Below, piece after piece: positions 1 to 64,000 of a stretch of DNA of 64,000 bases; position 1 is the first letter of the stretch, and each line of letters opens with the position of its first letter. The stretch comes from Rhodospirillales bacterium (GTDB lineage: Bacteria; Pseudomonadota; Alphaproteobacteria; TMED109), in NCBI GenBank assembly GCA_028824295.1, contig JAPPED010000002.1, forward strand, positions 1-64,000, written 5' to 3'. The translations under genes and the position numbers were made by a program. A model generated the notes under the pieces. The model did no database searches and was not told the origin of the DNA. It worked only from the letters and a program-made list of their open reading frames with translations.

Positions 1-345
1 GCGCCACACGTCGCGGAGCACGGCCGCCTCATCCTCCGCGTTCTCCAGGGTGTGCAGCAACAAGACCCGGTCGAACACGCTGTCAGCGACGGGCAGCGCC
101 TCCGGCTCGACCCCGACCCGCAAGTGCCGCGATGTGGCGTCGCGCTCCGGAACGCCCGGATGCAGCCCCACCACCCGGTCAGCATCGGTCGCCAGCCCGG
201 CGAGGGCGGCGCCGGTGGGTCCAAGTACCGCGACTCGAAGCCCGCGGTAGTCGCTCCAGCCCGCCTCCACCGCGGCGATCAGGAGGCGCGCCGCCTCCGA
301 ACCCCGCGGCGTCCGGTAAAAGCGAGCCGTCGCGTCCGGCGACAC
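1..345 (-). CDS. Class I SAM-dependent methyltransferase, partial
   Basis: The gene runs off the left edge of the window, so only the N-terminal 115 residues are visible. The minus-strand frame is open from a GTG at 345, shortly after an in-frame stop near 373-375. The visible protein contains YRTPRGSEAARLL, then GLRVAVLGPTG in the place of SAM-binding motif I, and FDRVLLLHTLEN in the place of the post-motif II region, ending in ALRDVWR-like text (AVLRDVWR). This matches the alphaproteobacterial methyltransferase family often found next to gloB. The motif I glycines are reduced compared with the usual GxGxG, so activity cannot be judged from the fragment. GTG is the best start because no ATG lies between the upstream stop and the conserved region. 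Confidence 0.75.
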   Translation of the reverse strand, partial: MSPDATARFYRTPRGSEAARLLIAAVEAGWSDYRGLRVAVLGPTGAALAGLATDADRVVGLHPGVPERDATSRHLRVGVEPEALPVADSVFDRVLLLHTLENAEDEAAVLRDVWR

Positions 346-364
346 CAGCCTGCCTGTTGTACCC

Positions 365-766
365 CTACGGAGCTACCTTGAACCCTTCGTCGACCGGCAC
401 TTGGTAGCCGTTGACAAGCGCATTCGTCTGGTTGGCCATGCCCGCAACGGCCAGCAGCTCGCCGATCATCGCTTCAGTCGCGCCCAGCTTGCGGGCGGCG
501 GCGGTATGCGAGTGAACGCAGTATTCGCACGCATTGGTCGCGCTGACCGCCAAGTACACGAGTTCCTTGACCAGCGGGTCGAGCGCCCCCTCTCCCATCA
601 CCTCCTTGAGCGACTCCCAGGTCCGCTCCAGGGTCGGCGGATGGTTGGCCAGCGCCTTCCAGAAGTTGTTAACCCGCTTGAGGTTACGGGTCTTCATGAT
701 GTCGTCGAAGACGGCCTGAACCTCGGCCGGTGCATCCTCGTACTCGATCAGTGGAACGGTTGCCAT
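365..766 (-). CDS. Carboxymuconolactone decarboxylase / AhpD-like protein
   Basis: This 133-residue protein starts at the ATG at 766 (MATVPLIEYEDAP). It belongs to the carboxymuconolactone decarboxylase/AhpD fold. The key signature is ACEYCVHSHT around residues 78-87, with the CxxC pair and following His that act as the redox centre and proton relay in AhpD-type alkylhydroperoxidases. The frame extends upstream to 928, but that extension overlaps the aminotransferase gene in another frame and does not resemble the family, so 766 is the start. Its stop lies 20 bases before the partial methyltransferase start, so the two may be cotranscribed. A peroxidase-related role is likely; the physiological substrate cannot be read from sequence. 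Confidence 0.85.
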   Translation of the reverse strand: MATVPLIEYEDAPAEVQAVFDDIMKTRNLKRVNNFWKALANHPPTLERTWESLKEVMGEGALDPLVKELVYLAVSATNACEYCVHSHTAAARKLGATEAMIGELLAVAGMANQTNALVNGYQVPVDEGFKVAP

Positions 767-795
767 GATGACTGTCCTCGCGCCGGGAACCGAAC

Positions 796-2163
796 TCAGT
801 CCGTCGCTTCGATGGCCGAACGGAGCGTCGCAAACAGGAGGTCGATCTCTGCGCCGGAGATGATCAGCGGCGGCGAGACCGCAATCGTGTCTTGCGTGTA
901 GCGCACCAGCACTCCCGCCTCGTAGCAACGCATGAACACCTCGCGCGCGCGCTCACCGGGGGCTCCCTCACGGGATTGCAGTTCGACGCCGACCATGAAA
1001 CCGAGATTGCGGACGTCCACGACGTGCTCGAGGGAATCGAGCGTGTGCGCTGCCTCTTCGAAGGGGAGGGCCTTGGCGGCCGCTCCCTCGAAGATCTCTT
1101 CGTCTCGGTACAGGTCCAACGTCGCCAACGCTGCGGCGCAGGCAAGCGGATGCCCAGAATACGTATACCCGTGGAACAGTTCGATGATGTTCTCCGGGCC
1201 CGTCATCAGGGCATCGTGAATCGGCTTGCGCACCCCGACGGCGCCCATCGGGACGGTCGCGTTGGTCAGTCCCTTGGCGATGGTCATGAGATCCGGCTGG
1301 ATGCCGAACCGATCAGCGGCGAACGCCGCGCCCAAGCGCCCGAAGCCGCAGATCACTTCGTCGAAGATCAGCAGGATTCCGTGGTCATCACAATGGGCCC
1401 GAAGGCGTTCCAGGTATCCGATCGGCGGGACCAGAACTCCGGTGGAGCCGGCGACGGGCTCGACGATCACGGCGGCGATGCGCTCCGCTCCGTGCCGCTC
1501 GATGATCTCCAGCAGTGCGTCGGCCCGCTCGGCCCCGTGCTCCGGCTGGCCGCGGCTGAAGGCGTTGCGGTCGGGAAGATGCGTGTCCGGCAGGTGATCG
1601 ACCGCCGTCAGCAGGTTGGGGAACTGCCGCTGGTTTGCCGCAATTCCGCCGACCGAGAGGCCGCCGAAGTTGACCCCGTGGTAACCCCGTTGGCGCCCGA
1701 CCAGGATGGTGCGCTCGGTGTCGCCTCGCGCCTGGTGGTAGGCCAGCGCGATCTTGAGGGCAGTGTCCACTGACTCCGACCCGGAATTCGTGAAGAACAC
1801 GTGATCCATGTCGCCGGGAAGGAGCTCGCGCAGGCGACTGGCGAGCAGGAACGTCTTCGGGTGGCTCATCTGGAAGGCGGTCGCGTAGTCGAGTTCCGCG
1901 ACCTGGCGCTGGACCGCTTCCACGATTTGCCGGCGACAGTGGCCGGCGTTGACGGCCCAGAGGCCGGCGGAGCCGTCAAGGACCCGCCGACCGTCCGTGG
2001 TCCGGTAATACATTCCTTCAGCGGCTTGCAGCAAACGGGGCGCGCGCTTGAACTGGCGATTCGCCGTGAACGGAAGCCAGTAGGCATCGAGATCGTTTGG
2101 AGCAACCGCTTCCGAGGAGGGCGTCTCGGAGAAGGTGTGCACAAGCTTGGGGACGATGCTCAT
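796..2163 (-). CDS. Class III omega-amino acid--pyruvate aminotransferase
   Basis: This 455-residue PLP enzyme has the usual full length of class III aminotransferases. Visible landmarks are NSGSESVDTALK near residues 126-137 (phosphate-binding region), GYHGVNFGGLSVGG near 160-173, the PLP-binding Asp in IFDEV (D268) and the Schiff-base lysine in MTIAKGLTN (K297). The substrate-region text WLPFTANRQFK near the N terminus is typical of beta-alanine/omega-amino-acid:pyruvate transaminases, which move an amino group from a terminal amine to pyruvate, giving alanine. It is followed after 29 bases by the AhpD-like gene. The exact amine donor (beta-alanine, taurine, polyamine-derived) cannot be decided. 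Confidence 0.88.
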   Translation of the reverse strand: MSIVPKLVHTFSETPSSEAVAPNDLDAYWLPFTANRQFKRAPRLLQAAEGMYYRTTDGRRVLDGSAGLWAVNAGHCRRQIVEAVQRQVAELDYATAFQMSHPKTFLLASRLRELLPGDMDHVFFTNSGSESVDTALKIALAYHQARGDTERTILVGRQRGYHGVNFGGLSVGGIAANQRQFPNLLTAVDHLPDTHLPDRNAFSRGQPEHGAERADALLEIIERHGAERIAAVIVEPVAGSTGVLVPPIGYLERLRAHCDDHGILLIFDEVICGFGRLGAAFAADRFGIQPDLMTIAKGLTNATVPMGAVGVRKPIHDALMTGPENIIELFHGYTYSGHPLACAAALATLDLYRDEEIFEGAAAKALPFEEAAHTLDSLEHVVDVRNLGFMVGVELQSREGAPGERAREVFMRCYEAGVLVRYTQDTIAVSPPLIISGAEIDLLFATLRSAIEATD

Positions 2164-2210
2164 GGGAGTTCTCGCAGTGTTGATCCCGTCATTCTAGGCC
2201 TCCCGTCCAC

Positions 2211-2240
2211 GCCCGCGCAGGCGGGCCCCGCTGGACGGGG
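2211..2240. terminator. Two abutting GC-rich hairpins, terminator-like
   Basis: GCCCGC (2211-2216) pairs with GCGGGC (2221-2226) across a four-base loop, and CCCCG (2226-2230) pairs with CGGGG (2236-2240). They lie between the SDR gene stop and the aminotransferase start on the minus strand. No T tract follows, so this may be a weak terminator or merely a leader structure. Confidence 0.35.
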
Positions 2241-2386
2241 ACAGCTGCGAGCATTCGGTCGTCAATTCCGGAACTTACATGACGTCGACGGGTGACGAGG
2301 GATCGGCTTTCCCGGTCGCGTTCCGCCCCGTCGGTGTCTCTCGCCGGGCGTTCCGCCTAGGCGACCGGCGGCCCTTGCAGCTGCGT

Positions 2387-3160
2387 CTACACGACGGCTG
2401 CCATGCCGCCGTCAAGGTTGATCGCGGTGCCGGTGATGTAGGCGGCTCGATCGGATACCAGGAACGCGACCAGATCGGCGTATTCCGCCTCTTCTCCGAT
2501 GCGGCCAAGCGGCACGGACGCCGACAGCTCCTGATAGAGCTCCTCGACAGGCCGCCCGGCGGCGCGCCGGACCCACTGCTCGCTCTTCAGCAACCCGATG
2601 CAGATGGTGTTGACGCGGATCTGGTCGGCCGCGTACTCGTTGGCCAGCGACTTGGTCAGGTTGATGCCGGCGGCCCGGGAAACGCTGGTCGGCAACGCGC
2701 GCGCCAGTGGCGCCTTGCCGCCGACGATTGTCGCGTTGACGATGCTCCCACCGCCACGTGCGCGCATGATCGGCACCACAAGCCTGCACACGCGCACTGC
2801 CCCCATCACCTTGAGATCAAGGTCTTCCTGCCAAGCTGCGTCGTCCACTTCCTCCAGCGATGCGGCAGCCGACTTGCCGGCGTTGTTGACCGCGATGTCA
2901 ACGCCGCCGAAGCGGTCCACGGCCGCCCCGACAAACCGTTCAATGTCGGCGGCCTTCGACACGTCGGCAGGTACTGCAAGGACCTCGGATCCGGTCGTGG
3001 CGGCAATCGTTTCGGCGACGTCGCTGAGATGTGCCTCCCGGCGCGCGCAGATTGCCACCTTGCAGCCCTCCGCCGCCAGCTTTTCCGCGGTCGCGCGGCC
3101 CAACCCGTCGCTCCCGCCGGTAATGATTGCAACACGATCTTTGAGTCCCAGTTCAAGCAT
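2387..3160 (-). CDS. Short-chain dehydrogenase/reductase-fold protein lacking YxxxK
   Basis: This 257-residue protein starts at the ATG at 3160 (MLELGLKDRVAIITGG). It has the SDR Rossmann fold: the TGGSDGLG nucleotide-binding loop at residues 14-21, NNAG at 92-95, and a C-terminal TGTAINLDGG. The catalytic region is abnormal. Where classical SDRs have Ser and Tyr-x-x-x-Lys, this protein has VNATIVGG (Thr144) and PTSVSRAAG, so Tyr becomes Thr158 and Lys becomes Arg162. The rest of the helix (INLTKSLANEYA) is intact, so this is not a frameshift. I recall other SDR proteins with PTSVSRAAG text, so it may be a divergent subfamily. A non-canonical oxidoreductase or a binding protein are both possible. 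Confidence 0.85.
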   Translation of the reverse strand: MLELGLKDRVAIITGGSDGLGRATAEKLAAEGCKVAICARREAHLSDVAETIAATTGSEVLAVPADVSKAADIERFVGAAVDRFGGVDIAVNNAGKSAAASLEEVDDAAWQEDLDLKVMGAVRVCRLVVPIMRARGGGSIVNATIVGGKAPLARALPTSVSRAAGINLTKSLANEYAADQIRVNTICIGLLKSEQWVRRAAGRPVEELYQELSASVPLGRIGEEAEYADLVAFLVSDRAAYITGTAINLDGGMAAVV

Positions 3161-3522
3161 CCCGCTTGCTCCCTTGCAGCAGCACCCTCCGGCCGGCTCA
3201 CGGATCCGACGGGTCAGGCCAGCGGCCCGCAGTCCTACCCCAGAGATGGGTGAGCCCACAAGGCCGCGGGCGCACAGCGATGCCGTGAAACGCCGACCCC
3301 GCCCCGGCTGGTACCATTCTGGACGACGTCTGCGGACGGTGACGGGAACGCCGCCACGGGAGCGGGGCGGGGGCACACGGCCCGTGTGCCTCGCGCCGAC
3401 GCCGGGCGCGTTGGCCGGCAGGCGGCCTCCCGTCGAGAGGGGGCACGGCGGTCAAAGCCAGCATCGCGATCGCAAGGCGCCATGGTGCGCGGGGATTGCC
3501 CCATCACGTGAAGGGTGACGGA
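3161..3522. other. Divergent intergenic region with a perfect dyad
   Basis: This region separates the divergently transcribed SDR and DUF899 genes. No gene is supported here. It holds a perfect 9-1-9 inverted repeat at 3372-3390 (GGCACACGG-C-CCGTGTGCC). Because both flanking genes point away, a terminator is not expected, and an operator for a regulator acting on one or both genes is the more natural reading. No convincing -35/-10 pair was found. Confidence 0.4.
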
Positions 3523-3552
3523 ATGATCCCGAACAACGGAAAGGGCTTGGCA

Positions 3553-4155
3553 ATGGCACAGGACAAGATCGTCGAACTCGAGCGGAAGATCTGGGAGCTG
3601 ACGAGCGAACTCACCGCATTGCGCAAGGCGGGCTCGGATACGCCCGTTCCGGACTACAACTTTCAGACCCAAGAAGGAGAAGCGACCCTGCGCGACCTGT
3701 TCGGCGGTCGCGACAAACTGCTCGCCATCCACAACATGGGCCAAGGCTGCCGCTACTGCACATTGTGGGCTGACGGGTTCAACGGCCTGCTGCCGCATCT
3801 GGAGTCGGCGATGGCTGTGGTCTTGGTGTCGAAGGATCCGCCGGAAGTCCAGCGGAAGCTCGCCAATGCGCGGGGCTGGCGTTTCCGACTCGCCTCCCAC
3901 GGCGGCGGCAACTACATCAGCGAGCAAGGCGTCGCGAAGGGTGGCGACAACGACCCTGGCGCCGTGTTGTATCAGCGCGATGGCGACACGATCCTGCGCA
4001 GGAACGCGTGCGTGTTTGGCCCAGGCGACTTGTACTGCGCGCTGTGGGGGCTGCTTGGGCTGGCGGGGTTGGACGCCTCCGACTGGACACCCCAATTCAA
4101 TTACTGGCAGCGTCCCGCGCAGCTCGACGACGGCGGCAAGGACGTGCTGGACTGA
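3553..4155 (+). CDS. DUF899 thioredoxin-like family protein
   Basis: This 200-residue protein belongs to the DUF899 family, a thioredoxin-fold group of unknown physiological role. A short N-terminal coiled helix (DKIVELERKIWELTSEL) precedes the family core. It contains the dithiol GCRYCTLWADGFNG (C66 and C69) and the characteristic C-terminal FNYWQRP. The CxxC suggests redox chemistry. Two starts are plausible: ATG 3553 with GGAAAGGG upstream, and ATG 3523 (adding MIPNNGKGLA) with AAGGG seven bases upstream. I chose 3553 because MAQDKIVELERKI begins at the family helix. It is transcribed divergently from the SDR gene. Confidence 0.82.
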   Translation: MAQDKIVELERKIWELTSELTALRKAGSDTPVPDYNFQTQEGEATLRDLFGGRDKLLAIHNMGQGCRYCTLWADGFNGLLPHLESAMAVVLVSKDPPEVQRKLANARGWRFRLASHGGGNYISEQGVAKGGDNDPGAVLYQRDGDTILRRNACVFGPGDLYCALWGLLGLAGLDASDWTPQFNYWQRPAQLDDGGKDVLD

Positions 4156-4330
4156 GAAGATCCGCTGGGAGCGGGCGCGCCCGCCCGCGCGAGACCGATG
4201 GCGAAGCGCCTGGTCCCGAACCGCGGAAATTAGTCAGGCAGGCCGGCGGTGCGGTTTCGCGGGAGCCGGCATTGCGCGCGATTCGATGACGGCGAGCCTA
4301 GTCCCGGACGTGTGCCCCTATGCTTGAACC

Positions 4331-5851
4331 ATGAACCCACCGTGCGCAGTGACGGCCCTTTTGGCCAGCGGCATGAGTGACGGGCCGGCGCTCGTCGAGC
4401 CGGGTCGCGCGACCATCACGTACAACGACTTGCAGCAGTTGATCGCGGCCACCCGCGCCGAGCTGCACAGGTGCGGCATCGGACGGGGGATGCGGATCGC
4501 GCTCCAGCTGGGCAACGGGCCCGTCATGGCGACGGCGTTCCTGGCCGCCAGCGCCACCGGGACCGCCGCCCCCCTCAACCCGGCGCTTCGCCGGGAGGAA
4601 TGCGACTTCTACCTCGCCGATACCAGGGCGGCGGCGCTGATCGCCGAAGCCGGGGCGGACGGTCCCGCGGTCGCGGCAGCGGAAGCACTCGACATCCCGG
4701 TGATCCGTGTGCACGCGGATGTGGCCACGGCCGGCGGGTTTCGCGTGGAAGGCCCGGACGGTGCCGTCCCTCCCGACCGGGCGCCCGCAACGTTCGACGA
4801 TATCGCGCTGCTGCTGCATACGTCGGGCACGACGGCGCGGCCGAAGCTAGTGCCCCTGACGCACGCGAACCTGCAGGCGTCCGCCCGCAATATCGCCGGC
4901 ACCCTGGAACTCACGTCCGGAGACCGCTGCCTGAACGTGATGCCACTCTTTCACATCCATGGCCTTGTCGCCTGTCTTGCCGCGCCGTTGGCCGCCGGTG
5001 GATCAGTGGTCGTGCCGCCGGGATTTGATGCGTTCTCCTTTTTTCGCTGGCTCACCGACGCGGCTCCGACTTGGTACTCCGCAGTGCCGACGATGCACCA
5101 GGCGATCCTCACGCGTGCCGCACGGAACCGGGCCGCCATCGGCGACAGCCCGCTGCGCTTCATCCGCTCGAGCAGCGCCTCCCTGCCCCCGATCGTCATG
5201 ACCGAGCTGGAGGAGACTTTCGGGGTACCGGTGATCGAAAGCTACGGGATGACCGAGGCGGCCCACCAGATGGCCTCGAACCCGCTGCCGCCGGCAGTCC
5301 GGAAGCCGGGCTCCGTGGGCGTGGCCGCGGGACCGGACGTCGCCATCATGGATCCGGACGGTACCCTGTTGGCGCGCGGAACCGTCGGCGAAGTGGTGAT
5401 CCGCGGCTCCAACGTCACGGCCGGTTATCTCGAGCGCCCCGAAGCCAACGCCGAAGCGTTCACCGACGGGTGGTTCAGGACCGGTGACCTCGGACGGCTA
5501 GACGACGACGGCTACCTGTTCCTCGAAGGCCGGATCAAGGAAATCGTCAATCGTGGCGGCGAAAAGATCAGTCCGCGCGAAATCGACGAGGCCCTGCTGG
5601 CGCATCCTGACGTGGCGCAGGCGGTCGCGTTTGCGGTGCCGCACCCCAAGCTCGGCGAAGATCTTGCGGCGGCGGTCGTTGCCGCCGACGGCAGGGAGCC
5701 GACACCGGAGGAACTCCGGCAGTTCGTCGCCGAACGCGTGGCGGCGTTCAAGGTGCCGCGAAAGGTGCTGATCGTCGACGAGATTCCCAAGGGACCAACC
5801 GGCAAGCTGCAGCGAATCGGGCTCGCCAAGCAGCTCGGGCTCGGATCGTGA
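4331..5851 (+). CDS. AMP-forming acyl-CoA synthetase
   Basis: This 506-residue enzyme is a member of the ANL adenylating superfamily that activates a carboxylic acid with ATP and CoA. Visible motifs are the P-loop-like LLHTSGTTARPKLVPLTHAN (A3), ESYGMTEAAHQM (A5), FRTGDLGRLDDDGYLFLEGR (A7-A8), IKEIVNRGGEKISPREID (hinge) and the catalytic lysine in PTGKLQRIGLA near the C terminus. Length is normal. The text is close to oxalyl-CoA/medium-chain acyl-CoA synthetase-like proteins, but the acyl substrate cannot be fixed. Its TGA overlaps the GTG of the next gene by two bases, so it is translationally coupled to the PanE-like reductase. Confidence 0.87.
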   Translation: MNPPCAVTALLASGMSDGPALVEPGRATITYNDLQQLIAATRAELHRCGIGRGMRIALQLGNGPVMATAFLAASATGTAAPLNPALRREECDFYLADTRAAALIAEAGADGPAVAAAEALDIPVIRVHADVATAGGFRVEGPDGAVPPDRAPATFDDIALLLHTSGTTARPKLVPLTHANLQASARNIAGTLELTSGDRCLNVMPLFHIHGLVACLAAPLAAGGSVVVPPGFDAFSFFRWLTDAAPTWYSAVPTMHQAILTRAARNRAAIGDSPLRFIRSSSASLPPIVMTELEETFGVPVIESYGMTEAAHQMASNPLPPAVRKPGSVGVAAGPDVAIMDPDGTLLARGTVGEVVIRGSNVTAGYLERPEANAEAFTDGWFRTGDLGRLDDDGYLFLEGRIKEIVNRGGEKISPREIDEALLAHPDVAQAVAFAVPHPKLGEDLAAAVVAADGREPTPEELRQFVAERVAAFKVPRKVLIVDEIPKGPTGKLQRIGLAKQLGLGS

Positions 5852-6834
5852 AGGTCTGCGTCTTTGGGGCAGGCGCCATCGGCGGCCTCGTGGGCGCCCG
5901 GCTCGCGCGGAACGGTGTCGATGTCTCGTTGATCGCCCGGGGGCCCCACCTCGCGGCCATGCGCGAACGCGGCTTGCGGTGCAGCGGGATCGACCCCGAC
6001 GACGATTTCACCGTGCAGCTTCCGGCGACGGACGATCCGGCCGAACTCGGGGTCCAAGACATCGTGTTCGTGGGCCTGAAGGCGCACTCGGCGGCCGAAG
6101 CCGCCGGAACGATGACCCCGCTCCTCGGTCCCAACACGGCCGTGGTGCCGGCCGTCAACGGCTTTCCGTGGTGGTACTTCCACGGGTTCGGTGATCCGTA
6201 CGAGGGACACCAGGTCCATGCCGTCGACCCTGGGAGCGCGCAGTGGAATGCGATTGGTCCCGACCGGGTGGTGGGCTGCGTGGTGTATCCCGCGGCAGAC
6301 CTGCCGGCCCCCGGCCACGTGCGCCATACCGAGGGCACCCGCATGCTGGTCGGAGAGCCCGACGGCGCGGTCAGCGACCGCGCCCGGGTCATTGGACGCA
6401 TGCTAACCGAGGCTGGCTTCAGGGCGCCGGTTCGCCGCAACCTGCGGGGCGACGTCTGGATGAAACTCTGGGGCAACCTCGCCTTCAACCCGGTCAGCGC
6501 CCTTACGGGCGGGACGCTGGAGGAGCTCGCCGCTGATCCGGCAGTACGCGGCGTCATCCGGGCGATGATGTTGGAAGGCGAGCACGTCGCGAATGCGCTT
6601 GGCGTCAAGTTCCCGCTCGACATCGAGACCCGGATCGATGGCGCTGGCGCCGTCGGTCCGCACAAGTCCTCGACGCTGCAGGACCTGGAACAGGGTCGGC
6701 CACTCGAAATTGACGCCCTGACCCTTGCCGTCTCCGAAGTCGGGAAATTGGTCGGGGTCGAGACACCGACGATCGACCTTGTCTACGCCCTAGTCCGGCA
6801 GCGTGCAGTCACAAAGGGATGCATGCCGGCGTGA
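5848..6834 (+). CDS. panE: Ketopantoate reductase family protein
   Basis: This 328-residue protein has the ketopantoate reductase fold: an N-terminal NADP-binding motif (VCVFGAGAIGGLVGARLA, read from a GTG start), then KAHS at about residue 75, and the conserved helical region KLWGNLAFNPVSALTG near 207-222 followed by E near 247. PanE reduces 2-dehydropantoate to pantoate on the way to pantothenate and CoA. Close paralogues act on other 2-oxo acids, so the symbol is tentative. The GTG start overlaps the stop of the acyl-CoA synthetase (GTGA), and its own stop overlaps the GTG of the following methyltransferase in the same way, indicating a three-gene coupled unit. Confidence 0.78.
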   Translation: MKVCVFGAGAIGGLVGARLARNGVDVSLIARGPHLAAMRERGLRCSGIDPDDDFTVQLPATDDPAELGVQDIVFVGLKAHSAAEAAGTMTPLLGPNTAVVPAVNGFPWWYFHGFGDPYEGHQVHAVDPGSAQWNAIGPDRVVGCVVYPAADLPAPGHVRHTEGTRMLVGEPDGAVSDRARVIGRMLTEAGFRAPVRRNLRGDVWMKLWGNLAFNPVSALTGGTLEELAADPAVRGVIRAMMLEGEHVANALGVKFPLDIETRIDGAGAVGPHKSSTLQDLEQGRPLEIDALTLAVSEVGKLVGVETPTIDLVYALVRQRAVTKGCMPA

Positions 6835-7670
6835 GTGCCGCTGGTCGCCCGCCGACCGCCTCGTCCAAGGTCCCGCAACTCTTCGACCGACGGGCGGTGC
6901 GGCGACGCCTGGCGCGGAGCGCACGCATGGAACCGCCCGACCTGCTCGGTGCTTCGGCCCGGACGCTCCTGGAGCGGCTCGACGAATTCCAGCATTCGCC
7001 GAAAGCATGCCTCCTGCTGGGTGCCCGTCACCGCTCGCTGGTCCACGCTGTCCGCCGTCACGCCCGGATCGATCACCTGACCGTCCTCGCCCCGGACGCC
7101 GTCGGCGCGGTCGCCACGCCAGCAGAAACCGTCGTCGGCGACGAGGAACTCCTTCCCTTCGCCGCCGAAGCCTTTGATGCGGTGCTGGCGCCACTAGCGT
7201 TGCATCGGGTGAATGACCTCCCCGGCACCTTCGTCCAAATTCGTCGCATTCTCCGCCCCGGCGGGTTGTTCCTGGCTTCGCTCCCCGCAGAGGAAACGCT
7301 GCGTGAACTCAGAGAGGTCCTGCTGGAGGCCGAAGCGACCACCACCGGTGGGGCAGCACTCCGGGTACCGCCGTTCGCCGATGTGCAGACGTTGGGCAAC
7401 TTGCTGCCGCGGGCCGGATTCGCCACGCCCGTCGCCGACATCGACCGGCAACAGCTCGGTTTCCGAAGCGTGGGCATCCTGCTGCGGACGTTGGCCCGCG
7501 CCGGAGAGCGGGGCGGGCTGCGCACGTCGGTGGAGGGCCGTCTCGAGCGGCCGACGTTCCTGGAGGCAAGCCGTCTCTACGAGGCGCGTTACCCGCAGCC
7601 CGGCGGCGGCATCACCGCATCGCTGGATCTCGTGACGTTGACGGGCCGGGTGCCGCCAGAGCCGCGCTAG
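6831..7670 (+). CDS. BioC/NDUFAF5-like SAM-dependent methyltransferase
   Basis: The protein (279 residues from this start) opens with VPQLFDRRAVRRRLARSA and continues with FDAVLAPLALHRVNDLPGTFVQIRRILRPGGLFLASL, the arrangement seen in the alphaproteobacterial BioC-like proteins related to mitochondrial NDUFAF5. The SAM-binding motif I region (CLLLGARHRSLVHAV) is degenerate compared with the usual D-x-G-x-G. I chose GTG 6831, which overlaps the preceding TGA as GTGA; ATG 6819 is also in frame, but AAAGGG sits directly against it with no spacing. Function is inferred from family only: complex I assembly or arginine modification are possibilities. Confidence 0.7.
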   Translation: MSAAGRPPTASSKVPQLFDRRAVRRRLARSARMEPPDLLGASARTLLERLDEFQHSPKACLLLGARHRSLVHAVRRHARIDHLTVLAPDAVGAVATPAETVVGDEELLPFAAEAFDAVLAPLALHRVNDLPGTFVQIRRILRPGGLFLASLPAEETLRELREVLLEAEATTTGGAALRVPPFADVQTLGNLLPRAGFATPVADIDRQQLGFRSVGILLRTLARAGERGGLRTSVEGRLERPTFLEASRLYEARYPQPGGGITASLDLVTLTGRVPPEPR

Positions 7671-7746
7671 GCGGCCGGTTGCGGTGCCGGCTCGTGGCAT
7701 CGGCTCAACGCTTGCGCCGCTGTGCGGTATGGCTGACGGCAGGTCG

Positions 7747-7763
7747 CCGGGGTCATGCCCCGG
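7747..7763. terminator. Hairpin between convergent genes
   Basis: CCGGGG (7747-7752) pairs perfectly with CCCCGG (7758-7763) around a five-base loop. It lies in the 100-base gap between the convergent methyltransferase and mutT genes, so it could serve both strands. No T tract is present. Confidence 0.4.
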
Positions 7764-7769
7764 ATGATG

Positions 7770-8195
7770 TCAGGCGGACAGCAGGGCCCTGAGGTGCGGA
7801 GTCAGCGGTTGGTCGGCAGCCGGCATCGCCAGCGTGTCGAGCTGGGCCGTCGACACCCACGCCAGTTCCTGCAGCTCGCGCGGCCTAGGCTCCCCGACCC
7901 AGCGGCGCAGGACAAACACGGGCATCAGGAGATGCATGGCGTCGTACCCGTGGCTCGCGAAGGTCAGCGGCTCTAGGTCAACCGGCTCCGCCACCAGGCC
8001 GAGCTCCTCCGCCAGTTCCCGCACCAGGGCAGCCTCTGGCGTCTCCCCATGTTCGACCTTGCCGCCGGGCAACTCCCAGAGCCCGGCCATCGGCTTCCCG
8101 GGAGGACGGCGCGTCACCAAGAGCCGCGACTCGGCGTTCACCAGTGCTCCGGCAACCACCAACACCAGCGGCAGATCAGCTCCGGTAGTCGGCAT
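7770..8195 (-). CDS. mutT: 8-oxo-dGTP diphosphatase, MutT/Nudix
   Basis: This 141-residue protein has a complete Nudix box, GKVEHGETPEAALVRELAEE followed by LGL (about residues 45-67), with the Gx5Ex7REUxEExGU pattern intact. Preceding text TRRPPGKPMAGLWELPGG and following SHGYDAMHLLMPVFVLRRW are typical of MutT, which hydrolyses 8-oxo-dGTP to prevent A:T to C:G mutation. It overlaps the 3' end of argJ by 20 bases on the same strand. The argJ-mutT order is common in Alphaproteobacteria and indicates translational coupling. Confidence 0.9.
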   Translation of the reverse strand: MPTTGADLPLVLVVAGALVNAESRLLVTRRPPGKPMAGLWELPGGKVEHGETPEAALVRELAEELGLVAEPVDLEPLTFASHGYDAMHLLMPVFVLRRWVGEPRPRELQELAWVSTAQLDTLAMPAADQPLTPHLRALLSA

Positions 8196-9408
8196 TGATA
8201 GCGATGTATCCGTGCGTGAGGTCGCAGGTCCAGACCGTGGCGTCCGCCGTTCCGGCCCCCAGGGACACCTCTAGGGAAATCTCGGAACCCTGCATGTGGT
8301 GGGCCACGGGCGCTTCATCGTAGCCGGGCACGACACTGCCGCCGCGCGCAACGGGGATGCCGCCGATGCTGATCCCGACGCGCTCAGCCCGCACGGGCAC
8401 GCCAGCCTTGCCCACTGCCATCACGATACGTCCCCAGTTTGCGTCTTCCCCCGCGACCGCGGTCTTCACCAGCGGCGAATTGGCTATGGAGAACGCCACG
8501 GCGCGCGCATGGGCCTGACGAGTGGCATCCCGGACCGTCACCGTCACCAGCTTGGTGGCGCCTTCGCCGTCCCGGACGATCTGGCGGGCCAGATCAGCCA
8601 TCACGCCCTCCAACGCCTCGCGGAACGCGTCGAGCCGAGCATCGCCCGCCGATTCGATGGGTGTCTCGGCCGGCGCCGCACGGGTCGCGAACAAGGCGCA
8701 CGTGTCGCTCGTGGACGTGTCGCTGTCGACGGTGATGGAATTGAACGTCCGGTCCGTCAGCGGGCCCAGCAGGTGGTCGAGGACGTGGCCCGGGAGATCC
8801 GCATCGGTGAACACGAAGGCGAGCATGGTCCCCATGTCGGGCGCAATCATCCCCGAGCCCTTCGCGATGCCGCCAATGGTCACCCGGCGCCCGTCGATGC
8901 TGGTCTCCGCACACGCTCCCTTCGGGAACGTGTCCGTCGTCATGATCGCTTCTGCGGCGGCTTCCCAACCCGCTTCGCCGCCCCCGGCAGCGATCGTCGG
9001 CACGGCCTTCACGATTTCCGGCAACGGCAGCGGCTCACCGATGACCCCGGTCGACGCCACGTAGACCTCGTGCGGCTTGCAGCCGAGGACGTCGGCGACG
9101 GCTTCGGCCGTGGCCCGCACCGCGGCGCGGCCCGGCTGGCCGGTGAAGGCATTGGCGTTGCCCGAATTCACCACCAGGCCGCGGGCCCGTCGATGACGCC
9201 GCACCCGCTTGCACCAGAGCACCGCCGGCGAAGCCGTGCGCGACCGGGTCAGGCGTACGGCGGCGGTCGCGGCTTCTGGCAGGCTGGCGATCAGCAGGTC
9301 GTTCCGCCCCGGCGTGCGAATGCCGCAGTGGCCCGACGCGAGGACGACGCCCGGAATCTCCGGCATGTCGGGGAAGCGCGGCGGGGCGAGAGGGGCGCGT
9401 TCAGACAT
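8176..9408 (-). CDS. argJ: Bifunctional glutamate N-acetyltransferase / N-acetylglutamate synthase
   Basis: This 410-residue ArgJ starts at ATG 9408 (MSERAPLAPPRFPDMPEIPG); the open frame continues upstream but is not family-like. The self-cleavage and nucleophile site is visible as GSGMIAPDMGTMLAFVFTDA, in which the Thr of GTML becomes the N-terminal nucleophile of the beta chain. Other hallmarks are NSGNANAFTG, ASTGVIGEPLP and DANWGRIVMAVGKAG. The enzyme recycles acetyl groups from N-acetylornithine to glutamate in cyclic arginine biosynthesis. The usual consensus is MATML, so the Gly before Thr is a small deviation. It is divergent from secA, with a candidate promoter at 9521-9550. Confidence 0.93.
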   Translation of the reverse strand: MSERAPLAPPRFPDMPEIPGVVLASGHCGIRTPGRNDLLIASLPEAATAAVRLTRSRTASPAVLWCKRVRRHRRARGLVVNSGNANAFTGQPGRAAVRATAEAVADVLGCKPHEVYVASTGVIGEPLPLPEIVKAVPTIAAGGGEAGWEAAAEAIMTTDTFPKGACAETSIDGRRVTIGGIAKGSGMIAPDMGTMLAFVFTDADLPGHVLDHLLGPLTDRTFNSITVDSDTSTSDTCALFATRAAPAETPIESAGDARLDAFREALEGVMADLARQIVRDGEGATKLVTVTVRDATRQAHARAVAFSIANSPLVKTAVAGEDANWGRIVMAVGKAGVPVRAERVGISIGGIPVARGGSVVPGYDEAPVAHHMQGSEISLEVSLGAGTADATVWTCDLTHGYIAINADYRS

Positions 9409-9520
9409 CACATCAACCGAGCGGCAGCCCGAGCACGGGGTTCTGGCTCGGCAACGCCCTCGCGGAACGAATGCCCTTCCGGGTTTCCGGACGCCATCGA
9501 CACGCGCCGAGCGGGCGCGC

Positions 9521-9550
9521 ATTGTAGGGGCTCGCGTGGCGGAATCCGAA
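9521..9550 (-). promoter_or_regulatory. Candidate sigma70-type promoter for argJ
   Basis: On the minus strand, TTCGGA (9545-9550) is followed after 18 bases by TACAAT (9521-9526). The -10 matches five of six consensus bases; the -35 is weak. It would start RNA about 105 bases before the argJ ATG. Confidence 0.4.
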
Positions 9551-9554
9551 AACA

Positions 9555-9563
9555 TGTTACGAT
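9555..9563 (+). promoter_or_regulatory. Candidate extended -10 promoter for secA
   Basis: TGTTACGAT reads as an extended -10 (TGn followed by TACGAT). No matching -35 was seen. Initiation near 9570 would give a leader of about 215 bases ahead of the secA ATG, long enough to contain the structured element at 9612-9744. Confidence 0.35.
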
Positions 9564-9611
9564 CAAGGCCGCCTGCGACGGGTTCGGTTCGGCCCGGGTA
9601 CAGGCAGGACA

Positions 9612-9744
9612 GGATGGGGACTTCCGTCTTCCGTGGCAGCGGTAGAACGCGGGGTGAAACCCCGGGTAGCCGAAGCAGTGCCTTCGCGCGCCGCCGGAAC
9701 GGTATCGGAAGTCGCTCCTGACGGTCCTATATAGGTCCCCATCG
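9612..9744 (+). ncRNA. Candidate structured leader RNA of secA
   Basis: GATGGGGAC (9613-9621) is perfectly complementary to GTCCCCATC (9735-9743), closing a 130-base domain. Inside it, CGGGGT (9650-9655) and ACCCCG (9659-9664) form a tight hairpin with a GAA loop. A competing helix, GACTTCCG (9619-9626) with CGGAAGTC (9706-9713), shares bases 9619-9621 with the outer helix, so the two cannot coexist fully. The domain ends about 43 bases before the secA ATG. The sequence does not fit FMN, TPP, glycine, B12, SRP RNA or tmRNA as I know them. Structure is seen directly; a regulatory role is inference. Confidence 0.4.
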
Positions 9745-9786
9745 AAAGCTGTTGCCGGGGCGCGCGCTCCCCCGGAAAAGGCCGCA

Positions 9787-12416
<2,630 letters not shown>

Positions 12417-12420
<4 letters not shown>

Positions 12421-13169
12421 CCGGGGCGGACGGCGGCCAAGATGTAGTTCACCGACACGTCGTCGCTGACCTCCCAGCCCCTGTCAAGCGCACGGTAGCT
12501 CAATCCCCGAATCGCCGTCACCTGCAAGCCTTCCGCCTCGAGCGGGCCCGCAAATTCGGACGGCCGGACAAACTGCGAGAACCGGTGCGTGCCGCGCGGC
12601 AGCAGTCCCAGGACGTACTCCGCACCCACGATGGCCTTGGCCAGCGCCGCGAGAGTCCGGTTCAGCGTGGATCCGACGAGCACACCGCCGGGCGCCAGGC
12701 ATGCCGCCGCCTGGCGCAGGAACGCCGTCGGGTCCGGAACATGCTCCACCACCTCAAGCGCGGTCACCAGGTCGAACCTGCGGCGCCGCGAGGCTAGGTC
12801 GGCCAGCGACGAGTCCCGGTAGTCGATCTCCAGCCCTTCGACGGCAGCGTGGCGGCGCGCCACCTCCAGCTGGGATGACGCCGCGTCGATCGCGGTCACG
12901 CGCGCGCCCATGCGGGCCAGCGGCTCGGCCACCAGGCCCGCGCCACAGCCGATGTCGAGCGCCCGTACGCGGCGAAGCGGAGCGCGCCCACGGCCATCCG
13001 AACCTCGGGTCGCGGTGACCTGATCGCGGATGAATGCGAGCCGCGCCGGGTTCATGGCGTGGAGCGGTGCCATGGGGCCATTCGGGTCCCACCACTCGGC
13101 CGCAAGCTTGTCGAAGCGAGCGATTTCGTCCGGATCGACGTCGACGGACGATGCGTCGGCACGGGCCAT
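12417..13169 (-). CDS. ubiG: Ubiquinone biosynthesis O-methyltransferase
   Basis: This 250-residue methyltransferase starts at ATG 13169, with GGAG a few bases upstream. It carries [33 protein letters not shown], a near-perfect UbiG signature, then the SAM motif [20 protein letters not shown] and [15 protein letters not shown]. It methylates the two catechol hydroxyls of ubiquinone intermediates, so the organism makes ubiquinone. UbiG is convergent with secA and divergent from lysC, the common alphaproteobacterial arrangement for ubiG/lysC. The frame is open to 13430, but the extension overlaps the lysC promoter region and lacks family similarity. Confidence 0.94.
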
Positions 13170-13347
13170 GATGGACTCCACTGCAGGATTCCTCTTCCTG
13201 TCGGCACTCGCAGCCACAGCAGGAGTCGAATCCGCGCCCGTACTATGCCATTTTCTGACGATGCGGCCCCGCATGCGGACTCGGCCGTCTCCATGACAAC
13301 ACTGGTCCGGACCGCGGGAACCGCGGCACCCGGCGGGTCCGGCGCAG

Positions 13348-14568
13348 ATGGCACGCATCGTCTTCAAGTTCGGCGGAACTTCCGTTTCGGACGTGGCGCA
13401 CGTTCGGCGGGTAGCGGCCCGCGTCGTCAAGGCCTTTCGGGCCGGCGACGAAGCCGCGGTGGTGGTATCGGCAATGGCCGGGACGACGGATCAGCTGGAC
13501 TACTGGACGCGCGAGATCGGCGGCATGATGGACGCGCGCGAGTACGACACCGTCGTTGCCGCCGGCGAGCAGATCACCGCCGGCCTGATGGCGCTGGCGC
13601 TCCAGTCGGAAGGATTGATGGCCCGATCGTGGCTGGGATGGCAACTGCCAATCGAAACCGACGACGCCCATGCCCGCGCCCGCATTCGTCACATTCATGC
13701 CGCCGAGATCGAAGACCGGCTTGCCCGCCGTGAAATCCCGGTGTTGGCGGGCTTCCAGGGCATCGCATCGACCGGCCGCATCACGACCCTCGGACGGGGC
13801 GGCTCAGATACCTCCGCGGTGGCCATCGCCGCGGCCCTCAACGCCGACCGGTGCGACATCTACACGGATGTCGAGGGGGTGTTTACCGCCGATCCGAGGA
13901 TTGTCCCGTCGGCAAAGCGGATTGAACGCATTGCCTACGAGGAAATGGTCGAACTGGCCTCGCTCGGCGCGCGGGTCCTGGAGACCCGGGCAGTCGAAAT
14001 GGCCATGCGCAACAGCGTGAGCGTCCAGGTACGCTCAAGCTTCCACGACACGCCCGGCACGCTGCTGGTGGACGAGGACGAGATCATGGAACAGGACGTA
14101 GTCACCGGGGTCACGTACAGCCGTGACGAAGCCAAGCTCACGCTGACGGGCGTTCACGACAAGCCGGGCGTCTCAGCCAGCATCTTCGGGCCGCTCGCGG
14201 CGGAAGGCGTGAACGTCGACATGATCGTGCAGTCGGGCTCGCACGGGGGGGAACGGATCAACTACACGTTCACCGTCGTCGAGCGGGACATGGAGCGCGC
14301 AGTCCGCGCCATCGAGGACGCCCGGAACGAGATCGGGTTCGATTCGATCGTGGCCGACGCGAATGTCGCCAAGGTCTCGATCGTGGGGCTGGGCATGCGC
14401 ACCCGACCCGGCGTCGCGCAGACCATGTTCGCGACGCTGGCCGAACGCGGCATCAATCTCCAGGTCATCTCCACCTCGGAACTGAAGATCAGCGTGCTCA
14501 TCGACGAGACTGCGACCGAGGAAGCCGTTCGTGCCTTGCACGCTGCCTACGGGCTCGATTCCGCGTAG
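13348..14568 (+). CDS. lysC: Aspartate kinase
   Basis: This 406-residue enzyme phosphorylates aspartate, the first step to lysine, threonine and methionine. The N-terminal KFGGTSV motif lies at residues 7-13, GRGGSDTSAVAIAAALNAD binds ATP/aspartate, and CDIYTDVEGVFTADPR is the family signature. Two ACT domains follow: one around LTGVHDKPGVSASIFGPLAAEGVNVDMIVQ and one around VSIVGLGMRTRPGVAQTMFATLAERGINLQVISTSELKISVLI, indicating allosteric feedback by an end product. Size and layout match the single-chain aspartokinase of Alphaproteobacteria. It supplies the homoserine precursor used by metY and metF/metH elsewhere in the window. Confidence 0.96.
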   Translation: MARIVFKFGGTSVSDVAHVRRVAARVVKAFRAGDEAAVVVSAMAGTTDQLDYWTREIGGMMDAREYDTVVAAGEQITAGLMALALQSEGLMARSWLGWQLPIETDDAHARARIRHIHAAEIEDRLARREIPVLAGFQGIASTGRITTLGRGGSDTSAVAIAAALNADRCDIYTDVEGVFTADPRIVPSAKRIERIAYEEMVELASLGARVLETRAVEMAMRNSVSVQVRSSFHDTPGTLLVDEDEIMEQDVVTGVTYSRDEAKLTLTGVHDKPGVSASIFGPLAAEGVNVDMIVQSGSHGGERINYTFTVVERDMERAVRAIEDARNEIGFDSIVADANVAKVSIVGLGMRTRPGVAQTMFATLAERGINLQVISTSELKISVLIDETATEEAVRALHAAYGLDSA

Positions 14569-14664
14569 CACGCCCCTGCCGGCGCACGACCGGCGAATCA
14601 AGGGCACAATGGGCCTCCTGCCATGACCGGGATCGGGCGTTCCGACACGCCGAGGAGGTCAGCC

Positions 14665-16932
14665 ATGCCAACGCCGCCCGCGCCGCTCGAACCGCGCCGC
14701 CTCCTGGCCCGCGTGCAGAAGATCATGGGCGGCCGGAGATCGGCCAATGCCCGCCTCGGGCAGGTGGTTCGGGAAGTGGCCGAGGCGATGGGCTCGGACG
14801 TGTGCTCATGCTACCTCCGTCGGGCCGGCAACCTGCTGGAGCTGTTCGCCACCCAGGGTCTTGACCGCCGGGCGGTCCACCGAACCCGGCTGCGCCTGGG
14901 CGAAGGACTGGTCGGCGCGGTCGCTGCCCGTGGGGAACCCCTGGTGATCGAGGATGCGCCCTCGCATCCCCGCTTCGCTTTTCGGCCGGAGACCGGCGAG
15001 GAACCGTTCCATGCGTTCCTGGGCGTGCCGCTGCTGCGCGGCGGGCGATCGGTCGGGGTGCTCGTCATCCAGAGCCGTGATACCCGCTCCTACGTCGACG
15101 CCGACGTCGAGACGCTGCAAACCGTGGCCACAGTGCTGGCCGACCTCGTCAGCCGCGAGCGCCTCGTGGACCCGGTGGAACTGGCCGAGGTCAGCGGGAA
15201 CGTCATGCTCCCCCGTCGGTTCCAGGGAACACCTCTGGCGGGCGGGGTCGGGCTCGGTCAGGTCGTCCATCACGGCCCGGCGACGGCGTCACGCAACACG
15301 GTCGCCGAGGATCCCGACGTCGAGCGGGCGCGGCTGCGCACCGCGATCGCCGAACTGACCGCCGATCTCGACCACATGGCCGCTACCGTTGAATCGACGG
15401 GCGGCCGGGTCGAACGCGAGATCCTCGACGCCTTTCGGCTGTTCGTGGCCAGTTCCGGCTGGATTCGCCGCATGCACGAGCATGTCGAAGCGGGATTGAC
15501 GGCAGACGGCGCGGTCATCCAGGTGCAGGAGGAGACGCGCGCCCGCATGCTGCATTTGCCGGACGCCTACCTCCGCGAGCGTCTCGCCGACTTCGATGAC
15601 CTGGCCAACCGCCTGCGCTCCCTGCTGGCCAATGACAGCGAGCGTGAACCCTATCCGGAAGACGTCGTGGTGGTGGCTCGCGAAATCGGGCCGGCCGCCC
15701 TGCTGGAGTACGGGATCGAGCGAATCCGGGGACTGGTGCTGGAAGGCGGTTCCCCGTCCATGCACGTCTCCATTCTCGCGCGCAGCCTCGGCATTCCTGT
15801 CGTCGGGCAGGTGCGGGAGGCGACGCTGCATTGCGAGGAGGCTACTCTCCTCGCCCTGAACGGTGATTCCGGCGAAGTGTTCATCGACCCGCCGGAAGAC
15901 GTGTTGGAACAGTTCCGAAGCCTGCTGCGGGCCGGCACCGCCGACGCCGAGTGGCACGAGCAGATTCGCCTGTTCCCGCCAACCACCCTCGACGGGGTCT
16001 CGGTCTCCCTGCAGATCAACGCGGGGTTTGCCGCGGACGCGGACCAGATCGTGGCCACCGGCGCTGACGGCATCGGATTGTACCGCACTGAGCTGTCGTT
16101 CCTGCTGCAGCGCACGCATCTTGATGCGGACCGGCAGGAGGCGCTCTACAGCGAAGTGCTGAGGCGCGCGGCCGGCCATCCGGTGACATTCCGCACGCTG
16201 GATCTCGGCGGCGACAAACGCATCGACTCTCTCGAGACCTACCGGCACGGAGCCCGCAACCCGGCGCTGGGGTGGCGCGGGGTCCGGACAGCGTTCGACC
16301 AGCCGCAACTCCTCAAGGAACAGCTCCGCGCGCTGCTCCGCGCGCACGCGGGCCGGCCCATGCGCGTGATGTTCCCGATGGTGGCCAACGGGACGGATCT
16401 CGAACGCGCGCGCGCGGTGCTGAAGCACGCGCTGGCCGCCCACAAGACAGACGGCGGCGTCCCCCCCGATCGCCTGCAGGTCGGGGTCATGATCGAGGTG
16501 CCGGCGCTCGTCTGGCAGGCCGGAACCGTCCTGCGCGACGTCGATTTCGTATCCGTGGGGACCAACGACTTTACGGCGTTCCTGTACGCCCGGGACCGGG
16601 GCGATCCGGTACTGACCCAGCGGTACCCGTTCCTGTCGGGTCCGCCGCTGACCGCGCTCCGAACCCTGGTCAAGAGCGCCCGCCACCGGAACGTCGAGTT
16701 GTCGGTCTGCGGGGAGGTGGCTGGCCAGCCGCTGGCCGCCCTGGCCCTGATCGCCATCGGCGTGCGCAGCCTGTCCATGAGCCCGGCATCGGTCGGTCCC
16801 GTCAAGACCGCCATCCGGAGCTTCTGGATGGGGAAAGCCGAGTCTTACCTGAAACGGCTCATCCGCACCTCTCCCGGTAACTTCCGGCCCCAGTTTCAGA
16901 ATTTTGTGCGGGACCACGGAGTTCGCATCTAG
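14665..16932 (+). CDS. ptsP: PTS-Ntr enzyme I (phosphoenolpyruvate-protein phosphotransferase)
   Basis: The protein (755 residues) starts at ATG 14665, six bases after GAGGAGG, which decides it over the frame-open ATG at 14623. An N-terminal GAF domain (about residues 20-160) is followed by the PEP-utilising enzyme I module. The phosphoryl-accepting histidine is H367 in GGSPSMHVSILARSLGIPVVG; relatives usually have TSH where this protein has SMH. The C-terminal barrel shows GIGLYRTELSFL, TLDLGGDKRIDSL, FMFPMV-like text, SVGTNDFTAFLYARDRGDP and ELSVCGEVAG. PtsP feeds phosphate to NPr and EIIA-Ntr and links nitrogen and carbon signals to regulation. It follows lysC, as in many Alphaproteobacteria. 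Confidence 0.94.
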   Translation: MPTPPAPLEPRRLLARVQKIMGGRRSANARLGQVVREVAEAMGSDVCSCYLRRAGNLLELFATQGLDRRAVHRTRLRLGEGLVGAVAARGEPLVIEDAPSHPRFAFRPETGEEPFHAFLGVPLLRGGRSVGVLVIQSRDTRSYVDADVETLQTVATVLADLVSRERLVDPVELAEVSGNVMLPRRFQGTPLAGGVGLGQVVHHGPATASRNTVAEDPDVERARLRTAIAELTADLDHMAATVESTGGRVEREILDAFRLFVASSGWIRRMHEHVEAGLTADGAVIQVQEETRARMLHLPDAYLRERLADFDDLANRLRSLLANDSEREPYPEDVVVVAREIGPAALLEYGIERIRGLVLEGGSPSMHVSILARSLGIPVVGQVREATLHCEEATLLALNGDSGEVFIDPPEDVLEQFRSLLRAGTADAEWHEQIRLFPPTTLDGVSVSLQINAGFAADADQIVATGADGIGLYRTELSFLLQRTHLDADRQEALYSEVLRRAAGHPVTFRTLDLGGDKRIDSLETYRHGARNPALGWRGVRTAFDQPQLLKEQLRALLRAHAGRPMRVMFPMVANGTDLERARAVLKHALAAHKTDGGVPPDRLQVGVMIEVPALVWQAGTVLRDVDFVSVGTNDFTAFLYARDRGDPVLTQRYPFLSGPPLTALRTLVKSARHRNVELSVCGEVAGQPLAALALIAIGVRSLSMSPASVGPVKTAIRSFWMGKAESYLKRLIRTSPGNFRPQFQNFVRDHGVRI

Positions 16933-17055
16933 TTCCCGGCTGCTGTATGCTGACGCACTGCCACGGGCGGCGCCCGTCGAGATGCAGGGCAGCGAATGCT
17001 CCTGCGCGGCGGCCGTTGCATGTGAATATGGGTGACTGGGCCGCGATCGGTCGTT

Positions 17056-17622
17056 ATGCCGGTAATTTCCCCCGCCGTAGTTTCAAATCAGCTCCAACTG
17101 CGGCTGCCCCGGACCCCCTCGACAGCAATCGGAAACAAGCTCGCGCATGCGGGCGACCTGCTGCGGAGCACGCGGGAACAGCTCGGCCTTTCCCTGGCCG
17201 AGGTGAACCGCGACCTGCGTATATCCCGAACCCAGCTCGCTTACATGGAGGCAGGGGAATTCGAACGAATCTCCTCTGTCCCCGCGCTTCGCGACGGCCA
17301 CGTGCGCACGTACGCGCTGTACCTCGGCGTTGACCTGCAGCCGATCATGGATGCCGTGCACAGCCAGGCCGGAGACGACGCAGCCGCGGAGCACGAACCC
17401 CTCTATCCGCCGCCGCCGCGCCGCAACCCTCTGGCCTACGTGATGATGGGCATTTCGCTGGTCATCCTGGTCCTCTTGATCATGGCGTGGGACCGCTTGT
17501 CGACGGTGGAAGCCTACTTGCCGGCGGACGGCGTCGAAGCCGCCGGCCTTGAAGCGCCCACGGCGACCGTACCGTCAAGCTCGCTGCAACGAATAGGGAT
17601 ACAGAGCGAGTTCAGAGAGTGA
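17056..17622 (+). CDS. RodZ-like helix-turn-helix membrane protein
   Basis: This protein of about 188 residues has an N-terminal XRE-type helix-turn-helix resembling RodZ ([41 protein letters not shown]), then [18 protein letters not shown] proline-rich stretch and one transmembrane helix ([22 protein letters not shown]) follow, and the tail is short. RodZ-like proteins upstream of ispG are a recurrent alphaproteobacterial arrangement. RodZ links MreB to the membrane, but the short periplasmic part leaves the role open. The start is uncertain: ATG 17056 and GTG 17032 are both in frame and neither has a good ribosome binding site. Its TGA overlaps the GTG of ispG. Confidence 0.8.
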
Positions 17623-18734
17623 TTTCTCCCGGCCAAGCAAGTGCGCCACCCGAACGTCGTCGCTCGCGCGCTATCAAGGTGGGGCCGGTAACGGTCGGCG
17701 GGGACGCGCCGATCTCCGTTCAATCGATGACCAACACCCCGACGGCGGACGCTGCTGCCACGCTGGCGCAGGTCAAGGCGCTCGCCACTGCCGGTGCCGA
17801 CATAGTCCGGGTTTCGTGCCCCGACGAGCCGTCGACCGAAGCGCTTCGGACCATCGTCCGTGACTCCCCTGTCCCCATCGTCGCGGACATCCACTTCCAC
17901 TATCGCCGCGCCATCGAGGCGGCCGAAGCCGGGGCTGCGTGCCTGCGGGTCAATCCGGGAAACATCGGCGGCCGCGAACGAGTTGGGGAAGTCGTGCGGG
18001 CAGCCCGCGATCACGGGTGCTCCATCCGGATCGGCGTGAACGCCGGATCGCTCGAGCGCGACCTGCTGGAGCGATACCACGAACCGACGGCACCAGCCAT
18101 GGTCGAGAGTGCGATGCGGCACGCGGCCATGCTGGAAGACCAGCAATTCTTCGACTACAAAATCAGCGCCAAGGCGTCGAGCGTCCGCCTTGCGGTGGAA
18201 GCCTATCGCGCCCTGGCCGAGGCCACCGACGCGCCATTGCACTTGGGGATCACCGAATCCGGAGGTCGCGACACGGGCTCCGTGCGATCGGCGGTTGGCC
18301 TCGGCATGCTGCTGGCCGACGGCATCGGCGACACGATCCGCGTCTCGTTGTCGGCGGACCCGGTAGAAGAGGTTCGTGTCGGCAACGAGATTCTCAAGTC
18401 GCTCGGCCTCCGGCACCGGGGTGTGACGGTGATCGCCTGTCCGAGTTGCGCCCGCCAGCAGTTTCCCGTCATCGACACGGTCCGCCGCATCGAGGAACGA
18501 CTGCAGCACATCGCGCAGCCAATCACGGTGTCCATCATCGGCTGTGTGGTCAACGGTCCGGGGGAAGCCCGCACCTCCGATGTCGGCGTGACCGGCGGCG
18601 GCCGTGGGGTGCACCAGCTGTACGTCGACGGGGAACCGCACACCCGGCTTCAGGGTGACGACTTCGTCGAACATGTGGCCCAGCTAGTGGAGGAGCGCGC
18701 ACGAGTTCTTGAAGACCATGCCGCAAAAGCCTGA
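17619..18734 (+). CDS. ispG: 4-hydroxy-3-methylbut-2-enyl diphosphate synthase (flavodoxin)
   Basis: This 371-residue enzyme performs the penultimate step of the MEP isoprenoid pathway. The family opening [29 protein letters not shown] is complete. The 4Fe-4S ligands are visible as [10 protein letters not shown] (CxxC) and [11 protein letters not shown] (third Cys followed by the conserved Glu). [30 protein letters not shown] is the TIM-barrel signature. Translation starts at a GTG that overlaps the stop of the RodZ-like gene (GTGA). hisS follows after nine bases, so isoprenoid and tRNA-synthetase genes appear to be one operon. Confidence 0.95.
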
Positions 18735-18743
18735 GAGAGCGTC

Positions 18744-20003
18744 ATGGCTAAAGGATTGCAGCCGGTGCGCGGGACCCATGACCTGTTCGGAGACGACAAA
18801 CGCCGATTTGACCACATCGTAGCCGCCGCCCGGTCGGTCGCCGCCACCTACGGCTATGCGCCGATGGCGACGCCGGCGTTCGAGTTCACCGAGGTGTTCC
18901 GCCGCACGCTGGGCGAGACTTCCGACATCGTCACCAAGGAGATGTACACCTTCGCCTCTGGTTCCGGCGAGGAGGTGACGTTGCGCCCGGAAGGCACGGC
19001 TCCGGTGGCCCGCGCCTTAGTTTCGGGCGGACGGCTGCAGGTGCTGCCGGCGCGGCTGTTCTACGACGGGCCCATGTTCCGGCGCGAGCGGCCGCAGAAG
19101 GGCCGGATGCGCCAGTTTCACCAGGTCGGCATCGAGTTGATCGGCGAGCCTTCGCCGGTGGGCGATGTCGAGGTGATCGCGGCCGGTGCGCGCCTGCTCG
19201 AGCGGCTCGGGCTGACAGATTCCGTCACCTTGCATCTCCACACCCTGGGCAACGGCGCCAGCCGCGACCGTTACCGAACCGCGCTCATCGCCTACCTCGA
19301 CCGGCACCGCGCAAGCCTGTCCGCCGACTCGCAGCGGCGGCTGGACCGGAACCCGCTGCGAGTGCTGGATTCGAAGGCTCCGGAGGATCGCGAGGTCGCG
19401 GACAAAGCGCCGCGGCTGCTTGATTACCTCGATCCGGACTCGGCCGGGTTCTTCGCTGAAGTCCGGTGCCAGCTCGACGCATTGAACATCAGCTACGAGA
19501 TCGATCCGCTGCTGGTGCGGGGTCTCGACTACTACATGCATACGACCTTCGAGTTCGTCACGGATCGGCTCGGGGCCCAGGGCGCCGTCCTGGCCGGCGG
19601 CCGCTACGACGGTCTCACCGAGCGGATGGGCGGGCCTCCCCTCGCCGGGACCGGCTGGGCAGCGGGAATCGAGCGTCTCAGCATGCTGACCGGTGACAAC
19701 TTGCCGGAGAGGCCCCGGCCCATACTTGTTGCCCGCGTTTCGGAGGACGCCACGACGCAGGCGCTCCAGTGCGCCGAAGCCCTGCGAGATGCGGGCCTAC
19801 CCACCGAGCTCGCATTGCAGGGAAGTCTCAAGCGTCAGCTGCGACATGCGGACCGGATCGAGGCCCGGGCCGCCGTTCTCCTAGGGCAGCGCGAGCTCGA
19901 GGCGGGCGTGGTCTCGGTGCGGGACCTGGACTCCGGGGACCAAACCGAGGTTCCGTTTGTGCGGCTTCCGGGCCACGTATTGGAGATGATCGACGGTGGT
20001 TGA
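18744..20003 (+). CDS. hisS: Histidine--tRNA ligase
   Basis: This 419-residue class II synthetase charges tRNA-His. The class II motifs are present: QPVRGTHDLF at the N terminus, motif 2 as RLFYDGPMFRRERPQKGRMRQFHQVGIELIG, and the histidyl-specific LVRGLDYYMHTTFEF. Motif 3 is GGRYDGLTERMGGPPLAGTGWAAGIERL. A C-terminal anticodon-binding domain (ILVARVSEDATTQALQCAEALRDAGLPTEL) completes the protein. It overlaps the GTG start of prfA by eight bases. The start ATG 18744 lies nine bases after the ispG stop. Confidence 0.96.
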   Translation: MAKGLQPVRGTHDLFGDDKRRFDHIVAAARSVAATYGYAPMATPAFEFTEVFRRTLGETSDIVTKEMYTFASGSGEEVTLRPEGTAPVARALVSGGRLQVLPARLFYDGPMFRRERPQKGRMRQFHQVGIELIGEPSPVGDVEVIAAGARLLERLGLTDSVTLHLHTLGNGASRDRYRTALIAYLDRHRASLSADSQRRLDRNPLRVLDSKAPEDREVADKAPRLLDYLDPDSAGFFAEVRCQLDALNISYEIDPLLVRGLDYYMHTTFEFVTDRLGAQGAVLAGGRYDGLTERMGGPPLAGTGWAAGIERLSMLTGDNLPERPRPILVARVSEDATTQALQCAEALRDAGLPTELALQGSLKRQLRHADRIEARAAVLLGQRELEAGVVSVRDLDSGDQTEVPFVRLPGHVLEMIDGG

Positions 20004-21078
20004 GCCGGGCCTTGAGGATGCATTCGAAGGGATCCTGAAGCGCCGGCGGGAGCTCGAGGCGGCGCTCGGCGACCCCGCCCTCAACCATGACCGTCGGGGG
20101 CAGATTGCGCGCGAACATGCCCAGCTCCAGCCGATCGCCGAGAAAATCGACGAGTACGCCAGCCTCGCGACGGAGCGCAGCGGGCTCGACGAGATCCTTG
20201 CCGACCCGGACACGGACCCGGCGCTGCGGGCGCTTGCCGAAGAGGATCACGCCAGGATCGAAGCAAGCATCGACACCTGCGGAAAGGACATTCGCGAGCT
20301 CCTGGTGCCGGCGGACGAAGCCAACATGCGGGACGTCATCCTCGAGGTGCGAGCCGGCACCGGTGGCGATGAGGCCGCCCTCTTCGCTCGCGATCTCTTC
20401 CGCATGTACGAACGGTACGCCGAAGCCCACAGCTGGAAGTTCCGGATCCTCTCCCTCAGCGAAAACGCTCTCGGCGGAGCCCGTGAGGCGATGGCGGAAG
20501 TGGTGGGGCGGGGCGCCTATGGCCGGCTGCGGCACGAATCCGGCGTGCATCGCGTGCAGCGGGTTCCCACGACGGAAGCATCGGGGCGCATCCACACGTC
20601 GGCAGCGACGGTGGCCGTCCTTCCGAAGGCTGAAGACGTCGACTTAGTCATCGAGCCCGGCGACCTCCGGATTGACACCTTCCGCGCTCAGGGCGCGGGC
20701 GGCCAGCATGTCAACAAGACCGACAGCGCAGTCCGGATCACGCATCTTCCGACCAATACGGTCGTGGTGTGCCAGGACGAGAAGTCGCAGCATCGGAATC
20801 GGGAAAAGGCGATGAGCGTCCTGCGGGCTCGCCTCTATGAGCAGGAACGCCGCGCGCAGGAACAGGAACAGGCGGACCAGCGCAGGACCCAGGTCGGCTC
20901 AGGGGATCGCTCCGAACGTGTGCGGACCTACAATTTTCCGCAAGACAGGATTACCGACCACCGGATCAACCTCACGGTGCATCGCATCGATCAGGTGCTG
21001 AGCGGGGAAACGCTGGACCGGCTGGTTGAGGCCCTCATGGCCGAAGAGAAACGCCAGCGACTGGCCAGCGGCGCCTGA
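19996..21078 (+). CDS. prfA: Peptide chain release factor 1
   Basis: This 360-residue protein is RF1, which reads UAA and UAG. The catalytic GGQ is at about residues 235-237 in AQGAGGQHVNKTDSAVRITHLPT. The codon-recognition tripeptide is of the RF1 PxT type (RVPTTEASGRIHTS), not the SPF of RF2. The glutamine of GGQ is the target of the PrmC methylase encoded immediately downstream. Translation starts at a GTG inside the end of hisS, an eight-base overlap that implies coupling. Confidence 0.96.
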   Translation: MVEPGLEDAFEGILKRRRELEAALGDPALNHDRRGQIAREHAQLQPIAEKIDEYASLATERSGLDEILADPDTDPALRALAEEDHARIEASIDTCGKDIRELLVPADEANMRDVILEVRAGTGGDEAALFARDLFRMYERYAEAHSWKFRILSLSENALGGAREAMAEVVGRGAYGRLRHESGVHRVQRVPTTEASGRIHTSAATVAVLPKAEDVDLVIEPGDLRIDTFRAQGAGGQHVNKTDSAVRITHLPTNTVVVCQDEKSQHRNREKAMSVLRARLYEQERRAQEQEQADQRRTQVGSGDRSERVRTYNFPQDRITDHRINLTVHRIDQVLSGETLDRLVEALMAEEKRQRLASGA

Positions 21079-21086
21079 CCAACCCC

Positions 21087-21935
21087 GTGCGCCTCACGGT
21101 CGAAGCGGCGATTCAGCACGCACAGACCGTGCTGCGAAATGCAGGAATCGACGGTCCGAGGCGGGAAGCTCGCCTGCTGGTGGGGCTTGCCACGGGTGTG
21201 GACGCCTTCCTCGCCTCCGAAACCCGGTTGTCGTCGGACGCCGCAGGACGGCTTGAAGTGTTGGTCGCGCGGCGTGCGGCGCGCGAGCCCTATGCGCACC
21301 TGGCTGAAGAGCGGGAGTTCATGGGGTTGCGTTTCTTTGTGTCCGGAGCGGCACTCATCCCTCGGCCGGAAACAGAATGTCTCGTCGAAACCCTTGTCCG
21401 GGACCGGCCGGCGCGGCACGTCCTCGATCTCGGCACCGGCACCGGGGCGATGCTGCTGTCGCTCCTTGACCAGTGGCCCAACGCGCGCGGGATTGGCGTG
21501 GATCGATCCGTGGCGGCACTAGCCGTCGCCGGCCGCAATCTAGCGGCGCTGGGACTCCGTGGCCGCGCCTTGCTGCTGGCGTCCGACTGGACCGGTGCCC
21601 TCCGGGCTGTCCCGACCTTTGACCTGGCGGTCTGCAACCCGCCCTACGTACGGACCGATGAGTTCGGGACCCTGGATCCCGAGGTGCGCGACTACGAGCC
21701 GCGCCTAGCCCTTGATGGAGGTTCGGACGGCCTTGATCCCGTGCGAGCACTGCTCCCCCGGCTTTTCCGGGTGCTGGAACCCGGCGCCCGTGCGGCGTTC
21801 GAGACCGACCCACGCCTATGGGAAGGCCTAGCGACGCTCGTGGAGCGGTATGGCGGGCGCGACATCAGTTGCGTCCCGGATCTGGCCGGCCACCGTCGCG
21901 GCCTGATTGCACGGTTTCCGGGTTTGACGAGCTGA
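21087..21935 (+). CDS. prmC: Peptide chain release factor N5-glutamine methyltransferase
   Basis: This 282-residue methyltransferase modifies the GGQ glutamine of RF1 and RF2. It has the PrmC N-terminal helical domain, FVSGAALIPRPETECLVE (substrate-binding region), the SAM motif VLDLGTGTGAMLLSLL, and the NPPY catalytic tetrapeptide in LAVCNPPYVRTDE. EVRDYEPRLALDGGSDGLDPVRAL is a family landmark. Translation starts at a GTG nine bases after prfA. Direct linkage to its substrate gene prfA supports the assignment. Confidence 0.95.
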   Translation: MRLTVEAAIQHAQTVLRNAGIDGPRREARLLVGLATGVDAFLASETRLSSDAAGRLEVLVARRAAREPYAHLAEEREFMGLRFFVSGAALIPRPETECLVETLVRDRPARHVLDLGTGTGAMLLSLLDQWPNARGIGVDRSVAALAVAGRNLAALGLRGRALLLASDWTGALRAVPTFDLAVCNPPYVRTDEFGTLDPEVRDYEPRLALDGGSDGLDPVRALLPRLFRVLEPGARAAFETDPRLWEGLATLVERYGGRDISCVPDLAGHRRGLIARFPGLTS

Positions 21936-21955
21936 ATCCGCCGCTCGAATCATCG

Positions 21956-21985
21956 TCGTCAACGGATCGCATCTTCATGTATAGT
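21956..21985 (+). promoter_or_regulatory. Candidate promoter for the DUF4167 gene
   Basis: TCGTCA (21956-21961) and TATAGT (21980-21985) are separated by 18 bases. The -10 is good, the -35 matches four of six. Initiation near 21992 would leave a leader of about 150 bases before the DUF4167 ATG, including a small GGCCG/CGGCC hairpin. Confidence 0.4.
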
Positions 21986-22142
21986 ACGCGCAATTGGTCC
22001 TCGTATCGGTGCTGGCCGAATTGCTGTTGAACGGCCCCGCGTACTTCCGATCGACTCGTGTTTTGCCAAATGCACGTGCCTCGCGCACGGACCATGCAAG
22101 CAGACTCATTCTCAAGACCCAACAGGAGTAGCACGACCCCAC

Positions 22143-22511
22143 ATGTACGACCGACCTAAATCTCCCGCTGGTCCCCGCCGCCATCGCGGTCGGCCCCAGG
22201 CTCGACGCGGCAGCGGTCCAAACCAGACGTTCGAAAGCAACGGCGGCCCGGGCATCAAGGTGCGGGGATCGGCTCGCCAAGTTGCGGATCGTTACCACGG
22301 CCTGGCTCGCGACGCGCTCTCGTCCGGGGACCGGGTTGCCGCGGAAAACTTCCTGCAGCACGCCGAGCATTACCAAAGGATCCAGGCCACGCTGAACGCA
22401 CCTGCACCGACCAATCCGGTGCGTTCCAATGGCCGCGCCGACCGACGTCACGACGGGGACGCCCGGCCCCAAAGCGAAGAGCCCCTCCCGGCCGACGGTC
22501 CCTTCCGCTAA
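22143..22511 (+). CDS. DUF4167 domain protein
   Basis: This 122-residue basic protein belongs to DUF4167, a family largely confined to Alphaproteobacteria. The conserved core is RGSARQVADRYHGLARDALSSGDRVAAENFLQHAEHYQRI around residues 41-80, preceded by an Arg/Gly/Pro-rich region and followed by a low-complexity tail. The charged, disordered flanks suggest nucleic-acid or ribosome contact, but no function is established that I can name. Position after prfA-prmC is the standard alphaproteobacterial context. CAGGAG lies about ten bases before the ATG. Confidence 0.9.
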   Translation: MYDRPKSPAGPRRHRGRPQARRGSGPNQTFESNGGPGIKVRGSARQVADRYHGLARDALSSGDRVAAENFLQHAEHYQRIQATLNAPAPTNPVRSNGRADRRHDGDARPQSEEPLPADGPFR

Positions 22512-23113
22512 CCAGCCGCCTGGCGACCGCGTGATCACCTGGATGCCGCGGCGTCCATAAACCAGCGATGCCGATCCCGGACGGCGTCCGCCGCCTGTAG
22601 CCACGCCAATTCCGGCTGTCGGTCCGGCGACGTGTCGTCTGACCGTATCGCCTCGGCACGAACCGGCATCTGCGCCCGCACGTGCAACGGCCCAAGGGCA
22701 CCGATTGGAGGCGTCGCGGGGATGGAACCGCCACCCCCACGGATCGCTGGCTCAGCCAGCACCCCGTAGATGCCTGGTGAACCCCGGTGAGCGGATCAGC
22801 CGCTCGATCTTCGACGAGGACGCTCGCCCGTTCCCGCCGACAAGGCGTGGTTCGGAACACGCACCGGCGTCGAGTTTACGAATAGATGGGAAGTCCGCCC
22901 GCAGCTCTGGGCGTGTGGTCCGCACCCGGCGAGATTCCGGCCCCGAGCCGACGGCGGGTCCGTTGGAAAATTGCTGCCCGCTCGGTTCCGCAGCCTTCGG
23001 AGCGGGCGCCACAAGACATGGTCGATTTCCCTTGACGGAACGGGAATCACCCGCGCAGCGATCGTACCGATCGGTCGGTCGGACGCCGGCCGGGCTTTCC
23101 GAAACCGCTTCAC
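22512..23113. other. About 600 bases without a supported gene
   Basis: No reading frame here has recognisable protein text or a good start. Structures noted are a palindrome GCTGGCTCAGCCAGC at 22746-22760 and an 8-bp stem GCCCGCTC (22976-22983) with GAGCGGGC (23000-23007). Composition is like the rest of the genome. The stretch is unusually long for this compact region and could hold a decayed gene or a small RNA, but nothing I can identify. Confidence 0.5.
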
Positions 23114-23141
23114 GTTGCGAACGGGCCAAGCCTCCCCATAT
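23114..23141 (+). promoter_or_regulatory. Heat-shock (sigma32-type) promoter of clpB
   Basis: GTTGCGA (23114-23120) and CCCCATAT (23134-23141) are spaced by 13 bases. The -10 matches the sigma32 consensus CCCCATnT completely; the -35 keeps the TTG of CTTGAAA. The distance to clpB is suitable (about 57 bases of leader). This agrees with ClpB being a heat-shock chaperone. Confidence 0.6.
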
Positions 23142-23204
23142 GAAAGACGCGGCTCCTGAATGGCTGCACCACGTGCTGCAAGTCGGCACACAAGGGAAAC
23201 TCGT

Positions 23205-25766
<2,562 letters not shown>

Positions 25767-25781
25767 GCAGCTTCGAACCAA

Positions 25782-25803
25782 GCCGGGGGCAATCACGCCC
25801 GGC
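25782..25803. terminator. Hairpin between convergent clpB and M23 genes
   Basis: GCCGGG (25782-25787) pairs with CCCGGC (25798-25803) around a ten-base loop, 15 bases after the clpB stop and 16 bases before the stop of the convergent M23 gene. A second GGGC/GCCC hairpin follows at once. No clear T tract. Confidence 0.45.
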
Positions 25804-25819
25804 CCAGGGCGGAGCCCCT

Positions 25820-28561
25820 TCAGTTGAAGGCGGCGCCGCCCGCCGACGGACGGACGGCCAACCGAGCGGCCCCCGGACCGAAGTCGTTCCAGGCTTCGTC
25901 AATGTGATTGCGCTCGCTCAGGAACGCCACGAAGCTGTCCCCTTCAAGGAACACGGGGCTCGGCAGGTCGATGCTCTGCGGATTGACCTGCTTGTTCCGA
26001 TACAGAACCTCGTAGTGCAGGTGCGGGCCCGTAGACCGGCCGGTTGAACCGACGCGTCCGATCACCTGCCCCTGTGTCACGCGCGTTCCCTGCTGGAGAC
26101 CCTTCGCGTACCGGGATAAATGCGCGTAGGCCGTCTTGTACTCGCTGTTGTGCCGGATCCGGATGTACTTACCATAGGCACCGTACCGTCCGATCCGCTC
26201 GACCACTCCGTCCCCTGCGGCATAGACGGGCGTGCCGGTCGGCGCGGCAAAGTCCATACCCCGATGCATCCGATTGAAGCCCAAGATCGGATGACGGCGC
26301 ATGCCATATCGCGAGGAAATGCGCGCTCCGTCGATCGGCGTGCGCATCAGGGCCTTGGTAGCGCTCCGGCCCTCGCCATCGAAGTAGCCTGCCGGCGCGT
26401 TCACAGGATCGAAGTAGTACAGCGAGCGTTTCTCGCCACGAACAACCATGGCCGCATACACGATCCGCCCGTGGTCGACCATCTTGCTGTCGACCACGTG
26501 ACCCTCGTACATGACCTCGACTTCGTCGCCGGGCTGCAGATCCCGCTGGAAATCGACGTCGAAACTGAATAGTCGCACCAGTTGCTCCAGTACCGGGAGC
26601 GGCAGCCCCATGTGGCTGGCAGCTTGGTACAGGCTGGTGTCGATGGTGCCGACGGTGCGATTGAACACGACATGAAATGCGCGTTCTACCCGGTGGGTGA
26701 CGTAGGCACCGTCCTCGAGAACTGCTTCGACGCTGCGCAGTGGATCCAATTGTATGGAGAACCCTTCCAGCGGACGAGCTCCCTTGTCACCGGCGCCGAC
26801 GGCGACGTGCAGAACCTGCCCGATGTCGAGCGTTCGGGGATCGAATTCCCCGCTGATGGCCCGGACTGCCTTGTCAACCTGCAGTCGGTTCGCACCCGTG
26901 CCAACGAGCATCTTGGCCAGCGTGTCGCCCTGCCTGGCCGCGACCTCGAAACGTTCCACGTGGTCGCCATCCGGTAGGCTGGAAAAGGAGCGGACCGGGT
27001 CGGCATCCAGCGACGGGTCGGGGCCCAAGTCGGCGGCGATTCCCTGCTGTGGCTCCGGTGCAAGCGCCGCGAGCTGCACTTCCGCCTGCGCGGTATCTGT
27101 CCAAGCCGCCTTGTATCGACCGCGTGAGTCCCTGAGGACCAGAACGCCGCGCTTTTTCTTTGCCAAGGTTTCCAGGAAAAAGCCCGACAGCGGCTCGTCT
27201 GCGGGTGCACGGGGGTAGATCAGCTTCTGGCCAGGCTGAAGCCGGTCGACGCGACCGACTTTTCCGAAGGCGGCTGCCGCAGCGTGCGCGTGGGTCCGCC
27301 GTTCCCCGATTCCGGCCAACACGGACAGCAGGAAGTCTCCCGATCGGATACGGGTCTGTTCAAGCGCGTTTTGCAGTCGCTCTTCTTGGACCGCAGCCTG
27401 TTGGTCTTCGAGGTCCCGTGGCCATGCCCGACTTGCCAGACGTTCAGCCGTGACCTCGACCTGCGCCCAGTTGACCCGCTGCGCCGTCCATTCGCCCGTC
27501 GCGGTGCGCGCCACCAAAACCGCCTTCCTGCGGCGGTCGGAAACCGCAAAGTACGTTACCGCACCGCCCTCCAGACCGTACGAAAAATGCTGGCCGGCGA
27601 TAATGGATGTCGGCCGCTTTTCCCTGGCGAAGGCGCGTACGGCGCCCCGAATTTCGGTGAGCGACATGCCAGCTCGCTGCAAGTGCAGGCCCAGCGTGTC
27701 GCCGCGCTTGAAGGTCTCGTCGACGCGGCGGCCGATCCCCCTGGGGGCCAGGCGATCGCTGATGCCGGCGAATTCGTCGGCCTGGCCGGTCGGCGTTGCA
27801 CTTGTTGGCTCGACCGGAGGCGGAGGCGGGGCAGGCTCGGCCGCAGCCACGTCGGCCACCGGGCGGAAGACACCGAACGCATCGCGACGCATGTCCGCAT
27901 TGCGCCCGCGGTTCGGGAGCGCGACCGCCTCCAGGACGGTCTTTCCGTCCTGAACCGAAAATTCGACGTCGATCGGTTCACCGATTGCCAGTCGGCGCAA
28001 GTTGACATGGTTCCGCAGACCCGTCGCGGCACGGTGAGCGTCATCACGCGTGGCGCCGGCCCGCAACAGCGCCATGACCAGGTTATCGCCCCGTCTGAGC
28101 TCGAGCCGCCTTGATCCCGCGCGCGCCGTCTCTGGCGTCGTGCCGACGGCGGCTTCAATCCAGTCGGCCGCTTCCTCATCTACGTAGACGCCGCCACGAA
28201 CCCGGTCGCTCTCGCCTTCCCGGACAGCTACGACCGACCGTCCGCGACGCAAGGGAATGGCAACCGCGCGCAAGGCCGAGTCGCCGACAATCGGTACCGA
28301 CCGGTACAGGATGACAACCTGTCCGGCAGCCATGCGCCGCAAGTTGAGATGACGCCGCAACGTGCGGACAAAGAGCTCACCTTCTACTCGAGAGATTCCT
28401 TCGCGCGTAAACAGTCGCGACAGAGTTTCGCCGGGGGCCAGCGCATCCGAGTGCACGGCCATGCCATCAATGTTGGTGAGCGGCTCGCGCGCAGAAGTCC
28501 CTGTAGCAACCAGTACAGACGCAGCAAAAACAACAGCAATCAGCGGGACCTGGATACGCAT
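25820..28561 (-). CDS. Secreted M23 (LytM) peptidase with repeated LysM/OapA-like modules
   Basis: This 913-residue protein starts at ATG 28561, where the signal peptide MRIQVPLIAVVFAASVLVAT begins; ATG 28627 is an in-frame alternative. About six related modules follow at residues 43-88, 156-202, 284-328, 405-450, 543-588 and 635-686. Each opens with a GDxL/GETL-type turn and closes with L..G(Q/D), as in LysM/OapA-like carbohydrate-binding units. The C-terminal LytM domain has zinc ligands H766 and D770 (HRGMD) and the HLH at 847-849 (GPHLHYEV), so it should be an active endopeptidase on peptidoglycan cross-links. The usual M23 cell-separation proteins have one or two such modules. A sigma70-type promoter lies at 28646-28674. 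Confidence 0.88.
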   Translation of the reverse strand: MRIQVPLIAVVFAASVLVATGTSAREPLTNIDGMAVHSDALAPGETLSRLFTREGISRVEGELFVRTLRRHLNLRRMAAGQVVILYRSVPIVGDSALRAVAIPLRRGRSVVAVREGESDRVRGGVYVDEEAADWIEAAVGTTPETARAGSRRLELRRGDNLVMALLRAGATRDDAHRAATGLRNHVNLRRLAIGEPIDVEFSVQDGKTVLEAVALPNRGRNADMRRDAFGVFRPVADVAAAEPAPPPPPVEPTSATPTGQADEFAGISDRLAPRGIGRRVDETFKRGDTLGLHLQRAGMSLTEIRGAVRAFAREKRPTSIIAGQHFSYGLEGGAVTYFAVSDRRRKAVLVARTATGEWTAQRVNWAQVEVTAERLASRAWPRDLEDQQAAVQEERLQNALEQTRIRSGDFLLSVLAGIGERRTHAHAAAAAFGKVGRVDRLQPGQKLIYPRAPADEPLSGFFLETLAKKKRGVLVLRDSRGRYKAAWTDTAQAEVQLAALAPEPQQGIAADLGPDPSLDADPVRSFSSLPDGDHVERFEVAARQGDTLAKMLVGTGANRLQVDKAVRAISGEFDPRTLDIGQVLHVAVGAGDKGARPLEGFSIQLDPLRSVEAVLEDGAYVTHRVERAFHVVFNRTVGTIDTSLYQAASHMGLPLPVLEQLVRLFSFDVDFQRDLQPGDEVEVMYEGHVVDSKMVDHGRIVYAAMVVRGEKRSLYYFDPVNAPAGYFDGEGRSATKALMRTPIDGARISSRYGMRRHPILGFNRMHRGMDFAAPTGTPVYAAGDGVVERIGRYGAYGKYIRIRHNSEYKTAYAHLSRYAKGLQQGTRVTQGQVIGRVGSTGRSTGPHLHYEVLYRNKQVNPQSIDLPSPVFLEGDSFVAFLSERNHIDEAWNDFGPGAARLAVRPSAGGAAFN

Positions 28562-28645
28562 GCGAAGTCCGGGCAGGCAACACAAACGCGGGCGCACGGC
28601 CCAGGTCCGAGCAAACACCTGAACCATCGTCTAAAGCCCAAATCG

Positions 28646-28674
28646 ATCATGCGGATACGAAAGTGTCGTGTCAA
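28646..28674 (-). promoter_or_regulatory. Sigma70-type promoter of the M23 peptidase gene
   Basis: On the minus strand a perfect -35 TTGACA (28669-28674) is followed after exactly 17 bases by CATGAT (28646-28651), four of six to the -10 consensus. RNA would start near 28639, about 78 bases before the chosen ATG. Confidence 0.55.
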
Positions 28675-28747
28675 CGGGTCCACAACGGCTCAGCAGGTAT
28701 GCGGGGGAGCTGGCGCAGGCTTGTCGCTGGCCACGTGCACGGGGCAT

Positions 28748-28769
28748 GGGAAACGTCATTACGGTTCCC
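28748..28769. terminator. Hairpin downstream of the epoxide-hydrolase-like gene
   Basis: GGGAAACGT (28748-28756) pairs with ACGGTTCCC (28761-28769) with one mismatch around a CATT loop. It lies about 50 bases past the stop of the minus-strand hydrolase gene and could end its transcript. No T tract was seen. Confidence 0.3.
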
Positions 28770-28817
28770 GGCCAGCCGCCGACTGCAAGGCGGCGCCGGC
28801 GCCCGCACCCGTCCCCA

Positions 28818-29750
28818 TCATGGCGGACCCGGCGCCTCCGCATGAACGCGTTCAAGGAACGCCAGCATTCGGTCGTTCGCGAGGTCCGGCTGCTCAAAAT
28901 GCACGAAATGGCCCGCCGACTCGGCCACCTCGATCGTCAGGTTTGAGAAATAATCTTCGAGCCCGTCGGTCCACTCACTCCGCAATACGGGATCGTGTCG
29001 CCCCCAGAGAACGTAGGCCGGGACGTGGATGACCTGCGGGGCCGGCGCCTCACCCGCAATTGCGCGGCGGCGCTCCTCCGCGATCGATCGGTACCAGTTG
29101 AAGCCGCCTTGCAGCGCGCCCGGCTGCATAAAGTTGTCGACCCACGCCTCCAGGTCTTCATCGAACGCATGCGGATCATGGCTCCAGTGACGCAGAAAAT
29201 GCGAGAGATAGATGCGGCAGGTGTCTCGACTGGTGCCTACGAGTTCGGCCGACCATTCCATCTGGTGAAACGTCTGGTACCAAATCTCACGGAACTGCCC
29301 GTGCTGCAGCCAGCGCCCGCCGATGCCGTCGTACGGGCAGTTGAAGAAGAACAGGCCTCGCAGGCGCTCCGCATGCGCGCGCGCCAGCATCTGCCCCACA
29401 AACGCCCCGACGTCATGCCCGATCACGGTGAACGCGCCGGCCCAGTTCGCGCCATCCGTTCGCCCGCCCAGATGATCGGCAAGAGCCAGCAGGTCATCCG
29501 CATACGCCTGCGGCGCACACACGTGCCCGGGTTTCGAACTCCGGCCGAAGCCCCGCAGATCAGGCGCCACCACGTCATAACGCTCCGCCAGGGCCGGAAG
29601 ATTCTTCCGCCACGTGCGGCTGAATTCGGGCCAACCGTGCACCAGCATGACCGGCGGACCGTGGCGGTTGCGGCTGCGAAGAAAATGGAGCGCAACTTCC
29701 CCGAGCCGGACATCGTGGCGTGTCCAGGCGTGCGTCTCATCTGCGTGCAT
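28818..29750 (-). CDS. Alpha/beta hydrolase, epoxide hydrolase / haloacid dehalogenase type
   Basis: This 310-residue alpha/beta hydrolase carries HGWPEFSRTW (oxyanion loop), DLRGFGRSS, and the nucleophile elbow GHDVGAFVGQMLA, where the nucleophile is Asp rather than Ser. The Asp nucleophile with HGWPE is typical of soluble epoxide hydrolases and fluoroacetate-type dehalogenases. The acid (WGRHDPVL) and the catalytic His (SAGHFVHFEQPD) are present. The start lies five bases after the stop of pip, so both hydrolases form an operon. The substrate cannot be inferred further. Confidence 0.86.
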   Translation of the reverse strand: MHADETHAWTRHDVRLGEVALHFLRSRNRHGPPVMLVHGWPEFSRTWRKNLPALAERYDVVAPDLRGFGRSSKPGHVCAPQAYADDLLALADHLGGRTDGANWAGAFTVIGHDVGAFVGQMLARAHAERLRGLFFFNCPYDGIGGRWLQHGQFREIWYQTFHQMEWSAELVGTSRDTCRIYLSHFLRHWSHDPHAFDEDLEAWVDNFMQPGALQGGFNWYRSIAEERRRAIAGEAPAPQVIHVPAYVLWGRHDPVLRSEWTDGLEDYFSNLTIEVAESAGHFVHFEQPDLANDRMLAFLERVHAEAPGPP

Positions 29751-29755
29751 GACCG

Positions 29756-30709
29756 TTATCCGTACCGCACGCCGAGCTCGGTGATGGCGGTGGTCAGCGC
29801 ATTCCGGATCGGCGGCTCCGTTCCGGCGTGTCCAGTGCCCGGCACGACCGTGAGCTCCGAATCAGGCCACGCCCGCGCGATGGCGGCCGCGGCGGCAGGC
29901 GGACACAGCAGGTCGTACCGTCCCTGCACGATTCGCCCGGGAATCCCCCGAAGCCGGTCAGCGTTCCGCACGAGCTGATCGGGCTCCAGAAAGAAATCAT
30001 TCTTGATGTAGTGCCATTCCACATACGGCGTGTTCGGCCCTTTCCCGTCATCGGAGCCAGGCCCCCGGTCGAGCCGGGCCGGCAGCTTCGGCTCCGGCGG
30101 CGTAATCGTCGAGAGGGTCCCTTCGTATACGGCCCAGGCGTCGGCAGCGGGCAGATGAATTCTTGGGTCCGGATCTTCAAGCCGTCGCCCGTAGGCGCGG
30201 ATCGGGTCCTCCCTTTCGCGTTCGGGCAGCAGGTCCCGAAACGCCGCCCACAACTCGGGCCGGAAGATTTCAGCCGCACCGCGAAACGCCCATTGGCACT
30301 CCTTGCGAGTTCCCAGGAAGACGGCCCGGAGGACAATCCCGAGAACTCGCTCAGGAAAGGCCTGTGCGTAGGCGAGCGCCAAGGTGCTTCCCCAGGACCC
30401 CCCGACCACCAGCCATCGTTCAATGCCCAAATGTGTGCGGACCTGCTCCAGGTCGGTCACCAGATGCGCGGTGGTATTGGCAGAGAGGCCTCGTTTCGGA
30501 CGTGAGCGGCCCGCACCGCGCTGATCGAACAGCACGATCCGGAAACGGGCAGCATCGAACAGTCGCGCGTGGGCCGGCTGACAACCGCTGCCCGGCCCGC
30601 CGTGCAAGTACACGGCCGGGATTCCGCCTTCACTCCCGTACGTCCGCACGTGCAGTACGTGCCCCTCGCCCACCGCGAGGTCCGCCTGCTGGCTGCGATC
30701 GGTGTCCAC
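29756..30709 (-). CDS. pip: Prolyl aminopeptidase
   Basis: This 317-residue alpha/beta hydrolase has the proline iminopeptidase pattern: LHGGPGSGCQPAHARLFD, FDQRGAGRSRPKRGLSANTT, and the Ser elbow GGSWGSTLALAYAQAFPERV. The cap text WRGAAEIFRP-like (AFRGAAEIFRPELW) and the C-terminal VPGTGHAG with the catalytic His are also visible. It releases N-terminal proline from peptides. The start is a GTG at 30709 with AGGG seven bases upstream. It is divergent from rpmE and cotranscribed with the epoxide-hydrolase-like gene. Confidence 0.88.
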   Translation of the reverse strand: MDTDRSQQADLAVGEGHVLHVRTYGSEGGIPAVYLHGGPGSGCQPAHARLFDAARFRIVLFDQRGAGRSRPKRGLSANTTAHLVTDLEQVRTHLGIERWLVVGGSWGSTLALAYAQAFPERVLGIVLRAVFLGTRKECQWAFRGAAEIFRPELWAAFRDLLPEREREDPIRAYGRRLEDPDPRIHLPAADAWAVYEGTLSTITPPEPKLPARLDRGPGSDDGKGPNTPYVEWHYIKNDFFLEPDQLVRNADRLRGIPGRIVQGRYDLLCPPAAAAAIARAWPDSELTVVPGTGHAGTEPPIRNALTTAITELGVRYG

Positions 30710-30730
30710 TACGGCACCCTACGCGAAAAA

Positions 30731-30795
30731 ACCGGATCTGTGCGGACTCGACGCCTTCGGCGGCACACGGGTTGTCCAGCCGTAGCCGATCCGGT
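30731..30795. repeat. Interrupted inverted repeat between pip and rpmE
   Basis: ACCGGATC (30731-30738) and GATCCGGT (30788-30795) are perfect complements 49 bases apart. Between them TGTGC/GCACA (30740-30744, 30762-30766) and GCCTTCGGC form nested pairs. The element sits in the divergent promoter region and overlaps the proposed rpmE promoter. Confidence 0.45.
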
Positions 30796-30800
30796 ATTTA
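30772..30800 (+). promoter_or_regulatory. Candidate promoter of rpmE
   Basis: TTGTCC (30772-30777) and TATTTA (30795-30800) are spaced by 17 bases, giving a leader of about 35 bases to the rpmE ATG. The match to consensus is moderate. Confidence 0.35.
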
Positions 30801-30840
30801 GGCTTGAATTCTCCCGCCTGCAGTTGCGATGGTCGAGGCC

Positions 30841-31062
30841 ATGAAGAAGGATATTCACCCGGATTATCACGAGATCACCGTGGTCATGACCGATGGAACC
30901 GAGTTCGCGACACGGTCGACATGGGGCAAACCTGGGGACACCCTCAAACTGGACGTGGATCCGCTGACTCATCCCGCGTGGACCGGCGGTCCGGTGCAGC
31001 TGCGCGAGTCCGGCGGCCAAGTGGCGCGATTCAACCGTCGGTTTGCCGGACTGAAGTTGTAG
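30841..31062 (+). CDS. rpmE: 50S ribosomal protein L31
   Basis: This 73-residue protein ([20 protein letters not shown]) is L31. It keeps the family landmarks FATRSTWG and the C-terminal [10 protein letters not shown]-like tail ([10 protein letters not shown]). The zinc-binding cysteines of the C+ form are absent, so this is the zinc-independent C- form common in Alphaproteobacteria. Start 30841 has GAGG just upstream; the frame opens at 30829 but homologues start at MKKDIHP. The last 32 bases overlap the convergent thioesterase gene. Confidence 0.94.
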
Positions 31063-31543
31063 GCCCCGCGCTCAGTTTTTTCCCCGCTCCTTCGCTGCCT
31101 GCCATCAGGCGCTGGACGGCGGCGAGAATGCCCGCCGGAACCGCCACCGTCTGCTCTTGACGTTCTCGGGCCACGAACACGTGGACGAAATAACCGATTG
31201 CGGCGGGGTCAGGATCGCCACGTCGGAATAAGCCGATATCAAAAATAAGGCTCTTCCGCCCGACATGTGCCGCGCGGACCCCGGCATCAACAGGATCGGG
31301 ATATCGAAGCTGCTTGAAGTACCGGCACCGCGTCTCAGGCGTGATGCCGATGGCCTCCGACGTGGCGGGATCCCACCCGGCATCCTCCGCGTAGAACCTG
31401 TTTACGACCGTGTCAAACAGCTGATAGTGCACCACATTGTTCATGTGGCCGTAAATGTCGTTATCACCCCACCGGGTCTGGAGCTCCCGCCAGTACGGGT
31501 AGTGCGCGCGCAGTGCCTGCGGCTCCGGGGCGGCCGTATTCAT
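31031..31543 (-). CDS. Acyl-CoA thioesterase, 4HBT/YbgC-like
   Basis: This 170-residue hot-dog-fold protein shows the 4-hydroxybenzoyl-CoA-thioesterase-type signature [23 protein letters not shown], with the catalytic Asp followed by [36 protein letters not shown] is consistent with YbgC-like thioesterases. It should hydrolyse an acyl-CoA of unknown chain. Its 3' end overlaps rpmE by 32 bases on the opposite strand. Its ATG overlaps the stop of the alpha/beta hydrolase gene upstream by four bases, so it is the third gene of the metY operon. Confidence 0.87.
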
Positions 31544-32340
31544 GGTTGCGCTTCAAAGGCCGTCCGGACCGCCTGGAGTGTCTGTTCGGGCGCCTCGATC
31601 ATCATCATGTGCCCGCACTCCGGAATTTCCTCGAACACGGCGCCGGGAATGGCGAGACTCAACTTCCGACCGGCCCGCGCCGGTGTCATGCGATCATCGG
31701 TGCCGCTGATCACCCGCGTCGGCATCGTGACAGCTGCAGCTGCAACCGGACCCTCTTCGTAGGCGTTGCAAAGGGCAAGCGCCGCATGCAGTGTGCCGGC
31801 CGGGGCACGCGCCAGCAGACGGAGCGCGCCGCCGGTCATCCACATCCCCGGATTGCGCCCGCCTCCCAGTCGCGCAGCGGCAGCGTGCCCCCATTCCGTC
31901 ATCATCGCTGCCGCTGCGGTCGGTCGGTCGGCAGCCGCCTCCAGAAGATTCGGGTGCACGGGCATGGCCGGCGCCGCCCCGAACAGGGCCAAGGCGCTAA
32001 CCCGTTCCGGATGCCGGCGGGCGCTTTCAAGCGCCACCAGGGCGCCCATGCTGTGGCCGGCCACGCAGGCGACGCTGGCCCCGAGTTCCGACAACACGGC
32101 CATGGACCAGTCGGCGAGATCGGCGACCGTCGCCGCGGGCGGTCCGTCGCTTCGACCGTGGCCGGGAAAATCGGGCGCGCAGACCGCGTAGCCATGGTGG
32201 GCGAACCACCGCGCCGGAAGACTCCACACGCTGTGGTCCATCCCAGCACCGTGCAGGAGGACAACCGCCGGCATATCGGGCTCGAACGGTCGGCCACCGT
32301 CCGCCAGGTAGACTGCCCGTCCGGCTACCCGAATCTTCAT
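31540..32340 (-). CDS. Alpha/beta fold hydrolase
   Basis: This 266-residue hydrolase contains VVLLHGAGMDHSVW, DFPGHGRSDGPP, the Ser nucleophile elbow GHSMGALVALESA, the acid in VISGTDDRMTPA and the catalytic His in PECGHMMMIEAPE. It resembles carboxylesterase or dienelactone/2-hydroxymuconate semialdehyde hydrolases. The substrate is unknown. It overlaps both neighbours by four bases (ATGA-type junctions), coupling metY, this gene and the thioesterase. Confidence 0.84.
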   Translation of the reverse strand: MKIRVAGRAVYLADGGRPFEPDMPAVVLLHGAGMDHSVWSLPARWFAHHGYAVCAPDFPGHGRSDGPPAATVADLADWSMAVLSELGASVACVAGHSMGALVALESARRHPERVSALALFGAAPAMPVHPNLLEAAADRPTAAAAMMTEWGHAAAARLGGGRNPGMWMTGGALRLLARAPAGTLHAALALCNAYEEGPVAAAAVTMPTRVISGTDDRMTPARAGRKLSLAIPGAVFEEIPECGHMMMIEAPEQTLQAVRTAFEAQP

Positions 32341-33632
32341 GCGCGTGTCGCGGCGTCCAGCCCGCGCTTGAGATCGGCCTGCAGGTCGTCAATGTGCTCG
32401 AGACCCACCGACAAACGGACCAGCCCTTCGTCCACGCCCGCCTCGCGCAGGCCAACCTTGTCGAGCTGCGCGTGCGTCGTGCTGGCCGGGTGAATCACCA
32501 GCGATTTCGCGTCGCCCACGTTGGCGAGGTGCGAGAACACGGACAGTTTGGCGATCAGTGCACGTCCCCCATCGCGTCCCCCAGGCGCGCCAAACGAAAT
32601 GATGGCGCCGGGGCCACGGGGCAGCAGCCGCTCGGCCAGCGCATGGTCAGGGTGCGATTCGAGGCCCGGCCATGCGACCCAGGGCACGTCCTCCCGGGCT
32701 TCCAGCATCTCGGCCACTGCCCGGGCGTTCGCCACGTGGCGGTCCATGCGCGGCCCCAGGGTCTCGACTCCGAGCAAGATGTAAAACGCATGCTGGGGAC
32801 TCATGCAGGCTCCGAAGTCACGGAGCCCCTCGGCTCGGGCCCGGGCGGCAAATGCAGCCGGACCGAATTCGTCGGCAAAGCGGATGCCATGGTATCCGGC
32901 ATAGGGCTCAGTGATCGTGGGATACCGCCCGCTCCCCACCCAGTCGAAATTCCCGCCGTCGACTAGGGCGCCGCCGATGGCCACGCCGTGGCCGCCGAGA
33001 AACTTTGTCGCCGAATGCATCACGATGTCGGCGCCATGTTCGATTGGGCGCAACAAGTGCGGGGTTGCAAACGTGTTGTCGACGAGGAGCGGGACCCCCG
33101 CCGCATGAGCGATGTCGGCGACCGCCTCTAGGTCCAGCACTTCGAGGCCCGGATTGCCAATCGTCTCGGCGAAGACCAGTCGAGTTTCCGGCCGGATGGC
33201 CTTGCGCATCGCGGCGTGATCCCGCGGATCGACGAAGGTGGTCGAGATCCCGAAGCGCGGAAGAGTCAGGTCCAGCAGGTTGCGGCTGCCGCCATACAGG
33301 GCGCCGGAGGAGACGATGTGATCGCCGGCGGACAACAAGGTCGCGATTGCCAAGTGGAGCGCCGCCTGACCGCTCGCGGTACAGATGCCGGCGACACCCC
33401 CTTCGAGCGCTGCAAGGCGTTCTTCCAGAGCGGCAACCGTCGGGTTGGAGATGCGGCTGTAGATGTGCCCGGCGCGCTCCAGGTTGAACAGCGACGCCGC
33501 GTGGTCGGCATCCTCGAAGACGTAGCTGGTGGTCTGGTAGACCGGCTGGGCTCGGGCGCCGTACTGCGGGTCCGGGCGCTGGCCCGCATGCACAGCAAGG
33601 GTGTCTAGGTGGTAGTCGCCAGTTCTGGACAT
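32337..33632 (-). CDS. metY: O-acetylhomoserine aminocarboxypropyltransferase (sulfhydrylase)
   Basis: This 431-residue PLP enzyme belongs to the Cys/Met metabolism family. The PLP lysine is in [18 protein letters not shown], and [21 protein letters not shown] and [19 protein letters not shown] are family signatures. The long form with [25 protein letters not shown]-like text ([20 protein letters not shown]) is characteristic of O-acetylhomoserine sulfhydrylase, which makes homocysteine directly from sulfide. The product feeds MetH at 46-49.8 kb. It is the first gene of a coupled three-gene operon. Confidence 0.92.
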
Positions 33633-33683
33633 AAAGAACTCAGGTCAGCAGCGTGAACAGGGAATGCCTGGCCGGCCCAGCGG

Positions 33684-33872
33684 TCAGGACCGGAAAACCT
33701 GCTCGGCGGCGGCAGTGGCCCGTTGTTTCCGTTCCAGCTCCTGCTGCGTGCGCGAACGTTCCCGGTCGAGTTCGACCAGGTACTGCTTCAGTGCGTCAAC
33801 CGAGAGCGGTTCCAAGTTCCGCGGGAAATTGGCCGCGGGCTTCGGGACCAGGATGTCGTCTTCCATCGCCAT
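33684..33872 (-). CDS. DUF1192 family protein
   Basis: This 62-residue protein matches DUF1192: an acidic start (MEDDILVPKP), then LEPLSVDALKQYLVELDRERSRTQQELERKQRATAAAEQVF. The C-terminal two thirds is a predicted single amphipathic helix with heptad-like Leu/Glu pattern, suggesting coiled-coil interaction. The family is almost exclusively alphaproteobacterial and is commonly found beside an NAD(P)H quinone oxidoreductase gene, as here. Function is unknown. Confidence 0.87.
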   Translation of the reverse strand: MAMEDDILVPKPAANFPRNLEPLSVDALKQYLVELDRERSRTQQELERKQRATAAAEQVFRS

Positions 33873-33975
33873 CAGGGCACTTTACCCACAGGTGCCGGCA
33901 GCCGCCAGAATGCGGGTAACAACTGATATTCGTCTGGCATACTGCGCGCTTCATCAGCCATTTCGGACAACTTTG

Positions 33976-34974
33976 ATGGTCCTTCCCGTCCAGATGGATG
34001 CAATTGAGGTCGTTGCGCCCGGCGGTCCGGATGTACTGGTCCCGTGCCGACGGCCGGTCCCCGAACCCGGCCATGACGAAGTCCTGATTCGGGTGCAGGC
34101 GGCTGGCATCAACCGCCCGGATGTCATGCAGCGGCAGGGATTGTATCCGGCGCCGCCGGGGGCGAGCGACCTGCCGGGGCTTGAAGTTGCGGGCGAGATC
34201 GTGAAGGCCGGGGCCGGTGTCGACCGTTTCTCGGCGGGCCAGTCGGTCGCAGCGCTCGTGGCAGGAGGCGGCTACGCGGAGTACTGCGTCGCACCTGATG
34301 CTCAGGTGCTGCCGGTACCGGACGGTGTTTCCGTCGCGGACGCTGCGGGATTGCCTGAGACGTTCAACACGGTCTGGGCCAATGTGTTCGAGCGCGGGCG
34401 CTTGCAGGCCGGCGAAACGTTGCTGGTGCACGGCGGCGCCTCGGGAATCGGCACGACCGCCATCCAACTCGGGCGGGCGTTTGGGGCGCGGGTGTTCGCA
34501 ACCGCCGGCAGCGACGATCGGGCGCGGGCCTGCGAGGGTCTCGGTGCGGAACGGGGAATCAATTACAAGACGGAGGATTTCGTCGCGGCAGTCCTCGGAA
34601 GCACCGGCGACGCGGGCGTCGACCTGATATTGGACATGGTGGGAGGCGCCTATTTCGCCCGGAACCTCGATGCGCTGAAGGTCGAGGGGAGACTGGCAAT
34701 CATCGCCTTCCTCGGCGGTTTCAAGGTGGAAGCGAGCCTGCTCCCGCTCCTGCAGAAGCGGCTCACCGTCACCGCCTCCACCCTCCGTCCACGCAGTGTC
34801 GCCGAGAAGGGCCGACTACGGGATGCATTGGTCGAGCATGTCTGGCCCTTGTTCGTCACGGGGCGCATCCGGCCGGTGACGGCCCGCACGTTCCCCCTCC
34901 ATCAGGCGGCCGCCGCTCACCGGGAAATGGAGGCCGGCAGCTGCGTCGGGAAAATCCTGCTGACGGTCGATTGA
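33976..34974 (+). CDS. NAD(P)H-quinone oxidoreductase, zinc-less MDR family
   Basis: This 332-residue protein belongs to the medium-chain dehydrogenase superfamily without zinc ligands. Family landmarks are VQAAGINRPDVMQRQGLYPAPPG, LPGLEVAGEIV, GGYAEYCVAP and the Rossmann motif LLVHGGASGIGTTAIQLGRAFGA, with NYKTEDF and LDMVGG further on. It probably reduces quinones with NADPH (PIG3/Qor-like). Start ATG 33976 is preferred because a weak GGAC is upstream; ATG 33994 is an in-frame alternative. It is divergent from the DUF1192 gene. Confidence 0.87.
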   Translation: MVLPVQMDAIEVVAPGGPDVLVPCRRPVPEPGHDEVLIRVQAAGINRPDVMQRQGLYPAPPGASDLPGLEVAGEIVKAGAGVDRFSAGQSVAALVAGGGYAEYCVAPDAQVLPVPDGVSVADAAGLPETFNTVWANVFERGRLQAGETLLVHGGASGIGTTAIQLGRAFGARVFATAGSDDRARACEGLGAERGINYKTEDFVAAVLGSTGDAGVDLILDMVGGAYFARNLDALKVEGRLAIIAFLGGFKVEASLLPLLQKRLTVTASTLRPRSVAEKGRLRDALVEHVWPLFVTGRIRPVTARTFPLHQAAAAHREMEAGSCVGKILLTVD

Positions 34975-35066
34975 GACGCCGACGACTCGCGATGTTCCGG
35001 CAGCACGCCCTCACCGCACCGCTCGTGGCGGTCACCTGAGCGAAAGCTCGGCGAACCGGGGCCGGC

Positions 35067-35096
35067 CGGGTCCAGTTCCGCAGCGGCCCGGACCCG
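35067..35096. terminator. Hairpin between convergent quinone reductase and DsbA-like genes
   Basis: CGGGTCC (35067-35073) pairs with GGACCCG (35090-35096) around a 16-base loop, in the 138-base gap between two converging genes. The position fits a bidirectional terminator; no T tract was seen. Confidence 0.35.
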
Positions 35097-35112
35097 CCGA
35101 CGCAGACCTTGC

Positions 35113-35838
35113 TCAGCCGGGTCGGGCGGCCGAGATGGCGCTCCGAAGTGCCTCCTCGTCGAGCCAGCCCGGATAGGCCTTCTGGTTGACCAGGAAGAAC
35201 GGCGTCCCCTGAACCCCGACGGCCTCGCCGACCGCGGCGTTGCGCTCCAGAGCGGCCACGATTGACGCGTCCTCCATGTCCCGCGCTAGTCGCACGACAT
35301 CAAGGTCGATTTCCGCGGCGATCTCCATTACCCGGGTGTCCGTCAGCGCTCCGCGATGCTGCATCAGCGCGCGGTGGAGTTCGAAATACGCACCCTGCTT
35401 GTCGGCAGCCAGAGCCGCAAGCGCTGCCGTCCGGGAACTCGGGGCGAGGATCGGGAACTCCACGAAGACGAAGCGTACGTCGGTCTCGCTGTCCAGGACC
35501 TGAAGGATGGCGTCCATCGACCGCTTGCAGTAGCCACAGTTGTAGTCAAAGAACTCCACCACCGTGATGGCGTCCGAGCCCGCGGCACCGACCGCCGGCG
35601 AGCCTTCCACGATGGTCTCGTAATTGGTGGCAAGCGCAGCATCCTGCTGTCGCTTGGCCTCTTCCGCCAGCCGCCGCTGGTGCTTTTCGACGGCTTCGTA
35701 GATGACGTTGGGATTCTCGTTCAGGTACTCGCGGACGATCGTTTCCACGTCTTGCCGGTTCAGCTCGGCGGCCCCAAGCGGGCCACCGAGGAGCGCTGCA
35801 AGAATCAGCGCGCCAAGCGCAGCGAAGGTTCTCAGCAT
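35113..35838 (-). CDS. Secreted DsbA-family thiol-disulfide protein
   Basis: This 241-residue protein opens with a signal peptide (MLRTFAALGALILAALLGG, cleavage near GAAE). A helical region follows (VETIVREYLNENPNVIYEAVEKHQ), then the thioredoxin fold with active site FFDYNCGYCKRSM. The N-terminal helix plus CGYC matches the BdbD/Com1-like branch of DsbA proteins. It would oxidise or isomerise disulfides in the periplasm. The cis-Pro region is visible as GVQGTPFFLVN. It lies downstream of the M48 protease gene on the same strand after 33 bases. Confidence 0.9.
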   Translation of the reverse strand: MLRTFAALGALILAALLGGPLGAAELNRQDVETIVREYLNENPNVIYEAVEKHQRRLAEEAKRQQDAALATNYETIVEGSPAVGAAGSDAITVVEFFDYNCGYCKRSMDAILQVLDSETDVRFVFVEFPILAPSSRTAALAALAADKQGAYFELHRALMQHRGALTDTRVMEIAAEIDLDVVRLARDMEDASIVAALERNAAVGEAVGVQGTPFFLVNQKAYPGWLDEEALRSAISAARPG

Positions 35839-35871
35839 GGGTGTTTCTCCGAGCAGTTCCAGGACAACAAT

Positions 35872-37278
35872 CTAGCGCCGGGTTGCGCCCGATGAGTCCC
35901 GCAGCAGCTGGCCGATGTCGTCGGCCCGCTGAAAGGCGGGCGAATCCGGGGGCAAGTGCTTGAGCGCTCGTTCGGCAAAACGCCGGGCATCGGCGGCGCG
36001 ACCACGGATGAGCGCGTGTTCGGCCGTCGCGAGCATGGCCAACCCTTCCTTCCCTGCGCGGCTGTGCGCAGCCGCAAGCAGGCGCCAAGCCTTGGCGTTC
36101 GCCGGTTCTAGGTCCACGACGCGTTCGAGTACGCCTATCACGTCCGAAAGACTTGAATCATCTCCGGTTTCCAGCTCCGCCTGAGCGAAGCCAACCAGGA
36201 TCAGGGCCGCCTCCGGCGCCAGTTCCGCGGCCTGCCGATAGCTCTCGGAAGCTTCCGAGACACGGCCGTTCTCGAGGAGGATCTGGCCGCGCAGCTCGTG
36301 GAAGTAATGGTCTTCGGGACTCTGGGCGATAAGCCCGTCAATCCTCGACAGCGCCGCGGTCAGGTCTGACTTTCGGTAGTACGCAATGGCGCGCGCATAC
36401 TGCCCGGCGACGCTGTCATCTCCGCCATAGCGCTGCAGCGTTTGTTCGGGCGGGTCGGTAAAGGCAACGATCTTGGCTACGAGGCGGTCGTAGGCGGCCA
36501 GTTCGGCGGCGCGTCCTGCAGACAGCGGCACCTGCTCATCACGCGTCCAATCCAGGATCTGCTGGATGCGCTCTTGTGTCAGTGGATGGGTACGAGCGTA
36601 CGGATCCAGGAGTTCCAGCGTTTGCTCCTTGGCTTGCAGCGCGATCAGCAACTCCACCAACGGGCGTGCTGGCCGACCCACCGCGGCCAGGTACTGAAGG
36701 GCCGCCAGGTCCGCCGCGTACTCCGCCGAGCGCGAATGCTGGAGGAACATCCTGCTGGCAATGTTCTCGCCCAGCGACATGCCGGCCGCCCCGAGCGAGA
36801 TGGCATCGTCCCCTCCGCCCAAGGCGCTTGCGCCGATTGTGATCAACGTGGTGGCCAGCCCGGCGATCGCCGCATTTTCCGCCGCCTCGCGGGTCCGCAC
36901 GAGATGTCCTGCGGCAATGTGCCCGGCCTCATGGGCAATCACGCCCACGAGGGCATCCGGGGTGCCGGCGCGGACGATCAGGCCCGTGTGAATGAAAATG
37001 TTCTGGCCGCCCGCCACGAACGCGTTGATCGTCGGTTCGTTCACGAAGTACAGCCGGACCGAGCTCGCCTCCAAGCCGGCAGCCGTAAACACGGGGTCCG
37101 CCCACGCGCGGACGTGCGTTTCGATTTCCGCATCCCGAATCAGTGGGATTCCTTGCGCCGACACTGCCGAAACAGTGGTCGCGACGACAACCCCTGCGGC
37201 CAAGAGCACCGCTCCCAACCGCTTGGCGCGCACGGACGCTGACGCCGATTTCCGTTTCCGACGCGGGCACAGCGTCAT
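35872..37278 (-). CDS. Periplasmic M48 metalloprotease with TPR tail (BepA-like)
   Basis: This 468-residue protein starts at ATG 37278, whose ATGA overlaps the stop of meaB; the frame continues into meaB but only as an alternative frame. A signal peptide (RLGAVLLAAGVVVATTVSAVSA) precedes the M48 domain with the zinc motif VIAHEAGHIAAGHL and the third ligand region SRSAEYAADLAALQYL. The C-terminal half holds tetratricopeptide repeats (AIAYYRKSDLTAALSRIDGLI, HELRGQILLENGRVSEASESYRQAAELAP). The architecture is that of BepA/YfgC, which degrades misassembled outer-membrane LptD and assists BAM. Translation coupling to meaB is odd for a periplasmic protease. Confidence 0.9.
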   Translation of the reverse strand: MTLCPRRKRKSASASVRAKRLGAVLLAAGVVVATTVSAVSAQGIPLIRDAEIETHVRAWADPVFTAAGLEASSVRLYFVNEPTINAFVAGGQNIFIHTGLIVRAGTPDALVGVIAHEAGHIAAGHLVRTREAAENAAIAGLATTLITIGASALGGGDDAISLGAAGMSLGENIASRMFLQHSRSAEYAADLAALQYLAAVGRPARPLVELLIALQAKEQTLELLDPYARTHPLTQERIQQILDWTRDEQVPLSAGRAAELAAYDRLVAKIVAFTDPPEQTLQRYGGDDSVAGQYARAIAYYRKSDLTAALSRIDGLIAQSPEDHYFHELRGQILLENGRVSEASESYRQAAELAPEAALILVGFAQAELETGDDSSLSDVIGVLERVVDLEPANAKAWRLLAAAHSRAGKEGLAMLATAEHALIRGRAADARRFAERALKHLPPDSPAFQRADDIGQLLRDSSGATRR

Positions 37279-38471
37279 CCTGCCGTCCCGGTCGCGATCC
37301 TTCCATCGCGCATCATGTCCAGCAGCGCGGCCGCAGCCGCAGCTGGAGCCATGCGACCCGAACGAACCTCGACTTCCCAGCGGGCCACGTCTGATCGGGG
37401 TTTCGCATGAGCTTCCCGGAAGGACTCCCGCAGCGCGAGATTCACATAGCTCCAAACGGCCTCCGCCGCCTGGCGGGCTCGGGCGTCGTCTCGGCTCCCG
37501 TCACTCGTGGTGACCGCCTCGAAGGCCTCGATGCGTTCCCAGGCGTGGCCGATGCCCATCCCCTCAACCGCCGAGCATGCGAACACCTCGGGCTTCCACG
37601 TCTCCGACGGCGGAGACATCAGCCGGAGTGCCCGCTTGTACTCGCCGACAGTGAGTTCCGCAGCCCGCTTCAAGTCCCCATCAGCCTTGTTGATCAGGAT
37701 GAAGTCCGCGATCTCCACGATCCCGCGCTTGATCCCCTGCAGGTTGTCGCCCGCCCCGGGCTGCACCAGCAGGGCAACGAGGTCAACCACCTCGCGGACG
37801 GCAAGCTCTGCCTGGCCAACCCCCATGGTCTCGATCAAGATGACGTCGAAGCCGGCCGCCTCGCACAGCGTGACCGATTCCCGTACGCCGCGGGCAATGC
37901 CTCCGTGCAGACCGCCCGACGGGCTCGGACGGATGTAGGCGCTGTCGGACCGGCCCAACCGCTCCATCCGGGTCTTGTCGCCGAGAATGGAGCCCCCGGA
38001 GATCGTGCTCGAGGGATCCACCGCAAGCACGGCTACGCGTTTCCCCCGGCCAATGGCATGAAGCCCGATCGCTTCAGAAAAGGTCGATTTTCCGACCCCG
38101 GGTGGGCCCGAGATGCCGATTCGGATGGCGGTACCGGCATTCGCGAAGACCGCCTGTACCAGTCCGGCTGCTGCCGACCGGTCACGTGGATGGCGGGATT
38201 CGACCAGGGTGATCCCGCGCGAGAGCGCCCGCCGATGGCCGCCAAGGATTTGCTCCGCCAGTTCCTGGATCGCTGGCGAAGCGGTGGCCGGCGCCGGCAA
38301 GGCCGAAGCCGCGTGGGGGCCAGCCTCGGCGGCGTCCGCCGTCGGGCCGGCAGGGTTGTCCGGTTCGGTATCGCGGGCGGGAAGGCTGCGTGCGTAGATG
38401 ATCCACCCGATAACGCACGCCAATGCCAACGGCGCGAATATGGCGGCTACCAGGTACAGGTCGCTAGCCAC
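37275..38471 (-). CDS. meaB: Methylmalonyl-CoA mutase GTPase chaperone MeaB with N-terminal membrane helix
   Basis: The G3E GTPase core is clear: Walker A GISGPPGVGKST (residues 119-130), VDPSSTISGGSILGDKTRM, SPSGGLHGG, IETMGVGQAE and ILINKADGD. MeaB protects and reloads methylmalonyl-CoA mutase with cobalamin. This protein of 398 residues has an extra N terminus: a hydrophobic helix at about residues 5-27 (LYLVAAIFAPLALACVIGWI) and an Ala/Pro-rich linker to about 66. The start is a GTG 13 bases after the mutase stop, behind GAGAGGCGG, and no later start would leave a complete family N terminus. Its stop overlaps the M48 start. Membrane attachment is inference from the helix. Confidence 0.9.
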   Translation of the reverse strand: MASDLYLVAAIFAPLALACVIGWIIYARSLPARDTEPDNPAGPTADAAEAGPHAASALPAPATASPAIQELAEQILGGHRRALSRGITLVESRHPRDRSAAAGLVQAVFANAGTAIRIGISGPPGVGKSTFSEAIGLHAIGRGKRVAVLAVDPSSTISGGSILGDKTRMERLGRSDSAYIRPSPSGGLHGGIARGVRESVTLCEAAGFDVILIETMGVGQAELAVREVVDLVALLVQPGAGDNLQGIKRGIVEIADFILINKADGDLKRAAELTVGEYKRALRLMSPPSETWKPEVFACSAVEGMGIGHAWERIEAFEAVTTSDGSRDDARARQAAEAVWSYVNLALRESFREAHAKPRSDVARWEVEVRSGRMAPAAAAAALLDMMRDGRIATGTAG

Positions 38472-38484
38472 CCCCGCCCGCCTC

Positions 38485-40635
<2,151 letters not shown>

Positions 40636-40713
40636 GGCTGAATTCGCAGTGCCTGTGGATCGGTACCCGAACTGCGTCGGGGCTCGGTACCGCGCACGAG
40701 CCCGGCGCGAAGG

Positions 40714-41130
40714 TTAGTGATCGGCCCGGTCGATCCACGGAAGCGGGCAGACCGGCACGCCTTCTTCACGCAACTCCCGGGCTTCCTCGCAGGTGGCCTC
40801 GCCGTAAATGCTCTTCTCTTCGCGTTCCCCCGCGTACATGGCCCGGGCCTCGGCCGGAAAGCGATTACCCACGTACGTGCTGTTCTTTTCGACCGTCCGG
40901 CGGAGCTTGCGCAGGGCCTGCAGCATCGCAGCCTGCTCCTGCCTGCGCTCCGGTTCCCCGTCCTGGCCGCGGGCCGGTCGCTGCGCCATCGGCGCCTTCT
41001 TCACCTTCACCGTATCGCATACAGGACAGCGAATCTGGCCCTTGGCGGCCTGCTGGTCATAGTCAGCCCCGCTCGGAAACCAGCCTTCGAAAACGTGGCC
41101 GCTGTCGCATTCGAGGTCGAATAGGATCAC
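40714..41130 (-). CDS. DUF1178 family protein
   Basis: This 138-residue protein starts at a GTG at 41130 (ILFDLECDSGHVFEGWFPS). It carries an N-terminal zinc-ribbon-like set of cysteines (LECDSGH and RCPVCDTVKVKKAPM), a helical Arg/Glu-rich region, and the C-terminal AEARAMYAGEREEKSIYGEAT and PVCPLPW that define DUF1178. The function is unknown; the Cys pairs suggest metal binding. The frame continues upstream but overlaps the divergent methyltransferase start. The family is found mostly in Alpha- and Betaproteobacteria. Confidence 0.88.
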   Translation of the reverse strand: MILFDLECDSGHVFEGWFPSGADYDQQAAKGQIRCPVCDTVKVKKAPMAQRPARGQDGEPERRQEQAAMLQALRKLRRTVEKNSTYVGNRFPAEARAMYAGEREEKSIYGEATCEEARELREEGVPVCPLPWIDRADH

Positions 41131-41191
41131 TGGACGCGTTCGCCCTATTGCCAGACTGTTGCATTCTAGACCAATTGGCAGGAACGAGGCC

Positions 41192-41752
41192 ATGCGGGAG
41201 ATGAACTCCGAGGACGGCCCGCGCGCCAGGCTCCCCGGGACCGCACCTTCGCCGTGGATCGTGCGACATGGACGCGCCGCCGGCCGGGGGCGCACCGTGC
41301 TCGACCTTGCCTGCGGGAGCGGGCGCCATGTGCGGCATTTCCTGGCTCAAGGTTGTCACGTTACCGGCGTCGACAGGGATCCGGATGCCGCAGCCCCCAT
41401 CCGCTGCGGCCGTTTCGAACGCATCGTGCAGGACCTCGAAGACGGTAGTCCCTGGCCGTTCCCGAAGCGCACCTTCGATACGGTCATCGTCACCAACTAT
41501 CTGCATCGGCCGCTCTTCCCCCACATCGTGGCCGCCGTCGCCGTCGGGGGCCGGCTACTGTACGAGACGTTCGCCGTGGGGAACGAGCGGTTCGGCCGGC
41601 CCCGTGACCCCAGGTTTCTCCTGCGGCGCAGCGAATTGTTGGCCGCGGTCGGTGATTCCCTGCGCGTGCTCGCATACGAAGACGTCGTGACGCCGCGGCC
41701 CGCCCGGGTCCAGCGAATCGCGGCCGTCCGCGACACGGCCGGCGCAGCTTGA
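41192..41752 (+). CDS. Class I SAM-dependent methyltransferase
   Basis: This protein of 186 residues starts at ATG 41192 behind GAGG. It shows PSPWIVRHGRAAGRGRTVLDLACGSGRHVRHFLAQGCHVTGVDRDP, a complete SAM-binding region with DLACGSGRH, then FDTVIVTNYLHRPLFPHIVAAVAVGGRLLYETFAVGNERFGRPRDPRFLLRR. This text matches the small methyltransferases often annotated as tellurite-resistance-like beside DUF1178 and nitrilase genes. The substrate is unknown. An in-frame ATG at 41201 is an alternative start. Confidence 0.83.
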   Translation: MREMNSEDGPRARLPGTAPSPWIVRHGRAAGRGRTVLDLACGSGRHVRHFLAQGCHVTGVDRDPDAAAPIRCGRFERIVQDLEDGSPWPFPKRTFDTVIVTNYLHRPLFPHIVAAVAVGGRLLYETFAVGNERFGRPRDPRFLLRRSELLAAVGDSLRVLAYEDVVTPRPARVQRIAAVRDTAGAA

Positions 41753-41776
41753 CGCCTCGCGGCGCCGTGACCGCAA

Positions 41777-41795
41777 GCCGGCGCCAGCTGCCGGC
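41777..41795. terminator. Hairpin between convergent methyltransferase and nitrilase-family genes
   Basis: GCCGGC (41777-41782) pairs with GCCGGC (41790-41795) around a seven-base loop. It lies between the two convergent stops (41752 and 41821), the expected place for a bidirectional terminator. Confidence 0.4.
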
Positions 41796-41820
41796 CGCTA
41801 CCTGGCGTAGCCGATTGCCG

Positions 41821-42669
41821 CTAGCAAGTCGGCGGCGGCCCTGACCAGCGTCGCTGCACCGCCAGGCTCGGAATCATGTCTCGGGCCTCCGCGACGGCAT
41901 CCGGGTTCAGGTCCGTCACGACCAGTTCCGGCTCGTCCCCGGCCGCGGCAACCACTTGACCCCACGGGTCCACCACCATCGTGTGTCCCCACGTCCGGCG
42001 CCGCCCATAATGAACGCCGCACTGCGCTGGCGCGAAGACCCAGCTCCCTGTCTCGATCGCCCGAGCGCGGAGGAGCGTTTCCCAGTGCGCGCGCCCCGTG
42101 GGACGCGTGAATGCCGAGGGGATGGAGAGAAACCAGGCGCCCGCCTTGGCAAGTGACTGATAGAGCTCAGGAAACCGGAGGTCGTAGCAAACGGTCATGC
42201 CCAGCAATCCCCAAGGCGTCACGGCTGTTACGGCACGGGTGCCGGAACGATAGCGCTCGGATTCCCGGTAGCTTTCGCCTGACCCGGGATCGGCATCGAA
42301 CATGTGAATCTTGTCATACCGCCGCACCACCGCTCCGTCAGCGTCGATCAGCAGTGACCGATTGGCCAATCTGCCGTCCGAATCGTCCGGCTCGACCGCG
42401 AGCGAGCCCAGCAGCACCCAGATCTCGGCCTCACGTGCCGCCTGGCACACGGCGCGGGTAGCGGGGTGGGACTCTTCAGGAGCGGCCGCCGCCTGCATGG
42501 CGCTGGCCGGGGCAAGCAACGGCGCGTTTTCCGGGAATGCCACCAGGTCCGCCCCGGCAGCCCGGGCGGCATGCACCTGCTGCTCGATGATGCCCAGATT
42601 CGCAGGGAGATCTGGCGTGCTGGTGAGCTGCGCGCAGGCCAAGCGGAAAGGTCTGGAGCGCTCAGACAT
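41821..42669 (-). CDS. Carbon-nitrogen hydrolase, Nit2/omega-amidase-like
   Basis: This 282-residue nitrilase-superfamily enzyme has the Glu-Lys-Cys triad: VAFPENAPLLAP (E), YDKIHMFDADPGSG (K) and GMTVCYDLRFPELYQSL (C). LLRARAIETGSWVFAPAQCGVHYGRRRTWGHTMVVDPWG is characteristic of Nit1/Nit2, which hydrolyse deaminated glutathione or alpha-ketoglutaramate. Location in an operon after glutaredoxin (8-base overlap) and near gamma-glutamyltransferase suits a glutathione-repair role. The exact amide is not provable from sequence. Confidence 0.9.
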   Translation of the reverse strand: MSERSRPFRLACAQLTSTPDLPANLGIIEQQVHAARAAGADLVAFPENAPLLAPASAMQAAAAPEESHPATRAVCQAAREAEIWVLLGSLAVEPDDSDGRLANRSLLIDADGAVVRRYDKIHMFDADPGSGESYRESERYRSGTRAVTAVTPWGLLGMTVCYDLRFPELYQSLAKAGAWFLSIPSAFTRPTGRAHWETLLRARAIETGSWVFAPAQCGVHYGRRRTWGHTMVVDPWGQVVAAAGDEPELVVTDLNPDAVAEARDMIPSLAVQRRWSGPPPTC

Positions 42670-42931
42670 CTCCGAGCAATCGGTCGAGTTCGCCCGATGC
42701 CGCGGCGGCAGCGAGCTCGTCGGAACCGCCGACGTGGGATCCGTTGATGAATATCTGGGGAGCCGTTCGCGCGCCGCCGGCCGCCGTCATCATTTCCGCC
42801 CGAAGCTCCGGGCTGCCGGTCACGTCGATCTCCCGGAAGGCGACTCCGCGGTCGCCGAGCAGGCGTTTCGCCCGATAGCAGAACCCGCAGAGCATCTGCG
42901 TGTAGACAACGACGTCGGGAGCCGTGCCCAT
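42662..42931 (-). CDS. grxC: Glutaredoxin 3
   Basis: This 89-residue glutaredoxin has VVVYTQMLCGFCYRAKRLL at the N terminus, so the active site is CGFC instead of the usual CPYC; both cysteines are kept. The glutathione-binding TAPQIFINGSHVGGSDEL follows, with the cis-Pro of the TxPQIF motif. It reduces disulfides and mixed glutathione disulfides. Its stop overlaps the nitrilase-family gene by eight bases, and ggt ends eight bases upstream, giving a compact glutathione-related operon ggt-grxC-nit. Confidence 0.92.
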   Translation of the reverse strand: MGTAPDVVVYTQMLCGFCYRAKRLLGDRGVAFREIDVTGSPELRAEMMTAAGGARTAPQIFINGSHVGGSDELAAAAASGELDRLLGDV

Positions 42932-42939
42932 GGTGCCTC

Positions 42940-44529
42940 CTATGTGCCGATGGCCGCGCCGTCCTTCCGAGGGTCGGAGCCTGCCGACAAGACCCCGTTG
43001 TCGGGATCGATCGAAATGGCTTGGCCGCCGCCGAACGGCAGGTCAGGGACGTCAACCGCGTGTCCAAGGCGCTCCAGTGCGTCTCGCGTCGAGCGGGGCA
43101 CCCCCCGCTCGCAACTCAGCACACCGTCGAAATGGAATGCCCGCGGGCAATCCAGCGCCTCCTGCACATCCATGCCAAAGTCCAGGACGTTGGTCAAAAA
43201 GTGCGCTTGGCCGACCGGCTGGAAGTGCCCGCCCATCACACCGAAGGGCATCCAGGCACGATCGCCGCGCACGGCCATCGCGGGGATGATCGTATGCATG
43301 GGACGCTTGCCCGGCATGAGCTCGTTCGGATGGCCGGGTCCGAGCGAAAAGCCCGCTCCGCGGTTGTGCAGCATCACACCGGATCCCGGTGCAAGGATCC
43401 CGCTTCCGAACGAATGGAACAGCGAATTGATGAACGACACCGCGTTTCGGTCAGCATCCACGACGGTGAGGTAGACCGTATCCCGGTGTTCGGGTAAATC
43501 CGGCGGCGTAAGTCCCGGAGTCATCCGCTGCACATCAATCCGCGCGCGAAGCGCGTCAGCGTGTGCGTCGCTTAGCAGGGCTTCCACGGGCACCTCGGCG
43601 TGCTCCGGATCTGCCAGTCGCGCCGCACGTTCGCAGTAGGCCAAGCGCGTCGCTTCGGCTTCAAGGTGAAAGCGCTCCGGGCCCAGGGGGTCCAGCTTCG
43701 CCAGATCGAACCCGCTCAGCACGTTGAGCATCAGCAGCGCGATGATGCCTTGCCCATTCGGCGGGCACTCGTATACATCCACCCCGCGGTACCGTGTACG
43801 TATCGGCGCCACGTAGTTGACGGCAGCAGCCGCAAAGTCTTCCTCCGTGTGCACACCGCCCGCTGCCTGCAACTTGCCGACGATGTCCTGAGCCACCGGG
43901 CCTTCGTAGAAGGCCCTTGCCCCGTGACTGGCGATGGCCTGCATGGTCTCGCCAAGACGCGGCTGGCGATGCACCTGTCCCGCGCGGGGCGGAAGTCCCT
44001 GCGGGAGAAACACGGCCGCGGCGTCCGGGTCCGCCTGCAGCTTGTCGTGTTCGCGGCTCCAGGCGTCCGCGATCACGTCGCCGACCGGATAACCCTCGAC
44101 CGCATAGGCGATGGCCGGTGCGAGCGCGCGGTCGAGGCCCAGACGGCCGTGATCCGCCAGCAAGCGTTCCCAGGCACGCACGGCACCGGGGACGGTCACC
44201 GCGTGCGGGCTGGTAAACGGGATCGCCCCTAACCCGGCGTCCCGCAGCGCGCCGGCCGATGTCGCCGCGGGTGCCCGACCCGAACCGTTCAGGGCGATGA
44301 CTTCACCGCCGCCCGCCGGCGCGTACAAGCAAAAGACGTCACCCCCGATTCCGGTTGAATGGGGCTCCACCACTGCCAGGACGGCCGCCGCGGTAACCGC
44401 CGCGTCGATCGCGTTGCCGCCTTCGCGCAGCACGTCGACGGCCGCCAATGTGGCCAATGGATGAGACGTCGCGGCGGCGGCGTTGGTGCCGCGCACCGGG
44501 GAGCGGCCAGGCTGGTGAAGGTCACGCAT
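42940..44529 (-). CDS. ggt: Gamma-glutamyltransferase family protein
   Basis: This protein of about 529 residues is an Ntn-hydrolase of the gamma-glutamyltransferase family. The autoprocessing nucleophile is the Thr of RDTVYLTVVD near residue 350, followed by NAVSFINSLFHSFGSGILAPGSGVMLHNRGAGFSL. The N-terminal REGGNAIDAAVTAAAVLAVVEPHSTGIGGDVF is complete. No signal peptide is visible, so it may be cytoplasmic, unlike enterobacterial GGT. ATG 44529 is preferred; a TTG at 44544 is also in frame. It heads the run with grxC and the nitrilase-like gene. Substrate could be glutathione or another gamma-glutamyl compound. Confidence 0.9.
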   Translation of the reverse strand: MRDLHQPGRSPVRGTNAAAATSHPLATLAAVDVLREGGNAIDAAVTAAAVLAVVEPHSTGIGGDVFCLYAPAGGGEVIALNGSGRAPAATSAGALRDAGLGAIPFTSPHAVTVPGAVRAWERLLADHGRLGLDRALAPAIAYAVEGYPVGDVIADAWSREHDKLQADPDAAAVFLPQGLPPRAGQVHRQPRLGETMQAIASHGARAFYEGPVAQDIVGKLQAAGGVHTEEDFAAAAVNYVAPIRTRYRGVDVYECPPNGQGIIALLMLNVLSGFDLAKLDPLGPERFHLEAEATRLAYCERAARLADPEHAEVPVEALLSDAHADALRARIDVQRMTPGLTPPDLPEHRDTVYLTVVDADRNAVSFINSLFHSFGSGILAPGSGVMLHNRGAGFSLGPGHPNELMPGKRPMHTIIPAMAVRGDRAWMPFGVMGGHFQPVGQAHFLTNVLDFGMDVQEALDCPRAFHFDGVLSCERGVPRSTRDALERLGHAVDVPDLPFGGGQAISIDPDNGVLSAGSDPRKDGAAIGT

Positions 44530-44570
44530 AGGATCTGGGTCCAAGTGAAATCGACGGACACGTCAAGCAC

Positions 44571-44598
44571 GAATGCCCCGGCACGCCCCGGGGCATTC
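44571..44598. repeat. Perfect 11-bp inverted repeat upstream of ggt
   Basis: GAATGCCCCGG (44571-44581) is exactly complementary to CCGGGGCATTC (44588-44598) with a six-base loop. It lies 42 bases upstream of the ggt ATG, within its probable leader or operator. No gene converges on it from the other side, so a terminator role is less likely. Confidence 0.55.
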
Positions 44599-44839
44599 TA
44601 TTGGGAAGAAGCGGGCGCGGTTGTATGGCCGGTCGGCAGGCAAGCGGTCACCCTTCCGGGGCTCGCTGGCGCCCGCGGTGCCGTCTCGTTCAGCGCACCT
44701 GCCGAGCCCGCGGTCGGTCCCGATTCGGGCGATCGGGCGCCCCGCGCCGGCGTTCCTGCCGCCCTGTTGAGTCGCGAAACAGGTGTCATGCGATGGCCGT
44801 CCGGCCGCCTGTGACAGCCGCGTCTGGACGTTGCGTATC
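44599..44839. other. Intergenic DNA between ggt and the metF promoter
   Basis: No supported gene, repeat or clear promoter was seen in this 240-base stretch. Together with the ggt operator-like repeat and the metF leader it makes the longest regulatory interval of the right half of the window. Confidence 0.4.
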
Positions 44840-44868
44840 TTGACCCGTTGATATCCCGTCTCTACAGT
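44840..44868 (+). promoter_or_regulatory. Sigma70-type promoter of the metF-metH operon
   Basis: TTGACC (44840-44845) and TACAGT (44863-44868) are separated by exactly 17 bases, five of six and four of six to consensus. Initiation would be near 44874, just ahead of the structured leader. Confidence 0.6.
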
Positions 44869-44873
44869 CGTCA

Positions 44874-45002
44874 ATGCATCCTGAGGGGTTGACGCACCCC
44901 ACCAACCTGCAGCCCGTGCAAGGTGGTTTCCCGCTGGGGAGATGCGGCCGGACGGCAATCACGGGCGTCAGCCTCCTCAGCGCCGCGCCGAAGGAGGTTC
45001 TC
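44874..45002 (+). ncRNA. Candidate riboswitch-like leader of metF-metH
   Basis: From the predicted RNA start, GCATC (44876-44880) pairs with GATGC (44941-44945) to close a domain. Inside it are hairpin A, GGGGT/ACCCC (44885-44889 with 44896-44900), and directly next to it hairpin B (44901-44927), ten pairs with two single bulged A residues and loop GCCCG. The hairpin-B end GCCCGT (44912-44917) is complementary to ACGGGC (44961-44966), a possible pseudoknot. Then CCTCCT (44972-44977) pairs with AGGAGG (44992-44997), the strong ribosome binding site of the 59-codon ORF at 45003. The layout is that of a translation-controlling riboswitch. It does not fit SAM-I, SAM-II, SAM-IV, SAH, ZTP or B12 consensus as I recall them. 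Confidence 0.5.
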
Positions 45003-45182
45003 ATGTCGCACGGCTCCGGGCCCGCTTCTCCGGGCAAGCGCACGGTTTCGCCGTGCCGGAGCGGCTTGCCCGCCACGTCGCCATCAGCACCAAGCCATTG
45101 CGCCGGCCTTGGGCAGCCGCCGCCCGTGCACGGCCTCCCGACGGGTTCCACCGCATCGGAACCACTGTCTGGAACGCGATGA
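45003..45182 (+). CDS. Short upstream ORF coupled to metF
   Basis: This 59-codon ORF starts at an ATG five bases after AAGGAGG, the best ribosome binding site in the neighbourhood. Its TGA overlaps the metF ATG as ATGA. The product (MSHGSGPASPGKRTVSPCRS and so on) is rich in Ser, Pro and Gly, has no signal or membrane helix, and resembles no family I know. The metF ATG has only a weak GGA of its own, so ribosomes terminating here may be what starts metF. It may therefore act as a regulatory coupling ORF rather than make a useful protein. Reality as a stable protein is unproven. Confidence 0.45.
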   Translation: MSHGSGPASPGKRTVSPCRSGLPATSPSAPSHCAGLGQPPPVHGLPTGSTASEPLSGTR

Positions 45183-46066
45183 CACGACCCTCCATCAGCT
45201 TTGAGTTTTTCCCGCCCGCGGATGCGGGCGCCGTGCAACGCCTGCAGCGGGTCATGAATCTGCTGGTACAGCTCGGACCCAACTTCTTTTCGGTCACCTA
45301 TGGTGCCGACGGCTCCACCCGCTCGCGCACCGAAGGACTCGTGTGCTGGATCCGCCAGGAGCTTCCCGTGCCCCCGGCCGCTCATCTGACCTGTGTCGGG
45401 TCAACCCGGTCCCAGACGAACGCCCTGGCGCGGCGCTGGTGGTCGCTGGGAATACGGCACATCGTGGCACTTCGCGGCGACCCGCCGAAAGGCGCCGATC
45501 AGTATCGCCCGGAACCGGACGGCTACCGCAATGCGGCCGATCTCGTGCGCGGCATCCGCGCTGCCGCCGATTTCGAGATTTCGGTGGCAGGCTATCCGGA
45601 GCCGCACCCCGAATCTCCGTCACCGGCAGCGGATATCGAAAACCTGAAGGCCAAGGTGGATGCCGGTGCCGATCGGGTGCTCACGCAGTACTTTTTCGAC
45701 AATGCCTGTTTCCTACGCTTCCGCGACCGATGCCGCGCCGCTGGCATTACGGCGCCGATCGTGCCCGGGATACTCCCGGTCACCGATTTCGCGCGGGTCG
45801 CGGAATTCAGCCGCCGCTGCGGCGTGACGATCCCGTCGCACATGGCCGCGACCTTCGAGCCCCTGGACACCGACGCCCGTACCCGCGAAATGATCGCCGC
45901 AGGCGCTGCGGTGTCGCAATGCGAAGATCTCCGGCGCGAGGGGGTGAACGCGTTTCACTTCTATACGTTGAACCGTGCTCGGCTCAGCTACGCGATCTGC
46001 TGGTGGCTGGGCCTCCGTGGACGCATTGAGGCGTCGTCGGCCGGGGCGGCGGACCCGGACGCATGA
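45179..46066 (+). CDS. metF: 5,10-methylenetetrahydrofolate reductase
   Basis: This 295-residue flavoprotein makes 5-methyl-THF for MetH. It starts [17 protein letters not shown], the standard MetF opening with the catalytic Glu in [30 protein letters not shown] and [13 protein letters not shown] are family signatures, as are [13 protein letters not shown] and [10 protein letters not shown]. The frame is open upstream to 44942, but there is no start behind the strong ribosome binding site in this frame, and homologues begin at MTRPS. Its stop overlaps the metH ATG by four bases. Confidence 0.95.
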
Positions 46067-49000
46067 GCGGACCGGCAGCGGACATGGCCGTCCGGCGGCG
46101 AGAGCTGGAGCGCCGTCTCCGCGAACGGATTCTCCTGCTGGACGGCGCGTTCGGCACCATGTTGCAGGGGCGAGGTCTCGAGGAGCGTGACTACCGAGGG
46201 GGGCGCTTCCGGGAGCATCCGCACGACCTTGCGGGCAACTTCGACATCCTCTGCCTGACTCGCCCGGACGTGGTGGCGGATGTTCACGACGCCTATCTCG
46301 GCGTGGGCGCCGACATCATCGAGACCTGCACCTTCAGCGCGACGTCCATCGCCCAGGCGGATTACGGAACCGGGGATCTGGCGCGGGAGATCAACTACGC
46401 TGCGGCCCGCATCGCCCGGGAGGTCGCCGCCCGCCACGAAGCCGACGGTCGGTCACGCTTTGTGGCCGGGGCCCTGGGCCCGACCAATCGGACAGCGTCA
46501 GTTTCGCCGGTAGTCGAAGACCCGGCCGCGCGCAACGTCACCTACGACGAGCTCCGCCGGGCGTATCGGACGGCCGCGCTCGGCTTGATCGAGGGCGGCG
46601 CGGACCTGCTGCTGGTCGAGACGGTGTTTGACACCCTGAACGGCAAGGCGGCGCTGCACGCCATTGCCGAGGCGTTTGATCGCGCCGGGGTTCGACTGCC
46701 AGTCATGATCTCCGGCACGATTACGGACGCGTCGGGGCGGACGCTGACCGGCCAGACACCGGCCGCCTTCTGGGCGTCCGTGCGCCATGCCCGGCCGTTT
46801 TCGATCGGGTTCAACTGCGCCCTGGGGGCGCGGGAGCTTCGCCCGCATCTCCAGGAGATCGCCCATCTCGCTGACCGGCCAGTGTGTCTCTATCCGAACG
46901 CGGGGCTCCCCAACGCCTTCGGCGGCTACGACGAAACGCCGTCGAGCATGGCCGCCGACCTCGGCGAGTTCGCCGAGAACGGGTGGCTGAACATCGCGGG
47001 CGGTTGCTGCGGGACCACGCCCGAGCACATCGCCGCCATCCGGGATGCCGTCGTGGACAAGGCTCCGCGAACGGCCGCGCCGCCGATGTCGTACTGCTTC
47101 CTGTCCGGACTGGAGCCGCTCGCCATCAACCAGGACACCGGCTTCGTCAATGTCGGCGAACGCACCAACGTCACGGGGTCGGCCCGGTTTCGGCGACTCG
47201 TGCTGGACGGGGATTTCGACGCGGCGCTGGAGGTGGCCCGCGACCAGGTCCGGAACGGCGCCCAGATCATCGACATCAATCTCGACGAAGCGATGCTCGA
47301 TGTGGAAGCGGCGATGGCGCGGTTCCTCCGCCTGATTGCCGCGGAGCCGGAAATCAGCCGGGTGCCGCTGATGCTGGATTCCTCGAGCTGGTCCGTGCTG
47401 GAGGCGGGCCTCAGGAACGTCCAGGGCAAGCCCATCGTGAACTCGATCAGCCTCAAGGAAGGCGAGGCGGCGTTCCGCCAGCAGGCGGAAGCGGTCCTGC
47501 GACACGGCGCTGCCGTCGTGGTGATGGCCTTCGACGAACAGGGACAGGCGGAGACGGCCGAACGAAAGGTCGAGATCTGCGGGCGCGCCTATCGGATTCT
47601 GGTGGACGAGGTTGGCTTCCCCCCTGAGGACATCATCTTCGATCCCAACATCTTTGCCGTGGCCACCGGCATCGAGGAGCACGACGACTACGCGGTCGCG
47701 TTTCTCGAGGCCTGCCGTCAGATCAAGGCAACGCTGCCCGGAAGTCTCGTGTCCGGGGGTCTCTCCAACCTCTCCTTTTCGTTCCGCGGCAACGACAGCG
47801 TCCGCAAGGCCATGCACTCGGTGTTCCTCTACCACGCCATCGCGGCCGGGCTCGACATGGCGATCGTCAACGCAGGGCAGCTCGCCGTCTACGCGGACCT
47901 TCCCGCGACCCTCCGGGAAACGGTGGAGGACGTCGTCCTCAACCGACAGCCGGACGCCGCGCAGCGTCTGCTCGAGATAGCCGCCGGACCAGTCCGTGCC
48001 CTCGAGACCGAAGACGAAACGGACCCCGAATGGCGCCGCAAACCAGTCGGTGAGCGGCTGATGCATTCCCTGGTCGAGGGAATCACCGAGTTCATCATCG
48101 AGGACGTCGAGATTGCCCGCCAACAAGTGGAGGATCCGCTCGACGTCATCGAGGGCCCGTTGATGGACGGCATGAGCCGGGTGGGCGACCTGTTCGGTTC
48201 GGGGCAGATGTTCCTGCCCCAGGTCGTCAAGAGCGCCCGAGTCATGAAACAGGCAGTGAACCACCTGGAGCCGTTCATCGAAGCGCGCAAGCAGGGGCGG
48301 GCCCGCGCCCGGGGTCGCATCGTGCTTGCCACCGTGAAAGGTGACGTGCACGACATCGGCAAGAACATCGTCGGCGTCGTGCTCGGGTGCAACCACTTCG
48401 AGGTCATCGACCTTGGCGTCATGGTTCCGTCTGCGGCCATCCTGGAGGCCGCCCGTGATCACGACGCCGACATGGTGGGCCTGTCAGGGCTGATCACGCC
48501 GTCGCTCCGCGAAATGTGCTTGGTCGCCGGCGAGATGGAGCGCGAAGCGCTCCGCATCCCGCTCCTGATCGGCGGTGCAACCACCTCCAAGGCCCATACC
48601 GCGGTGAAGATTGCGCCAGAGTACTCCGGCCCGGTCGTGCATGTGGCCGATGCGTCGCGCGCCGTAACCGTCGCCTCCAGCCTCGCCAGCAGCACGCGCG
48701 CCCCGACGCTGGTCGCTGAAGTGCAGGAGGAATATGGAAGGATCCGCGAGCAGCACGGGGATCGACGCAGACGTTCCAACCGCTTACCGCTCGAGGAGGC
48801 GCGGAAGCGACGAATCCACATTGACTGGAGCAACGGGATCCCGCCTCCGCCCCGCGACACCGATCTGCTCCAATTCGCGGCCTACGACCTCGATGAACTC
48901 GCGGAGCAAATCGACTGGACACCGTTCTTCCACACTTGGGAACTCACGGGGAAGTGGCCCCAGATTCTCGATGACCCGGTGGTCGGCGAGGCCGCTCAGG

Positions 49001-49758
49001 GCCTCTTCCGGGATGCCCAGGCCATGTTGCGGCGGATCGTGGACGAGCGGTTGCTGGAAGCTCGGGGGGTCACCCGGATGTTTCCGGCCAACGCCGTCGA
49101 TGACGACGTCGAGGTGTACGCCGACGCCACCCGCTCGGATGTGCGGGCGCGGTTCGTCTTCCTTCGCCAGCAGATGGACAAGTCCGCCGGTCGTCCCAAC
49201 CTTTGTCTGGCCGACTTCGTTGCCCCCAAGACAACGGGGCTGGCCGACCACATCGGCGCGTTCGCCGTCACTGCCGGCATCGGCATGGACGCCGCGAGGG
49301 AAGGCCAGGATGCGTACGCCGAGATCCTTCTCCAGTCGCTGGCCGACCGCCTTGCCGAAGCCTTCGCGGAACGCATGCACGAAAGAGTGCGGAAGGAGTT
49401 CTGGGGTTACGCGCCCGACGAGGACCTGGACAACGAGGCTTTGATCGACGAGGCGTATCAGGGCATCCGTCCGGCTCCGGGATATCCGGCCTGTCCCGAT
49501 CACAGCGAGAAGCGCACGCTGTTTCAACTGTTGGAGGCCGACACCCGCGCCGGCATCACCCTCACCAACAGTTTCGCGATGATGCCGGCCGCGTCGGTCT
49601 CCGGTCTCTACTTCGCCCATCCGGAGACGAGATACTTCGGTGTCGGCCGGATCGGCCGAGACCAGGTGGAGGACTACGCCCGGCGCAAGGGATTCGCCGT
49701 GGCGGAAGCAGAGGAAACGCTTGCCGCCAATCTCGGGTACGCCCCGGAGGACTGTTAG
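46063..49758 (+). CDS. metH: Cobalamin-dependent methionine synthase
   Basis: This 1231-residue full-length MetH transfers a methyl group from methyl-THF to homocysteine. Domains in order: homocysteine-binding barrel with zinc cysteines near residue 251 and C315-C316 ([12 protein letters not shown]); pterin barrel ([34 protein letters not shown]); cap and B12 domain with cobalt ligand H763 in [18 protein letters not shown]; and the reactivation domain ending in [27 protein letters not shown]. Many Alphaproteobacteria have a split MetH; here all modules are on one chain. ATGA overlap couples it to metF. It shares cobalamin demand with the mutase at 38.5 kb. Confidence 0.97.
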
Positions 49759-49820
49759 GCCTCGGATCGCGACGATGTGCGCCGGGCGGGTTCGCGAACG
49801 CCGTGCCGCCGTGTGCTCGC

Positions 49821-49849
49821 TTGACGACTCCGTGAGAGGCGGTTAGCGT
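49821..49849 (+). promoter_or_regulatory. Candidate promoter of the F0 operon
   Basis: TTGACG (49821-49826) and TAGCGT (49844-49849) are separated by 17 bases, upstream of atpI. The -10 is poor. A CCCGT/ACGGG hairpin at 49858-49871 lies between it and atpI and could be a leader structure or the metH terminator. Confidence 0.3.
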
Positions 49850-49895
49850 CCGAATTGCCCGTTTCCACGGGTATTGGTGCGGGAATCAGCAGATC

Positions 49896-50261
49896 GTGGC
49901 GGACGACACGCCCAACGGCCGCGATGTTCCGCCGGATCTTTCCCGTCTCGCGGATCGCCTGGCCGATGACACGTCGTCTTCGTCCGGCAACGTTCGATCT
50001 GACCGAGGCGCTCGCGGTAAGGCTTTCGGCGGGGCGCTAAAGGTATCTTCCGAAATGATTGCGGGAATCGCCCTGGGCGGCGGGGCCGGCTGGTTGCTTG
50101 ATGACTGGCTGGACACGTCGCCGACGTTGTTGATCATCTGCGTCGGGCTCGGGTTCGCCGCTGGTCTCCGTAACGTGTTTCGCACTGCCCAAGGTTTCAG
50201 CCGGCGGCAACCGGACCAAGAACAGAATTCTCCGCCTCAAGATCCGCCCTCCGGAACGTAA
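49896..50261 (+). CDS. atpI: ATP synthase assembly protein AtpI
   Basis: This 121-residue protein has a disordered hydrophilic N terminus followed by two transmembrane helices (SEMIAGIALGGGAGWLLDDWL and TLLIICVGLGFAAGLRNVF). The pattern GxxxGGGxGWLLDxWL is the AtpI/Magnesium-associated family signature. AtpI helps assemble the c-ring. The start is a GTG. atpB follows after six bases. In Alphaproteobacteria the F0 genes are in an operon of their own, apart from F1, as here. Confidence 0.87.
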   Translation: MADDTPNGRDVPPDLSRLADRLADDTSSSSGNVRSDRGARGKAFGGALKVSSEMIAGIALGGGAGWLLDDWLDTSPTLLIICVGLGFAAGLRNVFRTAQGFSRRQPDQEQNSPPQDPPSGT

Positions 50262-50267
50262 CGCTCA

Positions 50268-51041
50268 ATGGCAACCGACAGCAGCGCGAGTGGTGACGCG
50301 GCCCACGGGCCGCTCGAACAGTTCGAGATCGTCGCCCTCGAACCCATTCAGATCGGGGGGCTCGACCTCTCGTTCACCAATTCAGCTCTCTGGATGCTGA
50401 TCGCAGTCGCCACCATTGCTGTGGTGTTCGCCGGCGGCATGCGGCGGCGCGCGATTATTCCCGGGCGATGGCAAGCGGCGGTGGAACTGACCTACCGGTT
50501 CGTGGCCAACATGCTGCAGGACAACGTCGGTCCGCAGGGGGCCCGTTACTTCCCCTTTATTTTCAGCCTGTTCCTGTTCATCCTTTTCGGAAATCTCCTG
50601 GGGATGGTGCCCTACAGCTTTACGTACACCAGCCACATTGCCGTAACGTTCGCCATGGCCGCCGTGGTATTCGTCGGCGTGACCGTCATTGGGCTGGTGC
50701 GACACGGAGTCCGGTTCCTGTCAATCTTCGTCCCGTCCGGTGTCCCGATAGCGCTCATCCCGTTGATGGTGCCGATCGAGATCATCAGCTATTTCGTCCG
50801 ACCGGTCAGCCTTTCTCTGCGCCTGTTCGCCAACATGATGGCCGGGCATACGATGCTCAAAGTCTTTGGGGGCTTTGTCGGCCTCCTGCTGTCCGCCGGC
50901 CTCGGGCTCCTAGCGCCGGTGTCCATCATCCTGATCGTGATCCTGACCGGCTTTGAGTTGCTGATAGCGGCCATTCAGGCCTATGTCTTCGCGGTCCTGA
51001 GCTGCCTGTACCTGAGTGACGCGCTGGATCTTCACCACTAA
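50268..51041 (+). CDS. atpB: ATP synthase F0 subunit a
   Basis: This 257-residue polytopic protein forms the proton half-channels. The essential arginine lies in [62 protein letters not shown] and [28 protein letters not shown] are standard subunit-a helices. Length and helix pattern are typical of Alphaproteobacteria. Confidence 0.96.
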
Positions 51042-51090
51042 GTTCCGTTCCTCATTTCATTTTCACCCTCACTCCCGAAAGGATCTTCCC

Positions 51091-51318
51091 GTGGAAACAG
51101 AAGCTGCCAGGCTGATCGGCGCCGGTCTCGCCACCATCGCGCTCGCTGGAGCCGGTATCGGCATCGGCAACATCTTCGGAAACTACGTTTCTGCCGCCAT
51201 TCGCAATCCGTCAGCCGCGCCCAAGGTCTTTGGCAACGTGCTGTTGGGCTTCGCATTGACGGAGGCGATCGCACTGTTCGCGCTGCTGATCGCGTTCCTG
51301 ATTCTCTTCGCCGTCTAG
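51091..51318 (+). CDS. atpE: ATP synthase F0 subunit c
   Basis: This 75-residue proteolipid is the rotor subunit. Two helices are connected by a polar loop ([12 protein letters not shown]). The proton-carrying Glu sits in [21 protein letters not shown], and the Gly-rich first helix ([13 protein letters not shown]) packs the ring. The start is the GTG at 51091, with AAAGGA about nine bases upstream; the frame is open to 51016 but that part is the end of atpB's downstream spacer and not family-like. Confidence 0.95.
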
Positions 51319-51333
51319 CCTGAATTGCCGCCA

Positions 51334-51906
51334 ATGGCTCGCCGCTTCCCCGTTGTTTGCTCCATTGCGTCCGCCGCGTTGCTTCCAGCTGTGGCGTCCG
51401 CGGAGAGCAACATGCCGCAGCTTCGCGTGGAAACGTTCGCATCCCAGATTTTCTGGTTGGTGGTCACGTTCTCGCTGCTCTACGTCGTGATCAGCCGGAT
51501 CGTGCTGCCGCAGGTGCGAACCACCCTGCGGGCCCGTGAAACGCGGATTGGCGCCGACAGGGAGCAGGCGGACGAGCTTCGCAAGGAAGCCGAAGCCGCG
51601 CACCACCGCGGGAGTGACGCGCTGGCGGCCGCGCGTGCCGACAGCGATCGGCTGCTCCGGGAAGCGCACGACAAAGCGGCCGAGACCTTCCGGACAGAAA
51701 CCCAGCGCCTGCAAGAGGCTCTGGAGAACGAGAGAGTCGAGGCGGAGGCCCGCATCGAAGCGAGTCGCGCGGTGGCGCTGCGGGACGCCGAGGCCGCGGC
51801 CGTAGAGCTCGTGCGGTCGCTCACCGGCAACCTGACGTCCGTGCAGATCGAGGATGCGGCCTTGTCCCGCGTCGTCGCACAGGCCGCCCGGGAAAAGACG
51901 CCATGA
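51334..51906 (+). CDS. atpF': ATP synthase F0 subunit b' (second stator subunit)
   Basis: This 190-residue protein has a signal-like N terminus, the membrane helix QIFWLVVTFSLLYVVISRIVLPQV, and a long charged helix (RARETRIGADREQADELRKEAEAAH and onward). It is the b' member of the b/b' heterodimer stator found in Alphaproteobacteria and cyanobacteria. The helix ends near VQIEDAALSRVV. ATG 51334 is preferred to the TTG at 51325. Its ATGA junction overlaps atpF. Confidence 0.92.
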   Translation: MARRFPVVCSIASAALLPAVASAESNMPQLRVETFASQIFWLVVTFSLLYVVISRIVLPQVRTTLRARETRIGADREQADELRKEAEAAHHRGSDALAAARADSDRLLREAHDKAAETFRTETQRLQEALENERVEAEARIEASRAVALRDAEAAAVELVRSLTGNLTSVQIEDAALSRVVAQAAREKTP

Positions 51907-52412
51907 CGTGGTCTGTGCTGGCCCAGGATCCGTCCTTCTGGGTCGCGATATCGTTCGTCCTGTTCGTAGGTGCCTTCGGGCGCCTGTTGTTTCGGAAGCT
52001 TGCCGCTGTCCTGGATGCACACCGGAACGCGGTACGCGATGAACTGGACAGCGCGGCAGCTCTCCATGCCGAAGCGCAGTCCCTCCGTGACCGCTATACC
52101 GACGAGGCCGCGGAGGCCGAGAAAACGGCCGGGGAGATTCGCGGCCGGGCGCAAGAGACCGCCGGGCAAATTGCCGCAGATTCAGATCAGCGGCTGCAGG
52201 CACACCTCTCCCGGATGCGTGCGCGCGCCACGGAAGAGATCGCCCGCACCGAGGAGGCCGCGCGGCAGATGTACCGGGAGCGGGTGGCCGACCTGGTGCT
52301 GGAAGCGTCGACTCGCCTGCTGCGCGAACGAATCGATGCCGAGACACAGCTTTCCCTCGTTCAGCAGACAGTTGACAGCCTTGGACAGTCACTGAAGCAG
52401 CGGCAAGCGTGA
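51903..52412 (+). CDS. atpF: ATP synthase F0 subunit b
   Basis: This 169-residue stator subunit has an N-terminal membrane helix ([20 protein letters not shown]) and then a long Glu/Ala/Arg-rich helix that reaches delta in F1 ([26 protein letters not shown]). It pairs with b' encoded just upstream, whose stop overlaps its start. The protein is the last F0 gene here; no F1 genes are in the window. Confidence 0.94.
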
Positions 52413-52449
52413 GACCCTCTGCGGTGAACTTGCCCCCTGCCTGCCCCAA

Positions 52450-53019
52450 ATGATGTCCATGTCCGAGACCCCGAAAGTCAAAACGCCTTGGCATGGGACC
52501 ACGGTACTGTCGGTTCGGCGGGCTGGAGCGGTGGTCATTGCCGGAGACGGGCAGGTAACCCAGGGCGACACCGTCATCAAGGCCAACGCCCGCAAGGTGC
52601 GCCGCCTGGCCGGAGGCGCCGTGCTGGCGGGATTTGCGGGTGCCACCGCCGACGCCTTCACGCTCTTCGATCGGCTGGACGCCAAGCTCGAGCGGCATCC
52701 GGGCCAGTTGATGCGGGCATGTGTCGAATTGGCGCGCGACTGGCGAACCGACCGGTACCTTCGCCGCCTGGAGGCAGTCATGGCAGTTGCGGATCGCGAA
52801 GTGTCACTGCTGGTATCCGGTGTCGGCGATGTTGTGGAACCGGCGGACGGCCTCATCGGCATCGGCTCTGGAGGAGGTTTCGCCCTGGCTGCGGCCCGCG
52901 CCCTGAGCGAAGTCGAGGGGCTCGATGCCGAAGAGATCGCCCGGCGGTCGCTGGCCGTCGCTGCGGAACTCTGCATCTACACGAACCACCAGATTTCAGT
53001 CGAAGTCATCCACCAATGA
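52450..53019 (+). CDS. hslV: ATP-dependent protease subunit HslV
   Basis: This 189-residue precursor is the proteasome-like peptidase of the HslVU complex. The active-site Thr is exposed after processing at [10 protein letters not shown] (mature chain starts about residue 17). [22 protein letters not shown] and [14 protein letters not shown] are family signatures. The start is uncertain: ATG codons at 52450, 52453 and 52459 all precede the propeptide and none has a clear ribosome binding site. It follows atpF after 37 bases, so it may be cotranscribed with F0. The hslU ATGA overlaps its stop. Confidence 0.94.
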
Positions 53020-54323
53020 CGGCGTTCACACCACGCGAGATCGTCGCGGAACTCGACCGTTTCATCGTCGGCCAGCGGGCCGCAAAGCGGTCGGTGGCCA
53101 TCGCGCTTCGGAATCGCTGGCGCCGCCAGCAGCTGGAACCGCCGCTGCGTGAGGAAATCCTCCCCAAGAACATTCTGATGATGGGGCCCACCGGTGTCGG
53201 CAAGACCGAGATTGCGCGTCGGCTCGCGAAGCTGGCGCAAGCTCCGTTCATCAAGGTGGAGGCGACGAAGTTCACGGAAGTGGGCTACGTCGGTCGCGAC
53301 GTCGAGTCGATCATCCGCGATCTGGTCGAGAGCGCGATCATGATCACGCGGACCAGATTGCAGCATGAGGTGGCAACGCGCGCCGAGGCAGCTGCCGAGA
53401 AACGCGTCATCGATGTCCTTGCGGGGCCGTCGGCCTCGCGTGACACCCGCCAAAAGATGCGCGACAAACTTCGGTCCGGCCAGCTTGATGAGCAGGAAAT
53501 CGAAATCGAGGTGAGCGAGAGCCCCGGCGGGTTCCCCTCATTCGAACTGCCGGGCGTGCCCGGAACACACGTCGGCATGGTCAACCTGGGGGAACTGCTG
53601 GGCAAGTCGTTCGGCAATGTCACGCAGAAGCGTCGCATGACGGTGGGCGAAAGCCACAACGTCCTGCTCGAGGAAGAAAGCAATCGGTTGATCGACGACG
53701 ATGAACTGCATCGCACCGCAATCGACGCGGTGGAACAGAACGGAATCGTGTTTCTGGACGAGATCGACAAGATCACGCGCGCCGAGGACCGCGCCGGAGC
53801 GGATGTGAGCCGAGAGGGCGTGCAACGCGACCTTCTGCCGCTGATCGAGGGCACGGTGGTACCCACCAAGCACGGTCAGGTCAGAACCGGTCACATCTTG
53901 TTCATCGCCTCTGGAGCTTTTCACCTCGCCAAACCGTCCGACCTGCTGCCCGAACTGCAGGGCCGCCTCCCCATCAGGGTAAGCCTAGACCCGTTGTCCG
54001 AAGCCGACCTGGTTCGCATCCTCACCGAACCGGAGAACAGCTTGACCCGGCAATATGAGGCATTGCTCGCGACCGACGGCGTCAAGCTGGAATTCCGGGA
54101 CGACGGCATCAGTGCCCTGGCCAGATTGGCGGCCGAGGCCAATCACACGGTCGAGAATATCGGCGCGCGCCGACTCCACACGATTTGCGAGCGGCTGCTT
54201 GAGGACATCAGTTTCTCAGCCACGGATCGGTCGGATGAAGTAGTGACCATCGACGAGCAGTTTGTGCTCAAGACCCTCAGCGACGAAATTGACCAGAGCG
54301 ATCTGAACCGATTTATTCTGTGA
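53016..54323 (+). CDS. hslU: ATP-dependent unfoldase HslU
   Basis: This 435-residue AAA+ protein starts at ATG 53016 ([20 protein letters not shown]), overlapping hslV. Walker A is [19 protein letters not shown], Walker B is [11 protein letters not shown], and the pore and [14 protein letters not shown] signatures are complete. It ends RFIL, the C-terminal tail that docks in HslV. The inserted I-domain (about residues 110-230) is present. It unfolds substrates for HslV during stress. Confidence 0.96.
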
Positions 54324-54345
54324 TGCGCTGATCCGCGCAAGCTTC

Positions 54346-54391
54346 GGATTGCCGGAAGCCATCGACTGCGGGAAGTGCAGCGCGGCAATCC
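54346..54391 (+). terminator. Probable terminator of the hslVU transcript
   Basis: GGATTGCCG (54346-54354) is perfectly complementary to CGGCAATCC (54383-54391), with a smaller CTGC/GCAG hairpin inside the loop, 23 bases after the hslU stop. A pyrimidine run with several T follows (CTCCCCCTTTCCTCT), so this is the best terminator candidate of the window. Confidence 0.5.
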
Positions 54392-54531
54392 CTCCCCCTT
54401 TCCTCTGCCAGACGCGACTCGGCATCGGCGGATCAGGGAGGGGCATCGCCCCCACCATGTTCGCCGTCCGCGCGTCCCGCCCGAATCGCCCTGCAATATA
54501 TTGTGCCTTTGCGTAGAAGAGGATACGGCGA

Positions 54532-55839
54532 ATGACGGAAGAGAGGCTTGAAGACCACCCGCAGCGCTATGCGCTGTCGAACGAGTTGCATGCCCGTCCT
54601 TTCCCTGAATTGCGCGCTCCGTGTCACGCCGTAGTCCTCGCCATCAAGCAGTCCGGCCAAGCTGAGAATCGCGGCCCGGAAGCCGACCGGGCGCATCTCC
54701 ATGAACTATTGAATCGACACGGAGCGGATCATCCCCCTCCGGATGGCAACCATTTTTCAGGTCGACTCGGCCGCAATCTGCTGAAATGGGAACGTCACAC
54801 CGAATTCGTGACCTATACGATCTATGCCGATGGTGTGGCCGGGGTTCCGTTTACCGGCTCCATCTCGACGACGTTCCCTCGTGACTGGCTCAATCGGGCC
54901 CCCGGCAAGGTTCTCACGTCCGTGCTGGTCAGGGTCGAGCTGGCCGAATCAGTGCCTGAGCTCGGCGAGGCCGACTATGCCCGGATGCGGGATTGGTTCG
55001 TGCCGGAAAGCCTCGCCATGTCCAGCGTTGTCGACCAACAGGCCATAGCTGCCAGCGACTTCCGCATCGATACGGCGGGGCACGTCCGGTTTGCGCTGCT
55101 GGCGCGGTCCGATATCGGCCCGCGCCGACTTGGGCGAATCGTCCAACGACTTGTGGAGATCGAGACCTACAAGTCCATGGCGATGCTGGCCTTGCCGGTG
55201 GCGCGTGAGGTAGCCGCACGCGTAGCGGAACTCGATCGGGAAATGACCTCGCTGGTCCGAACCATGGTCACATCCGGCGGCGGCGAAGCCGAGACGCTGG
55301 ACAGGCTTCTCTCGATGTCTGCTGAAATCGAGGCTCTCTCATCGTCCTCGGCGTTTCGTTTCGGCGCTGCTGAAGCCTATGCGGCCATTGTGCACGAACG
55401 CATCGGTGCACTACGGGAAGAGCGGGTAATGGGCCGGCAAACCCTGGCAGAGTTCATGTTGCGGCGTTTTGATCCCGCGATGCGAACCTGCACCTCCGCC
55501 AAGAGCCGATTGGACGAACTCTCTCAGCGTGCGACGCGAGCAGCCACGCTGCTGCGCACGCGCGTCGAAGTGAACATCGCGGCACAGAACCGGAGCCTTC
55601 TCAAGAGCATGGATCGACGAGCTGCCCTCCAGTTGCGGCTGCAGCAAATGGTCGAGGGGTTATCGGTCGTCGCCATCAGCTACTACGCCGTCAGTCTCAC
55701 CGGGTACATCCTCGCCCCGATCTCTCAGCATCTGGACGCCGACGAGGCGCAACTCCAGGCAATGGTCGCAATCCCGATCATCGGCGTCGTTTGGTGGATG
55801 ATCCGGAGGCTGCGCCTGCGCGCGGCGGAACGCCTGTAA
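54532..55839 (+). CDS. DUF3422 family membrane protein
   Basis: This 435-residue protein starts ATG 54532 behind GAGG and matches DUF3422 (DHPQRYALSNELHARPFPEL, HFSGRLGRNLLKWERHTEFVTYTIY). The middle contains FRIDTAGHVRFALLARSDIGPRRLGRIVQRLVEIETYKSMAMLALPVAREV and coiled-coil-like helices. Two C-terminal transmembrane helices (LSVVAISYYAVSLTGYILAP and MVAIPIIGVVWWMI) resemble a magnesium-transporter-like end. Its function is not known. A TATATT -10-like box lies about 30 bases upstream at 54497-54502. Confidence 0.88.
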   Translation: MTEERLEDHPQRYALSNELHARPFPELRAPCHAVVLAIKQSGQAENRGPEADRAHLHELLNRHGADHPPPDGNHFSGRLGRNLLKWERHTEFVTYTIYADGVAGVPFTGSISTTFPRDWLNRAPGKVLTSVLVRVELAESVPELGEADYARMRDWFVPESLAMSSVVDQQAIAASDFRIDTAGHVRFALLARSDIGPRRLGRIVQRLVEIETYKSMAMLALPVAREVAARVAELDREMTSLVRTMVTSGGGEAETLDRLLSMSAEIEALSSSSAFRFGAAEAYAAIVHERIGALREERVMGRQTLAEFMLRRFDPAMRTCTSAKSRLDELSQRATRAATLLRTRVEVNIAAQNRSLLKSMDRRAALQLRLQQMVEGLSVVAISYYAVSLTGYILAPISQHLDADEAQLQAMVAIPIIGVVWWMIRRLRLRAAERL

Positions 55840-55867
55840 GCGGTCATGACTGTAGGTTTCCGTAGCA

Positions 55868-55901
55868 GATCATTTGATCACTGTATGATCTTACTGTGAT
55901 C
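55868..55901. repeat. GATC-containing short tandem units
   Basis: Four GATC sites lie at 55868, 55876, 55887 and 55898. The last three start units of 11 bases: TGATCACTGTA, TGATCTTACTG, TGATCTTTGGC. The spacing is one helical turn, as in iteron-like or regulator binding arrays. The stretch is AT-rich compared with its surroundings and lies upstream of the DUF2461 gene. Confidence 0.45.
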
Positions 55902-55996
55902 TTTGGCGGGCGGCGCGTAGTTGTGTTGGCGCTCACCGTTGTCAGATCGCTCTACCGCCTGCCCACAATCTATCCGGTACCCTCGAAAGACACGTC

Positions 55997-56683
55997 ATGA
56001 CGTCGAGCCAGATCTCTCCCTCACTCTTTGATTTCCTGCGTGACCTCAAGGCCAACAACGACCGGCCATGGTTCGAGGCAAACAGGGAGCGCTACCAGTC
56101 TGAAGTGCGTGACCCGATGCTTGAATTCATCGGGGCGTTTGCAGAGCCGCTTTCCGAAATCAGCCCGCATTTTCGCGCCGACACGCGGCCACATGGCGGC
56201 TCCCTATTCCGGATCTACCGTGACACGCGCTTCTCCAAGGACAAGACACCCTACAAGGTCAACGTCGGCGCACACTTTCGTCATGTCGCCGGCCGGGACG
56301 CGCACGCGCCGGGCTTCTATCTCCATCTGGAGCCAGACGCGTGCTTCGCGGGCTGCGGCGTGTGGCGTCCCGATAGCGGAACGCTTGGACGCATTCGTGA
56401 CGCGATCGTTGATCGTTCAGAGGAATGGGTGTCAATCACGACGGATTCCTCCTTCCAGGACGTTTTTGAACTCAGGGGCCAGTCGCTCAGGCGTCCACCG
56501 AGGGGTTACGATCCCGAGCACCCGTTGATTGAAGACCTCAAGCGCAAGGACTTCATTGCATTGGCAACCTTCTCCGAGTCTGATGCAGTCAAGCCCGAGT
56601 TCTTCCGTCAATTTGTCTCCATAGCCCAAGAGGGCTCCGGCTTTGTTCGATTCTTGTCGCACGCCGTTGGAGTTCCCTGCTAG
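55997..56683 (+). CDS. DUF2461 (TIGR02453) family protein
   Basis: This 228-residue protein matches DUF2461: FDFLRDLKANNDRPWFEANRERYQSEV at the N terminus, then HGGSLFRIYRDTRFSKDKTPYKVNVGAHFRH and APGFYLHLEPDACFAGCGVWRPDSGTL. The family is widespread in bacteria and has no established biochemical role known to me. The sequence has no signal peptide or membrane helix, so it should be cytosolic. It is preceded by the GATC-unit array and followed after 33 bases by the metallo-beta-lactamase-fold gene. Confidence 0.87.
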   Translation: MTSSQISPSLFDFLRDLKANNDRPWFEANRERYQSEVRDPMLEFIGAFAEPLSEISPHFRADTRPHGGSLFRIYRDTRFSKDKTPYKVNVGAHFRHVAGRDAHAPGFYLHLEPDACFAGCGVWRPDSGTLGRIRDAIVDRSEEWVSITTDSSFQDVFELRGQSLRRPPRGYDPEHPLIEDLKRKDFIALATFSESDAVKPEFFRQFVSIAQEGSGFVRFLSHAVGVPC

Positions 56684-56716
56684 AGCTCCCGCAACACGCC
56701 TTACGGAAAGTTACCC

Positions 56717-57517
56717 ATGACCGACACCTGGGAAGTCACCGCGATCCGCTACGGAACGCATGCGAACCGGAAGCGCCATGAAAACTTCATCGGGGCGGAC
56801 CCGCACGAAGGAAACATGCCGCTCGACTACTTCGTTTGGCTGATACGAAATGAAGAGCGATCAATTGTGGTGGATGTCGGCTTCGATGAGGCTGAGGGCA
56901 AGCGGCGCGGCCGGACCGTGGAACGGGCCCCCCGTGACGGACTGGCCATGCTTGGGGTTGACAGCGCCAAGGTGCGCGACGTCATCATCACACACCTGCA
57001 CTATGACCATGCCGGCACGATCGAGCACTTCGCCGAGGCCAACTTCCACCTACAGGAGCGAGAAATGCACTTTGCGACGGGCCCGTACATGGCGCGCCGC
57101 ACGTTCGCCACGCCGTATACACCGGATCACGTGTGCAACTTGGTCCGGAAGGCCTTCCAGGGAAGGGTCGTGTTTCATGACGGTGATCGGGAGATCGCCC
57201 CCGGGGTGTCCGTACATCTTCTTGGCGGCCACACCATGGGCCTGCAGTGCGTTCGGGTGCGAACTCGAAGAGGATGGGTCGTACTTGCCTCCGATGCCGC
57301 GCATTTCTTTGAAAACATGGAACAATCTGCGCCGTTCCCGATCGTCTTTTCCGTCGCAGACATGCTCAAGGGGCACGATCGAATCGCCGGCCTTGCCGAC
57401 AGCGCCGGCCACATCGTTCCCGGCCATGATCCGTTGGTGACAACGATCTACCCAGCTTATAGCGACGCCTTGAAGGGGATTGTCTTCCGGCTAGACGTCG
57501 ATCCCAGCAGTCGCTAG
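56717..57517 (+). CDS. Metallo-beta-lactamase-fold hydrolase, lactonase-like
   Basis: This 266-residue protein has the binuclear metal motif THLHYDHAGTIEHF (HxHxDH) plus LLGGHTMGLQ, LASDAAHFF and IVPGHDPL, the remaining ligands. The layout resembles N-acyl-homoserine lactonases and related quorum-quenching or lactone-hydrolysing MBL proteins. It has no signal peptide. The substrate cannot be predicted; AHL hydrolysis is only one option. The gene is convergent with mnmG, with a parS site between them. Confidence 0.86.
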   Translation: MTDTWEVTAIRYGTHANRKRHENFIGADPHEGNMPLDYFVWLIRNEERSIVVDVGFDEAEGKRRGRTVERAPRDGLAMLGVDSAKVRDVIITHLHYDHAGTIEHFAEANFHLQEREMHFATGPYMARRTFATPYTPDHVCNLVRKAFQGRVVFHDGDREIAPGVSVHLLGGHTMGLQCVRVRTRRGWVVLASDAAHFFENMEQSAPFPIVFSVADMLKGHDRIAGLADSAGHIVPGHDPLVTTIYPAYSDALKGIVFRLDVDPSSR

Positions 57518-57622
57518 AGCCAGACCCGGCCCCAACTTTGGCATTCGGTGCCTTCTTGCCGACGTCCGACCGACTCCGGGTTCGTTACAGCGGTCCGCGG
57601 CCCCTTGTTATGTCGGGACCCA

Positions 57623-57638
57623 TGTTTCACGTGAAACA
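57623..57638. promoter_or_regulatory. parS centromere site 1
   Basis: TGTTTCACGTGAAACA is a perfect 16-base copy of the bacterial parS consensus bound by ParB (Spo0J). It lies 28 bases past the mnmG stop, in the gap between mnmG and the convergent MBL gene. ParB loads here and spreads with CTP to segregate the origin region. Confidence 0.95.
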
Positions 57639-57665
57639 TTCCGCTGCAGACACGAGCACGTCTGC

Positions 57666-59546
57666 TCATGCCCGGATAGACATCTTCCGCAGGTGGGCGA
57701 CGACCGCCGTCAAAGCCGCCGGGGTTACACCGGGTAAGCGCGAAGCTGACGCCAAGGTCGACGGGCGGCCCGCTTGCAATGCCTCGGTTGCCTCAGCGGA
57801 CAGGCCGCCGACTGAGTCGTAGTCAATGCTGTCGGGAAGCTGGACGGCCGCGTCGCGCCGGTAGGCACGAATGTCTTCGTCTTGTCGCGCCCTGTAGGGA
57901 GCGTACAGCGCGTCGGCCTCCAGAATGCCATGCACTGACGCGTCAATGGCGTTCAGCTCTGGGCAGATCTGAGCAAGCTTCACAATGGTCACGCCGGGAT
58001 GGCCCAGATACTTCATGGCCGATCGACGTCCGCCGTCATCAGAAGCTGCGATGCCGTGACGCCGCACCGACGATGTACTGACCCTAGTTTCCTGGAGCAG
58101 CTGGCGCGCCGTCTCAAGCTTGGCTGACTTCTCGGCGAATAGGCGTGAGCGCAAGGTTCCGACAACGCCTGCCGCCTCACCTTTTCGGGTCAGGCGTTCG
58201 TCGGCATTGTCAGCCCGCAAATGCAGCCGGTATTCCGAGCGCGACGTGAGCATGCGGTAAGGCTCGGGCGCGCCCCTGGTCGTGAGATCATCAATCAAGA
58301 CACCGATATATGCCTCGGCCCGGTCCAACACGAACGCGTGACGGCCTGACGAATGACCCGCCGCATTGATGCCGGCGACCACACCTTGTGCGGCTGCCTC
58401 TTCGTAACCGGTTGTGCCATTGATCTGGCCCGCGAAATACAGCCCGCGGATCCGCTTGGTTTCCAACGTTGGATGCAGTTCCCGAGGGTCGACGTAGTCG
58501 TACTCGATGGCGTACCCCGGACGAACCATACGCACGGTTTCCAGCCCCTTGATCAACGAAAGCATCTGTTCCTGGACTGGCGCCGGTAATGACGTTGAAA
58601 TTCCGTTGGGATAAATCGTTGAATCCTCATAACCTTCCGGCTCGAGAAAGATCTGGTGCCGCGGCCGCGAAGCAAACCGCACGACCTTGTCCTCGATTGA
58701 TGGGCAGTATCGTGGTCCGCTTCCCTCAATTTGGCCCGAATGCATCGGTGTCCGGTGCAGGTTGTCCCGAACCAACCGATGCATTGCATCGTTCGTCCAG
58801 GTGATATGGCACGGGATCTGTGGTCGGTGAATTCGCTGAGTCATGAGCGACAGTGGTTCCGGTACAGGATCCCCTTCCTGCACCTCCAGATCGCTCCAGT
58901 GGATGGTTGTGCCGTCCAGACGAGGCGGCGTGCCGGTCTTCAATCGGCCCATTCGAAATCCGGACGCAGCGAGACGTTCGGCGAGTCGCGTGGCAGGAGC
59001 CTCGCCGGCACGACCAGCAGGAGTCCGTGACTCGCCCACGTGGATCATGCCCCTCAGGAACGTTCCAGTGGCTATGACGACGGCGCCCGCCCGGAGCGTC
59101 CTGCCATCTCCCAATACGATTCCGGTGACCTGCCGATCTCGGTCTTGCACGAGATCTTCAACGGATCCTTCCACGATCTCGAGATTCGCCTGTTCGCGCA
59201 GCAAATCCTGCATGGCCGCGCGATACAGCTTCCGGTCCGCCTGGCATCTCGGTCCGTGCACTGCCGGCCCGCGACTGCGGTTCAGCACGCGGAACTGCAT
59301 GCCGGCCAAGTCTGCAGCGCGGGCAATCAGTCCATCCAACGCATCGACCTCGCGCATGAGGTGACCTTTGCCCACACCGCCAAATGCCGGGTTACACGAC
59401 ATGGCGCCGACGGTAGAGAAGCTGTGGGTGACCAGGCCTGTTCGGGCCCCCATGCGCGCAGCGGCCGCAGCTGCCTCACAGCCGGCGTGCCCGCCCCCGA
59501 CAACTAAGACATCGAACCGCTGTGGGTCGATCAAATTCTTCCGCAT
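57666..59546 (-). CDS. mnmG: tRNA uridine-5-carboxymethylaminomethyl modification enzyme MnmG
   Basis: This 626-residue FAD protein acts with MnmE to modify the wobble uridine. The FAD-binding motif [22 protein letters not shown] is near the N terminus. [25 protein letters not shown], the two CxxG-like redox cysteines, [13 protein letters not shown] and [16 protein letters not shown] are family signatures. Length is normal. The usual rsmG-parA-parB downstream and mnmE upstream are missing from the window. ATG 59546 follows AGATAGG. parS sites lie on both sides. Confidence 0.96.
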
Positions 59547-59648
59547 TGGAACCTATCTGCTGGCTGGACGACTCTCTCCCCGACGCCTGTGCACGTCACG
59601 GCATACCGATGCTTCGGGATCCATATCGAGTAGTGCCCAAACCGGCGG

Positions 59649-59756
59649 CTACCAGTGGCCGAAAGACCGCCACCAGACCCACGTCGCCCAGATGCAGGCC
59701 GCGACGAACAGCGACACCAGGCACGAACGGGCCAGCACGTCGAGAACTTCAACCAT
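59649..59756 (-). CDS. Small Trp-rich single-span membrane protein, novel
   Basis: This 35-codon ORF starts at ATG 59756, eight bases after GGTGAGG, and ends TAG 59649. The N-terminal nine residues (MVEVLDVLA) are amphipathic, residues 10-28 form a hydrophobic helix (RSCLVSLFVAACIWATWVW), and the C-terminal WRSFGHW is Trp- and His-bearing. It is too short for most gene callers. It lies 102 bases upstream of mnmG on the same strand and 89 bases from parS site 2. I do not recognise a family. Good ribosome binding site and membrane-helix hydropathy are the support. Confidence 0.5.
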   Translation of the reverse strand: MVEVLDVLARSCLVSLFVAACIWATWVWWRSFGHW

Positions 59757-59844
59757 ACGCTAATCCTCACCCAGGTTGATCAACCCAACACTCCTGTGTC
59801 CACGGAAGCCAAGCGATTGGGGCACCAAGGCATACAATCCCCGA

Positions 59845-59860
59845 TGTTTCACGTGAAACA
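59845..59860. promoter_or_regulatory. parS centromere site 2
   Basis: A second perfect TGTTTCACGTGAAACA lies upstream of mnmG. The palindrome extends to 24 bases (59841-59864, outer CCGA/TCGG). The two sites are 2.2 kb apart and flank mnmG and the small membrane ORF. A half site (CGTTTCACG) follows near 59925. Confidence 0.95.
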
Positions 59861-59982
59861 TCGGCATGCTTTCCAGCCAAACCCTACCCGACACCCTGCG
59901 GCAGGAAGGACAATTTTCCCTCACGTTTCACGGAATCCCGGCGTCTCGCCAGTTGAAGCGCGATTCGCGAGTGGTGACGCCG

Positions 59983-60993
59983 CTATGTGGTGGCGACATG
60001 CTCCCACTTGCCACTGCGGGACGACTCGAATAGTGCATCGAGCACTCTCATGTTTGCGATGGCGTCCTCGATGGGATACGGAATCTGGCGCCCTTCCAGG
60101 AGGCAGACGGCGAAGTCTTCACCCTGGCTGGTGTAGTGGTCAACTGGCGGGATTTCGACAATCTCGTCCGGAACCGGCCCCGGATAGCTGCCTCCTCCAA
60201 TAAACAGGCGGCAAGCGCGGTCTGGCTCCATTACAAAGGGGAATTCCACTCGAAGCCATGCTTCCGTGCCGAGCACGATCAGGCTCTGGTGGCGGGCCAC
60301 CTGGGTGGAACAGATGAAGCTGGCCTGTCCAGCAGGAAACTCCAGAATCGCGGATGCCAATCGGTCCGTCCCGAAAATAGGATCAAGTTCCAACAGCGCA
60401 TTCACGCGCGTCGGCTCCGAATCAAACACAAACCTAGAAATAACAGTAGGATAGCAGCCGATATCGTAGACTCCGCCGCCGCCGGTCTCTCGTTGGTTTC
60501 GGATGTCCAGTGGGTCATGATTGGAATAGGCAAAGACACCTTGAACCGCGCGCACCTCGCCCAGGCGTCCGGAGGAGATAAGTTCGTGCACTCTCTTCCA
60601 CTGCGGATGATGCCGCACCATGAACGCTTCCTGGACCTGGCGTCCGGTACGGTCACGCACGTCGAGCAGTGTTTCGGCTTCAGTCGCCGTCAACGCAATC
60701 GGTTTTTCGCAAAGAACGTGCTTGCCTGCCTCAAGCGCCTGGACCGTCCACGGCACGTGCAGATGGTTAGGTAACGGATTGTAGATTGCGTCTATGGCAC
60801 GATCATCGAGGAGCTCCCGGTAACTCCCGTAACTGCGCGGGATGTCCAGAGAGGTGGCTGCGGCCTGCGCGCGCGCTAGGTCACGGGAGGCAATCGCCTC
60901 AATCGAACAATGCTCGCCTGCCTGCATGGCCGGGATGACTTTCTCGGCGGCGATGCGCGCGACACCCAGAACTCCCCACCGGATCGATGTCAT
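59983..60993 (-). CDS. Gfo/Idh/MocA family oxidoreductase
   Basis: This 336-residue NAD(P)-dependent sugar-type oxidoreductase starts at ATG 60993 (MTSIRWGVLGVARIAAEKVIPAMQ). The N-terminal Rossmann motif GVLGVARIA is followed by IASRDLARAQAAA, the EKP motif (HVLCEKPIAL) and the C-terminal beta-sheet domain with GGGGVYDIGCYPTVISRFVF. Glucose-fructose oxidoreductase-like proteins have this layout. The substrate is unknown. It is divergent from the enolase-superfamily gene, with a shared 95-base promoter region, suggesting a common sugar-acid pathway. Confidence 0.9.
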   Translation of the reverse strand: MTSIRWGVLGVARIAAEKVIPAMQAGEHCSIEAIASRDLARAQAAATSLDIPRSYGSYRELLDDRAIDAIYNPLPNHLHVPWTVQALEAGKHVLCEKPIALTATEAETLLDVRDRTGRQVQEAFMVRHHPQWKRVHELISSGRLGEVRAVQGVFAYSNHDPLDIRNQRETGGGGVYDIGCYPTVISRFVFDSEPTRVNALLELDPIFGTDRLASAILEFPAGQASFICSTQVARHQSLIVLGTEAWLRVEFPFVMEPDRACRLFIGGGSYPGPVPDEIVEIPPVDHYTSQGEDFAVCLLEGRQIPYPIEDAIANMRVLDALFESSRSGKWEHVATT

Positions 60994-61088
60994 GGCCTGC
61001 TCCCGCCATCGCTGTCGCGTCCAGCGTGACAGAGTTACAGTTCGGTTTCTAGTCTCGATCACCTCGCGGCAATCTTACAGGCAACCCT

Positions 61089-62255
61089 ATGAAAATCGTC
61101 AGAGTTTCCGCCGATTGGCTTCACGTGCCCATCGCCACGGAGCGCCAGCATCGTTCAGACTTTGGAGCCGTCGATTCTTTCGATTCTGCTTTGGTCAGGA
61201 TCGAAACCGAAGATGGTGTAACCGGTTTTGGGGAAGCCAAGGCGCAGGTGGGCAGCGTTGCCAATTGCCAGGCCCTGTGCACTCTCATCGAAGCGGAACT
61301 CGGCCCTGTACTGGTCGGGCAGGATGCCCGTGACATCTCGCGCCTCTGGGACGTCATGTACAACGGGTCGCGCGCTCACTACGCGATCCAACGAGGCCAC
61401 GTGTTTCCGATCATGGGACGCCGGGGCATCACGATGGCCGCAATCAGCGGGATCGATCTCGCGCTGTGGGACCTCCTCGGAAAATCGCTCGGGGTCCCGG
61501 TCTGGCGATTGCTGGGTGGCCGACGTCAGGAGCGGATGCCGGCATACGCATCCGGGGGTTGGGCGCCAGCAGACAAGATTGCGGCCGAACTTCAAGGGTT
61601 TATCGATCGGGGCAATTTTTCCGCCGTAAAGATGCGCGTCGGCGCAGGCGATGGGACCCTTGCGCACTCGATCGCTCGAGTGCGCGCTGCACGCGAGGGC
61701 CTCGGGCCTTCGATCGGCATCATGTGCGATGCCCACGGAACATGGACTTCAGCTGAAGCCAAGCGTTTCTGCCGAGCCGTGGCAGACTGCCACATCGACT
61801 GGCTGGAAGAACCCGTAACTGCTGATGACAAAACCGGCCTCGCTGACGTGAGAGCCGCGACCGACATACCGATCGCCACTGGGGAATCGGAGTTCACGCG
61901 GTTTGCCTTCCGCGACCTGGCCTTGCTTCGCGCCGCGGACATCTTCCAGCCCGACCCTTCCATTGCGGGCGGCATCACGGAATTGATGCGCATCGAGGCG
62001 CTGGCAAGCGCCCACCAGATCCGATTTGCCCCCCACATGTGGGGGGGCGCCCTGACGTTCGCAGCCGGCATGCATGTCGCCGCGGCGGCAAGCAGCGGAT
62101 TTATCTTGGAGTACTCCCTTGGCGCCAACCCGCTGTTGCACGAGCTCGCGGTCGAAGACTTTGCCGTAGTGGACGGGATGGTCGAAATCCCGGAACGGCC
62201 GGGACTGGGAGTCTCCATTGATGAGGACTTTGTCGCCCGCTATCGCGCGAACTAG
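61089..62255 (+). CDS. Enolase-superfamily (mandelate racemase/muconate lactonizing) dehydratase
   Basis: This 388-residue protein has the capping domain and barrel of the MR/MLE group. Catalytic base region is AVKMRVGAGD (KxR where MR has KxK). Metal ligands are in MCDAHGTW, WLEEPV and ATGESEFTRF, and the His-type base in RFAPHMWGGAL. It likely dehydrates an acid sugar. ATG 61089 is the first codon of the conserved N terminus. The next gene, a MaoC-like hydratase, follows after 83 bases from the chosen start. Confidence 0.9.
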   Translation: MKIVRVSADWLHVPIATERQHRSDFGAVDSFDSALVRIETEDGVTGFGEAKAQVGSVANCQALCTLIEAELGPVLVGQDARDISRLWDVMYNGSRAHYAIQRGHVFPIMGRRGITMAAISGIDLALWDLLGKSLGVPVWRLLGGRRQERMPAYASGGWAPADKIAAELQGFIDRGNFSAVKMRVGAGDGTLAHSIARVRAAREGLGPSIGIMCDAHGTWTSAEAKRFCRAVADCHIDWLEEPVTADDKTGLADVRAATDIPIATGESEFTRFAFRDLALLRAADIFQPDPSIAGGITELMRIEALASAHQIRFAPHMWGGALTFAAGMHVAAAASSGFILEYSLGANPLLHELAVEDFAVVDGMVEIPERPGLGVSIDEDFVARYRAN

Positions 62256-62338
62256 CGGATTCCCGCTTCATGTCAGACCCAAGCTCGTTTCTGGGCGCCC
62301 ACGCCATGACAACCAGTACGCGGCAGGATCAACCGACC

Positions 62339-62782
62339 ATGCGCTATTTCGATGACTTCGCTCCGGGCGACGAATTTGATCTCGGGACATGCCGGATTAC
62401 TCGCAGCGACATCGTTGCTTTTGCCCGGCAATTCGACCCGCAACCATTTCACGTTGATGAACGCGCCGCGGCGGATTCAATTTACGGAGGGATCATCGCC
62501 AGCGGCTGGCATACGATCTCCCTGTATATGCGGCTGTTCGTGGAGGGGCTGCTGCACGACGCGGCCAGCCTCGGCTCGCCGGGCGTCGACAAAGTTCGCT
62601 GGCGCCACCCGGTTCGACCCGACGATGTGCTGACAGCCAGGGCGACTGTGCAGGAGGTCACGCCATCACGGAGTAGGCCTGATCGCGGCAACGTGCGGTG
62701 GGCCTACGAGATGCGCAACCAAGACGGTGTGGTCGTGATGACGATGGAAGGAATCGGGATGTTTCAGCGGAAGCGCTGTTGA
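62339..62782 (+). CDS. MaoC-like (R)-specific enoyl-CoA hydratase family protein
   Basis: This 147-residue hot-dog protein contains MRYFDDFAPGDEFDLGTCRITRSDIVAFARQFDPQPFHVDERAA, which has the catalytic Asp and His in DPQPFHVDE, then GGIIASGWHTISLYMRL and the HPVRPDDVLTARA signature. It should hydrate or dehydrate an acyl-CoA or related substrate. Three in-frame ATGs (62270, 62306, 62339) are possible. I chose 62339 because the family text starts there and AGGA is ten bases upstream; 62270 lies only 14 bases after the previous gene. Confidence 0.83.
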   Translation: MRYFDDFAPGDEFDLGTCRITRSDIVAFARQFDPQPFHVDERAAADSIYGGIIASGWHTISLYMRLFVEGLLHDAASLGSPGVDKVRWRHPVRPDDVLTARATVQEVTPSRSRPDRGNVRWAYEMRNQDGVVVMTMEGIGMFQRKRC

Positions 62783-62822
62783 GTAGGACGCCGACGGGAA
62801 GCGCCAAGCAGACCGCGACCCG

Positions 62823-63518
62823 TCAGACCTCGAGCCACTCCTTGCGAACCTGGTCGTTTGCCCGAAACTCGCTGACGGAACCTTCAAATACGATCTTTCC
62901 GTGCCCCATCACGTGCACCCGATGAGAAATTTCGAGTGCGATGGCAAGCTTTTGCTCGACCAGCAAGATCGCAACGCCCCGGTTGGCAATTTCAGCCAGC
63001 AAGCCTGAGACCTGTTCGACCAGCTTCGGCGCCAGCCCTTCGGTCGGCTCGTCAATCATGATGAGATCGGGGTCCCCCATGAGCGTGCGACAGATCGTCA
63101 GCATCTGCTGTTCACCGCCCGAAATCACTGATCCCAACGCATCCGCCCGCTCGGCCAAATTCGGGAACATCTGGAACATATCGTCGATCGACCACCGCCC
63201 CTGTTCACGCATGTTCTTGATCCCGAGTATCAGGTTCTGTCGGACCGTCAACGTCGGGAAAATGTTGCGGTTCTCCGGGACGTATCCGATTCCTCGGCGG
63301 GCAATTTCATGCATCTTGCAGCCCGCGATCTGTTCGCCCTTGAACAAGATCGTTCCTACAGGTTCCACTTCGCCGGTGATCGCCTTCAGCGTGGTCGATC
63401 TCCCGACGCCGTTGCGTCCCAACAAGCTGACAATTTCTCCCGCGCCGACGTTGAGGCTTACGCCCTGAATAATATGGCTTTTTCCATAGTATGCGTGCAA
63501 ATCCCGGACTTCCAGCAT
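62823..63518 (-). CDS. livF: Branched-chain amino acid ABC transporter ATPase LivF
   Basis: This 231-residue ATPase has the LivF layout: MLEVRDLHAYYGKSHIIQGVSLNVGAGEIVSLLGRNG, the ABC signature ISGGEQQMLTICRTLM, and Walker B LIMIDEPTEGLAPKLVEQV. Walker A is GRNGVGRST, so the invariant Lys is Arg. I have seen GRNGxGRST in other LivF-like proteins, so this is a family variant. H-loop is LLVEQKLAIAL. The stop of livG overlaps its start, so they are one operon; permease and binding protein should lie outside the window. Confidence 0.93.
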   Translation of the reverse strand: MLEVRDLHAYYGKSHIIQGVSLNVGAGEIVSLLGRNGVGRSTTLKAITGEVEPVGTILFKGEQIAGCKMHEIARRGIGYVPENRNIFPTLTVRQNLILGIKNMREQGRWSIDDMFQMFPNLAERADALGSVISGGEQQMLTICRTLMGDPDLIMIDEPTEGLAPKLVEQVSGLLAEIANRGVAILLVEQKLAIALEISHRVHVMGHGKIVFEGSVSEFRANDQVRKEWLEV

Positions 63519-64000
63519 CAGTTTGCTCCCGTGCCCAAGTAGGCCTCCTGTACGGCCGCGGAGGAGCGAATCTCGCTGGGCGTGCCGGTGGCGATGATTT
63601 CGCCATACACGAGAACTGAAATCCGATCTGCCAAATCAAACACGACGCCCATGTCATGCTCCACGATCACGAGCGTCTTGCCTTCCGAAATTCGGCGGAT
63701 GAGCGACACCGCTTGCTCAATTTCCGAGTGGCTCATGCCTGCCGTGGGCTCATCCAGCAGGATCACATTCGCACCGCCGGCCACTGCGATTCCGAGTTCC
63801 AGGGCACGTTGGTCAGCGTACGACAGGAGGCCCGCGGGAATGTCTCGCTTCCCCCACAAACCTATGTCCTTGAGGATCAGCGCGGTCCGGTCGTTCAAGT
63901 CACGCAGGCGGCCCACGAGCTTCCACCAGGCATACCGGTGACCCAACGCGAACAGGCAGCCGCATCGGACATTGTCCAACACGCTCATCCGCGCGAAGAT
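63518..64000 (-). CDS. livG: Branched-chain amino acid ABC transporter ATPase LivG, partial
   Basis: The gene runs off the right edge, so the N terminus with Walker A is missing. The visible 160 residues include IFARMSVLDNV, GIAVAGGANVILLDEPTAGMSHSEIEQAVSLIRRI with Walker B, and IVEHDMGVVFDLADRISVLVYGEIIATGTPSEIR with the H-loop. This is the C-terminal half of LivG. The ABC signature appears as LLSYADQRALELGIA, a typical LivG variant of LSGGQ. An internal ATG at 63988 is not the start. It pairs with LivF. Confidence 0.92.
   Translation of the reverse strand: MFARMSVLDNVRCGCLFALGHRYAWWKLVGRLRDLNDRTALILKDIGLWGKRDIPAGLLSYADQRALELGIAVAGGANVILLDEPTAGMSHSEIEQAVSLIRRISEGKTLVIVEHDMGVVFDLADRISVLVYGEIIATGTPSEIRSSAAVQEAYLGTGAN

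Follow-up and report, generated by a model that had tools for sequence, protein, structure and literature searches.

MeaB is a GTPase chaperone that puts adenosylcobalamin into methylmalonyl-CoA mutase and takes out damaged cofactor; members of the MeaB/MMAA family are homodimers of low GTPase activity, which the mutase stimulates. Human MMAA is mitochondrial and has extra sequence at its N-terminus, a matrix-targeting leader and not an anchor. As far as the accessible text of the papers examined goes, MeaB/MMAA systems have been studied as soluble proteins: M. extorquens MeaB is a homodimer that meets the mutase in solution (PMC10356863, PMC9974510), and human MMAA (PDB 2WWW, 8GJU), which is of the same GTPase family as the protein described below and gives a fold match to it, delivers B12 to MMUT (PMC10356863). 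According to the accessible parts of these sources, the MeaB dimer docks on the mutase at its B12 domain, one of the two protomers rotates by ~180 degrees, the nucleotide site is completed by switch III, and the mutase is held open so that adenosylcobalamin can enter (PMC9974510, PMC10481361, PMC10356863). In IcmF, an isobutyryl-CoA mutase fused to a G-protein, chaperone and mutase are likewise kept together, there covalently (accessible text of PMC10481361). CooC of Rhodospirillum rubrum, the nickel-inserting P-loop NTPase of CO dehydrogenase, is a metallochaperone called membrane-associated in a reference title of PMC9164220, the source being accessible in part; it differs from MeaB in NTPase family, metal and client, and is apparently a precedent, at least one, for a metallochaperone NTPase at the membrane. 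In the accessible text of two reviews that mention MeaB, the term membrane-associated refers to CooC (in a reference title) and to CoaR. No membrane-anchored MeaB was found among the listed titles and beginnings of abstracts, with preprints and most subscription papers lying outside the coverage.

The window (the whole stretch of DNA analysed, 64,000 nucleotides) carries the following genes around meaB.

35872..37278, minus strand: M48 peptidase with TPR, the next gene; signal peptide by eye; its ATG overlaps the meaB stop in the window.
37275..38471, minus strand: meaB, 398 aa; GTG start at 38471 (GTG 38471-38469), stop 37277-37275.
38472..38484, minus strand: 13-base gap GAGGCGGGCGGGG, within which the larger part of the GA-rich meaB ribosome-binding site falls (sequence; anti-SD pairing).
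38485..40635, minus strand: methylmalonyl-CoA mutase, 716 aa, the MeaB client, directly upstream; NF006944 1216.6 bits (cut-off 876), PF01642 and PF02310.

The minus strand from 38471 to 37275 is a single, GTG-initiated open frame of 398 codons; the coordinates given in the initial annotation were right, and the strand, which it left unstated, is minus. The mutase stop (TGA, 38487-38485) lies 13 bases before the meaB GTG, as was claimed there too; the quoted GAGAGGCGG starts inside this TGA. Unlike IcmF, which is fused to its mutase and not membrane-bound, the two window genes are separate, the mutase ending in a stop codon 13 bases ahead of meaB; the window MeaB scored 91.1 bits against NF045497 (cut-off 1500). 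Seven genomes of the genus, an uncultured alphaproteobacterial one, were compared, the window's own included (locus L031 is the same locus as L003). Mutase and meaB are in neighbouring places in all seven; a single MeaB and a single mutase are present in six, two of each in the seventh (G004), and the upstream mutase is the only PF01642 match in 6/7. The upstream mutase is without a hydrophobic N-terminus. In G004 (L211, G004:C84) a MeaB-like gene in which no helix is seen by eye stands before a second, divergent mutase; transfer or contamination is a possible origin of this pair. The ATG/stop overlap of the M48 gene and meaB is not conserved because the frame is offset in L003, and coupling of the two genes through a conserved overlap was rejected.

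The MeaB product was compared with family models and solved structures, and the following core features were located.

37308..38270, minus strand: MeaB core, residues 68-388 (Pfam match 83-354), by family match, alignment and fold.
38082..38108, minus strand: P-loop GPPGVGKST, residues 122-130 (K128, S129); K128 and S129 invariant in a 19-sequence alignment, roles from the accessible text of PMC10481361.
37728..37748, minus strand: switch III residues D242, Q245, K248 (M. extorquens MeaB D182, Q185, K188); invariant in the same alignment, roles from the same source.

PF03308 matched residues 83-354 (E 8.9e-94, score 313.9, cut-off 23.1), NF006958 gave 409 bits (cut-off 329) and TIGR00750 295.4 (cut-off 240.75); the family models start at residue 65, 78 or 83, so that family membership is unaffected by the helix described below. 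A MeaB usually has no membrane segment, but the lack of one does not belong to these models. All nine nucleotide and switch residues (K128, S129, D152, D165, R168, E214, D242, Q245, K248) are present and invariant among the 19 aligned sequences; at a constant offset of 60, taken from the 8DPB alignment, they correspond to K68, S69, D92, D105, R108, E154, D182, Q185 and K188 of the P-loop and switches I-III of M. extorquens MeaB (accessible text of PMC10481361). AlphaFold2 was run on the 19-sequence alignment; the model has a helix at residues 2-28 of low confidence (pLDDT block means over residues 1-30: 47, 52, 47), an unstructured linker and a core with the MeaB fold. Foldseek of this core gave 4JYB (E 4.0e-30, 48% identity, TM 0.86 of target) and 8DPB (TM 0.91 of target). 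M. extorquens MeaB (PDB 2QM7, 4JYB, 8DPB) has the same core fold and the same P-loop and switch I-III residues; in its solved chains (329 and 337 residues) the alignment starts at residue 5, opposite residue 65 of the window MeaB, and the chains are therefore without the helix and the long linker. By family, sequence and predicted fold the product of 38471-37275 is a true MeaB.

Ahead of the core three further features were located.

38397..38453, minus strand: predicted transmembrane helix, residues 7-25; Kyte-Doolittle (KD) 2.59; 7/7 in the genus; within the low-pLDDT AlphaFold2 helix 2-28.
38373..38396, minus strand: Arg-containing stretch YARSLPAR, residues 26-33 (alignment), without Lys/Arg ahead of the helix; positive-inside, predicted N-out/C-in.
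38271..38381, minus strand: Ala/Pro-rich linker, residues 31-67, fast evolving and unstructured in the model.

KD means were taken in 19-residue windows. The best window of MeaB is residues 7-25, LVAAIFAPLALACVIGWII, with a mean of 2.59; it belongs to the one segment of the whole protein that reaches 1.8 or more, and past residue 40 the best window is 1.44. Pro14 lies inside the helix. Arg 28 and Arg 33 follow the helix and no Lys or Arg precedes it; two or three Arg stand within the eight residues past the helix in 7/7 congeners. One hydrophobic segment at the N-terminus, followed by positive charge, is the arrangement of a bitopic signal anchor, and the positive-inside rule is the basis on which the topology is called N-out/C-in. 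The whole window, any frame counted, has 3,344 start codons with 29 open codons behind them, of which two reach 2.46, the genus minimum: the MeaB GTG and an internal ATG at 50853, which falls within 50268-51041, an ORF with six hydrophobic segments. The linker holds 13 Ala and 8 Pro in its 37 residues. The initial annotation, which had placed a hydrophobic helix near the N-terminus and an Ala/Pro-rich linker between it and the conserved core, thus described the protein correctly; the helix recurs in 7/7 congeners and the core is intact.

Outside the genus 184 MeaB loci were examined, 105 from the same class and 79 from many phyla; the sample leans towards best matches, drawing on a search with matches in 201 of 385 genomes from which the loci listed and 59 additional stretches were read, one genome may count twice, and the open frame of L172 reaches the edge of its stretch. 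A convincing equivalent of the N-terminal helix was found in 0 of these 184. A KD mean of 1.6 before the core is reached at three loci, L136, L098 and L087. They were rejected as anchored MeaB: L173, a congener of L136, is without the segment and has its only start codon 8 residues ahead of the core, and in L098 and L087 (Flavobacterium) the hydrophobic stretch is reachable through TTG codons only. No MeaB match was obtained in 21 genomes that share the family but belong to other genera (G007-G027; many incomplete); these genomes are small, 0.8-1.7 Mb vs 2.5-3.8 Mb in the window's genus. A search of the seven genomes of this genus with the first 50 residues recovered MeaB in each and, besides, five weak matches (E 0.0056 to 0.43), and gave no close second copy of the helix.

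Within the genus the GTG start, helix and linker are present in 7/7 genomes, and the helix has a KD mean of 2.46-2.75. Among the seven congeners the helix has a mean pairwise identity of 0.81 and a median dN/dS (21 pairs, NG86) of 0.305; the corresponding values are 0.53 and 0.430 for the linker and 0.92 and 0.099 for the core, so that dN/dS in the helix is ~3x that in the core. Neutral substitution was simulated on the 29 helix residues, and simulated sequences with a stop were left out. In five cross-clade pairs, which are non-independent, 20-22 of 29 helix residues are identical vs 15.1-17.2 in the neutral simulation (P 0.003-0.012), and hydrophobicity is 2.72-2.75 vs a simulated drop to ~1.6-1.7 (P 0.004-0.010). 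Identity within clades, a weak test with three pairs, was significant in one (P 0.003) and not in two (P 0.13 and 0.76). These data point to moderate constraint on the helix at the protein level, stronger than that on the linker; the conservation is shallow because the helix is known from one genus only (7 genomes).

The helix might be translated and yet give no lasting anchor, as a neutral extension or by packing against the protein itself or the mutase in place of the membrane. Its restriction to one genus, the low AlphaFold2 confidence and a constraint that is moderate, and not significant in two of the three within-clade pairs, are in favour of such a reading; against it, a KD mean of 2.46-2.75 is kept in 7/7 genomes in spite of 7-9 differences over 29 residues between cross-clade pairs, the neutral simulation expects a fall to ~1.6-1.7, and the Arg residues are positioned as for an N-out/C-in anchor. 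A helix with no anchoring role is thus considered unlikely.

The start site was examined at GTG1 and at one later codon.

38298..38300, minus strand: TTG codon 58, invariant in 7/7 congeners within the fast-evolving linker; weighed and disfavoured as an internal start.

By alignment, no later ATG or GTG ahead of the core is common to 7/7 congeners, and TTG58 is the sole later start codon before the core that is common to all. Translation from it would give a soluble MeaB of 341 residues, either as the sole product or as a second isoform beside the anchored form, and such a product would have the usual MeaB length. Among 30 all-Leu alignment columns (7 congeners), column 60, which corresponds to codon 58, is the only one with TTG throughout, and it lies inside the fast-evolving linker; since TTG makes up 36 of 228 Leu codons and one codon is kept throughout in 4 of the 30 columns, it would not be surprising to meet some column with TTG in every congener, and the invariance of TTG58 is probably due to chance. 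Anti-SD pairing at GTG1 is -11.2 to -11.7 kcal/mol in six of the seven congeners, which 0.5-1.3% of in-gene codons match, and -7.3 kcal/mol in L003, where 12% are equal or better; at TTG58 it is -1.7 to -6.8 kcal/mol, and 17-90% of in-gene codons are equal or better. In 6/7 congeners the folding around TTG58 exceeds that of 86-97% of in-gene sites; local folding at GTG1 is itself fairly strong (-21.1 to -26.8), and the ranking against in-gene sites covers TTG58 alone. Two values speak for the later codon, the pairing in L003 (-6.8, close to -7.3 at GTG1) and the folding in L006 (-21.1, weaker than -26.1 at GTG1). The Shine-Dalgarno of GTG1 in the top ~1% in six congeners and the top 12% in L003, the unremarkable pairing and strong folding of TTG58 in 6/7 and the protein-level constraint on the helix upstream speak against it. 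On codon conservation, Shine-Dalgarno pairing and local folding TTG58 was rejected as the favoured start, and a role for it is quite unlikely. A cleaved Sec signal peptide with export of MeaB, which the hydrophobic N-terminus would suit, is very improbable, for the positive n-region is missing, the Arg residues are on the wrong side for export, the active-site residues are kept, and the client, GTP and adenosylcobalamin are cytosolic.

The initial annotation had named two findings against the anchor, a later start conserved in homologues and poor conservation of the helix. Neither was made: the codon common to 7/7 is TTG58, with unremarkable pairing and, in 6/7, strongly folded surroundings, and the helix is in all seven and better kept than the linker; a tether on MeaB therefore has support as a prediction. 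The preferred reading is that the locus probably encodes a form of MeaB with an N-out/C-in signal anchor; this protein, the sole MeaB match in 6/7 genomes, would be tethered to the inner membrane, and the mutase through it. On this reading the protein is a known one in variant form, and no new type of system is implied. We infer from the sequence its membrane insertion, topology, dimerisation and recruitment of mutase, as follows. An N-tail of ~6 residues would be in the periplasm, followed by a single membrane-spanning helix 7-25; the Arg residues after it would be on the cytoplasmic side, and the flexible linker of 37 residues would free the dimeric GTPase core in the cytosol. Each protomer of the dimer would contribute one helix to the inner membrane and one loose linker, with cores free to turn; the linkers may be long and loose enough for the ~180-degree rotation of a protomer. 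By way of MeaB, the client mutase would also be brought to the inner membrane.

Genes of B12 supply were searched in the same seven genomes. In the window's genome a cluster (L220, G000:C13:12000-31000) comprises a TonB receptor, periplasmic binding protein, FecCD permease, BtuR, CobS, CbiB and CobU; the BtuR and TonB receptor genes have a cobalamin riboswitch (128.8 bits) between them. The genomes are 92-98% complete, so that missing genes may be assembly gaps in the following counts: CobS in 4/7, BtuR in the same 4/7, PduO-type adenosyltransferase above cut-off in 6/7, FecCD permease, a family that is not B12-specific, in 7/7, and CobN match in 0/7. From the CobN result the cells look like corrinoid salvagers. 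The PduO-type adenosyltransferase, viewed by eye in one genome, is without a hydrophobic N-terminus. Elsewhere in the window a SAM-I/IV riboswitch (44871-44972, plus strand, 57.1 bits, cut-off 41.1) is at the start of a methylenetetrahydrofolate reductase ORF (44942-46066), and since it overlaps the called start, the true start is probably later; the ORF is followed by a B12-dependent methionine synthase (46063-49758).

The initial annotation had also suggested that a tethered form would place cofactor loading at the membrane, perhaps near a cobalamin-processing partner. The tether stands as a prediction, and the partner is without direct support: candidates are the FecCD/BtuC-type permease, CobS and CbiB, but CobS and BtuR are in 4/7 only, the genes flanking meaB (mutase, M48 peptidase) are not B12 membrane proteins, and among CobS, BtuR, PduO-type adenosyltransferase, CobN and FecCD no clearly B12-specific membrane partner is common to all seven genomes with the anchor. 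Corrinoid import and the CbiB step are membrane events. So is the CobS step, by the accessible text of PMC8092220. Loading of the cofactor at the membrane would be economical, because import and the CobS and CbiB steps sit there, and it is speculative that the anchor serves to meet cofactor as it reaches the membrane. In a tethered loading station, a doubtful extension of the anchor reading, the anchored MeaB dimer would hold the mutase at the inner membrane and take arriving adenosylcobalamin from a BtuC-type importer via adenosyltransferase or from CobS; scarce salvaged cobalamin would be channelled and never released to the cytosol.

The route of adenosylcobalamin from its source to the enzyme is still being worked out. 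If the anchor reading is true, a membrane-fixed MeaB, the only MeaB match in 6/7 genomes, would demonstrate that cofactor loading can be confined to one place in the cell; the genus would offer a natural system for asking if delivery depends on how far away the importer or CobS is, and would test the tolerance of the 180-degree rotation of the MeaB dimer for a tether.
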